Of a stretch of DNA of 64,000 nucleotides, positions 1 through 64,000 are shown piece after piece (the first letter of the stretch is position 1; each line of letters begins with the position of its first letter). Position numbers and translations under genes: made by a program. Source of the stretch: Vulcanimicrobiota bacterium (lineage in GTDB: Bacteria; Vulcanimicrobiota; Xenobia; Xenobiales; JADMJV01); assembly GCA_017307785.1 (NCBI GenBank), contig JAFKGI010000004.1, positions 1 through 64,000 on the forward strand. The letters are read 5' to 3'. The notes below the pieces were generated by a model. It ran no database searches. It saw nothing but the letters and a program-made list of their open reading frames with translations, and was not told where the DNA came from.

Positions 1-63
1 GTAGGCCATCACCGCTTCCGGGAACGACTCTTCGCGTCCCCGCATGATGCCGATACGATACAT
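1..63 (-). CDS. Partial gene, N-terminal 21 codons only (ATP-grasp-like?)
   Basis: An ATG at 63 opens a minus-strand frame that runs off the left edge of the window. The visible start, MYRIGIMRGREESFPEAV, has a beta-strand followed by GRE, a pattern I recall from the N-termini of some RimK/ATP-grasp-like proteins. That resemblance is from memory over only 21 residues, so the function is open. It is divergent from the cupin gene at 165, with about 100 bases between the two starts to hold both promoters. Confidence 0.4.
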   Translation of the reverse strand, partial: MYRIGIMRGREESFPEAVMAY

Positions 64-164
64 TGACAGGTTCCTCCCACAATTTAACTACCCGCCGCTC
101 TTTCCCCATGATTTCAACCGGCAAACAGGTTTCACGCCACCTTTTCGCGCGAAAAAGGACGCCT

Positions 165-599
165 ATGGACCTGCGCACACAAAACGTCAGCAAATATTTT
201 AAGCACGATGGCCAGTTCGAGTGGAATCACATCACTCCGGCCGACTACAAACCCACCGATGACTCTTGGAAAGGCGTTTCGCGTCGGGTTTTCGTCGGCG
301 AAACCGGTGAGTCGCCGCTCTTTCATCTGCGCTATTTTGAAGTCGAGCCGGGCGGCTACACGACCCTGGAACAGCATATGCACGAGCACGTGGTGACGGT
401 GATGCGGGGCACGGGCACGGCTGTGGTCGGCTGCAAGGAGTTCGAGATGGGCTTTGGCGACGTGCTCTACGTCAGCCCCGACGACCCCCACCAGTTCAAG
501 AACGAGGGCACGGAGCCGTTTGGCTTCATGTGCATCGTCAACGCCGAGCGCGACCGTCCCCGGCTCGCCAATATGGCGTTTTGCCCGATTTGCGAATAA
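165..599 (+). CDS. Small cupin-domain protein
   Basis: A 144-residue single-domain cupin, probably cytoplasmic. Residues 71-75 read HMHEH, giving the His cluster of cupin motif 1, followed by the V-MRGTG turn. Motif 2 is GDVLYVSPDDPHQF with His109. These are the usual metal ligands of the fold. The C-terminus carries CPIC (140-143), a possible extra metal or redox site that is unusual for such short cupins. The start at 165 is preferred over the upstream ATG at 63 because an AGGA box lies just before it and the cupin core begins soon after. The substrate cannot be told from sequence. The next gene overlaps its stop. Confidence 0.85.
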   Translation: MDLRTQNVSKYFKHDGQFEWNHITPADYKPTDDSWKGVSRRVFVGETGESPLFHLRYFEVEPGGYTTLEQHMHEHVVTVMRGTGTAVVGCKEFEMGFGDVLYVSPDDPHQFKNEGTEPFGFMCIVNAERDRPRLANMAFCPICE

Positions 600-1201
600 T
601 TGGGACGCTGAGCGAGAGCCCGCTACACCGGGCTCTCAAAGAGCATTACGCTCGTCCGGGAGCCCAGTTCGAGGTGCCGGTGGGGGGCTATATCATTGAC
701 CTGGTGCAGGCGGACGGGGAACTGGTGGAGGTTCAGACCGGGGGCTTCAAGCCCTTGCGCGCCAAGCTCGAGCGGCTGCTGGACTATCATCCGATGCGCA
801 TCGTGCACCCGGTGGCTATCAAAAAGCGGCGCACGCCTCGCAAGTTGCTCAATATCTTTGAGAAACTGGTCTCCTTCCCGACCCTGCTCACCCATCCGAA
901 CCTGACCCTGGACGTGGTCTTCGTGCGTGAGGAAAAGCGGGAGCAACAGCGCCACCTGCTGGAAATCGTGGAGGTCCAACACTTCTTCTCGGCGGACTGT
1001 GTGGCTCAGTATCTACCCTCGGGCCTGGAGCAATTTACTCTCAAGCAGTTGGTCACCGGTATGAAGGCCCAGAAATGGACCGTCGAGTGCTTCCTCTACT
1101 GCGCTCGCGCGCTGGAGATTGTGGAGCAGGTCGGCAAGCAGGGCAACGCCCACATCTATGCCCGGCGGATCTCCGGCAGCAAGGCTTTGCTGGCCTTGTA
1201 G
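590..1201 (+). CDS. Conserved hypothetical protein, nuclease-like core
   Basis: About 203 residues. The best start is a TTG at 590 that overlaps the cupin stop and gives MRIIGTLSESPLH, which matches how I remember relatives of this family beginning (IGTL-E-LH). Residues 24-45 contain EVPVGGYIIDLV followed by ELVEVQTGGF, an E..D..E-x-Q arrangement resembling a restriction-endonuclease-like fold; this is inference. No function is known to me. The 3' end overlaps the convergent cdd gene by 46 bases, so both C-termini are coded on opposite strands of the same DNA. It probably shares a transcript with the cupin. Confidence 0.65.
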   Translation: MRIIGTLSESPLHRALKEHYARPGAQFEVPVGGYIIDLVQADGELVEVQTGGFKPLRAKLERLLDYHPMRIVHPVAIKKRRTPRKLLNIFEKLVSFPTLLTHPNLTLDVVFVREEKREQQRHLLEIVEVQHFFSADCVAQYLPSGLEQFTLKQLVTGMKAQKWTVECFLYCARALEIVEQVGKQGNAHIYARRISGSKALLAL

Positions 1202-1805
1202 AGGCCCTCGTGGCCGTAGAAGATCGCTTCATCCACTTGCGTGAAGCCGGCCGCGCGCGCCAGAATCAGGGCATACTGGGCGGGATTCAGGGAGGGATTG
1301 AAGGCGGCGTTCTCCAGGTAAGAGCCGCCGAACCACTGATCCACACAGCGCACGGCCACTCCGGCCTGCATTCCGCTGTAGGGCGACCAGCTTTTCTCGG
1401 CCGCCGCCCGAGCTAGTTCCGCTCCGTTGCCGCTGAGCACGCTGGGGTTTGAGAGCATGCCGCCGGCCACCCCCAGATCGTCCGGCCCGAAGCTGTAGGG
1501 CAACAGCTCGTCGAGCGTGTAGCGGCCCTTCGGTAAGATGACCGTGAGCGGCGCGGCCAGTTCGCGCAAAAACTGACGGCAATGACCGCAGGGGGCGTGA
1601 GTCACTTCCAGCTCGATCAGGGCCGTCTCGCCGGCGGCGTGGGCCAGCGCCAGCACGGCCTGCTCGGCATGCACGGTGTGTTGTAGCCCCAACCCCGTCC
1701 ATTCCATGTTAAAGCCAGGATACTGGCGACCCGAAGCTCCGCGGCCGACCGCCCCCACCAGGAAATTGGAGATGGGGGCGACGGCCAGTTGCTGGGCTTT
1801 CTCGA

Positions 1806-1809
<4 letters not shown>
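1156..1809 (-). CDS. cdd: Cytidine deaminase
   Basis: Deaminates cytidine and deoxycytidine to uridine forms in pyrimidine salvage. The zinc site is plain: HAEQ with His47 and catalytic Glu49, then APCGHC with Cys74 and Cys77. A second, catalytically empty cytidine-deaminase domain follows (from about residue 120, SGNGAELARAAAEKSWSPYS), so this is the long two-domain type seen in E. coli, but without that protein's roughly 50-residue N-terminal arm. The start is a TTG at 1809 that overlaps the aspS stop (TTGA), implying translational coupling to aspS. The C-terminus overlaps the convergent gene at 590-1201. Confidence 0.88.
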
Positions 1810-3599
<1,790 letters not shown>

Positions 3600-3719
3600 T
3601 ATGTTGATTAACTGCGGCCGGCACCTTCTCAGGTACAGAAAGCCGTTCCTTCCGTGAAACGCGCCGCCCGATCCCTAGATAGAACCGCGAAATCCCGAGG
3701 ACTGTCAACTCGCCGGATG

Positions 3720-3735
3720 TTTTTCACGTGAAACA
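3720..3735. other. parS-like ParB-binding site
   Basis: The bases TTTTTCACGTGAAACA match the widely conserved ParB target TGTTTCACGTGAAACA at 15 of 16 positions; only the second base differs. The inner 12 bases (TTTCACGTGAAA) form a perfect palindrome. The site lies in the non-coding strip between the GT9 gene and aspS, not inside a gene. Known parS sites nucleate ParB spreading and SMC loading and cluster in the origin-proximal part of the chromosome. That this copy is bound is inference, and no parA or parB is present in the window. Confidence 0.6.
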
Positions 3736-3794
3736 GAGGAGGATGGACCCAAAGCTCGATTCGCGGACGGTCAAAGCGGCCTTGGCGGCCCGTT

Positions 3795-4703
3795 TTAGCC
3801 AGGCTGCCGCACTTGTTTCAGGGCCTCGACGGCGGCGCCGGCCCAGTCTCCCTTAAGGATGACGTGCTGGGCGGAGACGCCCCAGGGATACCATTGTTTC
3901 ACGTTGGCCGCGTAATGGCGGGGGAGGTGGCAGACGACCACCGGCACGCCGCGGGCGGCGGCCACGTGCACCGCTCCGGTGTCGGTGGACAATAGCGCCG
4001 TCCCCCCTCCCAGCACCGCACCCCATTGGGGCAGAGAGAGACCGCCCAGCCACTCCACTCCCTCCACGTCGGGAAAGGCCATGAGCTTGGCTTCGGCTTC
4101 TCCGTAAGTCACAACTGCCGGAGCCAACCGTTGCACCATGTCCAAGAAGCGGTCGCGTCCGGCCTCCAGCCAGCGAGGAGCGAAGTGGATGACCGTCCGA
4201 CCCTTCACCTTGTCTTTGCCCCATTGCTCCAGGGCTGGACTGAGGGGAAACTCGGGTTGGATGTCCACCCGGCCCAGGCCGGTGGCCTCCAGGAACTCGG
4301 CTACCACCTGGGCCTCATGACGGGGCTTGCGGGCCAAGGAGGTGGCCCAGCTGTGGGTCAGGGTCAGGAGACAGTTGAGACGCGCCAGCGGGCGCTCGGA
4401 ATAGCTGTAGCCGATGCGGTAGCGGGCCTGGGAGCGGCTCAGGATCTTATAGGTGGCGGAGCGCGGACTCAGGCCGAGGGCGGCGTCCAGGCGGCTGGGG
4501 AGGGGGTCGGCGGGGGTCAGCACGTGATCGGCCCAGTTTTGCACCAGGCTACGGAAGGGAGCGGCCACCAGACACCAGATTTCGGCCTGGGGCAGGTGGC
4601 GCCGTAAGGCTTTGAGCCCGGGAGTGGAGACCACCAGGTCGCCCAGGTGGTCGGTGCGGGTCACCAGCAGACGGCGCACCTGGGCCCAGGGGACTTGTTT
4701 CAC
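3795..4703 (-). CDS. Glycosyltransferase family 9 (heptosyltransferase-like)
   Basis: About 302 residues, with the GT-B architecture of ADP-heptose:LPS heptosyltransferases. The N-terminal domain has RRLLVTRTDHLGDLVVSTP, with the basic strand and the conserved D-LGD. The C-terminal nucleotide-binding domain ends in LLSTDTGAVHVAAARGVPVV, the GT9 D-G-HxAAA-G-P signature. It likely adds a heptose or related sugar to a lipid-linked core on the inner face of the inner membrane. The start is a GTG at 4703 and overlaps the stop of the GT2 gene (GTGA). It is the last gene of the seven-gene operon starting at pgpH. Confidence 0.88.
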   Translation of the reverse strand: MKQVPWAQVRRLLVTRTDHLGDLVVSTPGLKALRRHLPQAEIWCLVAAPFRSLVQNWADHVLTPADPLPSRLDAALGLSPRSATYKILSRSQARYRIGYSYSERPLARLNCLLTLTHSWATSLARKPRHEAQVVAEFLEATGLGRVDIQPEFPLSPALEQWGKDKVKGRTVIHFAPRWLEAGRDRFLDMVQRLAPAVVTYGEAEAKLMAFPDVEGVEWLGGLSLPQWGAVLGGGTALLSTDTGAVHVAAARGVPVVVCHLPRHYAANVKQWYPWGVSAQHVILKGDWAGAAVEALKQVRQPG

Positions 4704-5572
4704 GCGAGAGCGCTGCGGATGCCGCTCAGGTAGTGGTGCTGCAGAATCAATTCGCGAGCGAAATGGCTGCTGGCCAGACGCCCCTCAAAATATCGGTAAA
4801 GAAAACCGTCCTTGGGAAGCAGGCGGAACCAGAGCATGGCCAGCGGGTTCCAGCCCATCTGCAGGCGGATGCGCCAGTCCTGATGCTTGCGGTAGAAAGT
4901 CACGGTGGAGCGGCCGGCCAGATACATCTTGGAGCACTGCTCGGGAAAGGGCACAGGATGCCAGTGGTAGTTGACGGCTTCGGGTGCATATTCAATTTTC
5001 AGGCGCTTGGAGAGGCGATAGCCGAGCTCCAGGTCCTCGTGGCCGTAGCCCTGGAAGGCCTGGTCAAAGCCACCCACGTCGATCAGCAGCTGGCGCGGGG
5101 CCGAGGCATTGCCGGTCAGGAAGTAGTGCCAGGGTAGCTTCTTGCGAGTCGGCTTGTGGCGGGCGTGGGCCTGGGGATCCTGGCGAAAACGCTCATATTC
5201 GTCCAGGCTTTTCACCTGAATCTCGCAGCCCACCACGGCCCGATCGGTGCCGCGCTGATGGCGCATGGCGTGGCTTTCCAGCAGCTTGGGGTCGGCGATG
5301 ATGTCGGCGTCGGTGAAGAGGATGACTTCCCCACGGGCGTTCTCCAGGCCGCGATTGCGGGCTCCGGCCCGGCCGCTGTCGGCGCCGGGCAGGAAGCGCA
5401 GATTGGCTGCCCCCAGCGACTCCACCCACTCGGCCGTGCCGTCGCTGCTGCCCGCGTCGCACAGGAGAATCTCATAGTGCTCGGGAGCGTAGGTCTGGTT
5501 CAAGAGACTGGGCAGCACGACTTTCAGGCTGTCGAGCCGGTTGAAGGTGGGGATGACGATGCTGATTTTCAC
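4700..5572 (-). CDS. Glycosyltransferase family 2
   Basis: About 290 residues of GT-A fold. The start KISIVIPTFNRLDSL with the GT2 PTFNR motif, the sugar-nucleotide-binding segment LLCDAGSSDGT, the DxD-type FTDADIIADP and the later GGFDQAFQGYGHEDLELGYRL (acceptor-side ED) identify an inverting family 2 enzyme. The start is taken as GTG 5572, overlapping the preceding stop (GTGA) and placing the first beta-strand at residue 2; the open frame further upstream is out-of-frame GT9 sequence. Flanked by two GT9 genes, it probably works on the same surface glycan or LPS core. Confidence 0.88.
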   Translation of the reverse strand: MKISIVIPTFNRLDSLKVVLPSLLNQTYAPEHYEILLCDAGSSDGTAEWVESLGAANLRFLPGADSGRAGARNRGLENARGEVILFTDADIIADPKLLESHAMRHQRGTDRAVVGCEIQVKSLDEYERFRQDPQAHARHKPTRKKLPWHYFLTGNASAPRQLLIDVGGFDQAFQGYGHEDLELGYRLSKRLKIEYAPEAVNYHWHPVPFPEQCSKMYLAGRSTVTFYRKHQDWRIRLQMGWNPLAMLWFRLLPKDGFLYRYFEGRLASSHFARELILQHHYLSGIRSALA

Positions 5573-6495
5573 CCGGCTGCGTTCCACAAACGCTGGACCG
5601 CCTCCCCCAGGGCCAGCCCCACCGCCTCGCCGGAGCCAGGGGGCTGCAGCACGATTTCGTGGGGACATTGCCACGGGCGCCAGCGGGACACGCAAAAGTC
5701 CGAATTTTCCTGGGGGAAGACATCGACGGTGGGCACGCCTCGGGCCGCCGCCACATGAGCCGCTCCCGTGTCAATGGTGACAAAAACGCGCAGCCCCTCG
5801 AGCACGGCCGCATATTCGAAGAGATCGCGGCTGCAATAAAGGCGCAGGTCGGGAAAATGAGCCCGGGCCCAATCTTCCTCGGCAGGGCCCACCAGCCCCA
5901 AAGGCTTTTCCGGCAGGGCCGCCACCCACTGGCGCAGATGCTGCACCGTATAGCCGAAGCGACACCACTTGGGCGTCAACTGGATGCCCAGTTCGGCCCT
6001 CCAGTCGCCCGCCGCCTGGTAATGCTGCGCGCCAGGCTGCAGTTGAATCGGTGGCACCTGCAGAGCCTTTTGGCCCAACAATGCCTCGACCAGTTGCGCG
6101 TAGCGCTCCGTTTCGTGCACGCCCACGCCGGCCACGCAGTCGCTAAAAAACACTTGCGAGACCAGCTTTTTGAGTGGTTGGGCCCAGCTCGGGTCAAAAC
6201 CCAGTCGTTGGGGCGCTCCCGAGGCCCAGGTGGCCAGCGCGGCCCTTCGTTTTTCGCAACAGCAGAGAACGGCGTCCGCGCGAAAGGCTCGCAACCGGGC
6301 GGCCAGGTCGCGCCAGCCGTGGTCGGCGCTGACTTCTTCCACCTGGCAGAGCGGTCGCATGACGGCCGAGCCGGCGGGATGGGTCAGAGCCAGGATCTCG
6401 GCTTGAGGTAAGTGCTCGCGCAGCATGGCCACGGCCGGCGTGGTCAGCAGCGTATCTCCCAGAGCATCGAGACGCACCAGAGCGATGCGCTTCAG
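5569..6495 (-). CDS. Glycosyltransferase family 9 (second heptosyltransferase-like)
   Basis: About 308 residues and a paralogue in type of the gene at 3795. The N-terminal strand KRIALVRLDALGDTLLTTP has the GT9 R-D-LGD motif, and the C-terminal FVTIDTGAAHVAAARGVPTV is the donor-binding signature. No ATG fits: the first good position is a CTG at 6495 overlapping the stop of the propeller gene as CTGA, in line with the other 4-base overlaps of this operon. The long open frame upstream of that point is shadow sequence. Two GT9 enzymes flanking a GT2 indicate a short core-oligosaccharide assembly set. Confidence 0.83.
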   Translation of the reverse strand: MKRIALVRLDALGDTLLTTPAVAMLREHLPQAEILALTHPAGSAVMRPLCQVEEVSADHGWRDLAARLRAFRADAVLCCCEKRRAALATWASGAPQRLGFDPSWAQPLKKLVSQVFFSDCVAGVGVHETERYAQLVEALLGQKALQVPPIQLQPGAQHYQAAGDWRAELGIQLTPKWCRFGYTVQHLRQWVAALPEKPLGLVGPAEEDWARAHFPDLRLYCSRDLFEYAAVLEGLRVFVTIDTGAAHVAAARGVPTVDVFPQENSDFCVSRWRPWQCPHEIVLQPPGSGEAVGLALGEAVQRLWNAAG

Positions 6496-7499
6496 GGCAG
6501 CCAGGGGTCCTTGGCCAGAGTGAGGCAGCGAGGCCGGTAGCGGTCGGCTTTTTCCATGACTCGCTCGGGCGGGAAGGCGTTGCGGTTGTAGGTGATCAGC
6601 AGCGGCCAACCCAGTTCCGGGTGGGCCTTGGCGTTGTAGGTGCTGACTCCGTCTTCTTCGGGGAGTCGAGCCACCACGGCGAACTCGCTGAATTTGTCGG
6701 GCGTTTTGCCGCGGTAGAGGCGCACTTCCGAGCCCACCTGGGTCAGCAGCCGCACTTCGTTGCGATGGCGGAAGACCGACAGTTCGTTGGAGGCTTCCGT
6801 CAGGATCGGACGAGCGGTTGCCAGCGAACGACCCCATCCCGGCCAGAACTGCCAGGCCGAAAAGTTGTCCAGTTCTCCCCCCGGAACGCGGGCTAACATC
6901 ACTTCTTTGTGGTCGCCGAAGTCGCGAGTGCCGTAGACGTAAAAGAAATCGGGGTCGGCCAGGACAGCGGCACCGAAGTTGAGAGCTGGTTTGGCCTCAA
7001 AATGGGGAACGCGTAGCTTCTTTCCCAGCTTGGGGGCGTTGCCGCTCCAGTCCAGGGGAGCCAGCCAGGTGCCCACCTGTTGGAAGTTGAGCCCTTCGGG
7101 ACCGTCTGGAGTGGTGGCAAATTCCCCCAGGAACAGCCAGCCCTGTTGGCCGGAATCAAGCACCGGCTGGTAGACCCAGAACCAGTTGGCTCCGTCGCTG
7201 TGGGCGAGTTCTTGGGAGGAAAAGAAGTTGACCGAAGGACGCGAGCCGTGGATGCGCGCCCAAGAATTGTGCAAGAAATGGCTGCTGTGGCGGCTGCCGT
7301 CGGCGGCGATCTTGCCCACGAAGGTGTCGGAAAAAAGCCATCCCGTCCAGCCGCCCCGCAGCCCCACGCTGTAGGCGCCGTCCGCGCCGTTCCAGCCGCG
7401 CAGGCGTTGGAATACGCGATCCCAGGCGCGGTCGGGCTGGGCCAGGGGCTGAGCCCACAGGCCGGTGCTGAGCAAAAGTCCTAAAAGAAGTCGTTTCAA
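6492..7499 (-). CDS. Secreted beta-propeller protein (DUF5005/DUF4185-like)
   Basis: 335 residues with a clear N-terminal signal peptide (MKRLLLGLLLSTGLWAQPLA). The mature part opens with GADGAYSVGLRGGWTGWLFSDTFVG, the pattern of the DUF5005/DUF4185 group, predicted to form a five-bladed propeller related to GH43/GH32-type glycan enzymes. Repeated W/Y-rich strands (GWLFLGEFATTPDGP, FFYVYGTRDFG) support blades. No biochemical role is established. Being in an operon with three glycosyltransferases, it may bind or trim an envelope glycan; this is inference. ATGA overlaps link it to its upstream neighbour. Confidence 0.65.
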   Translation of the reverse strand: MKRLLLGLLLSTGLWAQPLAQPDRAWDRVFQRLRGWNGADGAYSVGLRGGWTGWLFSDTFVGKIAADGSRHSSHFLHNSWARIHGSRPSVNFFSSQELAHSDGANWFWVYQPVLDSGQQGWLFLGEFATTPDGPEGLNFQQVGTWLAPLDWSGNAPKLGKKLRVPHFEAKPALNFGAAVLADPDFFYVYGTRDFGDHKEVMLARVPGGELDNFSAWQFWPGWGRSLATARPILTEASNELSVFRHRNEVRLLTQVGSEVRLYRGKTPDKFSEFAVVARLPEEDGVSTYNAKAHPELGWPLLITYNRNAFPPERVMEKADRYRPRCLTLAKDPWLP

Positions 7500-8872
7500 G
7501 AGTTCACCGCCACCGCTTGTTCATCGTTCGCATTCTCCAGGGGGGCTTCCACTTTGGAAATATGCACTCGCTTGATCCGCTGTTTGTGCACGGAGTTGGC
7601 GGTGAAGACAAGATTTTGCACCTGGACCTTCTCGCCCTCCTGAGGCACTCGGCCAAACAGCCCGTAGACGTAGCCACCCAGGGTCTCGTGCTCGTCAAAG
7701 GGCAGCTCCAGGCGCAGGAATTCGTTGACGTCCTCGATGACGATCTTGGCATCCACCACCGAGGAACCGTCCTTGAGCATCTGGATGCCTTCGTGAGCCT
7801 GGTCGTATTCGTCGGTAATTTCGCCGACAATCTCCTCGACGATGTCCTCCAACGTCAGCAGGCCGTCGGTTCCGCCATATTCGTCGACCACGATGGCCAT
7901 GGTGATTTGCTTCTGCTGCAGTTCGCGCAGCGTTTTGGCGATTTTCTTGGTGCCCGGCACGACCAGGATCTCTCGCAAATCTTTGGGCGTAATGGGCTGT
8001 TGGCGCACTTTGGTGGAGTCGGGAGCACCCAGCTTGCGCAGCAAATCCTTGGCGTGCACCAGTCCCTGGATGTTGTCCACGCTCTCTTCGTAGACCGGGA
8101 GGCGCGTATAACCGCACTGGATCATCAGGTCGAGCACCTGATGCAGCGCGCTGCCCATTTCCACGCAGACCATATCCACGCGGGGAATCATGACTTCTTT
8201 GGCAATGGTCTCGCCGAACTGAAAGACCGACTGCAGGATCTGGCCCTGGTCTTGCTCGAGCAATCCTTGATTTTGCAGCTGGCGAATGTCGTCCGACAGT
8301 TCTTCCAGGTCGTCGGCCAGGGTGGCGCTGGTGGAGCCGCGCTTGGGCGTGAACGGCCGCAGCACGGCCAACAAGATCCAGAAGAAAGGATGGCTGATCC
8401 GGGTCAGGGCCATGCCCGCCGGCAGCAAGATGCGCGCCATCCAGGCGGGGTAGGCGCGGGCGTAGCTGCGAGCCACAGTTTCCACGGCCAGGACCAGCAC
8501 CACGGCGGAAGCCAGGCCCGCCAGCAGTTCCCAAAGTTGAGTGACGTAAGGAATGATCAGTCCCAGCAGCAGTCCGCCAAGATTGAGCAGCATGACGATG
8601 TGCAGGGTCTGCACGGTCAGCAGCAGGCGGGTGTGGTTCTGCTCGTCCCAGGGGCTATCGCCGTTGCCCTTGGTCTGGCCGGTGCTGACCAGCTTGCGCA
8701 GGCGAAACACGCCGGTCTGATGGAGGGCCGTTTCCGAAGCAGCCGCGAAAGCCACCAGCCCCAAGGCCACCAGGCAGGCCAGAATCACCCAATTGGAGCC
8801 GTCTTCGGCCCAGTTCAGGTCTGCGAATACGCCCACACTGGCCAGAGTCAGTGCGGGCCCGAGCGAGTTCAT
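7496..8872 (-). CDS. CNNM/CorC-family transporter (hemolysin-like, tandem CBS)
   Basis: 458 residues. An N-terminal CNNM/DUF21 membrane domain (three to four hydrophobic helices within residues 1-170) is followed by a CBS pair (about 215-335, with EVMIPRVDMVCVEMGS and YTRLPVYEESVDNIQGLVHAKDLL) and a C-terminal CorC_HlyC domain (VDAKIVIEDVNEFLRLELP). Family members are linked to Mg2+/Co2+ efflux and respond to nucleotide binding at the CBS pair. Position after ybeY, with an ATGA overlap, is common in many phyla. The older name hemolysin is not evidence of toxicity. Confidence 0.9.
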   Translation of the reverse strand: MNSLGPALTLASVGVFADLNWAEDGSNWVILACLVALGLVAFAAASETALHQTGVFRLRKLVSTGQTKGNGDSPWDEQNHTRLLLTVQTLHIVMLLNLGGLLLGLIIPYVTQLWELLAGLASAVVLVLAVETVARSYARAYPAWMARILLPAGMALTRISHPFFWILLAVLRPFTPKRGSTSATLADDLEELSDDIRQLQNQGLLEQDQGQILQSVFQFGETIAKEVMIPRVDMVCVEMGSALHQVLDLMIQCGYTRLPVYEESVDNIQGLVHAKDLLRKLGAPDSTKVRQQPITPKDLREILVVPGTKKIAKTLRELQQKQITMAIVVDEYGGTDGLLTLEDIVEEIVGEITDEYDQAHEGIQMLKDGSSVVDAKIVIEDVNEFLRLELPFDEHETLGGYVYGLFGRVPQEGEKVQVQNLVFTANSVHKQRIKRVHISKVEAPLENANDEQAVAVNS

Positions 8873-9375
8873 GACTCCACCGACCAGAGCTCGGGCCAGC
8901 TTCGCCCAATACCCAGGGAGTCCAGGACGCTGCGCTCCCAGGCTCGCATCTCGGCCAGTTGCTGGTCCGTCTGGTGATCGTAGCCGAGCAGATGCAGGCA
9001 GCCGTGGCAGATGACCCAGGCCAGTTCGGATTCCACCGAGTTGCCGTTCTCCAGGGCCTGGCGTTCCACCGTGTCGAGCGAGACGATGACGTCGCCCAGT
9101 GGGCGTGAAACACCCTCGGGCAGCCAGAATCCGGATTCTTGCTCATCTTCCAGGCGGAAAGAAAGCACGTCGGTCGGCTTGTCCTGTCCTCGGTAGTGTG
9201 AGTTGAGGCTCTGGATACCGGCATCGTCGGTGAGAGTCAGGCTCACCTCGGTGTCTTCCGTGCAGGGAGCCGTTTTGAGGGTGGTAAGCACCACTTTACG
9301 TAGAAAGGACAGCGGCCGGCGACGCTCTTTGACCACGTCGCTCTGGCGCACCGTCACCGAATGGGAAGGGTCCAC
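8869..9375 (-). CDS. ybeY: Endoribonuclease YbeY (rRNA maturation factor)
   Basis: 168 residues. YbeY is a zinc endoribonuclease needed for 16S rRNA 3'-end processing and ribosome quality control. The signature H-G-x-L-H-L-x-G-Y-D-H is complete, with His124, His128 and His134 as zinc ligands. The upstream segment YRGQDKPTDVLSF is the second conserved family block. The start lies one base after the pgpH stop and its end overlaps the CorC-like gene, so the three are co-translated. The pgpH-ybeY-corC order is widely conserved. Confidence 0.95.
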   Translation of the reverse strand: MDPSHSVTVRQSDVVKERRRPLSFLRKVVLTTLKTAPCTEDTEVSLTLTDDAGIQSLNSHYRGQDKPTDVLSFRLEDEQESGFWLPEGVSRPLGDVIVSLDTVERQALENGNSVESELAWVICHGCLHLLGYDHQTDQQLAEMRAWERSVLDSLGIGRSWPELWSVES

Positions 9376-9376
9376 C

Positions 9377-11524
9377 TCAGGCTTTTTTGCGAAGGTTGGT
9401 GACTTTCCTTCGCCCGGCCAATTGAGCTGGCTCGGGATATTCCAATCGGTTGTGATAAATGCCCTGTAGCGAGCGGATTAAAGATTCTCTGATCAGTTGG
9501 AGATCCTGAAGCGACAGGCCGCACTCATCGAGCTGGCCATCCTCGAGATGATGGCGCACCATTTTGTGCACCAGTTCGCTGATCTTCTCGGGAGTGGGGC
9601 TGCTCAGGGTGCGAGCGGCCGCTTCGATGCCGTCACACAGCAGCACAATTCCGGTTTCTCGGCTCTGCGGTTTGGGGCCGGGATAGCGGAAGTCTTCTTC
9701 AAAGACGGTTCCGCCTTCGGCGCACCGGTTGCAGGCCTGGTGGTAGAAGTAAGAGACCAGGCTGGTGCCATGATGCTGCGCGATAAAGTCCGTGATCATG
9801 TCGGGCAGACGATGATGTTTGGCCATTTCCAGGCCGTCTTTGACGTGCGAGTGAATGATCATGGTGGAGAGCGTCGGCGTCAGCTTTTCGTGGGGGTTTT
9901 CCCCGCCCATCTGGTTTTCCACGAAGAAACGCGGGCGCTTCATTTTGCCGATGTCGTGATAGTAGGCGCCCACCTTGCAGCGCAGAGCGTTGGCACCCAC
10001 CGCCTGAGCGGCGGCCTCGGCCAGATTGGCCACCATGATCGAGTGTTGATAGGTGCCCGGGGCTTCGCGCAGCAGCTTTTGCAGCAACGGCTCGCCAGGG
10101 TTGGAGATGTCCAGCAAGCGGAAGTGGGTGGTCACTCCGAACAGATTCTCGAGCACGGGCAGCACGCCCACCGCCAGAGCCACCGCCAGCACGCCGTTGA
10201 GGCTGCCGAAAAGCACGTCCTGCACCGCATGCTGCCAGTCGCGCATGTCCACCAACGCAAAGGTGAAGGCGCCCAGGGCATTGGTGAAGGAGACGGCCAG
10301 CATGGCTGCGATCAGGTCGGAACGGCGGTCGGCCCGGCCCAGAGCCAGGATGCCCACCACGCCGGACAGCAGTCCCACACAGGCCACCGATAGGTTCTGG
10401 GTCAGCGCCCCTACGTAGAGCGCGCAAAAGGACGTCAGCAAGAAAGAAAGGCGATTCTCCAGCAGCACCGAGGAGAGAATCGAGGCCATGGCCACCGGGG
10501 CCAGGAAGGGCGACTGGCCACTCAAGCTGCGACAAACGAAGCCGGTTAACATGGCGATGACGGCGATCAGGGCCAGATTCTTGGTGCGGCGGAAGACGTT
10601 GCGGCGCTCCTGGTTGAGGTAACCGACGATGACCAGCATCATCAGCGACACCATCAAGGTGTGACCGATCAGGCGGGGATAATTGAAATGAATCTGGTTG
10701 ACGCCGAGCGCGTCCAGCTGACGCATGCGCTCGGCGTTGACCACTTCGCCTTCGCGCACCACCACCATGCCTTCGGGGACCACGCTGGTGACCGGCTTGA
10801 CCTCGGCCATGGCGGCTTCGGCGGCACCGGTGGTAGCGTCCGCGTCGTAGTTACGATTCGGCACCACACATTCGCTGGCGACTTCGACGATGGCCTGGCG
10901 GGTGTTGGGCGACATGGCGGAAAACTTGGATTCGGCTTCCTGGAGGATGTCGCGTCGCCCTTCGTTGACCTGGTCGGTCCGGACTCCGTTCTCGAGCACT
11001 TTCCAGAGCAGGTCGTGAGCGCGGCTTTCCAGGTCTCGCAGTTTCTCCGGCGTGGAGTGGGTCAAGGCTTCCAGGGCGGTGGGGGTGAGAGAGATGGGCA
11101 GTTGATAAATCAACTGGCGGGTGCTGTCGGAGTTCGGGTTGGGACCGCGGCGCTGGTTGGCGACTTCCTGGAGCAGGCGAAAAGTGGAGGAGAGCTTGTC
11201 TTCGCTGACGCGACTGGCGTCCGGGTCGAAGACGAAGACCTTGGGAACGCCCTCGGCGGCTTTGCGCCGTTCTTCCTCGGTAGCCTGCTGGTTGACTACT
11301 TCCACGGTGCGGTCGGCCTTGACGGTGCGCGGACTGACCTGGTTCAACTTGAAGCTGACCGCGCTGGGCAGCGTGCCGAAGGAGAGCAGCCCCACCAGTA
11401 CAGTCAAAGTGGAGGCAAACAGCAGGCACAATCCCAGGAGTTTGCGCAGCCGCTGGCGCGCGGGCGAATAAATTTGAAAGCGTTTTTTTCGGTTCAAGTT
11501 GAGAAAGCGATCCTGCCCCACCAT
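9377..11524 (-). CDS. pgpH: 7TM-HD phosphohydrolase PgpH (c-di-AMP phosphodiesterase)
   Basis: 715 residues from ATG 11524. One N-terminal membrane helix (LLGLCLLFASTLTVLVGLL) is followed by an extracytoplasmic 7TMR-HDED domain, then about seven transmembrane helices (roughly residues 330-480) and a cytoplasmic HD domain with HDIGKMKRPRFFVENQ (metal His/Asp near 523). The PgpH family hydrolyses c-di-AMP to pApA. The more distal upstream frame to 11728 is out of the conserved region. It is the first gene of the operon reaching down to 3795, so its promoter should lie in 11525-11589, divergent from the small secreted protein. Confidence 0.92.
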   Translation of the reverse strand: MVGQDRFLNLNRKKRFQIYSPARQRLRKLLGLCLLFASTLTVLVGLLSFGTLPSAVSFKLNQVSPRTVKADRTVEVVNQQATEEERRKAAEGVPKVFVFDPDASRVSEDKLSSTFRLLQEVANQRRGPNPNSDSTRQLIYQLPISLTPTALEALTHSTPEKLRDLESRAHDLLWKVLENGVRTDQVNEGRRDILQEAESKFSAMSPNTRQAIVEVASECVVPNRNYDADATTGAAEAAMAEVKPVTSVVPEGMVVVREGEVVNAERMRQLDALGVNQIHFNYPRLIGHTLMVSLMMLVIVGYLNQERRNVFRRTKNLALIAVIAMLTGFVCRSLSGQSPFLAPVAMASILSSVLLENRLSFLLTSFCALYVGALTQNLSVACVGLLSGVVGILALGRADRRSDLIAAMLAVSFTNALGAFTFALVDMRDWQHAVQDVLFGSLNGVLAVALAVGVLPVLENLFGVTTHFRLLDISNPGEPLLQKLLREAPGTYQHSIMVANLAEAAAQAVGANALRCKVGAYYHDIGKMKRPRFFVENQMGGENPHEKLTPTLSTMIIHSHVKDGLEMAKHHRLPDMITDFIAQHHGTSLVSYFYHQACNRCAEGGTVFEEDFRYPGPKPQSRETGIVLLCDGIEAAARTLSSPTPEKISELVHKMVRHHLEDGQLDECGLSLQDLQLIRESLIRSLQGIYHNRLEYPEPAQLAGRRKVTNLRKKA

Positions 11525-11589
11525 AGCAACTTCGGCGTACCCTGGCAATGCATGGATGTCTGAGTGCCGATTGCGTTGAATTTTCCGGA

Positions 11590-12039
11590 ATGCGCAATTT
11601 CCTCTGGCTCCTGGGCGTGCTGGGCTGTATCGCCGCCGCCGCACGATTTCAACCGAACGCACCTTATGGAAGCGTCCGCTCTGATGTCTCGGTCTCTTGG
11701 CAAGAGTGGGATGAGCGCGGACCGACATTTACTTTCTGCGCCGATGGTTCTGGAGTTCATTCCAGGCAAACCACTGGCGAAACGGAGGCAAAGGTGCTCG
11801 GCTTGGTCAAAGAGGACGTGCCCGGGAGTAAGGCCGCCGCACTGCACGCGAGATTGCGCAAAGAGGTTGAGGTGGCTTTGGAGGAACCCTGTCGCGGTGG
11901 TAAGACGCGGGAACTGACGCTCAGGGAGGGCTCGCGAACCTGGACGATCGAGATCGGCACCTACGCGGGCCCGGCGCAGGCGCATATCATCGAAATCATG
12001 GAAGGCGAGCTCGGCGAATTGCGCGGCGCTAAATTTTAG
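11590..12039 (+). CDS. Small secreted hypothetical protein
   Basis: 149 residues from ATG 11590, chosen because it begins a signal peptide (MRNFLWLLGVLGCIAAAARF); an in-frame codon at 11548 would place 14 polar residues before it. The Cys in LLGVLGC could also make it a lipoprotein, although the following IAAA is not a typical lipobox. The mature domain is a mixed beta/alpha sequence with two more cysteines that could form a disulfide. I recognise no family. It overlaps its convergent neighbour by 11 bases. Confidence 0.6.
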   Translation: MRNFLWLLGVLGCIAAAARFQPNAPYGSVRSDVSVSWQEWDERGPTFTFCADGSGVHSRQTTGETEAKVLGLVKEDVPGSKAAALHARLRKEVEVALEEPCRGGKTRELTLREGSRTWTIEIGTYAGPAQAHIIEIMEGELGELRGAKF

Positions 12040-12562
12040 TGGGTTTGGCGTCCACTACAAAATAGGCGTTGCCCTGACGCTGCAGGGTCCACTCTTCATA
12101 CATGCGGCGCCAGCCTTTGTGCCAGCGGGAGACCGCCATGACCACCACCAGCTTATTGCTGCCGGCGTCCCAGGACTGGCGAATGCTGCCCTGCAGTGCC
12201 TCGCGCTGGTCGACGGCCATGTCCTGCTTACCGAGCCTGGCCATGAAAAGCCGGAGGGCCGGGCCCTGGGCGATGATCTCGACCGTCTCTTTGTCCTGCT
12301 GATGAATCGCCTGCTGCAACTCCTGGTGGAGACGACTAAGCATACGATCGTATGCTTCTTCGCTCTGCCAACGGCTGTCGACGGTGCTCGCGGCAACCTT
12401 GTGTTTGGGCAGCGGTTTGGCTTTTTTCGGACCACTGCTCCAAACCGCCACTCCCATGCGCTTTAAAATGATCAGGCCGTAGACGGACGCAGCCAATACA
12501 ACTGCGCCGACTACGGCCAGACCGATATGGAAAAAACGTTCTACCCCTACCATGGAACCCAT
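12029..12562 (-). CDS. Membrane-anchored hypothetical protein
   Basis: 177 residues. One N-terminal transmembrane helix (GLAVVGAVVLAASVYGLIIL) is followed by a basic linker (PKKAKPLPKHK), a helical segment (EEAYDRMLSRLHQELQQAIHQ) and a beta-rich end (LVVVMAVSRWHKGWRRMYEEW). The C-terminal part has the feel of an NTF2-like or IMS-import-type domain, but I cannot assign it. It lies downstream of htrA on the same strand with a 61-base gap, so it may be read from that transcript or from its own promoter near the TATACT at 12604-12609. Confidence 0.6.
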   Translation of the reverse strand: MGSMVGVERFFHIGLAVVGAVVLAASVYGLIILKRMGVAVWSSGPKKAKPLPKHKVAASTVDSRWQSEEAYDRMLSRLHQELQQAIHQQDKETVEIIAQGPALRLFMARLGKQDMAVDQREALQGSIRQSWDAGSNKLVVVMAVSRWHKGWRRMYEEWTLQRQGNAYFVVDAKPTKI

Positions 12563-12623
12563 ACCGGGAAATTATCTTCACCCGAAACGGTTCCTTTGGT
12601 TAAAGTATACTAGCTGTTTTTTG

Positions 12624-14075
12624 TTAGCTTTCTATGGTTAAGAAAGTGGTGCTGCCCTGGCGCTCGATCAGCAAGGCGAAGGAGTCCCCCTGCTGCGACT
12701 TCAGCGCATTGACAAATTGCTCGGGGTTGTGCACGTCCGTTGTGTTGATCTTGTGGATGATATCGCCTCTTTGTAGGCCGGCTCGAGCGGCCGGGCTGTT
12801 GCGGGCCACGTCGATGATGACCACCCCGTCGCTGGAGCTGGACGATAGTTGGGTGGCAATTTCTGGCGTCAGAGGACGAATGCTGACTCCGAGCAACTTG
12901 GTATCGTCGGCCGGGAGTTCTTGCGACTGACTGACCTGTTGGTCGTCAGGCCGTTCGACGACGGTCACGTTGACATGTCGCTTGCTACCTGCTCTCCAGA
13001 CTTCCAGGTCAGCGGGCTTGCCGACCGGGGTGCGAGCGACTTCAGCCAGCAGTTCACGGTCCGAGAGAATGGCCTTGCCGTTCACCGAAGTGACTACGTC
13101 CTGGACCTTCAGACCGGCCTTGGAGGCAGGCCCTCCGTCCACCAGGCTGGAGATCAGGCCGCCGCGCACGTCCGAAGGAATGTTCAGCGCCGTCTTGAGC
13201 TTGTTGGTCATGGGCTGCACGCCGACGCCCAGGAAGCCGCGGGTGACGTGGCCCTTGTCCTTGAGCTGGGCCACGATGTCCTTGGCCATGTTGACCGGGA
13301 TCGAGAAGCCGATGCCCTGGGCGTTGGGAATGATAGCCGTGTTGATGCCTACGATCTGCCCGGCCGTGTTGAACAGCGGTCCGCCGCTGTTGCCGGGATT
13401 GATGGAGGCATCGGTCTGCAGGAAGTCGTCATACATACCGGCGCCGATGACTCGGCCCTTGCCGCTCAGGACGCCCACGGTGACGGTGGCCTCCAGCCCG
13501 AAAGGATTGCCGATGGCCATGACCCAGTCGCCCACCTGAAGCGCTTCCGAGTCACCTAGCTGAGCGGCCGGCAGAGGCTTGGCCGAGGTTACCTTGACCA
13601 GAGCCAGATCGGTCTTGGGGTCGGTGCCGACCACCTTGCCTTCCAGTTCCGAACCGTCCGAGAGCGTCACGCGGCAGGTCTTGACGCCTTCCACCACGTG
13701 ATTGTTGGTGATGATAAAGCCATCCGGCGAGATGATCGCGCCCGAACCCTGTCCGTGCGAGCGGCGCTTATAGGGCTGGGCCTGCTGCTGGGGCAGCTGC
13801 ATTTGGAATGGGAACATGCTGGCCAGGTCCTGTTGCTGTTCGAGCACGACCTTTTCGACCGCGATGTTGACGACAGAAGGCTTGAGGTCCTTGGCCAGCT
13901 TGGCAAAGGTGCCCATCTCCTGGCGGATCTGCTGACCGGAATCGGCGCGGGCCGGAGTGGGGTGGGGCGCCGGTAGTTGCAGACCCGTCTGGATAAAGCC
14001 CACCAGCAGCGCACCGGTTAAGGTGCCCAGAGCGAGCGTACGCACTTGAACTTGACCTGATCTTGAATGAATCAC
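12624..14075 (-). CDS. htrA: HtrA/DegP-type periplasmic serine protease
   Basis: About 483 residues. An N-terminal hydrophobic signal/anchor is followed by a trypsin-like domain with the triad His126 (TNNHVVEG), Asp156 (KTDLALVKV) and Ser230 (NPGNSGGPL), then two PDZ domains (RGFLGVGVQPMT and KLLGVSIRPLTPE). The family degrades misfolded envelope proteins. The start is read as GTG 14075 directly after a GGAGGA ribosome-binding site (4-base spacing); the GTG at 14090 lies upstream of that site. An ECF-type promoter motif lies 38-66 bases upstream of the start, fitting envelope-stress control. Confidence 0.93.
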   Translation of the reverse strand: MIHSRSGQVQVRTLALGTLTGALLVGFIQTGLQLPAPHPTPARADSGQQIRQEMGTFAKLAKDLKPSVVNIAVEKVVLEQQQDLASMFPFQMQLPQQQAQPYKRRSHGQGSGAIISPDGFIITNNHVVEGVKTCRVTLSDGSELEGKVVGTDPKTDLALVKVTSAKPLPAAQLGDSEALQVGDWVMAIGNPFGLEATVTVGVLSGKGRVIGAGMYDDFLQTDASINPGNSGGPLFNTAGQIVGINTAIIPNAQGIGFSIPVNMAKDIVAQLKDKGHVTRGFLGVGVQPMTNKLKTALNIPSDVRGGLISSLVDGGPASKAGLKVQDVVTSVNGKAILSDRELLAEVARTPVGKPADLEVWRAGSKRHVNVTVVERPDDQQVSQSQELPADDTKLLGVSIRPLTPEIATQLSSSSSDGVVIIDVARNSPAARAGLQRGDIIHKINTTDVHNPEQFVNALKSQQGDSFALLIERQGSTTFLTIES

Positions 14076-14112
14076 AATTCCTCCACACACTAAGCACAGT
14101 TGAGACAGGAAA

Positions 14113-14141
14113 ATAGAACCGGCCTTCTCTTTGAAAGTTCC
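14113..14141 (-). promoter_or_regulatory. Possible ECF/sigma-E-type promoter of htrA
   Basis: Read on the minus strand, GGAACTT (14141-14135) is followed after 17 bases by TCTAT (14117-14113). This resembles the GGAACTT / TCnAA layout of extracytoplasmic-stress sigma factors, whose best-known target is htrA/degP itself. It lies about 38 bases upstream of the chosen htrA start, leaving a short leader with the ribosome-binding site. The spacing is one base longer than the E. coli optimum, and no ECF sigma gene is in the window. Confidence 0.4.
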
Positions 14142-14203
14142 CTATATGCCTTATCAAAAAACCCGTGCAGGCATGATCTCGTGAAGTTCTAATATCTGGC
14201 TTT

Positions 14204-14773
14204 ATGGCAGTTTTACGCATTCCCGACGAGGACCGCACCTTGAGCGAGTTCTCGGAAATCAAAGAGTACCTGGCCGGCATCGGGATCGGTTACGAAATTT
14301 GGAAACCAACCATCGAGATCGACCGCGACTCCAGCAACGAGCAGATTCTGGAGGCCTTTGCCGGCGAGATCGAGACCCTGAAGAAGCAGGGTGGCTATCA
14401 GACGGCCGACGTCATCAATCTTTTCCCGGATACTCCGAACCTGGAGCCCATGCTGGCCCGTTTCAGCAAAGAGCACTGGCACGACGAGGACGAGATTCGC
14501 TTTATCACCGCTGGCCGCGGTGTCTTTCATATTCGTCCCCAGGACGGTTCCCCGGTGGTCGCTCTAACCGTCGAAGAGGGTGACCTGGCGCGCGTTCCGG
14601 CCGGCACCTGGCACTGGTTCGACCTGTGCAGCGACCGGCGCATTCGCGCCATCCGTCTGTTTCAGGACCCGAGCGGTTGGACCCCTCACTACACCGATAG
14701 CGGGAAAGACGCCGGCTACATGCCGCTCTGTTTCGGTCTGGACTTTATACCCTCGCAGCTGCAGCAGCTGTAA
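14204..14773 (+). CDS. mtnD: Acireductone dioxygenase
   Basis: 189 residues. It is the metal-dependent cupin-fold enzyme of the methionine salvage pathway that oxidises acireductone to the 2-keto acid precursor of methionine. The metal-binding motif is HWHDEDE (His91, His93, Glu97) with the fourth ligand in the later TWHWFDL. Preceding family blocks (GYEIWKP, FSKEHWHDEDEIRF) are intact. It stands alone; no other salvage gene is adjacent. It is divergent from htrA, sharing the 128-base intergenic strip. Confidence 0.95.
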   Translation: MAVLRIPDEDRTLSEFSEIKEYLAGIGIGYEIWKPTIEIDRDSSNEQILEAFAGEIETLKKQGGYQTADVINLFPDTPNLEPMLARFSKEHWHDEDEIRFITAGRGVFHIRPQDGSPVVALTVEEGDLARVPAGTWHWFDLCSDRRIRAIRLFQDPSGWTPHYTDSGKDAGYMPLCFGLDFIPSQLQQL

Positions 14774-14780
14774 AGGGAAG

Positions 14781-15440
14781 TTAGCGGCCGAACTTGGAGC
14801 GGACCAGGGCGGCGGTGACGCTGGCGGCCGCATCGCTGGTGGTGGGGCCGGCGCCCAGAACGTTGCCCCGTCCGGATTCGGCGGTGTTGGCGGCGGCTAC
14901 GAAAGCGGCGCCCTGAGCATACTGGTTGGTGTTGTTGGGCCCGGCGTTGCCGGCCGCGACCACCACCGGGATACCCATCGACTGGAGAACCTGGATGCGC
15001 TGCTGCACGGCGGCGGTTTCCTGGGAAGCCTGGAAATTCTGCTGCGAGAGGTTGACGGCGTCGAAGTGCTGGCCGTTCTGAGCGGCGGCGATGACCTGGT
15101 CGAGCGCGCGCGAGACGCCACCGTTGTTGTTGACGTCAAAGCCGGCGATACCGGCTCCGCCCTGCTGCTGGATGGTGCCGGCGATGCGCTGGCCGTGACC
15201 GCTGCCGCTGCTGAAATCGTCGACCACAGCCACGTTGGGCTGGCCGCCAACGATGCCGTTGAACTGCTGACCGAGCTGTTGCGCGCCTTGCATACCGCCC
15301 TGGGAAATCTGCTGCGCGTGGCACGGACTGAAGGAAGAAGGGGCCTGGACCTGCTGCTGGGGAGCGTAGGCGACGGCTGCCGAGGTATAACCTCCACCTA
15401 CCTGCTGGGCTCCCTGAAAGTTGTTATTGACTGCGTACAT
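14781..15440 (-). CDS. Miniature subtilisin-like (S8) protein
   Basis: 219 residues, far below the usual 270-plus of S8 proteases. All four S8 landmarks are recognisable: Asp74/75 (VAVVDDF), His82 (GHGQRIAG), the oxyanion Asn165 (VVAAGNAGP) and a candidate Ser202 (GPTTSDAAASV). Asp and His are only seven to eight residues apart. The N-terminal 60 residues are Gln/Asn/Gly-rich with no signal peptide. A strong ribosome-binding site (GAAGGAGAG) precedes the ATG. Whether it is active or a degenerate subtilase cannot be told. It converges on mtnD. Confidence 0.6.
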   Translation of the reverse strand: MYAVNNNFQGAQQVGGGYTSAAVAYAPQQQVQAPSSFSPCHAQQISQGGMQGAQQLGQQFNGIVGGQPNVAVVDDFSSGSGHGQRIAGTIQQQGGAGIAGFDVNNNGGVSRALDQVIAAAQNGQHFDAVNLSQQNFQASQETAAVQQRIQVLQSMGIPVVVAAGNAGPNNTNQYAQGAAFVAAANTAESGRGNVLGAGPTTSDAAASVTAALVRSKFGR

Positions 15441-15550
15441 TAGCGGCTCTCCTTCGCTCCCTGTCGGTCTGTTAACAGTTTAGCGAACGTTTCTTAACAA
15501 CTCGTGACCATTTTCTTAAAGATTTTAGTTCCGTTTAATGGTGGATAAAC

Positions 15551-15582
15551 GAAAGCGGGCTCCCCTTTTCAGGAGAGCCCGC
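15551..15582 (-). terminator. Intrinsic terminator after dnaJ
   Basis: On the minus strand the inverted repeat GCGGGCTC...GAGCCCGC (15582-15575 with 15562-15555) forms an 8-bp GC stem, and TTTCGTTT follows. It sits about 11 bases beyond the dnaJ stop and ends that transcript before the mini-subtilase promoter region. Confidence 0.75.
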
Positions 15583-15592
15583 CCCAAGAGGG

Positions 15593-16573
15593 TTAGCCGC
15601 GCAATCGCGACAGCTCCTCAAACAGCTCTTTTTCGCGCGGGGTCAACTTGGTGGGCAAGGTGACTTCCAACTTGACGTAGAGATCGCCGGCCGGTTTGCC
15701 GGCGGCCGCCGGCAGCCCCTGGCCGCTGAGCCGGAAGCTGCGCCCATTCTGGGATTCGGCCGGCACCTTGAGCGCCACTTCCTTGCCGGAAGGGGTGCGG
15801 AAGGATACCTCTGAGCCCAAAACCGCTCCGTATAGATCCACGCTGGTCTTGCGGATCACGTCCCGGCCCTTGATCTCGTAGTCGGGGTCGGGCTTCACGT
15901 TGATCACCATGGTCACGCCCTGGGCCTTGACTTTGCTACCCTGGGTGACGCCGGCCGGGATCCGAACCTCGAGACGGCGCGTACCTTGCTGGCGGCCGGC
16001 TCCCCGGCACACCGGACAAATGCCGTTGCCGATGACCCCGGCCCCACGGCACTGGGGACACACCTGGGGCGAGGCGATCTCCAGCTGACGGGTGGTTCCG
16101 GAATAGGCCTCGGCCAGCGTGACCTCGACGTCGACCGAGGTCGGCTGCTCCGGTTGCGGCTGCTGGGGTTGCGGGCCGCGCGGTTGCTGCGGTCGTCCGC
16201 CGCCACCGAAGAAGCGCTCAAAAAAGCTGGAGAAGCCCCCGGCACTCTCTTGACCTCCGCCGCCCATGCCGCCGCCTCCGAAGAGATCCGAGAAGTCGAA
16301 CTCCACGCCCGCTCCTCCGCCGGGGCCCGGGCCGCGGCGCGGTCCGGCATTGCGCCACTGCGAGCCCAACTGATCGTACTTCTTACGATTGTCGGCATCG
16401 GACAGCACTTCGTAAGCTTCGTTGATCTCCTGAAAGCGCTTTTCAGCGCCCTTGTCGCCGGAGTTCACGTCAGGATGGTTCTCGCGAGCCAACTTGCGGT
16501 AGGCCGACTTGATATCTTTCTCGGTGGCCGTCTTGGCCACGCCCAGAGTTTTGTAATAGTCCTTAAAGTCCAT
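15593..16573 (-). CDS. dnaJ: DnaJ/CbpA-type co-chaperone with one zinc centre
   Basis: 326 residues. The J domain (1-70) carries HPD at 33-35 for stimulating DnaK ATPase. A long Gly/Phe- and Pro/Gln-rich linker follows (about 78-145), then a substrate-binding beta domain. Inside that domain is a shortened zinc module with only two Cys motifs (CPQCRGAG and CPVCRGAG, near 172-195) where type A DnaJ has four, so it lies between DnaJ and zinc-free CbpA. It lies downstream of dnaK across a strong terminator, so it may have its own promoter or depend on read-through. Confidence 0.88.
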   Translation of the reverse strand: MDFKDYYKTLGVAKTATEKDIKSAYRKLARENHPDVNSGDKGAEKRFQEINEAYEVLSDADNRKKYDQLGSQWRNAGPRRGPGPGGGAGVEFDFSDLFGGGGMGGGGQESAGGFSSFFERFFGGGGRPQQPRGPQPQQPQPEQPTSVDVEVTLAEAYSGTTRQLEIASPQVCPQCRGAGVIGNGICPVCRGAGRQQGTRRLEVRIPAGVTQGSKVKAQGVTMVINVKPDPDYEIKGRDVIRKTSVDLYGAVLGSEVSFRTPSGKEVALKVPAESQNGRSFRLSGQGLPAAAGKPAGDLYVKLEVTLPTKLTPREKELFEELSRLRG

Positions 16574-16593
16574 CTTAACGCTCTCCTCTCGCG

Positions 16594-16626
16594 AAAAAGC
16601 CCGCCCCGTGATAGGGCGGGCTTTTT
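16594..16626. terminator. Strong intrinsic terminator between dnaK and dnaJ
   Basis: A perfect 13-bp inverted repeat, AAAAAGCCCGCCC / GGGCGGGCTTTTT, with a 7-base loop. It has runs of T on both strands and so could act in both directions. On the minus strand it lies 17 bases after the dnaK stop and 20 bases before the dnaJ start. Confidence 0.9.
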
Positions 16627-16643
16627 CAAGTCACCGTCAAGGG

Positions 16644-18467
16644 TTAATCCTTGACTTCGAACTCGGCGTCGACGACTTCGCCGTCGACCGGGCCTTCCTG
16701 GCCTTCGCCGCCTTCAGCGCCCTCTTCGTCCTGACCATACATCGCCGAGCTGGCGGCCATGACGGCCTCCTGCAGCTCTTCGATAGCGGCCTTGACTTCT
16801 TCGGTGTTGAAGTCTTCCGGCTCGATCAGCTTGCTCAGCTTCTCTTGCGCGGCCTCGATCTTGGCCTTGGCGTCGCCGGCGATCTTGTCGCCGAACTCCT
16901 TGACCGTCTTTTCCGACTGGTAAACGAGGCTGTCGGCCTGGTTCTTGAGCTCCACCTTATCGCGTCGCTTCTTGTCGTCGCTAGCGTAAGATTCGGCGTC
17001 CTTCACCATGTTTTCCACATCGGACTTGCTCAGGTTGGTGCTGGCCGTGATGGTGATGCGCTGAGCCTTGCCGCTGGCCTTGTCCTTAGCTTCCACGTTG
17101 AGGATGCCGTTCGAATCAAGGTTGAATTCAACCTCAATCTGGGGCACGCCACGGGGAGCCGGGGGAAGATCCCGCAGCACGAAGGTTCCCAAAGACTTGT
17201 TGTCCTTGGCGAACTCGCGCTCACCCTGAAGGATGTGCACTTCCACGCTGGTCTGCATGTCGGCGGCGGTGGTGAAGGTCTCCTTGCGCTTGGCGGGGAT
17301 GGCCGTGTTGCGGGTGATGAGCTTGGTCATCACGCCGCCCAGGGTCTCGATTCCCAGCGTGAGCGGGGTTACGTCCACCAGCACCACGTTCTTGACTTCG
17401 CCCGAGAGGACGGCGCCCTGAACGGCGGCACCGAGAGCCACGCACTCGTCGGGATTGACGTCCTTGGACGGATCCTTTTCGAAGAGGCGCTTGACCAGCT
17501 CGGTGACGGCCGGCATACGGGTCGAGCCGCCGACCAGCAAGACGCGGTCGATTTCATTCAACTTCATCTTGGAGTCGTCGATGGCGCGACGGCACGGACC
17601 TTCGCAACGCTTGAGCAAGTCGGCGGTCAGCTCCTCGAACTTGGCCCGGGTCAGGTCCACGTCAAGGTGCTTCGGTCCGCTGGCGTCGGCGGTGACGAAC
17701 GGCAGGTTGATATTGGTGCTGAACTTCTGAGACAGCTCGATCTTGGCTTTTTCGGCCGCGTCGCGCAGGCGCTGCAGGGCCATTTTGTCGGCCAAGAGGT
17801 CGATGCCGTTCTCTTTTTTGAAGGCTTCGGCCACGAACTTCACGATGCGCTCGTCCCAGTCGTCGCCACCCAGGTGGGTGTCGCCGGCAGTGGACTTCAC
17901 TTCGAAGACGCCGTCACCGATCTCGAGCACGGACACGTCGAAGGTGCCGCCGCCGAGGTCGAAGACGATGACCGTCATGTTGTCGTTCTGCTTGTCGAGG
18001 CCATAGGCCAGAGCAGCCGCGGTCGGCTCGTTGATGATGCGCAGCACTTCGAGGCCGGCGATGGTGCCGGCGTTCTTGGTGGCCTGACGCTCCGAGTCGT
18101 TGAAGTAAGCCGGCACGGTGATGACTGCCTGGGTGACTTTCTCGCCCAGGTAGGCTTCCGCGTCGGTCTTCAGCTTCTGCAGAATCATCGAGGAGATTTC
18201 CTCGGGGGAATACTTCTTGCCGTCCACGGTTTCGCGGTGGTCGGTGCCCATATGACGCTTGATCGACTTGATGGTGCGATCGGGGGCGCTGACGGCCTGG
18301 CGCTTGGCCAGTTCACCAACGAGGCGCTCGTCGGACTTGGAGAAACCGACGACGGACGGCGTGGTGCGCGCGCCTTCGGCGTTGGCGATAACGGTGGGTT
18401 TACCACCTTCGAGAATGGCGATCACCGAGTTGGTGGTGCCGAGATCAATACCCACTACTTTTGACAT
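16644..18467 (-). CDS. dnaK: Hsp70 chaperone DnaK
   Basis: 607 residues, normal for DnaK. The actin-like ATPase domain has [12 protein letters not shown] (phosphate 1), [13 protein letters not shown] (phosphate 2) and [12 protein letters not shown] (adenosine site). After the linker ([15 protein letters not shown]) come the peptide-binding beta-sandwich and helical lid, ending in an acidic tail with [11 protein letters not shown]. An AAGGAGG ribosome-binding site precedes the ATG. It is preceded by grpE with a 32-base gap, so the two form one transcript, and is followed by a strong terminator. Confidence 0.98.
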
Positions 18468-18499
18468 ATTGAGGGCCTCCTTTGGTCTTTCTTCAATTC

Positions 18500-19048
18500 T
18501 TAATTCTTGACGGTGTTGCGGGCCACTTTGACCATGCTGGCGCGTAGCACGCGGTCGCCGATCTTGTAGCCCTTTTGGAGCTCTTGCACGATGGACTGGT
18601 CGGGCACGTCGTCGCGCTCCTCGACCATCATCGCCTCGTGCTGAGCCGGGTCAAATTCCACCCCGGTGGTGCCGATGACGGTAATTTCGTTGTTTTCCAG
18701 CAGGCGGTCAAAACCGCGCCGGATCAACTCCACACCCTTCAGCAGTGACTCCACCGACGGATTGGCGCGGGCTGCGTCCAGGCTGCGGTCGAGGTTGTCC
18801 ACCAGCGGCAGCAGTTCGCGGAAGAGTTCTTCCTTCATCAGCACCTGACGGCGCTTTTGTTCTTCTTGCTGACGGCGGCGGAAGTTTTCAAACTCCGCCG
18901 AGATGGTGAGCACGTGCTCTTTCAGTTCCTTGGCCTGGTTCTGCGCAATTTCGAGTTCCTGGCGTAAAGCGTCTTCCGCGTCCACCACTTCGGGCTCATC
19001 GAGCACCTCGGTTTCGGTGTCCTCGACGACTTGATTCTCTTGTTCCAT
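18500..19048 (-). CDS. grpE: GrpE nucleotide exchange factor
   Basis: 182 residues from ATG 19048, preceded by GGAGTCAGAGGGA. It releases ADP from DnaK. An acidic, disordered N-terminus (to about residue 35) leads into the long dimerising helix ([23 protein letters not shown]), then the four-helix and beta-wing domain with VKLI-like [13 protein letters not shown] and the end block [12 protein letters not shown]. The longer frame to 19189 lacks a ribosome-binding site. First gene of grpE-dnaK; no CIRCE element was found upstream, but a pair of 7-base direct repeats lies 73-90 bases before the start. Confidence 0.95.
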
Positions 19049-19120
19049 TCCCTCTGACTCCTTGCCGTTGACCTTTGAGTCCGAATATAGCAAGTCGGCG
19101 AATATCCGATGTATGTCTAC

Positions 19121-19138
19121 TGTTAGAATTGTGTTAGA
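19121..19138. repeat. Paired 7-bp direct repeat upstream of grpE
   Basis: TGTTAGA occurs at 19121-19127 and again at 19132-19138, one helical turn (11 bp) apart, in the otherwise non-coding strip between the M23 gene end and grpE. Such same-face repeats are typical of regulator half-sites, but two short repeats can arise by chance. Confidence 0.3.
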
Positions 19139-19152
19139 GGGGTTTTTGGCGG

Positions 19153-19974
19153 CTAGCTGCCCAGAACGCGTTTCCAGCGGCGGGCGCATTCCTCGGTGCG
19201 GCCCAGTTTCTTGCGCGCGATCAGGCCGTGTTCATAGCGGAGGCGATCTTCTTCGAGCAGGCTCTGCCAGCGGCCGGCCTCTTCTTGATCGGATTTTGTC
19301 CAGCTCAAAAGCCCGCGGTCTGCCTGAGATAGGGCGCTCCATTCTTTAAAAAGCGCGTCCCAACCGGGTTCGGCCTTGCCTGCCTGCAGGCTCAGCCCGG
19401 CGGCTCGGAGCTGGCGTTGCTGGACACCGGACAGCTGAGGCAAGGGGAGGCTGCTCAAACGGCGCCAGCGCTGCTGCCAGGCCAGCGCTCGCGGTGAGGG
19501 TCGCGGGGGCGCCGGCGGCAGGGAGATCAGCGCCACCCCTCCCGCGTAGTCAAAAAGCGTGCCCTGGGCGTCGCGCATCTTCACGTCCACGTGGTCGCGA
19601 GCCACCGAACCGACGGTCTGGCCGACCTCGAGTCGCTGGCCCACGCTCACCCCGGGCACTACGTGTCCGTAAGTGGCGCTGGTGCCGTCGCCCAGCACCA
19701 CCTCCACACCCCACTCCCCGTCCGCCCAGGGAATGATGGCGCGCACCTGCCCGGACCAGGCGGCGCGCACGCTGGCTCCGGCCGGCATGGCGATGTCGTA
19801 GCCGGAGTGCACGCCCGGCCGGGAACGATAGCGCGAGACGCCGCGGGCATCGTGAAAGCCGCTGGTCACCACCGCCGGGCCATAGCTCTTGCGCTGTTCG
19901 TCCAGCAGTTGCTGCAGCCGGGACTCGGCCGTGGCCGCCCCCATCAGGGACACCCACAGAATCCACCGCTTCAC
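19153..19974 (-). CDS. M23-family peptidase domain protein with altered zinc ligand
   Basis: 273 residues with a short signal peptide (MKRWILWVSLMGAATA). The M23/LytM domain (about 45-150) shows HSGYD (His56, Asp60), YGH (His104), and HVD (128-130) where active lysostaphin-type enzymes have HxH. The third zinc ligand is therefore Asp130 instead of His; it may still bind zinc weakly or act like the inactive LytM domains of EnvC/NlpD. The C-terminal half is Arg/Trp/Leu-rich helix. It is the last gene of the ABC-HlyD-TolC operon, overlapping the TolC stop by ATGA. Confidence 0.75.
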   Translation of the reverse strand: MKRWILWVSLMGAATAESRLQQLLDEQRKSYGPAVVTSGFHDARGVSRYRSRPGVHSGYDIAMPAGASVRAAWSGQVRAIIPWADGEWGVEVVLGDGTSATYGHVVPGVSVGQRLEVGQTVGSVARDHVDVKMRDAQGTLFDYAGGVALISLPPAPPRPSPRALAWQQRWRRLSSLPLPQLSGVQQRQLRAAGLSLQAGKAEPGWDALFKEWSALSQADRGLLSWTKSDQEEAGRWQSLLEEDRLRYEHGLIARKKLGRTEECARRWKRVLGS

Positions 19975-21398
19975 AGCTGTCCAGAGGCGGCCGAGAGCAC
20001 CACTCGGGCTCGGTGCGTATCGGCCAGGATCTCGATCAGCTTCTGGCCCTCGGCCAGAGTGGCCCGCTCGCGTTGATTGACCAGAAAGAGGGTGCTGTCG
20101 CCCAGTCGGTATTTGAGCCGCTCAGCTTCTTCCAGGTCCAGGGCTAACCGATACGATTCCAGGGCCGGCTCCAGACGCCGGTGACTCATCTCCAGCAGCG
20201 ATCCGGCATCGCGAACCTCGGTCAGAATGCGCTGGATCTCGTTCACCTGGTCCAAGTCCAGCTTGTCGCTCTTCAGACGGGCCGCCTGGATGCGCCCGTC
20301 GGCGCTCCGGGTAGCCAGCGGAATGGTCAGCTGCAGACCCAGCTTATAGGTGAGCCCGATGGCCTTGTAGCCGGTATCCAGGCCGGGAGAAATGCTCAGA
20401 TCCAGGGCTGGCAGGCGATCGTTCTCGGCCAGTTTGCGGTCCAGATCCACCACCTCGCGCTGAAAGCGGATCTCGGTCAACTCGGGGCGAGCCTGGAGAG
20501 CGCTCAGCTCAGCTTCGGCCAGTTGCTCCAGAGAAAGCGAAGGGGCGGCTGTGCCCGTGAGTTGCACGACTTCGTGCCGTTCGGACTTGATCGGCACCAG
20601 TTGTTGGGCCTGGGCCGGCACCGGCATGGCCTGCGGTTGGCCCTGACTGTTCCATAGATACATGGAGAGCTTGAGCACGGCTTTCTGCACGTTGCGGCCG
20701 GCCTTGACGCGGGCCTCGTCGCGCCGTTGCAGCTCCTGGCTGGCCTCCAGCTGGTCGATGCGCGGCAGATCGCCGGCTTCCACGCGCTGGCGCACCTGGT
20801 CGAGTCGGGTCAGGCCCAGTTCGTAGTTGGCTTCCAGCAAGGCCAGGTCGCTGCAGGCGGAGACCCAGTCCCAGTAGGCCAGGGCCGCTCCCAGCAGGGT
20901 TTGTAGCCGCACCAGTCGTCCGGTGGCCACCGCCTGCAGACGGGCCGCTTTGGCTTGCTCCAGGGCGGTTTGCTCCTCGTTTACCCCTAGCCCGCGCAGC
21001 AACGGCATCTTGAGCTCCACGAAGAACTCACCGCCGGTGCCGGTCAAACTGTCGGGCGACTTTACAAAGCCCTGGTTGCGGCGGTAGCCGGAGATCAGCT
21101 TCCAGCCGGCTACATCCTGAATTTGCACGGCCGCCATGGCCTCGTCGGCCAGCTTGGCCTTGCCCGGATCGGTCGGGGAGTTGTAGCGAAACTGCTCGCC
21201 GCCCACGATCACGCTCGGGTCAAAAGCGCCTTCCTTTTCGGTCACTTTGGCCTCGGCCAGCTCCCGGATCAATTCGATGGTGCGCATTTTCGGATGATTG
21301 CGGGCCGCCTCATCCAGCACCTGAGTCAAGGTCAGGGTCTGCCCCGCTGCCAGACCGGCCCCCAGCCAGAACCATACCCCCAGCCAGAGGTGCTTCAT
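19971..21398 (-). CDS. TolC-family outer membrane channel
   Basis: 475 residues from ATG 21398, with a signal peptide (MKHLWLGVWFWLGAGLAAG). It starts the mature part with LTLTQVLDEAARNHP, the typical TolC/OMF opening, and then alternates long coiled-coil helices (LEQAKAARLQAVATGRLVRLQ, LEASQELQRRDEARVK) with beta segments in two repeats. It would form the outer-membrane exit tunnel for the HlyD/ABC proteins encoded just upstream; its start overlaps the HlyD stop. The more upstream in-frame codons to 21515 belong to shadow sequence. Confidence 0.85.
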   Translation of the reverse strand: MKHLWLGVWFWLGAGLAAGQTLTLTQVLDEAARNHPKMRTIELIRELAEAKVTEKEGAFDPSVIVGGEQFRYNSPTDPGKAKLADEAMAAVQIQDVAGWKLISGYRRNQGFVKSPDSLTGTGGEFFVELKMPLLRGLGVNEEQTALEQAKAARLQAVATGRLVRLQTLLGAALAYWDWVSACSDLALLEANYELGLTRLDQVRQRVEAGDLPRIDQLEASQELQRRDEARVKAGRNVQKAVLKLSMYLWNSQGQPQAMPVPAQAQQLVPIKSERHEVVQLTGTAAPSLSLEQLAEAELSALQARPELTEIRFQREVVDLDRKLAENDRLPALDLSISPGLDTGYKAIGLTYKLGLQLTIPLATRSADGRIQAARLKSDKLDLDQVNEIQRILTEVRDAGSLLEMSHRRLEPALESYRLALDLEEAERLKYRLGDSTLFLVNQRERATLAEGQKLIEILADTHRARVVLSAASGQL

Positions 21399-22795
21399 CG
21401 TTTCAGCACCGGCTTGGCGGAGTAGTCTTTTTCCTTCTTGCCGCCTTCTTTCTTGGCGTTGGGGTCGCCCAACGGCACGGGCGGGAAGGCGTTCAAGCGA
21501 CGCCAGACTTCCCAATAGAGCGGCACCGGACGGTCCATCATGACCCAGCCCTGCACCTGTGTGCCCGGCCGCAGCGGATAGGGCGCCTTCTGCTCATTGG
21601 CTTTGGGCCAGGAGAGCGAATGGGGATGAGGTTCGGGCGTAATCAGCAGGCGATAGCGACCGGACCCGTCATCATGGGCGTCGACCACGGCCACTACACC
21701 GCCGTAGGTGCCCACGGCCGCCCAGGGGAAGGCCGTGAACGGGATGGCCGGAAAGCCGTCAAACATCAGACGCACTTTCTGGCCGGGACGCACCAAGGGG
21801 GCGTCGAAGTCGGAAATCATCAGCTCGACCGCTGGATCCTGCTGTTCGGGCAAAATCGTGCACAGCGAGTCGCCGCTTTTGACGCTGCTTCCCTGGCCCA
21901 GGCGCAACAGCCTCACCACTTTGCCGGCCCGCGGTGCCTTGACCAACTGCTGCTCGCGACGCTGGGCCAGGTTGCTGCGGTCCACTTCAAGCTTGAGCAG
22001 TTCGGCCTCCACCTCGGCCATGTTCTCGCGGGCCTTCACGGTGTTTTCCGCCACTTTGGCCAGGTCCAGTTGGATCCCAAACTGCAGGCGCTCACGCTCC
22101 AGTTCGCTTACCTGGACATCGCGCTGGGCCACGCCCACGCTGAGCCGGGTGCGATTCAAATCGGTGGTCGAGCGGGTGAGAGCTTGCTGGGTCAACTCGA
22201 AGTCGCGCCGCGAGCGCAGTCCCGAGCCTTCCAGCTGGCGCATGCGGTCAAACTGCAGACGGTCGGTGGTCAGGTTTTGCTCGGAAAGGACCACGCTCTG
22301 CTGGGCTTGAGCCAGCTTCTGGCGATTTTGCTCCACTCTCTGGTCGGCCGCCGGTAGAGCCGCCGCCCGCGCCTGCAGCAAGGCCTGGCGCTGTTCGTCC
22401 AGGGTGCCCAGTCGGGTGCGAACCAGCTCGCGTTTCTGACGGTAGGTGAAAAGCATGTCGTCGGTGCGGCGCAGTTGCTCCGGGTCGAGATATTTGCTGT
22501 CGATGTCCTGCAGGAGCGCGAGCTTCTGGCCCTTTTTGACGGTCTCGCCTTCGCGCACATACCATTCGGAGATTCGACCTGGAATCAGGGCGTCGACTTC
22601 CTGCACGCGGTCCATCGGATTGTAGACGATCACTTTGCCCATCCCGGTGACGCTTTGATACCAGGGGACGCCTACCAGGGCGGCGGCGGCCAGGGCCAGC
22701 ACGCTGAGCATCAAGAAGGCCAGGATCCAGGCGTAGCGAGTGGTGCGCAGGCGCTGGAGAGACTTCAGTTTGGGGCTTTCCGGGGGGCTAAACAT
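21395..22795 (-). CDS. HlyD-family periplasmic adaptor
   Basis: 466 residues from ATG 22795. One transmembrane helix (residues 23-43, WILAFLMLSVLALAAAALVG) is followed by a first lipoyl half (VDALIPGRISEWYVREGETVKKGQ), a long coiled-coil hairpin (about 110-270), a second lipoyl half (VKAPRAGKVVRLLRLGQGSSVKSGD) and a beta-barrel. This is the type I secretion and efflux adaptor layout that bridges the inner membrane ABC protein and TolC. It overlaps the ABC gene by eight bases. The C-terminal tail is Lys/Glu-rich. Confidence 0.87.
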   Translation of the reverse strand: MFSPPESPKLKSLQRLRTTRYAWILAFLMLSVLALAAAALVGVPWYQSVTGMGKVIVYNPMDRVQEVDALIPGRISEWYVREGETVKKGQKLALLQDIDSKYLDPEQLRRTDDMLFTYRQKRELVRTRLGTLDEQRQALLQARAAALPAADQRVEQNRQKLAQAQQSVVLSEQNLTTDRLQFDRMRQLEGSGLRSRRDFELTQQALTRSTTDLNRTRLSVGVAQRDVQVSELERERLQFGIQLDLAKVAENTVKARENMAEVEAELLKLEVDRSNLAQRREQQLVKAPRAGKVVRLLRLGQGSSVKSGDSLCTILPEQQDPAVELMISDFDAPLVRPGQKVRLMFDGFPAIPFTAFPWAAVGTYGGVVAVVDAHDDGSGRYRLLITPEPHPHSLSWPKANEQKAPYPLRPGTQVQGWVMMDRPVPLYWEVWRRLNAFPPVPLGDPNAKKEGGKKEKDYSAKPVLKR

Positions 22796-24533
22796 CCAGG
22801 TCCTCCAGGCGCATGAGCGCTTCTCGACAGATGGTGGGGAAGTGCCGCGGCAGCGGGCTGACTTCCAGCTTGAGGGCCTGCTGCGGAGGACCCAGCTCGA
22901 GCAGTTCACCATCCTGCAGCCAGAGAATACGCTGACTGCGGGCCAGCGCTTCCGCGTCGGGCACCAGGTTGATGAGAGTCCAGGGGCGGCTGGTGTCGAA
23001 CAGGCGACCCAGCATGCGCCGGCGGGCTTGCGGATCCAGTGCGCTCAATGGGTGGTCCAGAATGAGCAGGCGGGGACGCCCGCACAGGGCGCGGGCCAGT
23101 TGCAGGCGAGCCACCTGCGAGCTCGACAGGTTGCGGCCGGCCCAGCACAACTCGCTGCGCAGTCCATCGGGCAGCCAGCTGAGGTGGTCGTTCAAGCCGC
23201 TCAGCTCCAGGCTCCAGCGCAGGTCCGCTTGAGAAATCTCGCGTCCCATCGTAACGTTTTCCTCCACCGAGGCATCCAGCAGCTCGTGGCTCGGATGGAA
23301 CCAGGCCAGCTGACCGCGCACCAGGCGGGTGGCCTCCAGGCCGTCGACCTCGGCCAGACCTCGCTGCGGTCTCAGCAGTCCGGCGCAAAGTTGGGCCAGG
23401 GTGCTCCTGCCGCAGCCTTCCAGGCCGATGATGGAAACGCGCTCTCCGGGCTTGACCGACAGGTCGACCTGTTTGAGCACCGGCATGCTCTCCCGATAGT
23501 TGAAGGCCAGATCCCGCAGCTCCACGCCGCAGGCGCCGCCCTTGGGGTCGAGCTGGCGGTCCTGGGCCACTTCCTGGGGGGTTTCCACCAGGTGACCGAG
23601 CTTATCCAGGCCGGTCAGCAGGTCGAAGTAGGACTCGGGAGAGCGGGCCAGTTTCTCGGCGGCTTTCAGCAGATTGAGCACGACCAGTTCGGCTGCCACC
23701 AGCTGGCCTACCGAGATGTGTCGTTCGATCACCAGATAGCCGCCGTAGCCCAGCACTACGGCCACCACCACCGCGTTGAAGAAATAGAAGGCGCTCAACT
23801 GGCGTAGCAGCACCGAGAAGTGGCTCTGGCGGTATTTCAGATAGCCGTAGATCAGGCCGTCGCTTTTGCCGACAGCGTGGGGAGAGCTGTTGAAGAGCTT
23901 CCAGCTGTCCTGGCTGCGAGCCAGTTGTTCCAGCCAGCCGGCCAGCCGATATTTGACCTTGGACTCGTAAATCGAGCTGCGTAGTCCGCCCCAACCCAGC
24001 AAGACGATGAAGAGGGCCGCCAGCAAACTCAGAATCAGGGCCATCGCCAGCAGATTGGTGCCATAGAGCAGCAGAAAGGCAAAACCCAGCCCCAGCTCCA
24101 CCAGACTGGTGGGCACGTCCAGCAGCAGCTTGTTCCAGGATTTCTGGATGTTGACCACCTCGAAGAACTTGTTCAGCTCATCGGGTCCTTCGCTTTTGCG
24201 GAAAGCCTGGGTGTCGAAGACCGGCACCAGTTCGCTGAGGCGCAGGCCGAGGCGGGCGAACAACTTTTGTTGGACCCCTTCGGCGATGGCCAGCTGCATG
24301 GATTTCAGGACTCCTGACAGCAAAAGTCCGGCAAAGACGGCGCAGGTCAGAACCAGCAAGGGTTGCCAGAAGAGTCCCTGGACAATGCTGTTCACCAGAG
24401 CCTGGGCCGCCAGCGGTAGGGCCAGGCCCAGCAAACCGGCGCCCAGGGCGTAACAGGAGAGCAAAAAGATCGACCAGCGGTCCAGCCAGAGTAGCTCGAC
24501 AAAACGAGAGAAGGGCGTTTTCATAGCGCCCAA
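22788..24533 (-). CDS. ABC exporter-like protein with degenerate ATPase domain
   Basis: 581 residues: six-helix ABC exporter membrane domain (1-320) plus a nucleotide-binding domain (330-560). The ATPase motifs are present in position but altered. Walker A is GLEGCGRST (Arg376 for Lys). The Q-loop Gln is His413 (WFHPSHELL). The signature is LSSSQ instead of LSGGQ (469-473). Walker B is ILDHP (Asp493 then His494 for the catalytic Glu). The H-loop His is absent (TLINLVPDAE). It heads the ABC-HlyD-TolC-M23 operon. It probably binds nucleotide poorly or acts as a scaffold; transport driven by it is doubtful. Confidence 0.8.
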   Translation of the reverse strand: MGAMKTPFSRFVELLWLDRWSIFLLSCYALGAGLLGLALPLAAQALVNSIVQGLFWQPLLVLTCAVFAGLLLSGVLKSMQLAIAEGVQQKLFARLGLRLSELVPVFDTQAFRKSEGPDELNKFFEVVNIQKSWNKLLLDVPTSLVELGLGFAFLLLYGTNLLAMALILSLLAALFIVLLGWGGLRSSIYESKVKYRLAGWLEQLARSQDSWKLFNSSPHAVGKSDGLIYGYLKYRQSHFSVLLRQLSAFYFFNAVVVAVVLGYGGYLVIERHISVGQLVAAELVVLNLLKAAEKLARSPESYFDLLTGLDKLGHLVETPQEVAQDRQLDPKGGACGVELRDLAFNYRESMPVLKQVDLSVKPGERVSIIGLEGCGRSTLAQLCAGLLRPQRGLAEVDGLEATRLVRGQLAWFHPSHELLDASVEENVTMGREISQADLRWSLELSGLNDHLSWLPDGLRSELCWAGRNLSSSQVARLQLARALCGRPRLLILDHPLSALDPQARRRMLGRLFDTSRPWTLINLVPDAEALARSQRILWLQDGELLELGPPQQALKLEVSPLPRHFPTICREALMRLEDLDV

Positions 24534-24632
24534 GCTAACCAGTCAAGGTGAGAACGACATCACGGAACAATGAAAAGTTGATGAAGATGAAGGAAGAAGG
24601 CCCCTCCCGGGCTCGGCAGAAGGCCAACTGCG

Positions 24633-25319
24633 ATGGATGCAACCAAGCCTGAGATTCTGCTGGTGGAGGATGACCCTGCCGTACTGGCCTCGATACGTCG
24701 TCGCTTTCAGATGGAGGGCTTCAACGTGCACACGGCCGTGACGGGCCTCATGGCTTTGGAGGTTTTCTCCGAGATCACCCCTCAGCTGGTGATCCTCGAC
24801 CTGATGCTGCCGGAACTGGACGGTATTCAGGTAGTGCGCGAACTGCGCAAGCAGTCCAGCACGCCGATTCTCATGCTGACGGCTCGAGACTCCGTGGCCG
24901 ACCGCGTCAAAGGCCTGGAAGAAGGCGCCGATGACTACCTGGTCAAGCCCTTCGTCTTCGACGAGCTGCTGGCCCGCGCTCGCGCCTTGCTCCGACGCAG
25001 TCAGTACGGCTCGGTTGCGACCGATACTCTCCAGTTCGCTCACCTTTCGCTTTCGCCGGCGACCCGCCAGGTCCATTCGGCCGGAACCGAGGTGAACCTG
25101 ACGGCGCGCGAGTTTGATCTGCTGGCCTATTTCCTGAAGAATCCCCGCCACGTGCTCACCCGCGAGCGAATCATGACGGATGTTTGGGGCTACGACTACG
25201 AAGGCAGCTCCAACGTCATCGACGTCTACGTGCGCTCGTTGCGCGACAAACTCGAGAAATCGTCACGCCCCCGCCTGCTGCAAACCGTGCGCGGAGTCGG
25301 CTACGTTCTCCGAGATTAA
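24633..25319 (+). CDS. OmpR/PhoB-family response regulator
   Basis: 228 residues. The receiver domain (1-120) has the acidic pair VEDD, phospho-acceptor Asp in VILDLMLPELDG, the Thr of MLTARD and Lys of YLVKPF. The C-terminal winged helix (about 130-226) has LTAREFDLLAYFLKNP and VIDVYVRSLRDKLE, ending in the VRGVGYVLR hairpin. No sensor kinase gene is beside it, so its partner is elsewhere. It is divergent from the ABC export operon, whose 99-base spacer it shares, and may control that operon; this is inference from position only. Confidence 0.93.
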   Translation: MDATKPEILLVEDDPAVLASIRRRFQMEGFNVHTAVTGLMALEVFSEITPQLVILDLMLPELDGIQVVRELRKQSSTPILMLTARDSVADRVKGLEEGADDYLVKPFVFDELLARARALLRRSQYGSVATDTLQFAHLSLSPATRQVHSAGTEVNLTAREFDLLAYFLKNPRHVLTRERIMTDVWGYDYEGSSNVIDVYVRSLRDKLEKSSRPRLLQTVRGVGYVLRD

Positions 25320-25660
25320 TGGCCGCCGGCCTGAATCAGGGCCGGCGCCAGCCACCACAGCGGACTGGCGAAGAGGGAGAAGGCCGCGGCTTCCCGGCAA
25401 CTGGTCAGGTGCTGAGGGTTGTCGAGTCGGTAAACGCCGGTCAGCCGGTGATACAGAGCCCAGACCACCGGGGCCAGACACAGCAGACCCAGGAAGAACC
25501 AGCTGCCCACCAGGCTGGCGATGGTCATATCGATTCGGGCTTGAGGGCCTCCGGCCTGAATCAGGATGTGGCGGGCGGCCTGGGACAACGCGGCGGAAAC
25601 GATAAAGGCCGCTCCTCCCGCCTGCAGTCCTCGGTAAAGTAGCTGAGTCCAGTTGGTCAT
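25316..25660 (-). CDS. Small integral membrane hypothetical protein
   Basis: 114 residues with three to four hydrophobic stretches (about 15-32, 42-70, 90-108). The loop YRLDNPQHLTSCREAAAFSLF between the last two is polar. I recognise no family. It overlaps the response regulator stop tail to tail by four bases. Confidence 0.55.
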   Translation of the reverse strand: MTNWTQLLYRGLQAGGAAFIVSAALSQAARHILIQAGGPQARIDMTIASLVGSWFFLGLLCLAPVVWALYHRLTGVYRLDNPQHLTSCREAAAFSLFASPLWWLAPALIQAGGH

Positions 25661-25718
25661 TTGTAAGCTCCTCCAGATTGGGAATACTGGCCAGGAGACG
25701 GCTCAGAAGAAAAAGGTT

Positions 25719-26717
25719 TTACCGTCTGGCGATTTTTTCGGCCAAGAACTCGCCACAGGCCTGGTTGAGAAGCGCGCCGGGGTGTCCGTCGGTGGGGCTG
25801 ATGGCCAGACTGGAGCCGCTAAAGTCCTGGATGTTGCGTTCTTTCATGATGCGGTCGGTGACGGGCTGAAAGTCCCAATAAGGAATGGCTGCTTCTCGGC
25901 AGTAAATCTCGGCCGGGCCGATGGTCCCAGGGAAAGCCAGGCAGGCAGTCTGAAAATGATGAACCCGGCCCAGCTCGGCGAGCTCTCGATAGGCACGTCG
26001 CACGGCTTCCCATCCCACCATCTCGCGATAGGCCTCGGGAACACGGGTCGGGTCATCATCCAGAAAAACCTTGCCGGGTACCCATCCCGGCTGCATCTGG
26101 GGAGGCAACAAGGTCTCGCGACTCAGTCGGCCGCGGAACCAGTCCAGCAAAAAGGAGTAGCCCGGATCGGTGGGGGAGCGCTGGATGAAATTTGGCATCT
26201 GCGCGTCGTTGCCAACCACATTGATGACGACCAGATCTGGCTGATATGGCAGACCATAGACTCGCAGACATTCGATTTCTTGGGCGGCATTGTAGCCGGG
26301 GAGGCCCATATTGAGGACTTCCCAGTCGGGGCGCAACCGGGCCAGCACGTCGCTGTAGCGGGATTCCACCGGCAGGCACCAGCCGAAAAGAATCGAGTCA
26401 CCCAAAAAGAGCACGCGCCGTTTCCCCAAGGGTTTTGGGATTTGGTGGTCGAGGTCGCGGAAGCCTTCGCGGTTGGTTCGCAAAGGTTGGCCCTGAAAGC
26501 TGACGTCCAGTTCCGGGCGAAAGCCGTAGACCAGACGGCGATTCGGGATGAACCGCACAATTTCGCCCATTTGTACCGCCCCCGTGGGTTTTTGGGTCTG
26601 GGCCACCTGGACCCGATGATTGTCAAAAGCGGTGCGCATGCGCAATCCTACCTCGAGCAGCAAAGCTCCGAGTAACAGACCGAAAGCCACCATGGTCAGT
26701 CGCACAGCGATTCTCAC
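25719..26717 (-). CDS. Membrane-anchored SGNH/GDSL hydrolase
   Basis: 332 residues. One N-terminal helix (VRLTMVAFGLLLGALLLEVGL) anchors an SGNH esterase domain facing outward. The blocks are visible: GDS in VLFLGDSILFG (block I Ser), the Gly of NMGLPGYNA (II), GND in VVGNDAQM (III) and DGHPG near the C-terminus (block V Asp-x-x-His arrangement). Such proteins often remove or add acyl groups on envelope glycans. The precise substrate is unknown. It is divergent from the next gene with a 50-base gap. Confidence 0.85.
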   Translation of the reverse strand: MRIAVRLTMVAFGLLLGALLLEVGLRMRTAFDNHRVQVAQTQKPTGAVQMGEIVRFIPNRRLVYGFRPELDVSFQGQPLRTNREGFRDLDHQIPKPLGKRRVLFLGDSILFGWCLPVESRYSDVLARLRPDWEVLNMGLPGYNAAQEIECLRVYGLPYQPDLVVINVVGNDAQMPNFIQRSPTDPGYSFLLDWFRGRLSRETLLPPQMQPGWVPGKVFLDDDPTRVPEAYREMVGWEAVRRAYRELAELGRVHHFQTACLAFPGTIGPAEIYCREAAIPYWDFQPVTDRIMKERNIQDFSGSSLAISPTDGHPGALLNQACGEFLAEKIARR

Positions 26718-26767
26718 GGCATTCGGCCTTCGCCAGGATCCCGGGACTGGACCACCAAGGTAGGCAG

Positions 26768-27487
26768 GTGACGGATTGGCAAGGTCAACAAGACCGAAGG
26801 TTTCGACGCCTGGACGCGGACCACATCGTAACTACGGTAGAAAGTCTTCAGCAGCGGATTGAGTCGAGGTTTCCAGATGCGGGGCTGAGCCGCCTGGTGG
26901 CCGAGTTGCTGCAGGTCGCCCGCGAAACGGTGGCTCGAACCGAATGGATTCAGCGCCCGCACGTTCCGATTCGAGCAGGTGCGGGATTTCTCTGTCTGAG
27001 CATTGTGTTGCTGATCGCCGACCTTTTCAACCATGTGCGGCGGGTCGAGTTTGACGATTTTACTTCGGCCATCCAGGCACTCGAGGCCAGTATCAGTTCG
27101 GTGGTGTTTATCGGCGCCGCCATCGTGTTTCTAGTCAGTTGGGAGAATCGCATCAAGCGCGAGCGAGCCCTGAAGGCCATTCACGAGTTGCGCGCGATGG
27201 CTCACATCGTGGACATGCACCAGTTGACCAAGGATCCGGAAAGCGTTCTCAACCCAAACCCCGAAGCCAAACGGCAGATGACCTCTTTCGATCTCAGCCG
27301 CTATCTGGACTACTGCGGCGATTCGCTGGCCCTGATCAGCAAAATCGCCGCTCTCTACGTCCAGGAGTTTCAGGACTCGGTGCTGCTGGCGGCAGTGGAC
27401 GAAGTCGAAGAGCTGACCTCCGGATTTTCTCGCAAGATCTGGCAGAAGATTACCATCCTGGAGAATCTGGGGCGTGGCGGTGAGTAG
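26768..27487 (+). CDS. Conserved hypothetical protein with two membrane helices
   Basis: 239 residues starting at GTG 26768, preceded by AGGTAGGCAG. After an 75-residue helical N-terminus come two membrane helices (AGAGFLCLSIVLLIADLF and SISSVVFIGAAIVFLVS), then a cytoplasmic helical region with HELRAMAHIVDMHQLTKDP and LDYCGDSLALISKIAALYVQ. The family is one I have met unnamed in several Gram-negative groups; no function is assigned. Its stop overlaps the DUF2157 gene, so it is part of that operon. Confidence 0.65.
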   Translation: MTDWQGQQDRRFRRLDADHIVTTVESLQQRIESRFPDAGLSRLVAELLQVARETVARTEWIQRPHVPIRAGAGFLCLSIVLLIADLFNHVRRVEFDDFTSAIQALEASISSVVFIGAAIVFLVSWENRIKRERALKAIHELRAMAHIVDMHQLTKDPESVLNPNPEAKRQMTSFDLSRYLDYCGDSLALISKIAALYVQEFQDSVLLAAVDEVEELTSGFSRKIWQKITILENLGRGGE

Positions 27488-28370
27488 CGCGGCCATCGAG
27501 GAAGTTGCCGGACTGGCCGATCGCGAGAACTGGTCCTCGGACGCGCGCGTGCGCGCTTACGCCCTGGCCACCCAGCCGGCCGATGCGGCCGAATGGTCCC
27601 GTTTTCTGGACCGCAACCTGCTGGCCGGGGGAGCACTGGCCGTCATTTCCGGGGCGGGCTTTTTCGTGGGGGCCAACTGGAGCTTACTCGGGGCCTACGC
27701 GAAGTTTCTCCTGCTCGACGGTCTGCTGTTAGGACTGGCGCTGTCCGCCTGGCGTCTGGGCTTGGACCAGCTGCGAGCCCGTTGGGCCCTTACGGTGGCC
27801 TGCGGACTGGTGGGTGCCGTTCTGGCCCTCTACAAGCAAACCTACCCGGGCGACGACGACGGTTCGTTGTTGACCTGGCTGTGGGCCGCTCTCACTTTGC
27901 CCTGGACTCTGTTGCTCCGATTTGACCCGGCCTGGGCGCTCTGGGTGGCTGTTTTGAATGGCGCTCTGCTGGCCACCTGGGATGACCCCAGCTCGATCGG
28001 ACTGGTGAATCTCGCTCTGTGGGGCCTGGCGGCCGCCCGCCGTCCTCATTTTGGCTGGACTCAGGTGCCCTTGACGGCGGCCTGGTGCGCTCTCACCGGA
28101 TCGGCTTTGGTGCAGGTTTTTGACAAGCAGGACCCTTCCGTTTTTGGCGCCTGGGCTTTGTGGGTCGCCGTCACGGTGGCCTACGCCTATCGCAAGCGCC
28201 ACAAAGGCACGTTGGCGGCCGTTGGTTTCTCGGTCATCTTGTTGGTGACCGCCGGCTTGCTGAGGGCCACGGCCGATTGGAATACCATCAACTGGCTGTT
28301 CATCCTGGGGGTTGCCGTCAGCGCTCAGGTGGCGGCTCTGATCTTCGCGTTGCGGCGGGTGCCGGAATGA
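27480..28370 (+). CDS. DUF2157 multispanning membrane protein
   Basis: About 296 residues; GTG 27480 or GTG 27474 starts inside the end of the previous gene. A short cytoplasmic helix bundle leads into eight to nine transmembrane helices, with the DUF2157-typical first membrane block FLDRNLLAGGALAVISGAGFFVGANW. The family is commonly followed by DUF4401 and GDYXXLXY proteins, exactly as here, suggesting a membrane complex. No role is proven. ATGA overlap with the next gene. Confidence 0.8.
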   Translation: MSSAAIEEVAGLADRENWSSDARVRAYALATQPADAAEWSRFLDRNLLAGGALAVISGAGFFVGANWSLLGAYAKFLLLDGLLLGLALSAWRLGLDQLRARWALTVACGLVGAVLALYKQTYPGDDDGSLLTWLWAALTLPWTLLLRFDPAWALWVAVLNGALLATWDDPSSIGLVNLALWGLAAARRPHFGWTQVPLTAAWCALTGSALVQVFDKQDPSVFGAWALWVAVTVAYAYRKRHKGTLAAVGFSVILLVTAGLLRATADWNTINWLFILGVAVSAQVAALIFALRRVPE

Positions 28371-29350
28371 ATCTTCAGGAACTGGTTACCACCCTGCACC
28401 GGGAAGATTTCCTCGAGAGCGGAGAAATCCCGGTCGGAGCCAGGCCTCCCGCCTGGTACATTCGCGTTCTGGCCGCCCTGGGCGCCTGGCTGAGCACGCT
28501 GTTTCTGGTGTTCTTCTGGGCCTTGATGGCTTCGCAAAGCTTCGCCATGGGGATTGTTCTGGGCCTGATTCAGTCGCTGGCGGCAGCCCGGATGGCGGGC
28601 CGTCGGCGCGGTGAGATGTTCCATCAAATGGCGCTTTCGCTCTGGCTGACGGGAGTCTGCCTGCTGGTGGTCACCTGTGCCGAACAGTTTCACCTGAGGC
28701 TTACGGGTGCCAGCGTCTTGCTCTTTTTGCTGGCAGCAGCCTACCCGGAAAGCCAGGGTCGCTTTCTGGCCGCGCTGGCGGGCGGTGTCTGTCTGGTCCT
28801 CGGGTTCCAAGAAGTGGCGATGCCGATGGACTTGTTGGTAGGCCCTCTGGCGCTGTTGGCCGGCATTCACTACCTGAACCAGACTCGCTTTTGGTGGGCC
28901 GGCTGGGGGCGGCGCACCGCCAGTTTCGCGGGCGTGGCGGTGCTGACCATGCTTATGGCTCTGTGCAGCTCTTTCTGGGGATGGACCCGGTTTCCGGCAG
29001 GCGCGGCCAGCACCGGTCTGCTGACTCTGGCCGCCTTGTGGTTGAGCACCCGGGTATTGTCACGTCTCAAGGCTCCTCTCCAGCCGTCTATAGCGGTCTG
29101 GTTGGGATTGTTGGCCACCGCCGGGCTGACTCTCTATACCCCCGGAATCATGGGGGGCATCGGGGTGTTGCTGCTGGCCCGGGAATCCCGCAGCGCCTGG
29201 CTGACAGTGGTGGGATGGCTGTATCTGCTGACCTTTACCTCGGCCTACTATTCTCGGCTGGACATGTCGCTGAACTACAAAGCTTTGAGCCTGATGTTGC
29301 TGGGGGCTCTGCTGCTGGGCCTGCGTCGCTTCCTGGTGCTTCGTCCATGA
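28367..29350 (+). CDS. DUF4401 multispanning membrane protein
   Basis: 327 residues from ATG 28367, overlapping the previous stop. A polar N-terminus (LVTTLHREDFLESGEIPV) precedes about ten transmembrane helices. Family placement rests on length, the N-terminal pattern and its place between DUF2157 and a GDYXXLXY-type protein, which is the known gene order of this cluster. It likely forms an inner-membrane complex with its neighbours. The upstream in-frame sequence from 28160 is shadow of the DUF2157 gene. Confidence 0.75.
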   Translation: MNLQELVTTLHREDFLESGEIPVGARPPAWYIRVLAALGAWLSTLFLVFFWALMASQSFAMGIVLGLIQSLAAARMAGRRRGEMFHQMALSLWLTGVCLLVVTCAEQFHLRLTGASVLLFLLAAAYPESQGRFLAALAGGVCLVLGFQEVAMPMDLLVGPLALLAGIHYLNQTRFWWAGWGRRTASFAGVAVLTMLMALCSSFWGWTRFPAGAASTGLLTLAALWLSTRVLSRLKAPLQPSIAVWLGLLATAGLTLYTPGIMGGIGVLLLARESRSAWLTVVGWLYLLTFTSAYYSRLDMSLNYKALSLMLLGALLLGLRRFLVLRP

Positions 29351-29787
29351 AGAGACTGCTTTTCTGGCTGGGTTTTCTGCTTTGCCTGGGGGTGCCGGCT
29401 GGATTGGTCATTCGCCAGGAGAATCTGCGGCGCGGCAGTGTGGTTGTCTACTTGAGACTGGCGCCCGAGGGAGTGACCGTCTATGGCGAGGGGGCCAGCT
29501 TGAGCTATGACCTCAATCTTCGGCCCTTGGATCCCAACTGGCCCAAGCAAGGTTTCCTCACGCCGGACATGGACACTCGCCGAGTGATCAACGCCTGGGC
29601 TCCTGGCCCGCAAGGCCTCCGCTATCACCTGGTGGACTCGCAAGTTCGGCTGGACGCTGAGACCCTGCCCGTTCCCCCGGGCAAGGGTGAGGCCTTTCGC
29701 CAGGCTCGCTACGCCAAGTTCGACCTGGGTCTGGACGGCAAACTCCGAGTGCGCGGCCTGACCGACATGACTTTGAATCAGCTCTGA
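29347..29787 (+). CDS. GDYXXLXY-type protein
   Basis: 146 residues with an N-terminal membrane helix (LLFWLGFLLCLGVPAGLVI) and an outer domain. The name-giving GDYxxLxY motif appears here as GEGASLSYDL, so the Gly-Asp-Tyr part has diverged while L-x-Y remains. Family members lie after DUF2157 and DUF4401 genes, as here, with ATGA overlaps linking all three. Function is unknown. It ends 10 bases inside the convergent CNB gene. Confidence 0.7.
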   Translation: MKRLLFWLGFLLCLGVPAGLVIRQENLRRGSVVVYLRLAPEGVTVYGEGASLSYDLNLRPLDPNWPKQGFLTPDMDTRRVINAWAPGPQGLRYHLVDSQVRLDAETLPVPPGKGEAFRQARYAKFDLGLDGKLRVRGLTDMTLNQL

Positions 29788-30596
29788 ATCTTCTCGATGA
29801 GTTCGGGGATGCGCTCGTTCTCCAGCACGTCGAGTCGGCGAAGGACTTCCGCCAGGGCCAGTTCGTTCTTCAAATTCACCTGATAGTCCAGGTCGGCTCG
29901 GAGCCTGTCTTTCAGGCCCTGGCGGTTCTGAGACATCATGATAAAAGGAGCCTGCATGCCGGCTACGATAGCCAGGCACAAGTTGAGGAAATTGAAGGGC
30001 ACCGGGTCGAACGCGTGCGCCCACAGCGTATTCAAAGCCATCCAGCACAGGATCAAAAAGACGAAGGTGAAGATAAACTTCCAGCTTCCGCCGAAACTTG
30101 CGATCATGTCCGCCGCCCGGTCGGCCAGGGTGGCTCGAGCGTCGTCCTCTTCATTGACGTTGCGGCTGGCTCGCCCGCGCAGCAGCTCATCGGTGCGGCG
30201 CAGTCGGTCGGAGAGGGCGGCCAACATTTCCATGGCGACGTCCGGAGTGTCTCGCACAAAGACTCGAAACGTATCGCGCTGCAGCACCGCTAGCTGGGCA
30301 TCCTCGCTGACCGTCGCATCGGCTGAGCGTTGACGCCCGTCGATCAGGGCCATTTCACCAAAGAAATCGCCTTCGCCCAGGTCTGCCAGCACCAGCACGT
30401 TGGCATCCTGGTCGTGGATCGAGATGCGCACCTTACCGCTCTGGATCAGATACATAGAATCCCCGCGTTCTCCCTTGGAGAAAAGCTTGGCGCCGGATTT
30501 GAAGGTTTGCAGCCGGAGGAGCTTGAGCAGGTCGTGGGCGGCCTTATCGTCGAGCGAACCGAAGAGAGGAACGGAGCGGAGCGACTCGACGGTCAC
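29778..30596 (-). CDS. Cyclic nucleotide-binding DUF1003 membrane protein
   Basis: 272 residues. A cyclic nucleotide-binding domain (1-125) carries the phosphate-binding cassette FFGEMALIDGRQRSADATV with Gly80-Glu81 and Arg90, consistent with real cNMP binding. It is joined to a DUF1003 membrane domain (about 155-235) with two helices (FIFTFVFLILCWMALNTLWA and FNFLNLCLAIVAGMQAPFIMM), followed by the usual MMSQNRQ and a helical tail. Its start overlaps the stop of the receiver-cyclase gene (ATGA), so ligand maker and ligand binder are co-translated. Confidence 0.87.
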   Translation of the reverse strand: MTVESLRSVPLFGSLDDKAAHDLLKLLRLQTFKSGAKLFSKGERGDSMYLIQSGKVRISIHDQDANVLVLADLGEGDFFGEMALIDGRQRSADATVSEDAQLAVLQRDTFRVFVRDTPDVAMEMLAALSDRLRRTDELLRGRASRNVNEEDDARATLADRAADMIASFGGSWKFIFTFVFLILCWMALNTLWAHAFDPVPFNFLNLCLAIVAGMQAPFIMMSQNRQGLKDRLRADLDYQVNLKNELALAEVLRRLDVLENERIPELIEKIQS

Positions 30597-31585
30597 GGTT
30601 TTTCTCCCAGCAGAAAGTAGGTCTCCATCGGTTCTCGGCCTTTCAGTTCGATGGTGCCGCGCGGCTCAAAGTCGAATCGATGCTGGAGACGCTCCTGAAC
30701 ACAGTGGCTGACGTGGACACGCTCGGGCGAGCCGTGGGATTCCAGTCGACTGGCGGTGTTGACGGTTTCTCCCCAGACGTCGTAGATGAATTTCCGCCGG
30801 CCGATGACGCCCGCGATCACGCTGCCGACGTGCAGGCCTACGCGTAGACTGAGGCCCTGAAAAGCTTTGTCGACGATTTTGTGCATCTGCAGAGAGAGGG
30901 AAGCCATGGCGGCCAGATGATCCTCGTGAGGCTCGGGCAGGCCGCCGGCCACCATATATGCGTCGCCGATGGTCTTGATTTTCTCCAGTCCACGTTCCGC
31001 CGCCAACTCGTCAAACTCGGAAAAGATGCGATTCAGCAACTCCAGCAATTCGGTGGGGGAGAGGCGGGCCGAGAGGGGCGTGAATCCCACGATATCGGTG
31101 AACAGCACCGAGACGTCCTCGAAGCGTTCGGCCAGAATTCCCTCCTGGTTTTTCAGCTTCTCGGCGATGGGCTCGGGCAGAACATTCAGAAGCAGTCGTT
31201 TGTTTTCTCGGTGCAGGCGATCCAGGGAGAGATGGGTGCGCACCCGAGCCAGCAATTCGTGGCCGCTGAAGGGCTTGGAAACATAATCGACCGCTCCCAC
31301 TTCGAAGCCCTTGACGATATCGTCGGTTTCGGTCTTGGCGGTCAAGAAGATGATGGGGATCTCGCGCCATTCCGGCTGAGATTTGATGCGCCGGCAGGCC
31401 TCGAATCCGTCCAGTCCCGGCATCATCACGTCCAGCAAAATCAGGTCGGGGCGGATGCGCGTCAGCACTTCCAGGGCCTTTTCCCCACTGGTGGCCACGC
31501 TGACCTGATAGCCCTGATCTTTGAGGATGCCGGAAACGGCCTGGATATTGACCGGCTCGTCTTCCACTAAAAGGATTCGGTTCAC
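30593..31585 (-). CDS. Receiver-adenylyl cyclase (class III) hybrid
   Basis: About 330 residues from GTG 31585. A receiver domain (1-118) has phospho-acceptor Asp52 (ILLDVMMPG) and Lys104; a short coiled helix follows (120-148, ENKRLLLNVLPEPIAEKL), then a class III cyclase domain (155-330). Metal ligands are Asp164 (FTDIVGF) and Asp208 (GDAYM). Adenine-selecting Lys204 and Asp269 point to ATP and not GTP. The transition-state pair Asn276/Arg280 is intact. It likely turns a phosphorelay signal into cAMP for the co-encoded CNB protein. Confidence 0.88.
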   Translation of the reverse strand: MNRILLVEDEPVNIQAVSGILKDQGYQVSVATSGEKALEVLTRIRPDLILLDVMMPGLDGFEACRRIKSQPEWREIPIIFLTAKTETDDIVKGFEVGAVDYVSKPFSGHELLARVRTHLSLDRLHRENKRLLLNVLPEPIAEKLKNQEGILAERFEDVSVLFTDIVGFTPLSARLSPTELLELLNRIFSEFDELAAERGLEKIKTIGDAYMVAGGLPEPHEDHLAAMASLSLQMHKIVDKAFQGLSLRVGLHVGSVIAGVIGRRKFIYDVWGETVNTASRLESHGSPERVHVSHCVQERLQHRFDFEPRGTIELKGREPMETYFLLGEKP

Positions 31586-31661
31586 GATGGGGGGCGGTTC
31601 TGTAAATCTGCAGGTTACCCTACTGAACAGGAGTAGCGCCCTCGAGCCGAAACACGGGCCC

Positions 31662-32150
31662 ATGGACAAGTCGCGCCGCCTGATTTTCGTGCTGCTTCTG
31701 ACGCTCTTCACGCTGGGCGTCGATCAGGCCAGCAAAGTCTGGGCTACCGCTCAGCTGGCCAATCAGCCGCCTCACACCTATTTGGGCGTGCTGACGCTGA
31801 CTTATTCGCGCAACTACGGCGGTTGGGGAAGCCTGGGCGCTAACTGGAGCCCCTGGGCGCGCAGTGCTTTCTTTCTGGTCCTGCCCTCGCTGTTTCTGCT
31901 CGGGCTGGCCGTGCATACGGCCGCGAATTCCAAGGTCAACCGCTGGGAGCTGGCCGGCGCGGCCATGCTGGTGGCCGGCGGCGCCGGAAACCTGATCGAT
32001 CGCGCTCGCTTCGGTTTCGTCCAGGACTTTCTTTACCTGGGTTACGGCCCCATCGGCACCAACATCTTCAATGTGGCCGACATGGCCATTTTGGCGGGTA
32101 TCGGGCTGCTGCTGGCCGGCCCCTATTTAAAGGGCAAGCCTCAAGAGTAG
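31662..32150 (+). CDS. lspA: Lipoprotein signal peptidase II
   Basis: 162 residues with four transmembrane helices. LspA cuts the signal peptide of diacylated prolipoproteins. The conserved blocks are present: VDQASKVWA near the start, SRNYGGWGS in place of the usual N-x-G-x-A-F/W stretch, GNLIDR with the first catalytic Asp and FNVADMAI with the second. The start ATG 31662 is 76 bases from the divergent cyclase start; the upstream in-frame sequence is non-conserved. The radical-SAM gene follows after 14 bases. Confidence 0.92.
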   Translation: MDKSRRLIFVLLLTLFTLGVDQASKVWATAQLANQPPHTYLGVLTLTYSRNYGGWGSLGANWSPWARSAFFLVLPSLFLLGLAVHTAANSKVNRWELAGAAMLVAGGAGNLIDRARFGFVQDFLYLGYGPIGTNIFNVADMAILAGIGLLLAGPYLKGKPQE

Positions 32151-32164
32151 CCAAATATTCACCT

Positions 32165-33349
32165 GTGGAACTGAGCCGAAAATTGGCCATTCTGGCCGAT
32201 GCGGCCAAATACGATGCCTCCTGTGCCAGCTCGGGGTCGAAAACCAAACGCGGCGGCAAGGGGATCGGCAGCACCGAGGGTATGGGCATTTGCCACAGCT
32301 ACACCCCGGACGGTCGTTGCGTCTCGCTGCTCAAGATCTTGCTGACCAACTACTGCATGTTCGACTGCAAGTATTGCATCAACCGCATCTCCAGCAATGT
32401 CTCGCGTGCGCGCTTTACCCCCGCCGAGGTGATCGGACTGACCCTCGACTTCTACCGTCGCAACTACATCGAAGGTCTATTTCTGAGCTCGGGAATCGTG
32501 CAGACGCCTGATTACACCATGGAGCAACTGGTGGCGGTGGCCCGCGGACTGCGGGTCGACCACGGCTTCAACGGCTACATCCACCTCAAGACCATTCCGG
32601 GCGCGGCCGATGCCCTGGTCACCGAGGCCGGCCGTTACGCCGACCGCCTGAGCGTGAATATCGAATTGCCGACGGCCGCCGACCTGGAAAAGTTGGCTCC
32701 CGAGAAAAAGCAGAGCCAGCTAGAACAGAACATGGCGGTGGTGCGGGCCAAGATCCTGGAGCGCGAGCCTCGCTCCCCGGTGTTCACACCGGCTGGCCAG
32801 AGCACCCAGATGATCGTGGGAGCGACTCCCACCCCCGACCGAGAGATCTTGCAGACCGCTTCCCGGCTCTACACCGGTTACGGTCTGCGCCGCGTCTATT
32901 ATTCGGCTTTCAGTCCCATCCCTGATGCCCATCGCGGCCTGCCCCTCAAATCGCCTCCGCTGGTGCGCGAGCACCGTCTTTACCAGTCCGACTGGCTGCT
33001 GCGTTTCTACGGCTTCTCGGTCGAGGAAATTGCTCCCCAGGCCCAGCCCGATTTGCGCCTCGACCTCGATCCGAAAACGGCCTGGGCGATCCGGCATCGC
33101 GAGTATTTCCCGGTGGACCTCAATCGCGGCTCCCGCGAGCAACTGCTGCGAGTGCCCGGCCTGGGAGTGCGCTCGGTCGACCGTATCTTGAAGCAACGGA
33201 GGGTGCGCGCCATTCGTTGGGCCGACCTGCGCAAGATCGGCGGGGTGCTGGACCGCATGAAGCCGTTTGTGGTCACTGCGGACGGACATCCCGGCGGTTT
33301 GCTGGAAAGCTGGCGGCCGCCGGCCGTGCAGCAGGAGTTCGACTTTTGA
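32165..33349 (+). CDS. Radical-SAM putative DNA modification/repair protein
   Basis: 394 residues, starting at GTG 32165. The [4Fe-4S] cluster motif is C64-x3-C68-x2-C71 (NYCMFDCKYC). It has the TIM-barrel strands of radical-SAM enzymes and a C-terminal helix-hairpin-helix DNA-binding motif (LLRVPGLGVRSVDRILKQRR). The family is annotated as a putative DNA modification or repair radical-SAM protein and typically neighbours a DUF4130-UDG fusion, as here. The chemistry has not been shown. The next gene starts in the overlap TTGA. Confidence 0.88.
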   Translation: MELSRKLAILADAAKYDASCASSGSKTKRGGKGIGSTEGMGICHSYTPDGRCVSLLKILLTNYCMFDCKYCINRISSNVSRARFTPAEVIGLTLDFYRRNYIEGLFLSSGIVQTPDYTMEQLVAVARGLRVDHGFNGYIHLKTIPGAADALVTEAGRYADRLSVNIELPTAADLEKLAPEKKQSQLEQNMAVVRAKILEREPRSPVFTPAGQSTQMIVGATPTPDREILQTASRLYTGYGLRRVYYSAFSPIPDAHRGLPLKSPPLVREHRLYQSDWLLRFYGFSVEEIAPQAQPDLRLDLDPKTAWAIRHREYFPVDLNRGSREQLLRVPGLGVRSVDRILKQRRVRAIRWADLRKIGGVLDRMKPFVVTADGHPGGLLESWRPPAVQQEFDF

Positions 33350-34725
33350 TTTTCGTCCGGGTGGCTTCCTTTCCCGAATGGCGGGAGAAGGCTCGCCACC
33401 TGTTGCTGGCGGGAGTTCCGCCGGCCGAGGTGGATTGGGAAGGCGAGGGGTTGTTTGCCGAAGAGTTGCCACCCCCCGGAGTCGGCCGTCCTCACGTGCC
33501 CAAGGCTTTCATGGAGGCCGCTGAACGGGCCGCCTGTTATCGTGACTCTCGCCGCTGGGGTCTTCTTTATCGAATCCTTTGGAGAATTCAGCACGAAAGT
33601 CGGCAGTTGCTGGAGGTCTCTTCGGATGACGACGTGGTGGCCTTGCGTCACATGGTCGATGAGGTCCGACGCGATAGTCACAAAATGAAAGCCTTCGTGC
33701 GCTTTCGTAAGTTGGGGGACGAATACATCGCCTGGCACGAACAGAGCCACCTGGTGCTGGAACGCACCGCCCCGTTTTTCGCCCGTCGTTTCGGGCCGAT
33801 GCGCTGGGCCATCCTTACGCCCGACAGCAGCGCTTATTGGGATGGCAAGGAGCTACGATTTGGTCCGGGTGTTGCGCGCGCCCAGGCTCCCGAGGGTGAC
33901 GAGATGGAGGAGCTGTGGAAGACCTATTACACCAACATCTTCAATCCGGCTCGGGTCAAAGTCTCGGCCATGAAGGCCGAGATGCCGGTCAAATACTGGA
34001 AAACCATGCCGGAGACGGCCCTCATTCCCGGCCTGCTGGCCGGCGCCGAGCAGCGCGTGCGCGAGATGATCCGAGTGGACTCTACATCTCTGGAAGAGCG
34101 GCCCGATTTGTGGGCGGCTCGTTTGCTGGAAGCGGGCGCTCCCCTGGGCGAACTCGGCGAGGCGGTAATGCGCTGCCGCGGCTGCGAACTTTGCGAAAAG
34201 ACTCATGCCGTCTTTGGCGCCGGCTCGCCCACGGCACCGCTGGTGTTTGTCGGCGAGCAGCCTGGAGATCAGGAAGACAAGCAGGGGAAGCCCTTCGTGG
34301 GACCCGCCGGGCAGATCTTGCGCCAGACCCTGGGGGCGCTGCGCATTCCCGTGGAGCACGTCTACCTGACCAATGCCGTCAAGCATTTCCATTGGGAGGA
34401 CAAAGGCAACAGTCGCCTGCACAAACGCGCTTCGCCCACCCAGATCCGCATCTGCCGGCCCTGGGCCGAGGCCGAGATTCAGACCATCCGGCCCCGCGTG
34501 GTTTGCTGCCTGGGCGTCACCGCCGCTCAGTCTTTGCTGCGGCCCGATTTTCGCCTTACCCGCCAGCGCGGCCAACTGATCGAGTCGCCGCTGGCCGACA
34601 AGGTGCTGGCCACCTTCCACCCCAGCTACCTCTTGCGTCTTCCCGATCCCGAAGAACGAGCCCGCCAGCGCGCCCTTTTCGATCAGGACATCGCCCTGGC
34701 GTATCGGCTATCCTTAGAACCATGA
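33346..34725 (+). CDS. DUF4130 - UdgX-type uracil-DNA glycosylase fusion
   Basis: 459 residues from TTG 33346, overlapping the previous stop. Residues 1-215 form the DUF4130/TIGR03915 domain (LLYRILWRIQHESRQ, MVDEVRRDSHKMKAFVRF). From about 265 comes a family 4-like UDG domain with Fe-S cysteines (CRGCELC), the water-activating GEQPGDQEDKQGKPF and the HPSYLL loop. SRLHKR around His359 corresponds to the R-loop His with which UdgX links covalently to DNA at uracil sites. This, with the radical-SAM partner, makes a two-gene DNA repair module. Confidence 0.88.
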   Translation: MIFVRVASFPEWREKARHLLLAGVPPAEVDWEGEGLFAEELPPPGVGRPHVPKAFMEAAERAACYRDSRRWGLLYRILWRIQHESRQLLEVSSDDDVVALRHMVDEVRRDSHKMKAFVRFRKLGDEYIAWHEQSHLVLERTAPFFARRFGPMRWAILTPDSSAYWDGKELRFGPGVARAQAPEGDEMEELWKTYYTNIFNPARVKVSAMKAEMPVKYWKTMPETALIPGLLAGAEQRVREMIRVDSTSLEERPDLWAARLLEAGAPLGELGEAVMRCRGCELCEKTHAVFGAGSPTAPLVFVGEQPGDQEDKQGKPFVGPAGQILRQTLGALRIPVEHVYLTNAVKHFHWEDKGNSRLHKRASPTQIRICRPWAEAEIQTIRPRVVCCLGVTAAQSLLRPDFRLTRQRGQLIESPLADKVLATFHPSYLLRLPDPEERARQRALFDQDIALAYRLSLEP

Positions 34726-35387
34726 GAATCCGCCCCGCCGCCCAGGCCGTCCTCGACCGCGCCCTCCCGGATCGCCTCGATTCCCTGTGGTGCGAGATTC
34801 TTGCTTCGGATTATGGCGCTCAGTTGTTGGACGCATGGGACTTAACGTTAGCTCAGGTTCGAGCCAGCGCACCCGTGTTACCCTGCTCCAATGCCGAAGT
34901 GCTTCGCTGGGCTGGCCGACATAGCTTCGTCAATTCTGTGATCTGTGCGGCCGAGTGGGTTGCCGAAGATCTGCTGACGGGCCGACGCGATTGGCAGGGA
35001 CCGCCGCTGAGCTCGTTCACGGAAGGCGACGTCGAGTTCCACGAGGTCGACATCCGGGACGTTTTTGGTCTGGCTTTCGAAGAGGGTCTGGAAAATGCGT
35101 TGGAACGCCATTATCTGCAGGTAGCGCGACGGGTCTGGCCCATGCTGGAAAGAATTCTGGAGTTCAATCTGCGCCCCCTGGCCAGTTTTGACCGGCCCTA
35201 TCATCCCGCGTCGCGAAACGGGCCGCTCGATGTGCCTCAGCTAGCCTCGGCTTGCCTGCGATGCGAGGGTCTGTTTCCGTGGATGAAAGGATTGGGGGTC
35301 TGTGACTGGCGTCTGCGTGCCAGTACCACTCCCAGTCGTACGAGTTACCAACGAGAGAAGTTGCGCTGGATGGGCCCTGCATGTTAG
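34722..35387 (+). CDS. Hypothetical protein, N-terminal part of an amber-split gene
   Basis: 221 residues from ATG 34722, overlapping the UdgX stop (ATGA). The bulk is helical with no family I know; residues 1-15 (RIRPAAQAVLDRALP) weakly resemble the first helix of Clp-N repeats. The last 13 residues before the TAG, YQREKLRWMGPAC, align with the first helix of a Clp-N repeat (FTxRARxVLxLAxEEAR), and the sequence continues in the same frame after the stop as EARLLGSRVVGPDHLLL. This is therefore best read as the front of a longer gene. Confidence 0.6.
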   Translation: MRIRPAAQAVLDRALPDRLDSLWCEILASDYGAQLLDAWDLTLAQVRASAPVLPCSNAEVLRWAGRHSFVNSVICAAEWVAEDLLTGRRDWQGPPLSSFTEGDVEFHEVDIRDVFGLAFEEGLENALERHYLQVARRVWPMLERILEFNLRPLASFDRPYHPASRNGPLDVPQLASACLRCEGLFPWMKGLGVCDWRLRASTTPSRTSYQREKLRWMGPAC

Positions 35388-35396
35388 GAAGCCAGG

Positions 35397-36074
35397 TTGC
35401 TGGGCAGCCGGGTGGTAGGACCGGATCATCTTCTGCTCTGCTTGTTGAGCGAGATCGATGGGTTGCCGGTGCGGCTCTTGCTTGAACAGTCGGTGGACGT
35501 GCGAGCTTTGCGCCGGCGGCTGACGGAGCGGCGAGTCGAGCCGTCGGCGGTTTCCGAGATGGTCTTCGACCCTGCATTGACCGGGATCTTCCAGGCTGCC
35601 GGAGCTATTGATGGTGAGGACCCACATCCGGGAGTGTTGTTGAAGTGTCTGTTGCATCAAGTGTCCTACCCGGAGATTTCCAAGGCTCAGTTGCTGCCGA
35701 CTTTGGATCGGCGACTGCTGGGCAACTTGCCCGACGACCCCTGCGCCATCACTCTGGACGGACTGCGTCTGGGGATGACCGAGCAGCGGGTCTTGGAGTG
35801 CCTGGGTCCCCCCGGGTTCCGCAAGGAAAGCTGCTGGATGTATCGCGACACCTCGGTGCAGTGGCGCGAGGGTCGGGTGGAGGGACTGCTCGGTAAGCGT
35901 GTGGAGTTCGCCGACGGTTGGCTGGAGTTGGGATGTCATTGGTTGGAAGCCGAGCCGGTGCTGGGCGCTCTGCGATTGCGCAACGGGGGACCAGGGCCTT
36001 TGAGCGCCCTGGTCTCCGGCGACCGAGTGCGCATCCTGACCTTGAGCCTGGAGACGGCTGGCCAGGACGACTAG
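35397..36074 (+). pseudogene. Clp-N-like double repeat protein, C-terminal part after in-frame TAG
   Basis: The same frame as the gene at 34722 resumes right after TAG (35385-35387). The first possible start is a TTG at 35397 with no proper ribosome-binding site. Residues 1-50 are the rest of a Clp-N repeat (VVGPDHLLLCLLSEIDG, VDVRALRRRL). A second repeat follows (FDPALTGIFQAAGAI, PGVLLKCLLHQ). From about 115 there is a separate beta domain, ITLDGLRLGMTEQRVLECLG, resembling the SmpA/BLIP-like fold. It could be a decayed gene, a read-through product or an independent short protein. Without the TAG the full product would be 450 residues. Confidence 0.55.
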
Positions 36075-36080
36075 CAAAAA

Positions 36081-36914
36081 TCAGGGGCCTTCGCGGACGC
36101 GGACTTGAAAGAGCTTGGGCCAGAGTTTGCCGGTGACCCAGAGCTTTTTGCTCTTGGGATCGTAAGCGATACCATTGAGGACGTCGGCTCCCTGGGCGTC
36201 GGAGCCGGAGAGCAGCCCGGTGAAATCGATCATGGCCTCTACCTGACCGTCTTCCGGTCGAATCACGGCAACGAACGGTGTGGTGTAGACATTGGCGTAG
36301 ATGCGTCCTTCGACCCACTCCAACTCGTTTAAGTAGCCCAGCGGCTGGCCGTCGCGGGTGACCGAGATCTCTCGCTTTACCTGAAAGGTCTTGGGATCGC
36401 GCAGCACCAGTTTGTCGCTGCCGTTGCTCATCCACAGATCGCCGGAGGGGTCGGTCGTCAGTCCCCAACCCTCGCCTTCGTACTTGAACTCCCCGGCCGG
36501 TTTTAGCTTGGCGTCATAGGTGTGGCAAACCTGAGTGTCCCAGGTGATCCAGAAATAGCGACCGGCCGTGAAGGCCAGCCCCTCACCGAATTCTTTGTCC
36601 GGCAGTTTGTCCACCACCTGGAACTTGCCCGTCTTCAGGTCGACCTGGCGAAAAGTGGACTCTTTGCGCAGGCCGGTCGTCTCCCAGAGCTGTCCTTTCG
36701 GATCCATCCAGAGGCCCTGCGTGTAAGCCTTACGGTCATGGGGGTAGCGCTCGACCACTTCATAGTTCCAACGAGCGGCCGCGATCGGCGTCTCGATGGC
36801 AACGGGTGTCGGAGTCACCGATCGGACGGGGGAGGGGGAAGCCGTCGGCGGGGGCGGAGGGGGAGCGGCAGGAGCGGCACAACCCGCCAGCCACAGGGCA
36901 AGAAACCAGCGCAT
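36081..36914 (-). CDS. Glutaminyl-peptide cyclotransferase, lipoprotein
   Basis: 277 residues from ATG 36914, chosen because it starts a lipoprotein signal (MRWFLALWLAGC, lipobox LAGC). A Pro-rich linker (about 20-45) leads into the five-bladed propeller of plant/bacterial glutaminyl cyclases: AYTQGLWMDPKGQLWETTGLR, KEFGEGLAF, EGWGLTTD, LNELEWVEGRIYANV and LNGIAYDP are the blade motifs. Such enzymes convert N-terminal Gln to pyroglutamate. The mature protein would be anchored by lipid in the envelope. It is divergent from rny with 64 bases between the starts. Confidence 0.87.
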   Translation of the reverse strand: MRWFLALWLAGCAAPAAPPPPPPTASPSPVRSVTPTPVAIETPIAAARWNYEVVERYPHDRKAYTQGLWMDPKGQLWETTGLRKESTFRQVDLKTGKFQVVDKLPDKEFGEGLAFTAGRYFWITWDTQVCHTYDAKLKPAGEFKYEGEGWGLTTDPSGDLWMSNGSDKLVLRDPKTFQVKREISVTRDGQPLGYLNELEWVEGRIYANVYTTPFVAVIRPEDGQVEAMIDFTGLLSGSDAQGADVLNGIAYDPKSKKLWVTGKLWPKLFQVRVREGP

Positions 36915-36978
36915 CAACACCCCCGCCCGTTCGCGCCTGGAGGCAGGGCCCCCTGTGGCGGCCGGGAAAGGGTCGCCC

Positions 36979-38211
36979 ATGGGAAATTCCTGGGTATGGT
37001 TACTGGCCGGCGGCCTCGCGGGCGCGATTTTAGGCCGCCCCAAGCCCGAGGAAAAGAGCCCCGAGAAGCCCTCCGAGGTTCCGCCCCCAGCGCCTCCCGC
37101 CCGGCCGGAACCGGTCGAAGATCCTCGCACTCCCCAGATTCTGGAGGACCTGGTTCAAGAAATCAAGATCAAGAATCGCGAAGCACTGGAGCAAGTGGCC
37201 CGGAAAGACTGGGAGGAACTGGCCGCTCGCCAGATCGCCCAGGCCATGCAGCGCCTGGTCGTCCACGAAGTCAGCCAGCACTCGCTGAGTAGCTTGCGTC
37301 TCCCCAGCGACGACTACAAAGGCCGTATCATCGGCAAAGAAGGGCGCAATCTCCGCCTTTTCGAGTCGCTCACCGGGGTGGACATCGTCATCGACGACAC
37401 GCCCAACTCGGTCACCCTCTCTTGTTTTGATCCTTTCCGCCGCGAGATCGCCCGGCAGGCCATGGAACGCCTGATTCAAGATGGCCGTTTTCAGCCTCAG
37501 CGCATCGAGGAGGCCGTGCAGCGGGCCAGGTCCGAGGTCACCAACCAGCTTCAGGAGAAAGGTCGCCAGGCGGTCAGCAACCTGAAGCTCAAAAAACTGC
37601 ACCCTCAGCTCAACGAAGCACTCGGACGGTTGGCCTTTCGCACATCTTATCGACAGAACGTGCTGGAACATTCCCAGGAAGTGGCGCATCTGTGCGCCCA
37701 CCTGGCGGCGGAGTTGGGCGGAGACGTGGAGACGGCCAAACGAGCCGGTTTGCTCCACGATATTGGTAAGGGATTGACCGACCCGGGCCCGCATGCCGTC
37801 ACCGGCGCCGCTCTGTGCCGCCGCTACGGGGAAAGTGAGCAAGTGTGTCACGCCGTGGAGGCTCACCACGAGGACGTGCGTCAGACCACTCTGGAGGCGA
37901 CGCTGGTTCAGGTTGCGGATGCCATCAGTGCGGCACGACCCGGGGCTCGCCGTGAGAACACCCAGGAATACATGGAGCGGATGGAAACCATGGAAAGCCT
38001 GGCTCGTCGCCTTCCCCACGTGGTCGAATGCCAGGTCATCCAGGCCGGACGCGAGATTCGCGTTTTTGTTCGCCCCGATTCGGCCGATGATGAAGAATGT
38101 ATGAAACTCGCCAGCCGATTGGCCGATGACATCGGGGCAGCGGTGACCCGTCCCGGGCCGGTGCGCGTCACCGTCCTTCGCCAATTTCAGGCCAGCGCAC
38201 AGGTAGAATGA
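36979..38211 (+). CDS. rny: Ribonuclease Y, short form
   Basis: 410 residues, against about 520 in B. subtilis. An N-terminal membrane helix (WVWLLAGGLAGAILG) anchors it. In place of the long coiled coil there is a Pro/Glu linker (20-50) and a short helix (52-90). The KH domain has GRIIGKEGRNLR, and the HD domain carries HDIGKG (about 260) plus HHEDVRQ. RNase Y starts decay of many mRNAs at the membrane. The start ATG 36979 has AAAGGG before it. The next gene overlaps its stop (ATGA). Confidence 0.9.
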   Translation: MGNSWVWLLAGGLAGAILGRPKPEEKSPEKPSEVPPPAPPARPEPVEDPRTPQILEDLVQEIKIKNREALEQVARKDWEELAARQIAQAMQRLVVHEVSQHSLSSLRLPSDDYKGRIIGKEGRNLRLFESLTGVDIVIDDTPNSVTLSCFDPFRREIARQAMERLIQDGRFQPQRIEEAVQRARSEVTNQLQEKGRQAVSNLKLKKLHPQLNEALGRLAFRTSYRQNVLEHSQEVAHLCAHLAAELGGDVETAKRAGLLHDIGKGLTDPGPHAVTGAALCRRYGESEQVCHAVEAHHEDVRQTTLEATLVQVADAISAARPGARRENTQEYMERMETMESLARRLPHVVECQVIQAGREIRVFVRPDSADDEECMKLASRLADDIGAAVTRPGPVRVTVLRQFQASAQVE

Positions 38212-38777
38212 GCATTTTGGAAACCCAGACCGTGGCTGACTCTCCCGAAGGCGTCGCGTTTCTCACCGCATTGCTGGTGCGTTACCGTGAGCTCGGGTCG
38301 GCTCGTCTCTATCAGGCCGGCCACCGATTGCGCCTCGACTTCTACATGCATCGGCAGCTTCAGGATGACGAATGGGAAGACTTCTACGCCCGACTGATGC
38401 TTTCATGGCGGGTCTATTTCAAACTGCAGCGTCTCTTTCCCGAAGTGCACGAGATTCACCGCGGTCAGGCGCCGTATCAAGATCTGCCTTTTTTGCTGGA
38501 CGAAGATGGCTGGGTGGAAGTGGGAACGCTCTCGATCGTGCGCGACCTCAATTCCATCACCCTTGAGGAGTTTCGCTTGATTGTGGCTCTCATCAACGAG
38601 TTTTTCGTCGATACTCTGGCCCTGAACGAAGAGGCACCTCAGGATGAGCCGGAGCAACAGGATGAAGTCATTCACCGCTGTTTGGAGAGGGTGCGGGCGC
38701 TGCCCGGGGAAGCTATTTTGACGGGTTTTCGGGATGACATGCGAGTTTTGATCTACTCCAGCCAGGAGGACTACTGA
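38208..38777 (+). CDS. Hypothetical protein downstream of rny
   Basis: 189 residues, no signal peptide or membrane helix. It is an alpha/beta sequence with two helical blocks (TALLVRYRELGSARLYQAG and EFRLIVALINEFFVDTLAL) around a central LPFLLDEDGWVEVGTLSIV strand pair, and an acidic linker (EEAPQDEPEQQDE). I recognise no family. It is sandwiched between rny and the NuoC-like mini-gene with overlaps at both ends, so the three are probably translated together. Confidence 0.65.
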   Translation: MSILETQTVADSPEGVAFLTALLVRYRELGSARLYQAGHRLRLDFYMHRQLQDDEWEDFYARLMLSWRVYFKLQRLFPEVHEIHRGQAPYQDLPFLLDEDGWVEVGTLSIVRDLNSITLEEFRLIVALINEFFVDTLALNEEAPQDEPEQQDEVIHRCLERVRALPGEAILTGFRDDMRVLIYSSQEDY

Positions 38778-39046
38778 GCTCCAGCTTTTTTCAGCGGGCG
38801 CGTGAGTTGCACGACCGCGGCGCCAGCCTGGCCGGCATCGAGGCCCTGGTGGAGGGTGAGCAGACTTCGCTTACCTATCACTTTCTGTTGGATGGCAAGA
38901 GCGAGCGGCTGTTTTACCCGCAGGCCGACGGTCACTGGGAGTCCTTGATCCAACTTTATGGCAGTGCGGACTACATGGAGCGCAGCCTGCATCGGCGTTA
39001 CCACATCAAGTTTGTCGGCAATCCCAACTTGGAGCAAGGACTTTGA
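38774..39046 (+). CDS. Stand-alone NuoC-like (30 kDa subunit domain) mini-protein
   Basis: 90 residues if it starts at CTG 38774, which overlaps the previous stop as CTGA; a TTG at 38807 would give 79. The sequence follows the short form of the NADH dehydrogenase 30 kDa/NuoC domain: LTYHFLLDG then RLFYPQ strands, a segment ESLIQLYGSADYMERS in place of the usual P-S-L-x-x-L-W-x-x-A-x-W-x-E-R, then RRYHIKFVGNPNLEQ for the Y-D-x-x-G-I-x-F-x-G-H-P-D-L block. No other complex I or hydrogenase gene is near. Its role is unknown. Confidence 0.6.
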   Translation: MSSSFFQRARELHDRGASLAGIEALVEGEQTSLTYHFLLDGKSERLFYPQADGHWESLIQLYGSADYMERSLHRRYHIKFVGNPNLEQGL

Positions 39047-40011
39047 AAAAACTCGTCTGCCTACTGACGCTGCTGGCCCTCTGTCTGCCGGCGTCCGCCC
39101 AGCCCGTCTCTTCGCGCAATAAATACAAGATTGGCCGCGGCTTCTTCTCCAAGGGTGATTACAATCAGGCCGTGCAGTATCTGCAGGAAGCCATCAAAGA
39201 AGACCCCAGCTATCTGGACGCCCTCTACATTCTGGGGCTCAGCTATTTTGGCCAGAAGAACTATGCCAAGGCCGAGGAGCAGCTGGCCATGGTGATCCGC
39301 TATGATGCCCAATTTGTCGAGGCCTATCAGTATTTGGGTCAGGTCTACATGGCCCAGAAAAAGTATGACCAGGCGATCGCGCATTTCCAGCGGATGTCTT
39401 CGGTTCCCGGGGGCGGCGTGGCCGCTCAGTACTGCCTGGGCGTCGTCTACTATCAGCAGCAGAAACTGCCGCAAGCCGAAAAAGCCTGGAAAGAAGCCAT
39501 CCGCCTCGACAACAAAAACGCCCGCAGTCACAACAACATGGGGGTTCTGCGCAGTGCCGAGGGCAAGTTCGTCGAGGCTCTCACCGAGTTTCAACTGGCC
39601 TCCAAGCTGGATCCCGAGAACCCGGCTTACCTGGTCAACATGGCGGCCACGATGATCGAGCTCAAGCAGGTCGCCAATGCGCGCACCAATCTGCAGAGGG
39701 CCGACAAACTTTCCGGCAAGCGCATCGATGTCGGTGCTCTGGGGGCGGCCTATCTGGCCAAGCTCGACGGCCACTGGGACAAAGTCCTGCAATACACCAC
39801 CATGGCGATCACTCAAAACGACGATTACACGCAAGCGATGTTGCTGAAGGCCGAGGCCCTGGAGCAACTGAAGAAGCCCGAAGAAGCTCTGAAAATGTAC
39901 CAACAGGCTCTGGAGTCGGACCCGAACGTGAAAGAGGCGGAGCAGGGAGTGGCCCGTCTCAAAAAGCCGGAACCTGCCAAGACCGTCCCCGAGCCCGTCA
40001 AGACGCCCTGA
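39043..40011 (+). CDS. Secreted TPR-repeat protein
   Basis: 322 residues from TTG 39043, overlapping the previous stop (TTGA), with GGAGCAAGGA upstream. A signal peptide (LVCLLTLLALCLPASA) is followed by seven to eight TPR units, for example GDYNQAVQYLQEAIKEDP, KNYAKAEEQLAMVIRYD and KKPEEALKMYQQALESDP. It ends in a Pro/Lys tail. TPR proteins of this type hold partner proteins in the periplasm. The MazG-like gene starts in its stop codon (TGATG). Confidence 0.85.
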   Translation: MKKLVCLLTLLALCLPASAQPVSSRNKYKIGRGFFSKGDYNQAVQYLQEAIKEDPSYLDALYILGLSYFGQKNYAKAEEQLAMVIRYDAQFVEAYQYLGQVYMAQKKYDQAIAHFQRMSSVPGGGVAAQYCLGVVYYQQQKLPQAEKAWKEAIRLDNKNARSHNNMGVLRSAEGKFVEALTEFQLASKLDPENPAYLVNMAATMIELKQVANARTNLQRADKLSGKRIDVGALGAAYLAKLDGHWDKVLQYTTMAITQNDDYTQAMLLKAEALEQLKKPEEALKMYQQALESDPNVKEAEQGVARLKKPEPAKTVPEPVKTP

Positions 40012-40355
40012 TGGAAATCCAGGAGATTACCGAGGCGATCCGTCGTTTTCGCGACGAGCGGGACTGGAAGCAGTATCATCATCCTAAGGACCTGGCCATG
40101 GCTCTCTCCATCGAGGCCGCTGAGGTTCTGGAGCTCTTCCGATTTAAATCGACTTCTCAGATCGATACCGAGATGCCGAAGCTCAAAGAGGCGCTTGGTC
40201 ACGAGTTGGCGGACTGTCTGTATTTCATCCTGCTCATGGCCAGTGACTGCGGCATCGATATGAAACAGGCCTTGGAACAGAAGATGGCAGAGAACGCGAA
40301 AAAGTATCCCGTGGAGCTTTGCCGGGGCAAGAACCTCAAGTATACCGAGCTATAG
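40011..40355 (+). CDS. MazG-like nucleotide pyrophosphohydrolase
   Basis: 114 residues, all-alpha. The metal-binding acidic set of the MazG/RS21-C6 family is in place: SIEAAEVLELFRF (E-x-x-E) and HELADCLYFILLMA (E-x-x-D). Small members of this size split non-canonical or excess dNTPs, often dCTP, to the monophosphate and pyrophosphate, as housecleaning. Cytoplasmic, probably a dimer or tetramer. It is placed after the TPR gene with a one-base overlap. Confidence 0.88.
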   Translation: MEIQEITEAIRRFRDERDWKQYHHPKDLAMALSIEAAEVLELFRFKSTSQIDTEMPKLKEALGHELADCLYFILLMASDCGIDMKQALEQKMAENAKKYPVELCRGKNLKYTEL

Positions 40356-40428
40356 CCCGTGCCCAGCGCTGACGCTTCACAGGGCACCATAGAAGGCCTG
40401 CTCGCGCGCGGGCGGGAAGGGCAAGGCC

Positions 40429-42252
40429 ATGCGTCTTTTGCCCGCCGCCTTGACTTGCGGTTTCTGTGCGCTCGCACTTTCGAGCTCGCTAGCTCAGCCT
40501 GCCCCCGAACAACCCGAGCCCGCTCCGACCAACGCGGTCCAGTCCCTGGACCGACGCCTGACCGTGGATGGTTACGGCAAGATTCCGCTGGGGGACCCCA
40601 TCGCGGCTCAGAAGAGTGCCTATCAGGCGGCTGTGCTCGACGGCTACAGCCAGCTTTTCTGGCAGGGTGCCGAGCAGCAGGGTCTGCTGCCTGAAACCCC
40701 GCCTTTGGATTCGCGCACCTTTCGCCTGGATGAACAGCATCCCAATCCGGTTTTGCTCAACTGGCTGATGCGCTGTGAAGTGACTTCTCAGCAGGAGGTG
40801 GGCGGACGTCTCAAGGTGGTGCTGCAAAGCCCGCCGGTCGGAGAACTGGCCAAGGACGGAGTGCATGTTCTCAGGTCCCAGACCTTCGATGTGGACGGCG
40901 ATCAGGAACTGGAAACCGTTTCGGTGACCTACGATGGTCGCATCGAAGTCACCAAGAAGGGCAAGGTCCTGGCCATCTCTCCTTGCCTGAACGTCTTCTC
41001 TTGCAGCACCATGCGCAGTCTCGGCGCCGAACCCTGGGAACAGGTTCAGTTGACCCGTCTTCTCAACGTGGGCAGCCTGGAGGCGGTGGGCAAAGACAAG
41101 CTGCGAGTGGTCGCCGACCTCTCCTTGGGGGAATCGGTGGATGAGTTCTGGGTGGGCAAGGCCAGCGAGCAGCGAGAGGTGCTGCTTCGTTGGGACGATC
41201 CCAAAAACGAGCCGCAGGTGCGGATTACCGAACCCCATGACTTCGCTTATACCCTGAAAGACAAGGTCGCTTGGAAGGGCGAGTTGTTGACTCCCTCCGG
41301 TCTGCTCAACGCCAAGCTGCGCGTGAACGGGCGGCCTTTCTGGCAGACGCCCGAGCGCCTGAACACCCAGCGCTTGCGTATGGACATTCTCTTACCGTTG
41401 CTGCCTGGGGTGAATCGCGCTCAGGTTCAGGTGAACGACTTGAATCGCCGGAGTCTCTCACGGGAGGTGCTGCTCTTCCGAGAGGCCGCCTGTCCTCCGG
41501 TGGTGCCGGCGCGCCGGCGCGCTTTGCTGGTTGGGGTCGGCCAGTATGCTGCCGCCCAGTTTCCTAAACTACCGGCCGTCACCGGTGACCTTAGACGCCT
41601 TTCGGACTTTCTGAAACGGCCTGACGGCGGCGCTTTCGGAATCGACCAGGTGGTGGTGTTGGCCGATGAACAGGCCACTCGAGCTAAGATTTTGGAAAGC
41701 CTGAAGACTCTGACCAGGGCGGAAGGGGATGAGCGGGTGACCGTGTTGGTGTACTTCGCCGGATTGTCCGCGCCTTCCGCAGGGTCGGGTGGTAAAGGCC
41801 TGCTTCCTTTCGATGCAAAGGGCTTCGACGAGGGTGCCTTGAGCCCGCGCGATCTGCTTGAGGCTGTGGGGGAAATCAAGCAGCAAGACATTCTGCTGGT
41901 GGCCGACACCAGTCAGACTCGCCTGCAAAACAACGTCTCCGACCAGCTGTGGCTGGACTCGCAAGAATTCGCTGAATCCATGGCCCGTCAGGGGTGGGCG
42001 GTGCTTTCCAGTGTGGACGGTTTGCCGGAGCAGCGTGATGTCACGGCCGGCAGCCGTATGTTGAGTGCTTTCTTGGAAGGCTGCGGCGGAGCAGCCGATG
42101 CCAATCACGATGGCTTTGTGGAATGGGACGAGAGTTATCGCTATTTATTTCAGGCCCTCCGGGTGAGTTCGCCCTCCACCAGCAGTCCTTTGCGCCGAGG
42201 CGAGCTTATCGGTCGGGTGCCGCTGGCAGTTTGCCGGAAGCCTTCGCCCTAG
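40429..42252 (+). CDS. Secreted pseudocaspase (C14-like domain, catalytic dyad lost)
   Basis: 607 residues with a signal peptide (LPAALTCGFCALALSSSLA). An N-terminal domain of about 340 residues includes a Ca-binding-like DVDGDQELETV. The caspase-fold domain (about 362-560) begins RALLVGVGQYAA. Where active caspases have GHG, it reads AGLS (Leu446 for His); where they have DACHSG it reads DTSQTR (Ser495 for Cys). Both catalytic residues are therefore missing. A canonical EF-hand loop, DANHDGFVEWDE, follows. It is probably a non-proteolytic, calcium-responsive envelope protein. It overlaps BrkB by 47 bases. Confidence 0.8.
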   Translation: MRLLPAALTCGFCALALSSSLAQPAPEQPEPAPTNAVQSLDRRLTVDGYGKIPLGDPIAAQKSAYQAAVLDGYSQLFWQGAEQQGLLPETPPLDSRTFRLDEQHPNPVLLNWLMRCEVTSQQEVGGRLKVVLQSPPVGELAKDGVHVLRSQTFDVDGDQELETVSVTYDGRIEVTKKGKVLAISPCLNVFSCSTMRSLGAEPWEQVQLTRLLNVGSLEAVGKDKLRVVADLSLGESVDEFWVGKASEQREVLLRWDDPKNEPQVRITEPHDFAYTLKDKVAWKGELLTPSGLLNAKLRVNGRPFWQTPERLNTQRLRMDILLPLLPGVNRAQVQVNDLNRRSLSREVLLFREAACPPVVPARRRALLVGVGQYAAAQFPKLPAVTGDLRRLSDFLKRPDGGAFGIDQVVVLADEQATRAKILESLKTLTRAEGDERVTVLVYFAGLSAPSAGSGGKGLLPFDAKGFDEGALSPRDLLEAVGEIKQQDILLVADTSQTRLQNNVSDQLWLDSQEFAESMARQGWAVLSSVDGLPEQRDVTAGSRMLSAFLEGCGGAADANHDGFVEWDESYRYLFQALRVSSPSTSSPLRRGELIGRVPLAVCRKPSP

Positions 42253-43156
42253 GGCGGCTCTTCTTGATGTGTCTGGATTTCACTTTGGGCAGCTCAGGAT
42301 AGTATTCTTCGAGAACGCAGTAGACCAGTTCCGCCCCCATCATAAAGACAATGGCGCCAAAATAGAGCCAGAGCAGCAGGCCGGCAATGCTGCCGACCGA
42401 GGCATAGACGGGATTGAGCTCCAGCAGTTGGATGGCCCAGTGCACGTAGATGTAACTGGAAATGCGCCACGCTATCGAAGCAAATAAAGCTCCGGGCACA
42501 GCCGCCATGAAAGGTACCTGGCGGGAGGGCAGCATCACGTAAAGCATCAGGAAAAGTAAGGTGCTGATCATCGGCTGCAGCAGCCAGGTGTGAAACCAGC
42601 CCCAGAGGATGGCCTGGTCCAGAGTGAATCCGGCGAACTGCGGGTGAGGAAGGTGAGAGAGCACTGCCTGCACCCAGCTCAAGACGGCCGTCACCAGCCC
42701 GGCCGCCAATGTGAGCAGGGCACACAGTAAAATCATGGCGATGGAGAGTAAATTGCCGCGAATATAGGAACGGCGCACGGGAATCTCCCAGGCGCGATGG
42801 AGCCCCAGTTCCAGGGCGCGAAACAGGTGGCGTCCCGACCAGAGCAAGGCTAGGAGTCCAAAAAGACCGATGCGTCCTGAGTGGCCCTGCATGCTCTGCA
42901 GGCTGGTCTGGACGTAATGGAGGGCGGAAGGGGGCAGGTAAATCGAGGCCATCTGCCAGCTGTAGTCCTGGGCAGAAGCATGGACCGGAGCGACATAACT
43001 GAGGATCAGGATGCCCACTAAAAGCATGGGAAAGAGCGATAGGAGAGCGTAAAATGCGATGCCTGCTGCCAAAAAGCCCGCGTCGTCTCGGACATACTCG
43101 GCGTACACCTTGGGCAAGACCTTGATAAAACGTTTGACCGGCGACCACATACTCAC
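42206..43156 (-). CDS. YihY/BrkB-family inner membrane protein
   Basis: 316 residues with six transmembrane helices. Family blocks are plain: DDAGFLAAGIAFYALLSLFPMLLV in the first helix and VYASVGSIAGLLLWLYFGAIVFMMGAEL near the last. Function remains unclear; the old link to RNase BN is wrong for E. coli YihY. The start is GTG 43156 or ATG 43150 two codons on. The basic tail is coded opposite the end of the pseudocaspase gene (47 bases shared). Confidence 0.88.
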   Translation of the reverse strand: MSMWSPVKRFIKVLPKVYAEYVRDDAGFLAAGIAFYALLSLFPMLLVGILILSYVAPVHASAQDYSWQMASIYLPPSALHYVQTSLQSMQGHSGRIGLFGLLALLWSGRHLFRALELGLHRAWEIPVRRSYIRGNLLSIAMILLCALLTLAAGLVTAVLSWVQAVLSHLPHPQFAGFTLDQAILWGWFHTWLLQPMISTLLFLMLYVMLPSRQVPFMAAVPGALFASIAWRISSYIYVHWAIQLLELNPVYASVGSIAGLLLWLYFGAIVFMMGAELVYCVLEEYYPELPKVKSRHIKKSRPRAKASGKLPAAPDR

Positions 43157-43233
43157 GCGCAGTCAGGGTTCTCCTGATGGGGGCTGAATTCCCCGGCCGG
43201 AGGAAATCCGAGATTGAAGAATAATCAACGCCT

Positions 43234-44664
43234 ATGCGTTCCCTCGTCCAGGCCAGTCTATTGACCCTCGCGCTTTCCCAAGGCTCCAGTGCCGCACCTC
43301 TACCAAAACCGGCTAACGCCAACGAGCTCAAGATGAGGATTTATCAGCAGATCCGCAACTCATCCGCTTTTCAGACGGGCCAGGTGGGCGTCTACGTGCA
43401 GGTGCTCAAGACGGGTCGGGTGGTCTACAGCGAGAATGCCCTGAAACCGATGATTCCGGCCTCCAACTTGAAGGTCGTGACCACAGCGGCGGCCATCGAC
43501 CTGCTGGGACCGGACTTCCGATATGTGACCGAACTGCGGGGCGGAGCCTCGGATGGTCACGGCGTCCTGCACGGCAATCTCTATCTGAAGGGCCAGGGAG
43601 ATCCGACGCTTTGTCTGCCTTACGTGAACCCTACCTCGCCCTGGCGTTTCTTCGCCAAAAATCTGAAGGACAAGGGAATCACCAGTATCGACGGGGACCT
43701 GGTGGGAGATGACAGCGCTTTCGACCGGGAATACATCGGTCAGGGCTGGTTCGACCGGTATTTGCTCGACTCTTACGCTGCGCCGGTGGGCGCTCTCTCC
43801 CTCAATTGCAACGTGGTGGAGCTGACGATTACCAGCGATGCGGTCAAGACTGAGCCCAGCAGTCCGGGCTTTCAGTATCAGCGGCTCTACAAGGCCGGTA
43901 GTTATGACGAGTGTTGGATCACTCGCGATCGAAACTCGGACGTCACGGTCGTGCGCGGTAGCGTCGCTCCGGGCAGCGTCATCAAACGCACCGTCACGGT
44001 GGGCAATCCGGGTACCTTTACGCTCGGCTCCTTCATGAACATTCTCAAGGCCAGTGATATCAACGTCTCCGGTAAGACCCGCCTCATCAACCTGGGCAAT
44101 GAAGTCGCCAAGTCCGCCTCCAGCCCCCTGATCGCTCGCTACCAGTCGCCGCGCCTGAAAGACATCATCGCGCAGGTCAACAAGGAAAGTGACAACGTTT
44201 TTGCTCAGCACGTCTTCAAGACCATCGGTTACAAGAGCCGCGGCCAGGGCACGGCCGCCAATGGCGAGGCCGCCGTTCGCGATTTCCTGCGCAAGCACAA
44301 CGTGGACGATAGCGGATTGGTGATGGTGGACGGCAGCGGATTGTCGACCACCGATCGCATTACGCCCCGTCAACTGGTGGGGGTCGTGGAAATTATGTGG
44401 CGCCACAAGCATGGCCAATCCTATGTGGACAGTCTGCCGACGGGCGGCGAAGGCACCCTGACCTCTCGCCTGGGCGGTCTTACCTTGCGGGCCAAGACCG
44501 GCACGCTAGATGAGCACTCGGCATTGACCGGGTATCTGGTCAGCGCTTACGGCCAGACGCTGGGCTTTTCCATCCTGGTCAACAATGTGCCGCAAACCTG
44601 GTCGGGCGTTGAAATCGAAGACAAGATCCTGCATACCCTGGCCGCCTGGGACCAGCCGCTCTAA
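43234..44664 (+). CDS. dacB: D-alanyl-D-alanine carboxypeptidase/endopeptidase (PBP4 family)
   Basis: 476 residues with a signal peptide (LVQASLLTLALSQGSSAA). Peptidase S13 motifs: SxxK in MIPASNLKVVTTAAA, SxN-type in DDSGLVMVDGSGLSTTD and KTG in LRAKTGTLDEHSALTGY. The long insert between the first two motifs, typical of PBP4/DacB, is present. It trims or cuts peptidoglycan cross-links in the periplasm. It is divergent from BrkB (77 bases between starts). Confidence 0.93.
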   Translation: MRSLVQASLLTLALSQGSSAAPLPKPANANELKMRIYQQIRNSSAFQTGQVGVYVQVLKTGRVVYSENALKPMIPASNLKVVTTAAAIDLLGPDFRYVTELRGGASDGHGVLHGNLYLKGQGDPTLCLPYVNPTSPWRFFAKNLKDKGITSIDGDLVGDDSAFDREYIGQGWFDRYLLDSYAAPVGALSLNCNVVELTITSDAVKTEPSSPGFQYQRLYKAGSYDECWITRDRNSDVTVVRGSVAPGSVIKRTVTVGNPGTFTLGSFMNILKASDINVSGKTRLINLGNEVAKSASSPLIARYQSPRLKDIIAQVNKESDNVFAQHVFKTIGYKSRGQGTAANGEAAVRDFLRKHNVDDSGLVMVDGSGLSTTDRITPRQLVGVVEIMWRHKHGQSYVDSLPTGGEGTLTSRLGGLTLRAKTGTLDEHSALTGYLVSAYGQTLGFSILVNNVPQTWSGVEIEDKILHTLAAWDQPL

Positions 44665-44669
44665 CGGGC

Positions 44670-46823
44670 CTAGCGGGTCTTGAAAAGCTTGTCGACGTCC
44701 TGGACCCGAGGAGTCAGGGTGTCCTCGGGGTTCCAGGCGATCCAAAGGGTGACTGTGCAGGGGGCCTGGACTCTCGAGTAATAACGGAGCAAGTTGGTCG
44801 GAACCGCTTTGCCGGTCTCCGAAAAGAAGAAGCCCTGGAGTCCTTGACTGCGACCTTTCAGCATCTCGTAGCGAAAGCGAGTCGGAAAGAGCGGTAGAAT
44901 TCGGGCTTGCACTTTGCGGCCGCGCAGCAGGCTGCCCATATCACCACGCATCAGCACGTCCAGATGGGGAGACAACAAAAGGTTGCTTTCGAGATGGACT
45001 TCGCCCTCGCCATCCAGGTGGTCGCGGATAATCACCCGTTGTTTTTTGGGCAGAAACAGCACTTCACGAGTCAGCCAGAAAGGCTGATCCAGGTCGAACC
45101 AGACCGGCCGCTGGGCGCACAGATAGTGGCCATCTTTGCAAGACTCCAGCTTGAGCTTGAGTGGTCCTTCTTCGAGGTCGGGTGCGACTCCCAGAGGTTC
45201 CAGTTCGCGCCCGATGCGCACGCTGGTGTGCGCTCCCAGGCGAGAGAAAAGCCGCCCGAGTTCGCCGCCTACGATGGGACCGCCGGCCTCCAGGAAAATC
45301 GGCTCTCCCTCAATGTTGAGAGCCAGGCTCAGAGCGTCGTCGTGGTTGGGCAAAGCGATCGGCTCCGGGTCGCAGTAGCGGCCGTCGTGGTCTCGCGTCC
45401 AGCGCGGGCGGAAACCCGTCAGATGGCACCAGTTGGCGCGCGGCCCCCAATTGTCGCGCACGATGGCGGTCTGGGAATTGCTGAAAAGACGCCGGATTCC
45501 CCGCGGCTCCCCGCGCTCCATTTGTTGAGCTCGAGATGCGGCCTGTTGACCCAGCCACCAGAGTAGCTCAGCCGGCGGCTCGCCAGCAGGCATCCAGTCT
45601 CCCCGCTGCAGGAGCAGCGCGCCCAGCGCCAGCAAGCGGTTGGAGTGCTCGATGGGACCGACGCCTCGGCCCAGCAAGCCCTCGGTTAGCGTGGGTCCGG
45701 CTTCGCCCTGCTGCCCGGCGGCCGGTTTCATATAACAGAGCGACTCCAGAGCGGCTTCGCAGGCAGGGTGTAAGTTGTCGGGGTTGCGAGAGTTGATGAC
45801 GTCGAAGAGATAGCAGAGCAGCATCCAGTCGAGCGCTTCCCGGTGGAGAGAGGCGTTGCCGGAGCGATGCATGCCGTCGCTGGAAAAGTCTTCCTGGAGC
45901 GCGATGTGCAGATGCTGGCGAGCCAGTGCGTTCCACTTTTTGCACGGGACCAGTTCGGGCAAATGACCGCTGATCAAGTAGAGGCTGGCCGCCGTGGCCA
46001 GGCGGTGCTCGGAGGATTTGCGCAGGTGCAGCGCCAGGGAGGCCCCGTGCACCAGCTGGCATTTGAGAAAACGGGCCAGCAGATCGCCCTGCATCAAGTT
46101 GGAGACCAGTAGATGCTGCACCAGCAAATACCAATGCAGAGCTCGAACGGCCACCACCCGGGGGTTGTACCAGCTCATTCCCATAAAGACCGGATTGCGC
46201 TCCGACCAGTCCACCGCCTGGACAATGCACTCGCTGGCGTAGGCCTCATTACCCGTGATCCAGTAGCTGCGCACCAGGTCGACCAGGTGACCTAACTGAT
46301 TGAAGCTCCAGCTGCGTAGCAGGCCTTCTTGCTGTTCCGGCAGCAGCGGCTGGGTGTTGAAATGATTGCGGAGCATCGGCTGAGAGGCCATCATCCAGGA
46401 GCCGCCGGCAAAATCGCTATACCAGTCAATGCTGTTGGGGAATTGCTGCTCTTCGCCCTGAAGTGGGGCGAAACGGTGCTGCAGGGACAGCTCGGCGGAT
46501 TTCACCCAGCGTCGGCAATCCTGCGGATGACTTTTGAGGGACGCCACCAATCCATCCAGATCGCTGGGGTGGAGAAAGACCTGCGGGCGTAAGCGGTCGT
46601 GGAAATGATCGAGCAGCGCTTGGGAGGCTTCTTTCCAGTTCTGACCCAGGGCGGCTGCTTTGGCTTCCTCCAGCGCGGCCGTGGCCGGCTCTATCTGATC
46701 ATAGAAATGCTCGGGCTCCAGAGCAAAAGGGAGTTCTTGCTCTTGAGCCTGAGTCATCTGCTCTTCCAGATTAAAATCTCGGGTCAGGAGATTGCGGAAG
46801 CGTCGGCCAAGCCGGCGGAACAA
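44670..46823 (-). CDS. Heparinase II/III-like polysaccharide lyase family protein
   Basis: 717 residues from TTG 46823 (an ATG lies 22 codons in). An N-terminal alpha/alpha toroid (about 90-430, with SWSFNQLGHLVDLVRSYWITG, SGNASLHREALDWMLL) is joined to a C-terminal beta-sandwich (from about 450, with WTRDHDGRYCDP, NHDDALSLALNIEGEPIFLEAGG), as in the heparinase II/III family. No signal peptide is present, as in relatives located in polysaccharide gene clusters. It follows the aminotransferase gene after four bases, suggesting a role in glycan synthesis or turnover. Confidence 0.8.
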   Translation of the reverse strand: MFRRLGRRFRNLLTRDFNLEEQMTQAQEQELPFALEPEHFYDQIEPATAALEEAKAAALGQNWKEASQALLDHFHDRLRPQVFLHPSDLDGLVASLKSHPQDCRRWVKSAELSLQHRFAPLQGEEQQFPNSIDWYSDFAGGSWMMASQPMLRNHFNTQPLLPEQQEGLLRSWSFNQLGHLVDLVRSYWITGNEAYASECIVQAVDWSERNPVFMGMSWYNPRVVAVRALHWYLLVQHLLVSNLMQGDLLARFLKCQLVHGASLALHLRKSSEHRLATAASLYLISGHLPELVPCKKWNALARQHLHIALQEDFSSDGMHRSGNASLHREALDWMLLCYLFDVINSRNPDNLHPACEAALESLCYMKPAAGQQGEAGPTLTEGLLGRGVGPIEHSNRLLALGALLLQRGDWMPAGEPPAELLWWLGQQAASRAQQMERGEPRGIRRLFSNSQTAIVRDNWGPRANWCHLTGFRPRWTRDHDGRYCDPEPIALPNHDDALSLALNIEGEPIFLEAGGPIVGGELGRLFSRLGAHTSVRIGRELEPLGVAPDLEEGPLKLKLESCKDGHYLCAQRPVWFDLDQPFWLTREVLFLPKKQRVIIRDHLDGEGEVHLESNLLLSPHLDVLMRGDMGSLLRGRKVQARILPLFPTRFRYEMLKGRSQGLQGFFFSETGKAVPTNLLRYYSRVQAPCTVTLWIAWNPEDTLTPRVQDVDKLFKTR

Positions 46824-46827
46824 CGGG

Positions 46828-47943
46828 CTACCCGGCCTGAACGGGCTGGGAGTGGAAGTCCTTGACGGTCTGAACGACCTGCTCGACTTGAGCGCTGGTC
46901 AGTTCTGGAAACATGGGCAGGGAGAGCACTTCCGCCTGGGCCTTCTCGGTGACCGGGAAGTCGCCCAGTTTGTGACCCATGGACGCATAGACCTGCTGAA
47001 GGTGAAGGGCCAGGGGATAGTAGATGATCGCCCCCACGCCCTTTTCGTTCAGATAGGCCATCATCTCATCGCGACGGCTGGTGCGCAGCGTATACTGATG
47101 ATACACGTGCTGGCAGCCGGCGCCTGTGGGTGGTGGGGTGATAAAATTTTGGAGGGCCGCGGTGTACTGTGCGGCCACGGCCCGGCGTTTCTCATTCCAA
47201 CGCTCCAGGTGGCGCAGCTTCACGCGAAGCACGGCTGCCTGCAACTCATCCAACCGGCTATTGGTGCCCAGTTCGTCGTGGAAATACTTGCGGCGGCTGC
47301 CGTGTCCGCGCAGGCAGCGGACGCGCTCGTCGATGTCGATGCTATTGGTCAAAACCATACCGCCGTCGCCGGCACCGCCAAGGTTTTTGGAGGGGAAGAA
47401 CGAGAATGCGCCGGCGTCTCCCATGGTCCCGACCTTTTTGCCGTGATAGAGAGCGCCGGTCGCCTGGGCGCAGTCCTCAACCACTTTCAAATTGTGTTTG
47501 CGAGCAATTTCCAGGATCGCATTCATATCGGCCGGGTGGCCATAGAGATGGACCACTTCGATGGCCTTGGTGCGCGGCGTGATGTGCTTCTCGATCTGGG
47601 CAGGATCCAGGTTGAAACTGCCCGCTTCGACGTCGCAAAACACCGGCTGAGCGCCGATAGAACTGACGGCACCGGCGGTGGCCATAAAGGTGAAGGGTGG
47701 AGCGATCACTTCGTCCCCCGGTTTGACGCCGACCGCTTTGAGAGCGAGCACCAAAGCATCTGTTCCGGAAGCGCATCCGATGGCGTGGCTGGCACCGTTC
47801 CATTCGGCGAATTCGTTCTCGAAGGCGGTCACCTCGGGTCCCAGGATATAGTGGGTGCGCGCCATGACGTCGCAGACGGCCCGTTCCACTTCTTCGCGAA
47901 TTTCAGCGTATTGGGTCTTAAGCTCCAAAATCGGGATCATCAA
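46828..47943 (-). CDS. DegT/DnrJ/EryC1/StrS-family sugar aminotransferase
   Basis: 371 residues, PLP fold type I. The cofactor Lys is in [17 protein letters not shown]; upstream blocks [29 protein letters not shown] and [11 protein letters not shown] are those of the family that aminates keto-sugar nucleotides for surface glycans. The dimer-completing HVYHQYTLR is present. It is the first gene of a two-gene operon with the heparinase-like protein; 64 bases separate it from the ABC exporter gene end. Confidence 0.92.
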
Positions 47944-48007
47944 ATCACTCCTCTATAAAACGGGCTGATTTCTTTTATCGCATCCGCAGTAGAGACCTGC
48001 AGAAAGT

Positions 48008-49900
48008 TCAAGAAGCCTGGCCCAGAACCTCAGATTCCTTGGGTTTGAGCTGAGCCAGGTAGATGCGCCGGTAAAGGCCGTCATTGGCCATCAGTTGCTC
48101 GTGGTTGCCCGCTTCGACGATGTCCCCTTCGTCGAGCACGATGATGCGGTGGGCGTTGCGAATGGTGTTGAATCGATGGGCGATGACGAAGCAGGTGCGA
48201 CCTTCCAGGCTTTTCTCGATGGCGTCGGTGATCAAGATCTCCGACTCCGGATCGATGCCCGAAGTGAATTCGTCCAGTGCCAGGATGCGTGGATTGCGCA
48301 GGAGAGCGCGGGCGATGGCGACGCGTTGGCGTTGACCGCCCGAGAGCCTGGAGCCCCGTTCGCCGACGTCGCTGGCGTAGCCATCCGGCAGGCGACTGAT
48401 GAATTCATGAGCGTTGGCCAGTTTGGCGGCGGCCACGATCTCGTCGTGAGTCGCGCCGGGCCGGCCCATTCCGATATTGTCCGAGACGCTTCCTCCGAGC
48501 AATACCGACTCTTGGGTCACCAGGCCAATCTGCTGACGCAGACTCTCCAGGTTGAACTGCTTGAGGTCGTGGCCGTCGATTTTGACGGTGCCTTCCTGCG
48601 GATCGTAAAAACGAGCCAGCAGGTTGATCAGGGTGGTCTTGCCGGCCCCGTTGGATCCGACGATGGCCACCACCTCTCCAGCCTTAACCTGCAGGTTCAT
48701 CTTTTTCAATGCCTGCTTCTCCTCGGTGTAGCCGAAGGTGACGCCTTCAAATGAGACGTCCCCCGTCACCGGGGGAAGAGGCGGCAGATGAGCGGTCGAC
48801 TGGGCTTCAGTGGGTTGATCGAGCAAGTAAAAGACCCGGTCTCCGGCGGCCGCGGCGGCTCGGAAACTCGAATAAAATCCCGAGATGGCACTGATGGGCT
48901 GGGTGGTCATGACCAGCAGGGTCCAATATTGAGCCATTTGCCCCAGCGTCACCTCGTGGTGCAGGATGCGATAGGCGCCCAGCCAGACGATGGCCACGAT
49001 GCCCAGGGCTCCGAGGAAGTCCACCACCGGGGATTGACTGGCCGAGACGCTGACCAGGTGCATGCCGGACTTGTAGGCCTCTTCAGAGCGTTCTTCAAAG
49101 CGCTTCGTCTGCAGATCCTCGAGACTGTAGGCCTTGATGCCTTTGACGCTGGAAATGCCCTCGTAGGTGATGGAGGAGAGATCGGCCGAACGTTCCTGGA
49201 TGATCTGGGTGATGCGGCCGATGCTTTTGCCGAACTTCGCGATGGCGCCGCCGATAAAGGGGCTCAAGCCCAAGACCATGAGGGTCATCTTGGGATCGCA
49301 GATAATCATATATCCCAGGGCGAAGATGACGATGCCAAGATTGCTGACCAGGTCGGTCAACTGGGTGAAGATGGCGGTAGAGGCGATCACGTCGCCACTG
49401 GCGCGGGACTGAATCTCGCCCATGCGCATCTTGTCGAAGAAGGGCATGGGTAGGCGCTGAACGTGGGCGAAGACCTGGTTGCGAATGTCACGAGTGGCCA
49501 GTTGGCCGGTTAGATTCACCAGGTAACGCATGAAGTAGGTCGCCACACCCATCAACACCATCGTGATGAGGAAGGCTCCGCAGATCACGTTGAGCGCCAG
49601 CAGGGTATCACCGCTTCTCGAGGCCGCCAGGTTGACCAGCGTTTCCGGGTCCTGGTTGGCCAATTGCTTCGGATCCATGCCGGCCAGGCCGGGAAGGCGA
49701 AGACCGGGCAAAACGGTTCCCCCCGGCACACCCTGTCCGGACATGATCCCGAAAATGGCCCCGATAAATTTAGCTTGCGACAGCTTGGCGGCGGTTACGA
49801 TGATCGTGAACAGCAAAGCGGCCAACAGAGTCCACTTATAGGGCTTGAGATACCCTAGCAGACGCCGTAGCGTCTGACCGAAGGTGCGCTCCTGATGCAT
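48008..49900 (-). CDS. MsbA-like ABC exporter (fused permease/ATPase)
   Basis: 630 residues. Six-helix membrane domain (about 20-345) and a normal ATPase domain (about 375-615): Walker A GSNGAGKTT, Q-loop LVTQESVLLGGS, signature LSGGQRQRVAIARAL, Walker B ILALDEFTSGID and H-loop VIAHRFNTI. All catalytic residues are intact, unlike the ABC protein at 22788. A long loop rich in Gly/Pro/Leu lies between helices 1 and 2. It likely exports lipid, glycolipid or drug. It follows accB after five bases, a possible link to lipid synthesis. Confidence 0.9.
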   Translation of the reverse strand: MHQERTFGQTLRRLLGYLKPYKWTLLAALLFTIIVTAAKLSQAKFIGAIFGIMSGQGVPGGTVLPGLRLPGLAGMDPKQLANQDPETLVNLAASRSGDTLLALNVICGAFLITMVLMGVATYFMRYLVNLTGQLATRDIRNQVFAHVQRLPMPFFDKMRMGEIQSRASGDVIASTAIFTQLTDLVSNLGIVIFALGYMIICDPKMTLMVLGLSPFIGGAIAKFGKSIGRITQIIQERSADLSSITYEGISSVKGIKAYSLEDLQTKRFEERSEEAYKSGMHLVSVSASQSPVVDFLGALGIVAIVWLGAYRILHHEVTLGQMAQYWTLLVMTTQPISAISGFYSSFRAAAAAGDRVFYLLDQPTEAQSTAHLPPLPPVTGDVSFEGVTFGYTEEKQALKKMNLQVKAGEVVAIVGSNGAGKTTLINLLARFYDPQEGTVKIDGHDLKQFNLESLRQQIGLVTQESVLLGGSVSDNIGMGRPGATHDEIVAAAKLANAHEFISRLPDGYASDVGERGSRLSGGQRQRVAIARALLRNPRILALDEFTSGIDPESEILITDAIEKSLEGRTCFVIAHRFNTIRNAHRIIVLDEGDIVEAGNHEQLMANDGLYRRIYLAQLKPKESEVLGQAS

Positions 49901-49905
49901 GATTG

Positions 49906-50367
49906 CTAGCGAGCTTCGTACTCGAAGAGAGCCTGCCCCGCCTCAACCACCTGTCCGTTTTCCGCCAGCACGCGCAAGATTTTGAGCGGCCCTTCGGCGG
50001 TAATCTCGTTCATCAATTTCATCGCTTCCACGATGCACAGAGTTTGGCCGGTGGCGACTTGTTGGCCGGCCTCGACGAACGGCGGGGAGTTGGGGCGTGG
50101 CGCGCGATAAAAGACGCCGGCCAGGGGACTGTTGATGGTCAGGCCCGTGGGTGCTGCCGGAGCTGTCGGAGCGGTGGCCTCCTCAACAACCACCGTTGTG
50201 GTGGTAGAGGGAGCGGCAGCGGCAACGGTGGCCGCCTGCACGAACTTCTTCTTAGGTTCGAAAATCAACCGAAGGACGGTGTTCTCTTCCCGATATTCGA
50301 TTTCCGCCAGCTGGTTCTCGCGAGCAATGCGGGCCAATTCCCGCGCCAGTTCAACAGGTTCTTGCAT
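49906..50367 (-). CDS. accB: Biotin carboxyl carrier protein of acetyl-CoA carboxylase
   Basis: 153 residues. AccB carries carboxybiotin between AccC and AccAD to make malonyl-CoA for fatty acids. An N-terminal helix-strand block (1-40) is followed by an Ala/Pro/Thr/Val linker (46-75) and the biotinyl domain. The biotinylation site is EAMKLMNE with Lys117, and the bacterial thumb loop (PRPNSPPFVEAGQQV) is present. No accC follows, which is less usual; an MsbA-like ABC gene does. Confidence 0.93.
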   Translation of the reverse strand: MQEPVELARELARIARENQLAEIEYREENTVLRLIFEPKKKFVQAATVAAAAPSTTTTVVVEEATAPTAPAAPTGLTINSPLAGVFYRAPRPNSPPFVEAGQQVATGQTLCIVEAMKLMNEITAEGPLKILRVLAENGQVVEAGQALFEYEAR

Positions 50368-50412
50368 AGTTACAGCTTCTTACCCCAACTTGGCCAGGAC
50401 TAACTTGATTTC

Positions 50413-50454
50413 AAAAACCCCGCCACATCAAACTTTTGTCTAGAAGTGGCGGGG
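50413..50454 (-). terminator. Intrinsic terminator after the HisRS-like gene
   Basis: On the minus strand the 9-bp inverted repeat CCCCGCCAC...GTGGCGGGG (50454-50446 with 50426-50418) is followed by TTTTTG. It sits eight bases after the stop of the HisRS-like gene and separates it from accB. Confidence 0.85.
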
Positions 50455-50461
50455 CTCTGAA

Positions 50462-52465
50462 TCAACGGCGGCGGGCCGGACGACGCCGCGAGAGCGGACG
50501 GTCTTGACCCTGAGGTGCGTTGTCGCCCTCGTCGTCAACCGGTTGGCCGTTTGCTCTGGTCTTGATCGACCAGTTCAGGTTGCCCAGGGCCGCAGACGGA
50601 GCGACGGCAGCCTTGGCTTCCTCGGTTTTGGGAGCTGCCTTGGCTTTGGTCGGAGGGGGAGCGACTTTGACGCCACCCAGCGAAAGCGAAGGAATAAAGG
50701 CCTTGGCTGGCTGTGGTTCGGGACGTTCGTGACGGGGCTGAGGTGACTGACGTTCGCCTCGTTCCGGCCGCTCGCCCCGCTCCGGCCGTTCCGCGCGCTC
50801 AGGGCGTTCTTCGCGGCCGCGCTCCTGGCGCTCGGGACGCTCTTCCTGATCGTGACGGCGTCCACGTCCGCGGTCGCGCTCGCCATCCCGGCGAGAGTCG
50901 TCGCGGCGGGCATCATCACGGCGGGCGTCATCGCGGTCCTCGGAGACCTGTGCCTCGGGAGCGTTGTCTTCGTGTTCTCCGCGGCGACGACGGCGGCGCT
51001 TGCGGCGGCGGCCTTCACCGTCGCCCTCGTTGACTTCTTCCGCGTCATCTCGGCCCTCGCCCTGGCTGGAGGGAGGAGTCTCGTCCTGAGGACGACGTTG
51101 CGCATCGCGGTCTCTGTCGCGGTCCCGATCTCTGTCACGGTCCCGGTCCCGGCCGTTGTCGCGGTCCCGACCGTGGTCACGGTCTTTCCCGCGCAAGCGG
51201 TTGAGCCGGCGTCGAGCGCCGCGTCCTTCTCCGTCCCCGTCGCGCTGGCCCTGGCCCAGCATGTGCTGGAGGCGGGCCTGCAGGCGGTCGACGCTGCACT
51301 TCTCTTGCTGACGGCTGTCCTGGTCGATGATTTCGACCTGGCCGCGCAGGGCGTTAATTTCGGCGAGTTTAATGTGCCAGCGGGCTTCCGGAAGGTCGCC
51401 GTGGTTCTGGTAAACGACTTCGACCCGAGCTCCCGCCTTGCGCAACTTGAGGGCTACTGGTAGCAGGCTCTTGGTGGATTCGGGACCCTCCGGCAGAAAC
51501 AGGAAGTCCAGATCGTCCGGGCCTGCTTCGGCTGCCGGAAGCAAGGCCACCAGTTCGTCCAGATACATCGCGAAACCAGCAGCCGGAGTGTCTGCACCGC
51601 CTAACTGCTGTACCAGGCCGTCGTAACGGCCCCCCATGCCGACGGTGCGACCATCGACGGAGAGACGGAACACGGTGCTGTTGTAGTATTCCAGATCGCG
51701 GACCACGCGGGGATTGAAAGTTACCTCGAGGTCCAACTCTTGCAGCAGATGCTTGAGGGAGTTGAAGTGGGTCTTGCAGTCCTGGCAGAGCAGCCCCAGG
51801 ATGGTGGGCGCCAGATTCGAGAGCGCTTCGCAACCGGCTTCCGGACAGGAGAGAACCCAGGTGGGGTGATTGCGGTATTTACGCTTGCAACCCTGGCAGA
51901 GCTCATTCTGGCGGGACGCAAAGAATTCGCGCAGCGCGTCGTGATACGCCGGGCGACATTTTTCGCAGCCCAGCGAATTGATTTCCAGCTTCACGCCGGT
52001 CAATCCGATGGCTTCGCAGAACTCCAGAGCCATGACCAGGAGTTCGGTGTCGAGCGCCGGGCTATCGCTGCCCAGCACCTCCACGCCGAACTGGTGAGCC
52101 TGGCGGCTGGGTTCATTGCCTTCTTTGCCGAGCAAGAAGACCGGGCCGACATAGCTGAGCCTGGTCAGTCCACTCTCTTTGTTCATGCGGTGCTGATGAT
52201 AGGCGCGCACGACGCAGGGCGTCATGTCCGCGCGCAGGGCCAATTTCTGACCGTGTTTGTCGTTGAAAGTCCAGAGTTCCCGTTCGACGATGCTGGCCAT
52301 CACTCCGAGGCCACGCACGAACAGGTCGGCTTTCTCAAATAGGGGGGTGCGGATCTCTTGGAATCCGTATTTTTCGGCCAGCTGCATCGCCTTTTGCTCG
52401 AGCTGACGATATGCCGATAGCTGAGCCGGGAGCAGGTCGCTGGTGCCTCGTACCGCCTGGAACAT
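50462..52465 (-). CDS. HisRS-like protein with lost catalytic arginines and a charged disordered tail
   Basis: 667 residues. Residues 1-310 follow histidyl-tRNA synthetase, including the eight-Cys insert (C167 to C230) and GGRYDGLVQQLGG. Motif 2 reads VFLLGKE, with Leu111 where the class II Arg belongs; motif 3 reads GFAMYLDEL, with Glu304 for the second Arg; LRADMTP resembles HisZ. The anticodon-type domain (318-400) is weak. From 404 to 667 the chain is low-complexity, rich in Arg with Asp or Glu (RDRDRD, ERPERGE) and basic runs. It may be a HisZ-like or RNA-binding paralogue; a true HisRS cannot be excluded. Confidence 0.7.
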   Translation of the reverse strand: MFQAVRGTSDLLPAQLSAYRQLEQKAMQLAEKYGFQEIRTPLFEKADLFVRGLGVMASIVERELWTFNDKHGQKLALRADMTPCVVRAYHQHRMNKESGLTRLSYVGPVFLLGKEGNEPSRQAHQFGVEVLGSDSPALDTELLVMALEFCEAIGLTGVKLEINSLGCEKCRPAYHDALREFFASRQNELCQGCKRKYRNHPTWVLSCPEAGCEALSNLAPTILGLLCQDCKTHFNSLKHLLQELDLEVTFNPRVVRDLEYYNSTVFRLSVDGRTVGMGGRYDGLVQQLGGADTPAAGFAMYLDELVALLPAAEAGPDDLDFLFLPEGPESTKSLLPVALKLRKAGARVEVVYQNHGDLPEARWHIKLAEINALRGQVEIIDQDSRQQEKCSVDRLQARLQHMLGQGQRDGDGEGRGARRRLNRLRGKDRDHGRDRDNGRDRDRDRDRDRDRDRDAQRRPQDETPPSSQGEGRDDAEEVNEGDGEGRRRKRRRRRRGEHEDNAPEAQVSEDRDDARRDDARRDDSRRDGERDRGRGRRHDQEERPERQERGREERPERAERPERGERPERGERQSPQPRHERPEPQPAKAFIPSLSLGGVKVAPPPTKAKAAPKTEEAKAAVAPSAALGNLNWSIKTRANGQPVDDEGDNAPQGQDRPLSRRRPARRR
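50735..51205 (-). repeat. Low-complexity coding repeat (Arg-Asp / Arg-Glu)
   Basis: Within the tail of the HisRS-like gene, short tandem units code for RD (about 51115-51190), DDARRD (about 50890-50940) and ERPERGE-type repeats (about 50745-50850). The DNA is visibly repetitive (CGGTCC/CGGTCTC and CGCTCCGGCC-like units on the plus strand). Repeat number is probably variable between strains. Confidence 0.7.
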
Positions 52466-52777
52466 GGTCTATCTAAATCCTCCATTGAATGGCGGCGCGC
52501 AGAACAGGATCCCAAAGAGCGCCCTCAGGCCAGAGGATGGGAGACAGGGACGACGAGGTCACTGGACTATTTTCAACCCAAAAATCTTTATCTCGTCGCC
52601 GGCGAAAATTCGTTTCTGTTCTCTCCCGACGGATGCGGGGTAGATTTTCAACCGAGGATGGAGACCCTCTGGCGCTGCTCAAAGGTGGACCGGCGCATGT
52701 TTGGCCCTGGACTCTTTCGCGTGTCGCCAGGTCGTTTTTTCTCCCCGGTCCAGAAGGAATCCTTCCCTCAGAGAATC
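52466..52777. other. 312-base stretch without a confident gene
   Basis: This lies between the deoA stop and the HisRS-like start, both on the minus strand. It should hold the HisRS-like promoter and leader; GGAGG sits 12 bases before that start. On the minus strand GCGACGAG (52599-52592) can pair with CTCGTCGT (52557-52550), giving an 8-bp stem with one G-U pair and a 34-base loop, a possible leader hairpin. A plus-strand frame here stays open and reads plausibly (YFQPKNLYLVAGENSFLF) but has no good start and runs on through deoA antisense. Confidence 0.4.
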
Positions 52778-54088
52778 CTAGAGAATCATCTCCCGGATCA
52801 ATGGCTCCTGAGACCGCGCCTCCGGCACGATATGGAAGGCCCCGTGCAGGGCGCGTTCCGCCGCCTGGAGATGGGTCTGGTCGTTGACGTGAAGCGTGGC
52901 CAATGTCTGACCTACTTGAACAGGCTGGCCCTTTTCGACCTCGAGCACGATGCCCACGGCCGGGTCAATTTTGTCGGCTTTGGTGCGGCGTCCGGCTCCC
53001 AGCCACATGGCTGCCGTGCCAATCGTTTCCGCCGCCAGTCCGCCCAGATAGCCGGCTTTCTCGGCTTTGAAGGCGATTTTATGGGCTGCCTGGGGCAATC
53101 TCAGGGGGTCGTCGCAAACGCGACGGTCACCGCCCTGGGCCTCGATCATGTCTCCGAGCTTCTGGAGGGCCTGGCCGCTGCTCACGATCTGTGCCACCTG
53201 CTGCCGAGCCGCCTCCAGTTCCAATCCCTGGTTGGACATCTGCACCAGATGGGCGGCCAGTTCGTAGGCCACCTTCTCCAGTCCGGTCCCTTTACGCTCT
53301 CCTCGCAGAATGCGGATACCCTCATCGACTTCCAGGGCATTTCCGATCTGACTGCCCAGCGGTTCTTCCATGGAAGAGAGGGCGGCTCGCACCTGACGAC
53401 CGCGCAGTCGTCCGATGGCGACCATGGTTTCCGCCAGTTTGCGGGCGTCCTCGAATTCTTTCATAAACGCCCCATGGCCGAACTTGACGTCCAGCACGAT
53501 GGCGTCGGCACCGCAGGCCAGCTTTTTGCTCATCACCGAGGCGGCGATCAGGGGGATAGAGTCGACCGTGCCGGTGACGTCGCGCAGGGCGTACATCGCT
53601 CCATCGGCTGGCACCAACTTGCCGGTCTGGCTGATGACCGCCAGGCCAATTTTCCGCACTTGCTCTAAAAATTCGTTCTGACTCAGGTCCACGCGCATGC
53701 CAGGAATGGCTTCCAGTTTGTCCAGCGTGCCCCCGGTATGTCCCAATCCGCGCCCCGACATCTTGGCTACGCGGCCGCCCGCGGCCGCCACAATGGGAGC
53801 AATGACCAGCGTTGTGCCGTCGCCGACACCTCCCGTGGAGTGTTTGTCGACCTTGACTCCATCGATAGAGGACAGATCGACCTGATCTCCTGACTCGATC
53901 ATGGCCTGGGTCAGGAGGTTGGTTTCTTCGTCGTCCATGCCGCGAAACCAGACCGCCATCAACCAGGCGGCCAACTGATAGTTTTCCAGCCGGCCGCTGC
54001 TCAGCTCTTCGATCAAAAAGCGAATTTCTTCGGGGGTGTGTTTGCCGCCGTTGCGTTTTTTGAGAATCAATTGAACCGGGTGGAGCAT
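52778..54088 (-). CDS. deoA: Thymidine/pyrimidine-nucleoside phosphorylase
   Basis: 436 residues from ATG 54088. It phosphorolyses thymidine, deoxyuridine (and uridine if of the Pdp type) to base and pentose-1-phosphate. The family signature is VDKHSTGGVGDGTTL (Lys82, His83), followed by MSGRGLGHTGGTLDKLEAIPG and the SKKLACGADAIVLDVK block. The C-terminal beta domain is complete. The length and GVGD motif suit the pyrimidine-nucleoside phosphorylase group. It follows nrdR after 11 bases. Confidence 0.93.
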   Translation of the reverse strand: MLHPVQLILKKRNGGKHTPEEIRFLIEELSSGRLENYQLAAWLMAVWFRGMDDEETNLLTQAMIESGDQVDLSSIDGVKVDKHSTGGVGDGTTLVIAPIVAAAGGRVAKMSGRGLGHTGGTLDKLEAIPGMRVDLSQNEFLEQVRKIGLAVISQTGKLVPADGAMYALRDVTGTVDSIPLIAASVMSKKLACGADAIVLDVKFGHGAFMKEFEDARKLAETMVAIGRLRGRQVRAALSSMEEPLGSQIGNALEVDEGIRILRGERKGTGLEKVAYELAAHLVQMSNQGLELEAARQQVAQIVSSGQALQKLGDMIEAQGGDRRVCDDPLRLPQAAHKIAFKAEKAGYLGGLAAETIGTAAMWLGAGRRTKADKIDPAVGIVLEVEKGQPVQVGQTLATLHVNDQTHLQAAERALHGAFHIVPEARSQEPLIREMIL

Positions 54089-54099
54089 AGCTGAGCCTC

Positions 54100-54582
54100 T
54101 TATTCGTCGGTCTGAGGCGCCACGGTGGCGCGCAACTGTTGGAGAATCTTCAATTCCTCGGCGAAGCTGCTGACGTCTTTGAATTCCTTGTAAACCGAGG
54201 CAAAACGCACGTAGGCAACCTCGTCGGTGCGGCCCAGGTGCTCGATGACCAGATTGCCGATTTCGTCGGAGGTGATTTCCCCATGGCCGGAATGGCGCAG
54301 TTGGTGTACGATCGACACCACGATCGCCTCCATCTGCTCCAGGGTCACCGGCCGCTTTTCGCAAGCGCGCACCAAGCCGGCCAGAATCTTCTGGCGGTCA
54401 AACTTCTCCCGCTTGCCGTCCTTCTTGACCACCACCAGCAACGATTCTTCCACGCGTTCGTAGGTGGTGAAGCGATTCTGGCATTTCTCGCACTCGCGTC
54501 TGCGCCGAATTGCCGTGCCATCTTCGACCGTGCGCGAGTCGAGCACGCGGTTGTCGAGGCTATAGCAATAAGGGCAGCGCAT
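54100..54582 (-). CDS. nrdR: Transcriptional repressor NrdR
   Basis: 160 residues. NrdR senses dATP/ATP and represses ribonucleotide reductase genes. The zinc ribbon uses Cys3, Cys6, Cys31 and Cys34 (MRCPYC and CEKC), followed by RRRRECEKCQNRFTTYE, and the ATP-cone domain spans about 49-139 (VVKKDGKREKFDRQKI). Length is typical. It sits between ftsA and deoA in one operon; with deoA this groups nucleotide control and salvage. Confidence 0.97.
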   Translation of the reverse strand: MRCPYCYSLDNRVLDSRTVEDGTAIRRRRECEKCQNRFTTYERVEESLLVVVKKDGKREKFDRQKILAGLVRACEKRPVTLEQMEAIVVSIVHQLRHSGHGEITSDEIGNLVIEHLGRTDEVAYVRFASVYKEFKDVSSFAEELKILQQLRATVAPQTDE

Positions 54583-54597
54583 GGGGTGTGGGGGTTT

Positions 54598-55845
54598 TTA
54601 GAAGACGTCGGCCAGCCAGCGACTCACCGAGTGCACCACCTGGCGGAATTTGGAAGATTTGACTTCCCCTTTGTCCTGGGGCAGGAAGCGTCGAGCGGCG
54701 CCGTGGAGCAGCAGTCCGATGGATCCTGAGAAAATCGGTGACGCCAACGCCTCGCTGAGACCCTGTGGGTAGCAAGGGCTGGCTACTCGGCAGGGCATGT
54801 TCAGCTCGCGATGAGCCAGCTGAGCGATGCCCGGGAGTTGGGAGGTTCCGCCCGTCAGCACCAGACTGGAGACGACCAGTCCCAGACGTTCGGCGCGTTG
54901 CAACTCGCCGGCGACCCATTCGAACATGTCCAGCAGACGAGCTTCCAGCACTTCGGCCATCTGGCCGCGGGGCACTTCTACCACGCCTTCGCCGCTCAGC
55001 GTTTTGGCTTGCAGGAGTTCGTCGGAGTTGTGCTCCAGGAATTCCGGCGAGGCCAGACCCTTTTCCAGCTTCAGGCGCTCGGCCTGACTGGGGGGGATTC
55101 GGAAGAAGCGAGCCAGGTCGTGGGTCAACAGGTCGCCTGCCACGGGCAGCACGGCCGAATGGCCGACTTCGCCTTCGCAGTAGACGGCCAGGTCCAGGGT
55201 GCCGGCGCCGATGTCGATCATGGCCGTGCCCAGTTTGCGTTCTTCTTCGGTGAGCACCGCCAGGGCGGAGGCGATGGCGCCCGAGATCAGTCCATCGGGA
55301 TCGATCTCGAGGTTGGCCCGCTGCACGGTTTTGCACATATTTTGCAGGAACGAGCTGGAAGCGGCCACCACGTGGGCATCCACTTCCAGGCGCACACCCG
55401 ATAGTCCGACCGGGTTGCGAATGCCGTTTTGGCCATCCACTGCAAAACCTCTGGGCACGATGTGAAGGATCTCGCGGTCGCTGGGGATACCCACCAGGCG
55501 CGCGGCCTCGACGACTCGGCGTACATCTGAAGTGGTGACCTCGCCGTCGGCGTTGGAGATCGCCCACACGCCATGGCTGGGCAGCGAACTCAGGTATTCG
55601 CTGGTCAGTCCCACCACAACGTTGGTGACGGGGTAGCCGGCTTCACGCTCCGCTTCCTCGACGGCTGCCTCGATGGCCTGCACGGTCTGCTCCGGGTCGA
55701 CCAGAGCACCTTTGCGCAGTCCCAGGCAAGGGCTGATGCCTGCTCCGACAATCTGCAGCTCACCATCGGAGGTCGCTTCGCCGATGACGCAGGCAACTTT
55801 ACTGGTCCCAATGTCCAGGGCGGTGAGCACTTCCATTTTTCGCAC
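54598..55845 (-). CDS. ftsA: Cell division protein FtsA
   Basis: 415 residues from GTG 55845 or ATG 55836. Actin-like ATPase that ties FtsZ to the membrane. Phosphate 1 is TALDIGTSKVACVI, phosphate 2 is AMIDIGAGTLDLAVY and the adenosine block is LVLTGGTSQLPG. The FtsA-specific 1C subdomain lies at about 85-165. The C-terminal amphipathic helix (KFRQVVHSVSRWLADVF) is the membrane-targeting sequence. No ftsZ or ftsQ is next to it; nrdR follows after 15 bases. Confidence 0.92.
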   Translation of the reverse strand: MRKMEVLTALDIGTSKVACVIGEATSDGELQIVGAGISPCLGLRKGALVDPEQTVQAIEAAVEEAEREAGYPVTNVVVGLTSEYLSSLPSHGVWAISNADGEVTTSDVRRVVEAARLVGIPSDREILHIVPRGFAVDGQNGIRNPVGLSGVRLEVDAHVVAASSSFLQNMCKTVQRANLEIDPDGLISGAIASALAVLTEEERKLGTAMIDIGAGTLDLAVYCEGEVGHSAVLPVAGDLLTHDLARFFRIPPSQAERLKLEKGLASPEFLEHNSDELLQAKTLSGEGVVEVPRGQMAEVLEARLLDMFEWVAGELQRAERLGLVVSSLVLTGGTSQLPGIAQLAHRELNMPCRVASPCYPQGLSEALASPIFSGSIGLLLHGAARRFLPQDKGEVKSSKFRQVVHSVSRWLADVF

Positions 55846-55976
55846 GGCGTGGTTCCCTTACTGTTCCGGCAAGTTCGTCACTTGACAGAATGAAAAATTT
55901 TCGTCCTCAAGGTTCTTCAATCGAGTACGGGCTCCTTCCTGACTTGATAAATATTCAATACAGTTCCCCCGGCCGC

Positions 55977-56735
55977 TTACGCCCAATTGGGTGCTCGCTT
56001 TTCCAGGAAAGCGCCCAGGCCTTCGCGGCCGTCGGGGTGAGCGCGGGCCGCCGTAATTTGCTCGATGGTGAAATCGGTCGGGTCTTCCAGTTCGTAGCTG
56101 GTGCGGGCCAGTTTTTTGGTGCGAGCCTGAGCGGCCGGGCTGCCGGCCAAAAGGTGCTCGAGCACTTCTTGAAGTTGAGCTTCCGGGTCCTCGGCCAGGT
56201 AGTGCACCAATCCCAATCGGTAGGCGTTCTCGGCGTTAATGCGGTCGCCCAGTAGAAAGTGCAGCTTGGCTTTCGAGTAGCCGAGACGGCGAATTGCGTA
56301 AGGAGAAATGACGGCCGGCACGATGCCCAGGCGCACTTCGGTGAAGCCGAAAAGAGCCTTGGGGCCGGCGATAGCGATATCGACCGCACAGGTCAGTCCG
56401 GTGCCTCCGCCCAGTGCCGCTCCCTGGATGATGGCGACGACCGGACAGCGACAGTTGTCGATCGCCTGGAACATCTCGGCCATTTGGCGGGCGCCCGCTC
56501 GATTGGCTTCCTCGCCTGCCACCGCCTGGCCGCGCATCCATTCGACGTCAGCTCCGGCCGAAAAGCTTTTGCCTTCCCCGCGTAGCACCACCACGCGCAC
56601 TTTCTCGGGCAGATCGCGAAAGGTCTGGTGTAGCTCCTCGACGACCTGAAGATTGAAAGCGTTGTGGACTTCAGGGCGATTGATCAAGACGGTGGCCACA
56701 CCCCGCTCGTCGCATGAATATTGAATGGTTTGCAT
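55977..56735 (-). CDS. Enoyl-CoA hydratase/isomerase family (methylglutaconyl-CoA hydratase-like)
   Basis: 252 residues from ATG 56735. Crotonase fold with the CoA-binding and oxyanion block KSFSAGADVEWM and the second block QGAALGGGTGLTCAVDIAIAG. FGFTEVRLGIVPAVISPY resembles the AUH/LiuC methylglutaconyl-CoA hydratases of leucine breakdown, with the catalytic Glu in TEVRLG. Precise substrate is inference. It stands alone; no leucine-degradation gene is near. The longer upstream open frame is the reverse of the His-rich gene. Confidence 0.87.
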   Translation of the reverse strand: MQTIQYSCDERGVATVLINRPEVHNAFNLQVVEELHQTFRDLPEKVRVVVLRGEGKSFSAGADVEWMRGQAVAGEEANRAGARQMAEMFQAIDNCRCPVVAIIQGAALGGGTGLTCAVDIAIAGPKALFGFTEVRLGIVPAVISPYAIRRLGYSKAKLHFLLGDRINAENAYRLGLVHYLAEDPEAQLQEVLEHLLAGSPAAQARTKKLARTSYELEDPTDFTIEQITAARAHPDGREGLGAFLEKRAPNWA

Positions 56736-56825
56736 GGGGTCCCGTTCTCGGACGGGGGAGGAACATCTTTCAGAAATCACAAATCGATCCGGATAACATT
56801 TTATCCGCAAAGGGGAGGCACTATC

Positions 56826-57182
56826 ATGGGACACGATCACAAGTGCGATCATCACGACCACAATCACGGTGAAGGCTGTGGCCATACCGCCATTCAGCAC
56901 GGCGACCACGTCGACTATCTGCACGACGGGCATCTTCACCACCAGAAAGAGGGCGGTGCCGTGGAGCATCACGCCATCGAAGTCTCCGCCAAGAATCCCG
57001 ACGGCTGCACCCCCGGTCACGTTTGCGGCAGTCACCCTGCCGACCACGTGCATGGTCCCGGCTGCGGTCACGAAGCCGTTCCGCACGGAGATCACACCTG
57101 CTACCTGGTCGACGGACACCTGCACCACCCCCACGATGGGCATTGCGACGACCACGGGCCGGTAGAACTGGTCAAGAAATAG
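56826..57182 (+). CDS. Histidine-rich metal-binding protein
   Basis: 118 residues, about one quarter His. An N-terminal DHKCDHHDHNHGEGCGH cluster is followed by two repeats that share HGDHVDYLHDGHLHH and HGDHTCYLVDGHLHH, each preceded by a CGH triplet. Proteins of this kind bind or buffer zinc, nickel or copper; some databases call them zinc transporter, but there is no membrane segment. A GGGGAGG ribosome-binding site precedes the ATG. The gene stands alone with a hairpin after its stop. Confidence 0.8.
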   Translation: MGHDHKCDHHDHNHGEGCGHTAIQHGDHVDYLHDGHLHHQKEGGAVEHHAIEVSAKNPDGCTPGHVCGSHPADHVHGPGCGHEAVPHGDHTCYLVDGHLHHPHDGHCDDHGPVELVKK

Positions 57183-57189
57183 CCAATCT

Positions 57190-57213
57190 GAAGGCCTCCA
57201 TCCGGGGGCCTTC
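57190..57213 (+). terminator. Hairpin after the His-rich gene, weak terminator
   Basis: GAAGGCCTCC pairs with GGGGGCCTTC (10 bp, one G-U pair) across a 4-base loop, beginning eight bases after the stop at 57182. The following GTATTGG is a poor U-tract, so ending may be partial or factor-dependent. Confidence 0.45.
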
Positions 57214-57230
57214 GTATTGGGGGCCTTAGA

Positions 57231-59192
57231 ATGCCGGGTCCGAAAATTCTCTTCCTATTGCTCTCCGCGCTGCTCTGGGCGCTGGTCACCTTTGCTCCTA
57301 ACGGCGGTGCCGGCGGAGATGCCTGGGGCTCGTTGCTGACGGCTCAGGCCCTGGTGGAGCACGGTAGTTTTGATCTGGCTCCCTACACCGACCGCGCCGC
57401 CTACAACGAGGCCCAGTTTTTCCGCCACGGGCAGGCGCTCTATTATGGCTACCCTCCTGGTGGGTCTCTGCTGGAGGTGCCTCTGGTGGCGCTGGCGCGG
57501 TTGCTCGGCATGGATATGACTCAAGTTGCTCAAGAGTCTTTCATGGAGCGGCAGGTGAGCGGAATTTGCATGATCGCCATGTTGGGCGCGCTCTGGGTCG
57601 GCCTTTCCGCTCTTCTGGAAAAACGCCGCGCTCTGGTGGCCGCAGGTCTGGTGCTGCTGGCCAGCACCTACACAGGATCGATTGCTTCCTCCATGGCCAA
57701 CAGTCAAATGCCCGAGATTGTGTTCCTGACCTGGACGCAAGCCTGGATGCTTCGGTTCGATCGCCAGGGAGGCCGTCTGAACGGCTGGCTGCTGGGGCTG
57801 TTTTTGGGCGCCGCCTACTGGTGCCGTCCCACCGCACTTCTTTGGGCTCCTTTCGTCTGTCTCTATCTTTGGCTGAGGAAGCGAGAAGCGCTCGTTGGGG
57901 CGGTTCTCACGTTGCTGGTCTTCGTGCTCGGTTTCAAGCTGGCGCTTGGTCCTTTTTGGGGTGGCAGTCATCCTTATTACGGGTCGCGCCCGCTGGTGTC
58001 CGACTTCGCAACCTTCTCGCTCGAATGGGTCGGTGTTCTCTTCAGTCCTGGCGTGGGACTGTTTGTCTATCAGCCGCTACTTCTGCCCCCTTTTCTGCTC
58101 GCTCCGGTCTTGTTGCGACGGCAGCCGCTGGCCTGGATGCTGTTTCTCTATGCCAATGCGCACATCGTCGTGGTTGCCTTGCAGCGCACCTGGATGACGG
58201 TCGCCTTCGGTCCCCGATTGCTGGCGGAGGCCTGCTTTCCGCTCTGGTTCCTGGCTGCGATGCTGGCGCCCCAACTGCGCTTGCTGATCTGGCCGGCGCT
58301 GCTCTGGTCGCTATGGCTCAATACCTATCTGGCTTTCTTTTGCCAGACCCAGCATCTGCATTATACGGCCACGCGGCCCGAACAAGACCCCACCACTCGC
58401 GGCCTATGGGAATGGCGCTTGGCTCCCTTTCTGGTGACCCAGGATCAGTTATGGGAGCAGATCCGATTGGCGCCCCCCGAACTCTTCCCCGCTCTCAACA
58501 ATCCGCTCCGCCGTAACTTTCAGGAGCCCGAGCAGGCCGGAGACCAGCCTCTGGTGCGGCCGCTGGACGGTCCGGCCAGCGTGAGTTTCCGCTCGCAGGC
58601 GCCTCCGGGGCCGTCCTCTGGTCTGGTGTGCGTGCGCTACAGCTCCCCTCTGCCCGTATCGGTCGAGTTGAACGGTCGGTTGTTGCCCTCACTGCCCGCC
58701 AGTCGGGCCACCCGGCGTCAGACCCTGGCCTTTCAGGACGTGGAGTGGCGCCCCGAGAATGAGGTTCGCTTTAGCGCGGGTCCCGAGTTTCGCTTGTTTG
58801 ACCTGGTGGCTGAACCTTCACCCGCCGACCAGCCGGGGATCGTGGCTTTCGTCGAAGGGTTTAGCGGCGATGAAGGGGGCACGCGCTGGGCTTATGGGCC
58901 GTCTTCGCGAGCTCTGCTGGTCGCTCGAAAGGCGGGAAGAGTCGACCTGGACTTCGAGGCTCTCAATCCTCACCCGAAATTAGACGTCCAGGTCTGGTGT
59001 AATCGTCGCCATCTGGCTAATTTTCATAACTTGCCGGAAGGCGAAGCGCAACTGCGGATTCCCCTGACGGTCCGGGCCGGGGACAATGAGCTGGAATTCC
59101 GCTTCAATCACTGGGGAATCAAAAGAGCCAGAGACCAAAGGCCTCTGGCTCTACGCCTGAGCAAGCTCAGCTTGAACTATTCGGGTTTGTAG
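57231..59192 (+). CDS. GT-C-like integral membrane glycosyltransferase candidate
   Basis: 653 residues. About ten to twelve transmembrane helices lie in the first 400 residues. The first outer loop has GGAGGDAWGSLLTAQALVEHGSFDL, with the acidic residue placed as in GT-C enzymes, and YYGYPPGGSLLEVP. A soluble beta-rich domain (about 440-650) follows, ending in a jelly-roll-like carbohydrate-binding region (DVQVWCNRRHLANFHNLPEGE). It most likely moves a sugar from a lipid carrier outside the inner membrane. The exact family is unsure. Its last 16 bases overlap the convergent gene. Confidence 0.65.
   Translation: MPGPKILFLLLSALLWALVTFAPNGGAGGDAWGSLLTAQALVEHGSFDLAPYTDRAAYNEAQFFRHGQALYYGYPPGGSLLEVPLVALARLLGMDMTQVAQESFMERQVSGICMIAMLGALWVGLSALLEKRRALVAAGLVLLASTYTGSIASSMANSQMPEIVFLTWTQAWMLRFDRQGGRLNGWLLGLFLGAAYWCRPTALLWAPFVCLYLWLRKREALVGAVLTLLVFVLGFKLALGPFWGGSHPYYGSRPLVSDFATFSLEWVGVLFSPGVGLFVYQPLLLPPFLLAPVLLRRQPLAWMLFLYANAHIVVVALQRTWMTVAFGPRLLAEACFPLWFLAAMLAPQLRLLIWPALLWSLWLNTYLAFFCQTQHLHYTATRPEQDPTTRGLWEWRLAPFLVTQDQLWEQIRLAPPELFPALNNPLRRNFQEPEQAGDQPLVRPLDGPASVSFRSQAPPGPSSGLVCVRYSSPLPVSVELNGRLLPSLPASRATRRQTLAFQDVEWRPENEVRFSAGPEFRLFDLVAEPSPADQPGIVAFVEGFSGDEGGTRWAYGPSSRALLVARKAGRVDLDFEALNPHPKLDVQVWCNRRHLANFHNLPEGEAQLRIPLTVRAGDNELEFRFNHWGIKRARDQRPLALRLSKLSLNYSGL
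59124..59152 (-). terminator. Minus-strand terminator embedded in an opposite gene
   Basis: A perfect 10-bp inverted repeat, AGAGCCAGAG / CTCTGGCTCT, with a 9-base loop. Read on the minus strand it is followed by TTTT. It lies about 25 bases past the stop of the minus-strand gene at 59177 and ends that transcript, yet it is also codons near the end of the plus-strand membrane protein gene. Confidence 0.7.
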
Positions 59193-59749
59193 CCGGCGGC
59201 CTGAGCCCTGGCGTCGATTTTGTTGTTGTTGACGGCCGACCAGACGGCCACGCCCGCACCCAAGCCTGCAGCCGCTACGGCGGCGCCCGCCGGGCCGAAG
59301 AAAACGCCGGGGAGCTTGAGTAGGGGGAAGGCGATGAGGCCGACGCCGGCACCGCCGAGCGCGCCCAGGGCACCGAAGATGGGATTCTTATTGCTGCCCC
59401 GGTAAGCGGCCACGCCGCCCCAGGTTCCGCCGATGGCCGCGCCTGCGGCCGGGCTGGCAATGGCGGTCAGTCCGGCAGCGCCCAGGCCGCCGAGCCAAAC
59501 GTGTTCGGCGGCGCCGAAGGCCGAAGGAATTCCCACCAGGGCGGCGGCGGTCAGGCCTTCGCGGAGCGGGTTGGTGCGCATCACCGAGAGGTGGTGACCG
59601 GGGCGCTCAAAGTGGTAAGTGTTGGAAGACTTGTCGAAAGAGACTTTGTCCCACTGTTCCGGCTCGGGCTTCGGGTTCTGAGGCGGGGTGGGGGTGGGAC
59701 CCTGCAGTTTGCCGGGGGTGTTGCTCTGGGGTAAACGCTGAATCTGCAT
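59177..59749 (-). CDS. Glycine-rich membrane-associated hypothetical protein
   Basis: 190 residues. A polar, Pro-rich N-terminus (1-45) leads to several Gly/Ala-rich hydrophobic stretches (about 65-180) with glycine-zipper spacing (GALGALGGAGVGLIAFP, GPAGAAVAAAGLGAGVAV). These could insert in a membrane or self-associate. No signal peptide and no known family. It is transcribed toward the GT-C-like gene and ends in its own terminator there. The 184-base gap upstream, before alaS, shows nothing else to me. Confidence 0.6.
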   Translation of the reverse strand: MQIQRLPQSNTPGKLQGPTPTPPQNPKPEPEQWDKVSFDKSSNTYHFERPGHHLSVMRTNPLREGLTAAALVGIPSAFGAAEHVWLGGLGAAGLTAIASPAAGAAIGGTWGGVAAYRGSNKNPIFGALGALGGAGVGLIAFPLLKLPGVFFGPAGAAVAAAGLGAGVAVWSAVNNNKIDARAQAAGYKPE

Positions 59750-59933
59750 CTCTGTGTGTCCTCGCTCTGTCTATCTTTGTTGACTCCACGGTAGCGTACC
59801 GCTCTGAAAGAATGCTGAAGCTGCAGGGAAGACCGCAGAAGGCGAACAAATACAACCGCGAACCCGAGGATCCAGGGGAGGCTAACGCGCTTTCCCCCCG
59901 GACCCCCCACTTCACGAACTAGAGGGAATCTTC

Positions 59934-62552
59934 ATGCTTAAGGGCGCCGCCATCCGCCAGTCCTATCTGGACTTTTTCAAAGAACGTCAACATCTGATTG
60001 TCGAGAGCGCACCGGTGGTTCCCCACGATGATCCGACCCTGATGTTTACCAACGCCGGCATGAATCAGTTCAAGCCGTACTTCCTGGGCTCGGCCACTCC
60101 CGAACATCGGCGCATCGCCGATACCCAGAAGTGCATTCGCGTTTCCGGCAAGCACAACGACCTGGAAGAAGTGGGCTACGATACCTACCACCACACTTTC
60201 TTCGAAATGCTGGGCAACTGGTCGTTCGGCGACTACTACAAGAAGGAAGCCATCCAGTGGGCCTGGGAGCTCTTCACCGAAGTCTGGAAGCTGCCCAAAG
60301 ATCGCTTGCACGCCACTGTTTTCGGTGGCGACGAGCAGGTCCCGGCTGACGAAGAAGCCATCGAACTGTGGAAAACCGTCACCGACATCGACCCCAACAA
60401 CATTCATCGCTGTAGTCGCAAAGACAACTTCTGGATGATGGGCGAGACCGGACCTTGCGGACCGTGCTCGGAGATTCACATCGACCTGACCCCGGACAAG
60501 TCCGGACATTCGCTGGTCAACGCTGGTTCGCCGCTGGTCATGGAGCTTTGGAACCTGGTGTTCATTCAGTTCAATGCCGAGCCTGATGGTTCACTGCGCG
60601 AACTGCCGGCCAAGCACGTCGACACCGGCATGGGTTTCGAACGCGCCTGCGCGGTCATGGAATGCACCAACGGCGCCACCGACTTCAGCAAGCCGATCTC
60701 CAACTATGACACCGAAGTCTTCCAGCCCATCATCCGAGTGCTTCAGGAGATGTCGGGTGCCAAATACACCCCCGGCATGTCGGAGGACATGGACAGCATC
60801 TCTATGCGCGTCATTGCCGACCACATCCGCATGATTAGCTTCGCAATCGCCGATGGTGCCTTGCCCTCCAACGAGGGCCGCGGCTACGTCGTGCGCCGTC
60901 TCTTGCGTCGCGCCGCGCGTTACGCTCGCAAAATCGGCCTGCGGGAGCCTTTCCTCTACAAGCTGGTGCCCGTTCTCAAGGCCGAGATGGGAGCGACCTT
61001 CCCCGAGCTGGTGCGCGAAGAAGCCAAGCTGCAAAAGATCATCAAGGCCGAGGAAGAGTCGTTCAATCAGACGCTGGACCGTGGTCTGCATCTCTTTGAC
61101 GAAGTGGTCAAGGATCTGCCGGGCAAGGAGTTTCCCGCCCAGGAAGCCTTCAAGCTCTACGATACCTTCGGCTTCCCCTTTGATCTGACCGATGTGATGG
61201 CTCGCGAAAAGGGCTTGAGCCTGAACGAAGACGCCTTCAAGGGATTGATGGAAGAGCAGAAAGCTCGCGCTCGTGCCGCTCAGACCAAGCATGTGGTTAG
61301 TGCTGCTCACGAGAACCTGGATCTTCCCCCCACCCCGTTCGTCGGCTACGACAACCTGCAGGCGGCGACCGAGGTCAAAGCCGTGCTCGGCAATACGGTT
61401 GTGCTCGGAGAAACGCCTTTCTACGGCGAAATGGGCGGTCAGCTCGGTGACTATGGCTGGTTGGAGCTGGCGGATGGATCTCGTCTGGATGTAACCAACA
61501 CCACCAAGAGCGAGGGCGTGGTCTTTCATCATCTGGCCAACCCCCCGGCCAGCGGCGCCGGCGTTACGGCGGTGGTGGACGCGGTTCGTCGCCAGGAGAT
61601 CCAGCGCCATCACACGGCCACCCACTTGCTGCACTGGGCGCTGCATGAGGTGTTGGGCGATGCGGTGCGCCAACAGGGCTCGCTGGTTGCTCCCGAGCGC
61701 CTGCGCTTCGACTTCACCCACTATCAGGCCATGGAACCCTCCGAGATTGCCACGGTGGAGCGACTGGTCAACGAGAGAATCCTCGAGAATCACCCGGTGA
61801 CCTGGTTTGAAATCGACTACAAGGACAAGCCCGACAGCGTGACCGCCTTCTTTGGTGACAAATACGGCGCACGCGTCCGCGTGGTCAAGATCGGCGGCGG
61901 CCGTGAGCATGACTTCAACGGCTTCTCGATGGAGCTGTGCGGCGGCACTCACACTCTGACCACGGCCGAACTCGGGCCTTTCCGGCTGCAGTCGGAAGGC
62001 GCCATCGCCGCTGGCGTGCGCCGCATCGAGGCGGTCACCGGCACCCAGGGTCTGCAGGGTCTCTTCCAGGATGTGCAGATGGCCGAGAAGTTGTCGCGCA
62101 AATTGGGCGTGCCGATTCTCGAGCTGGAAAACAAGGTGGAGTCGTTGCTGGAGACCCAGCGCAAGCTCAACAAGCAGTTGGAGCAGGCTCGCCGGGCCGA
62201 AGCGCGGGCGGAAGCCACTCGTCTTCTGGGCAAGGTCGAGACCCGCAAAGAAGTGCCGGTCGTCATCGCAAATCTGGGCGAGGCCAACGGTGAATACCTG
62301 AAGTGGGTTGCCGACTCGCTGCGCGATCAGTTCAAGGGCGTGGCCGTACTGGCCGGTGTCCACGACGGCCGCGTGGCTTTGCTGGCCAGCGTGGACAAGT
62401 CGCTGAACGCTCAAGGTCTGCACGCCGGAAAGTTGATCAAGGACCTGGCCTCCAAGGTGGGCGGTGGCGGCGGTGGTCGTCCCGACCTGGCCGAGGCCGG
62501 CGGCAAAGACCCCAGTAAGCTGGCTCAGGCCCTGGCGGAAGTCAGCTGGTAA
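59934..62552 (+). CDS. alaS: Alanyl-tRNA synthetase
   Basis: 872 residues, full bacterial length. The class II core begins at once (IRQSYLDFFKERQHLIVESAPVVP, MNQFKPYFLG, HHTFFEMLGNWSFGDYYK), then the tRNA-binding helical part, the editing domain with HHTATHLL and CGGTH zinc-site motifs, and the C-terminal coiled coil and C-Ala domain with its Gly-rich GGGGGGRPDLAEAGGK. It charges tRNA-Ala and clears Ser/Gly mischarging. The ankyrin gene starts inside its stop. Confidence 0.98.
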   Translation: MLKGAAIRQSYLDFFKERQHLIVESAPVVPHDDPTLMFTNAGMNQFKPYFLGSATPEHRRIADTQKCIRVSGKHNDLEEVGYDTYHHTFFEMLGNWSFGDYYKKEAIQWAWELFTEVWKLPKDRLHATVFGGDEQVPADEEAIELWKTVTDIDPNNIHRCSRKDNFWMMGETGPCGPCSEIHIDLTPDKSGHSLVNAGSPLVMELWNLVFIQFNAEPDGSLRELPAKHVDTGMGFERACAVMECTNGATDFSKPISNYDTEVFQPIIRVLQEMSGAKYTPGMSEDMDSISMRVIADHIRMISFAIADGALPSNEGRGYVVRRLLRRAARYARKIGLREPFLYKLVPVLKAEMGATFPELVREEAKLQKIIKAEEESFNQTLDRGLHLFDEVVKDLPGKEFPAQEAFKLYDTFGFPFDLTDVMAREKGLSLNEDAFKGLMEEQKARARAAQTKHVVSAAHENLDLPPTPFVGYDNLQAATEVKAVLGNTVVLGETPFYGEMGGQLGDYGWLELADGSRLDVTNTTKSEGVVFHHLANPPASGAGVTAVVDAVRRQEIQRHHTATHLLHWALHEVLGDAVRQQGSLVAPERLRFDFTHYQAMEPSEIATVERLVNERILENHPVTWFEIDYKDKPDSVTAFFGDKYGARVRVVKIGGGREHDFNGFSMELCGGTHTLTTAELGPFRLQSEGAIAAGVRRIEAVTGTQGLQGLFQDVQMAEKLSRKLGVPILELENKVESLLETQRKLNKQLEQARRAEARAEATRLLGKVETRKEVPVVIANLGEANGEYLKWVADSLRDQFKGVAVLAGVHDGRVALLASVDKSLNAQGLHAGKLIKDLASKVGGGGGGRPDLAEAGGKDPSKLAQALAEVSW

Positions 62553-63055
62553 GGTCTTTTTTACTGGGGGCGATTCTGGCCGGCGCCGTTTGGGCGGCGC
62601 CGGTTCACGACGCGGCTGTCCGCGGAGACGCCGAGGGTTTGCGTCAGGCGGGCGCCAGCCAGGTCAATCTGCCGGATGCCAAAGGCCTGACGCCCCTGGT
62701 GCTGGTCATCCAAAACGACCATCCCGAGTGCGTGGAAGTCTTGCTACAACTGGGCGCCAAGCCCAACGCGGGTAACTGGTCGGCTCTGCACGAGGCCGCT
62801 CTGGTCGGGGACGCGCCCAGCGTGCGGTTGTTGCTGCAAAACAAGGCCGATCCGAACCGAACGGAACGGGCCAACGGCGGGACTCCGCTGCATGTAGCCT
62901 GCTTTCAGGGTCAGACCGAGATTGCCAAGCTTCTGATCAAAGCGGGAGCGAAGCTCAACGTGCGCGACAAAGAGGGCTTCACTCCGCTTTTTCAAGCCAA
63001 AGACCAGGGGCACTTCGAACTGATGAAATACCTGAGGTCGATCGGCGCCCGTTAA
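62546..63055 (+). CDS. Secreted ankyrin-repeat protein
   Basis: About 169 residues. The ankyrin array is clear from residue 48: GLTPLVLVIQNDHPECVEVLL, WSALHEAALVGDAPSVRLLL, GGTPLHVACFQGQTEIAKLL and EGFTPLFQAKDQGHFELMKYL, i.e. four repeats. Upstream of the TTG at 62639 the frame remains open and codes a good signal peptide (RSFLLGAILAGAVWAAP). The start is therefore placed at CTG 62546, overlapping the alaS stop, though no start is certain. Ankyrin arrays bind proteins; the partner is unknown. Confidence 0.7.
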   Translation: MVRSFLLGAILAGAVWAAPVHDAAVRGDAEGLRQAGASQVNLPDAKGLTPLVLVIQNDHPECVEVLLQLGAKPNAGNWSALHEAALVGDAPSVRLLLQNKADPNRTERANGGTPLHVACFQGQTEIAKLLIKAGAKLNVRDKEGFTPLFQAKDQGHFELMKYLRSIGAR

Positions 63056-63837
63056 TCCGGTCGGCGCACCCGAATGCGAGCCGCGCCGCCGCCGCTGGTC
63101 ACCGTGACCGGCCCACCACTCAGGCGCCGGCGGGCAATCTGCACCGCCTGCTCGGCTTTCTTGCGGATCTCTTTGCCGCCCCCGGTGCCACCCAGGTGGG
63201 GGAGGGCCACCACCCAGGGCTTGTAGTCCTCGGCGATGCCTTCAAAGCGCGTCTGGAAAGGAAGCTTGTCGGCTTCCAGCTTCTCGTAGATCTCGGGAAT
63301 GCCCTGACGCTGCGCCTCGGGCACGTCCATCAGAATGGTCGACTCCTCGTCCTGGCCGGTCAGGAATTTCCAGGCCAGTGACCCGTGAATCAGAATCAAG
63401 TTCGGCTTCAAGCTTTCCACCAGGCGGATGGTGCGGGGCCAGCAGGCGCGAGCCAAGGGCGCGGTCACCTCTGAGCTGCGGGCCGTCAGAATCGGGACCA
63501 GATGGGTCACGCAGGCAGCCTGTCCGAAGGCGCTATAGTTACCGGTGTGGTTGGCGGTGTAGGGCAGATAGCCGGTGAAGCTGGCCTTATCGTTGTCGGC
63601 ACCGTCGAAGTAGTTGGTGGACCAGTCGATATAGTCTTCCGCCTGAGTGGGGGCGTCGCTGACGTCGTAGCCGGCCGGGTTGACGCCCAGAAAGAAATAA
63701 GCCGGGGTGGAGGAGCCCAGAAACGGCAGAATCTCGGCCTGCGGACGCTTGGCCAGAAAAGGCCGACAGAGCCGGTCCTGGCGGGTCTCGTTCAAAATTT
63801 TGCGGATGGCTTCCAAAAATTCAGGGCTGTATTTCAT
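63052..63837 (-). CDS. Uracil-DNA glycosylase-like superfamily protein
   Basis: 261 residues. The core pattern is that of the UDG-like fold: a first strand with YFFLGVNPAGYD (motif 1 G-x-N-P), a middle strand NLILIHGSLAWKFL, and WVVALPHLGGTGGG where UDG enzymes have the HPSP loop (His present, Ser/Pro changed). The catalytic acid of classical UDG is not obvious, so enzyme activity is uncertain. A basic C-terminus (RRRLSG, RIRVRRPD) could touch nucleic acid. It overlaps the ankyrin gene end by four bases. Confidence 0.6.
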   Translation of the reverse strand: MKYSPEFLEAIRKILNETRQDRLCRPFLAKRPQAEILPFLGSSTPAYFFLGVNPAGYDVSDAPTQAEDYIDWSTNYFDGADNDKASFTGYLPYTANHTGNYSAFGQAACVTHLVPILTARSSEVTAPLARACWPRTIRLVESLKPNLILIHGSLAWKFLTGQDEESTILMDVPEAQRQGIPEIYEKLEADKLPFQTRFEGIAEDYKPWVVALPHLGGTGGGKEIRKKAEQAVQIARRRLSGGPVTVTSGGGAARIRVRRPD

Positions 63838-63967
63838 CGGTTTCTCCCAATAGTCAGACAGCTAGGGTAGCACACTGAGAAGGGGAAGTCACCCCGCCAA
63901 AGAGGGTCTGCTCCGCGGTGCAGGGAACACAAAGTCTGCATTTTTAGATAGATAGCGGAGCGGCCCC

Positions 63968-64000
63968 ATGGCTCAGAAATCACGAAAAGGTCCAAATTAC
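63968..64000 (+). CDS. Possible start of a gene cut by the window end
   Basis: ATG 63968 follows a GGAG box at 8-base spacing and opens MAQKSRKGPNY before the window ends. Only 11 codons are visible, so it is a candidate. The 130 bases before it (63838-63967) form a divergent promoter region with the UDG-like gene. Confidence 0.4.
   Translation, partial: MAQKSRKGPNY

Follow-up and report, generated by a model that had tools for sequence, protein, structure and literature searches.

The window, the whole 64,000-nucleotide stretch of DNA that was analysed, carries on its reverse strand an open reading frame for a HisRS-like protein of 667 amino acids, which begins with ATG at position 52465 and ends with TGA at 50462-50464 (Table 1). 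Pfam yields a single domain in the protein, tRNA-synt_His (PF13393, E=4e-54). Against the hisS model TIGR00442 it scores 296 bits (cut-off 286.75) and against the hisZ model TIGR00443 169 bits, far below the cut-off of 272; because it lies just above the first cut-off and below the second, automatic pipelines would call it a histidine--tRNA ligase. A pyrimidine-nucleoside phosphorylase ORF lies upstream of the gene, and the same holds for tailed genes from another family of this order. Past the stop codon, after about 10 bases, begins a terminator-like hairpin whose loop is too long for the hairpin scan used, and no known RNA element (e.g. a T-box) was found up- or downstream of the tailed gene at E values up to 1. 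The gene was followed through 18 genomes of its class (Ca. Eremiobacterota/Vulcanimicrobiota, UBP9/"Xenobia"), for which we infer the name "Ca. Xenobia" after PMC9758169.

Table 1. Coordinates of the tailed HisRS-like gene, its parts and its neighbours in the window.
Feature	Positions	Strand	Basis
Whole gene, tailed HisRS-like protein, predicted non-catalytic, 667 aa	50462..52465	-	PF13393, TIGR00442 matches
HisRS core, residues 1-404: class II fold, Cys insertion, anticodon-binding-like domain	51254..52465	-	AF2, PDB match
Motif 1 (dimer-interface motif), residues 34-44	52334..52366	-	alignment of tailed proteins
Leu111 at motif 2 arginine (E. coli R113)	52133..52135	-	alignment
Cys-rich insertion, residues 162-245	51731..51982	-	regional identity comparison
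HisA-like stretch VVRDLEYYNSTVF (canonical VRGLDYYTRTVF)	51668..51706	-	alignment; R259 equivalent present in window protein
Glu304 at motif 3 arginine (E. coli R311)	51554..51556	-	alignment
Anticodon-binding-like domain, residues 318-404, without RxLKxQxK helix	51254..51514	-	AF2, pattern check
Charged, predicted disordered tail, residues 405-667	50465..51253	-	composition, full-length model
RD dipeptide repeats, residues ~428-454	51104..51184	-	species comparison
Basic run RRRKRRRRRR, residues 486-495	50981..51010	-	invariant within genus
Short motif KAFIPSLSL, residues 588-596	50678..50704	-	conserved in five species
Short motif LGNLNWSIK, residues 627-635	50561..50587	-	invariant in five species
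Terminator-like hairpin CCCCGCCAC...GTGGCGGGG-TTTTT	50413..50454	-	read from sequence
accB-like biotin carboxyl carrier, downstream neighbour	49906..50367	-	common to ordinary hisS of other phylum classes
Pyrimidine-nucleoside (thymidine) phosphorylase ORF, upstream neighbour	52778..54364	-	gene neighbourhood

Over residues 2-357 the window protein aligns with the HisRS of E. coli (1htt/1kmm), with an E value of about 3e-65. The HisA arginine (R259 in E. coli numbering) is catalytically important in HisRS and is kept here, within VVRDLEYY, as are Q127, E131, Y264 and GGRYD. Both class II ATP-gripping arginines are lost, R113 being replaced by Leu111 and R311 by Glu304, while E115 has become Gly and the motif 2 region reads LRADMTP in place of LRPEGT. 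These two arginines are the 'Arginine Tweezers', reported to be invariant in class II synthetases (PMC5919687). The first-pass annotation, which had described a HisRS-like protein missing the class II arginines and bearing an unusual tail, was borne out, and the Cys-rich insert that it had recognized is intact, with eight Cys at positions 167, 170, 190, 193, 207, 212, 227 and 230. In motif 1, the alignment columns of G34, E37, R39, T40, P41, F43 and E44 are invariant throughout the tailed family.

An AlphaFold model of residues 1-404, built from an alignment of nine sequences, has a mean pLDDT of 83.6 and shows the HisRS fold, in which residues from about 318 to 404 form an anticodon-binding-like domain; its best PDB match by Foldseek was the Burkholderia HisRS 4e51 (TM 0.82). 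Because that domain is predicted to be present, the tail appears to be appended after the core. The anticodon domain had earlier been described as eroded and replaced by the tail, and of this the replacement does not hold, although the domain lacks an RxLKxQxK-type helix. The helix is missing in families f1-f3 of the class and present in f4 and in most of the ordinary HisRS checked, two ordinary outgroup sequences also failing the pattern.

Of the 18 class genomes, 17 yielded the tailed gene. It runs to its stop codon in 15 of these and into a contig end in G017, and in G013 only an N-terminal piece is present, next to the end of a contig; it was not found in G012, which is 72% complete. Sampled members of other classes in the phylum have ordinary HisRS without a tail. 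Of the best 80 relatives in a public genome collection, eight belong to this class and have frames of 608-728 amino acids, and the other 72 have frames of 408-428; all 72 of the latter have the HisA arginine, and all 66 in which the pattern could read motif 2 have its arginine. The distant profile scan used a four-sequence alignment, an alignment of nine sequences being too diverse. None of the tailed proteins read retains all three of R113, R259 and R311. Families f1-f3 lack R113, E115 and R311, some f3 genera lacking R259 as well, and family f4 keeps R113 and R311 and has His or Asn at R259; the relatives without the R259 equivalent are thus those of g4, g5 and f4.

The 263-residue tail of the window protein is 24% Arg, 24% Asp plus Glu and 6% hydrophobic, with a net charge of +10, near charge balance, and a basic run of 10 residues. 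Its RD repeats differ in length between species, and two short motifs recur in five species: KAFIPSLSL, invariant at all positions but one, and LGNLNWSIK, wholly invariant, with the counterparts KAIVPVFGL and GGLNWSI in the sister genus. The full-length AlphaFold model has a mean pLDDT of 38, and the tail lies below 50 throughout, essentially without secondary structure; this model is poor overall, probably because only five close sequences aligned, and so it points only weakly to a disordered tail. The tail combines low hydrophobicity, Arg richness, predicted disorder and conserved short motifs, as the tail of an RNA-binding disordered scaffold would. No tail-like sequence was matched elsewhere in the same genome by tail-query searches, which may under-report low-complexity matches, and the RNase E/G of this genome (L216, G000:C11) ends without a disordered tail.

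Charged tails were found in 16 species of the class, every complete member being tailed, with lengths of about 200-600 amino acids and basic runs in many. The tails of the small-genome members L013, L014 and L027 are net negative to neutral, less Arg-rich and furnished with mostly short basic runs, those of L013 and L014 being read only in part; RNA binding by the tail may therefore not be general, and no other point weighs as heavily against a purely electrostatic role in RNA binding. Family f3 tails (L010, L011, L018, L027) have an ELRPVEVR-like motif at the start and SEDSLE or AEDSME further on, and those of family f4 have in common RFDEWAATY-like and RRGGRRHGRRR-like motifs.

The genome contains exactly two PF13393 matches, the window protein and a 427-amino-acid protein at G000:C14. 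The latter is the second, canonical hisS that the first-pass annotation had proposed looking for, and the window protein is not the only HisRS of its genome, as that annotation had allowed it might be. The second protein scores 339 bits for the hisS model, keeps the signature arginines and all other active-type residues, and has no tail; it is closest to 3net, which we take to be a cyanobacterial HisRS, to Elizabethkingia 6nhi and to human cytosolic HisRS. The two genes are unlinked (C58 and C14). This second HisRS type occurs in 18 of 18 class genomes sampled, as a partial gene only in G016, and in the outgroup genome G026 (f13, 98% complete) it was the only type seen, with no bacterial-type HisRS, showing that the second type can suffice. 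Binning contamination, reported at 6%, was ruled out as its source by its occurrence in all 18 genomes. A switch in tRNA-His identity that freed the old HisRS was likewise ruled out, as the tRNA-His of the genome is ordinary, with G-1 opposite C73. Elsewhere, at L057/L033 (G030:C8), a second-type HisRS with intact signature residues directly adjoins a short-form hisG, a position that is usual for HisZ.

In a tree of 71 sequences, all 16 tailed cores form one clade (99/94) inside the ordinary bacterial HisRS; the second HisRS type and the HisZ-like proteins of the phylum lie apart from it. In several other classes, ordinary hisS has an accB-like gene after it, often together with a putative heparinase-like gene; accB likewise follows the tailed gene, and a putative heparinase-like gene lies a few genes further on. 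From the tree position and this neighbourhood, the tailed gene is most likely the ancestral hisS, altered in place.

The four congeners of the window protein preserve its reading frame. Among the five, core dN/dS is 0.03-0.10 and that of the intact HisRS 0.03-0.08, rough values because dS is near or above 1; for the tail, where dS allowed an estimate, dN/dS is about 0.07-0.3, with varying length and a kept frame. A chance ORF, a frameshift or a spurious tail was ruled out by the frame, the dN/dS values and the motif conservation. Conservation is also distributed differently within the two groups, whose overall divergence differs, so that only the ranking of regions within each group is to be compared: in the tailed proteins of f1-f3 the Cys insertion is conserved best, and in ordinary HisRS this is true of motif 2 and the HisA-motif 3 region. 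Identities were 0.51-0.55 (tailed) versus 0.44 (ordinary) for the Cys insertion, 0.48 versus 0.71 for motif 2, and 0.45 versus 0.64 for the HisA-motif 3 region. We infer loss of catalysis from the residues and their context, and the sequences strongly support a protein that has been retired from catalysis with its fold kept and under selection. Since strong selection still acts on it, the retired protein probably has a new, not yet described function.

One candidate function, possible though on the unlikely side, is that of a histidine or uncharged-tRNA sensor, whose core would bind histidine or tRNA-His without ATP and whose ligand state would control a partner recruited by the tail; HisZ and the HisRS-like domain of GCN2 serve as analogies. 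Members of f1, f2 and g6 have lost the ATP-gripping arginines and keep Q127, E131, R259, Y264, GGRYD and D at position 83, a retained histidine pocket that would suit a sensor equally well. Profile searches found neither hisG nor hisD in the window's genome (97.5% complete), an absence that is likely rather than proved given that completeness and the failure of the same searches (PF01634, TIGR00070, PF00815) to recover one of the controls, B. subtilis, which makes histidine; absence calls therefore need care. Across the class 4 of 18 genomes yielded hisG and 2 of 17 yielded hisD, and the congeners G001 and G002 have both. The lack of these genes in most class genomes suggests histidine auxotrophy in genomes of up to 8 Mb; these bacteria then probably import histidine and would benefit from sensing it. 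However, the pocket is partly gone in g4, g5 and g7, through R259P, Q127R, T85L and Y288C or Y263C, differing by member, and these genera retain the gene and the tail nonetheless, which argues against a universal histidine sensor. The RxLKxQxK helix is absent in f1-f3, and no signalling domain is fused; both also count against a sensor.

A more doubtful proposition is that the protein serves as a partner to the second HisRS or to another translation factor and would bind the active HisRS or the ribosome and tune charging. The almost universal co-occurrence of both genes in the class would fit such a pairing, but the genes are unlinked in the window's genome and the second HisRS type stands alone in G026.

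That the protein is still a functional HisRS, perhaps specialized or conditional, with its residue changes tolerated, seems to us very unlikely. Its score above the TIGR00442 cut-off and the strong purifying selection are compatible with activity, and the f4 members, with R113 and R311 kept, may have residual activity. Yet f1-f3 lack both class II arginines and f4 lacks R259, and a second, intact HisRS is always present. The 72 ordinary HisRS from other lineages all have the HisA arginine, as well as the motif 2 arginine wherever it could be read.

The moonlighting HisZ proposed by the first-pass annotation, a regulatory subunit of ATP phosphoribosyltransferase, can hardly be maintained. The window protein does resemble HisZ in deriving from HisRS, in having lost key catalytic residues and being predicted not to charge tRNA, and in its LRADMT stretch. 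It differs in belonging to another clade than the HisZ-like proteins of the phylum, some of which adjoin short hisG, in its score of 169 bits against a cut-off of 272, in keeping the Cys insertion and in carrying a charged tail. It also retains a predicted HisRS-type anticodon-binding domain, and we know of no HisZ that has one. Long-form HisG is not known to use HisZ, and the two HisG proteins of the class that were examined have the long-form C-terminal domain; the short-form hisG that the first-pass annotation had proposed looking for was not found in the genome, nor was any other hisG, or hisD, there or in most of the class. The HisZ role was ruled out on this combination of tree, model scores, HisG type and histidine gene content. 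A decaying pseudogene, for which the variation of active-site residues among species could be cited, is scarcely credible with a core dN/dS of 0.03-0.10, a frame kept class-wide, a conserved Cys insertion and invariant short motifs in the tail.

The reading that we favour, with a confidence that approaches even without reaching it, is that the original hisS was converted in place to a non-catalytic, probably dimeric adaptor associated with RNA or tRNA, after the second HisRS took over. The sequences give strong support to one part of this reading: the class has a second, residue-intact HisRS type able to assume the charging of tRNA-His, whereas the old HisRS has lost its ATP-gripping residues (f1-f3) or the catalytic HisA arginine (f4). 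The old protein retains the Cys-rich insertion and the dimeric class II fold, carries a long, charged, predicted disordered tail, and is maintained by selection. The adaptor would bind RNA, whether tRNA, mRNA or the ribosome, through the insertion, the anticodon-like domain and the multivalent Arg-rich tail, and the short conserved motifs of the tail would recruit partners, as the disordered half of RNase E does. The adaptor would neither charge tRNA nor regulate HisG.

Several known systems are partial parallels. With bacterial HisRS (TIGR00442/PF13393) the tailed protein shares direct descent, the fold, the Cys insertion, the accB neighbour and a match to the E. coli enzyme at E=3e-65, and it differs in lacking the ATP-binding arginines or the HisA arginine, in having gained a tail and, in f1-f3, in the loss of the RxLKxQxK helix. 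The second HisRS at C14 has the same fold, but it keeps the signature residues, is tailless and lies in a separate clade. The HisRS-like domain of GCN2 is likewise a degenerate HisRS in a non-charging role; this is an analogy only, as GCN2 is a eukaryotic kinase fusion and the tailed protein has no such fusion. The C-terminal half of RNase E, the RNA degradosome scaffold (PMC4435900), resembles the tail in disorder, composition bias, tandem repeats, conserved microdomains and Arg-rich stretches, although the tailed protein has no ribonuclease domain and the likeness is one of tail style rather than sequence homology.

A 2022 review of synthetase duplications lists no duplicated HisRS and gives HisZ as the sole HisRS-like protein (PMC9437257), and in the open-licence papers that we searched no bacterial pseudo-HisRS was described. 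The tailed family is a second kind of HisRS-like protein beside HisZ, with a single origin and kept across a class. Under standard annotation it would be named histidine--tRNA ligase and be counted wrongly in surveys of the translation machinery. It is plausible, though short of probable, that the whole class has a pseudoenzyme family in which a housekeeping hisS became a tailed, RNA-organizing scaffold, inactivated through different residues in two sublineages. Intermediate stages are visible, since f4 keeps the ATP-binding arginines and the RxLKxQxK helix and f1-f3 have lost both, so that the step from an essential translation enzyme to something else can be tested directly. If this is true, the tailed proteins would represent a non-catalytic function of HisRS in bacteria other than that of HisZ.
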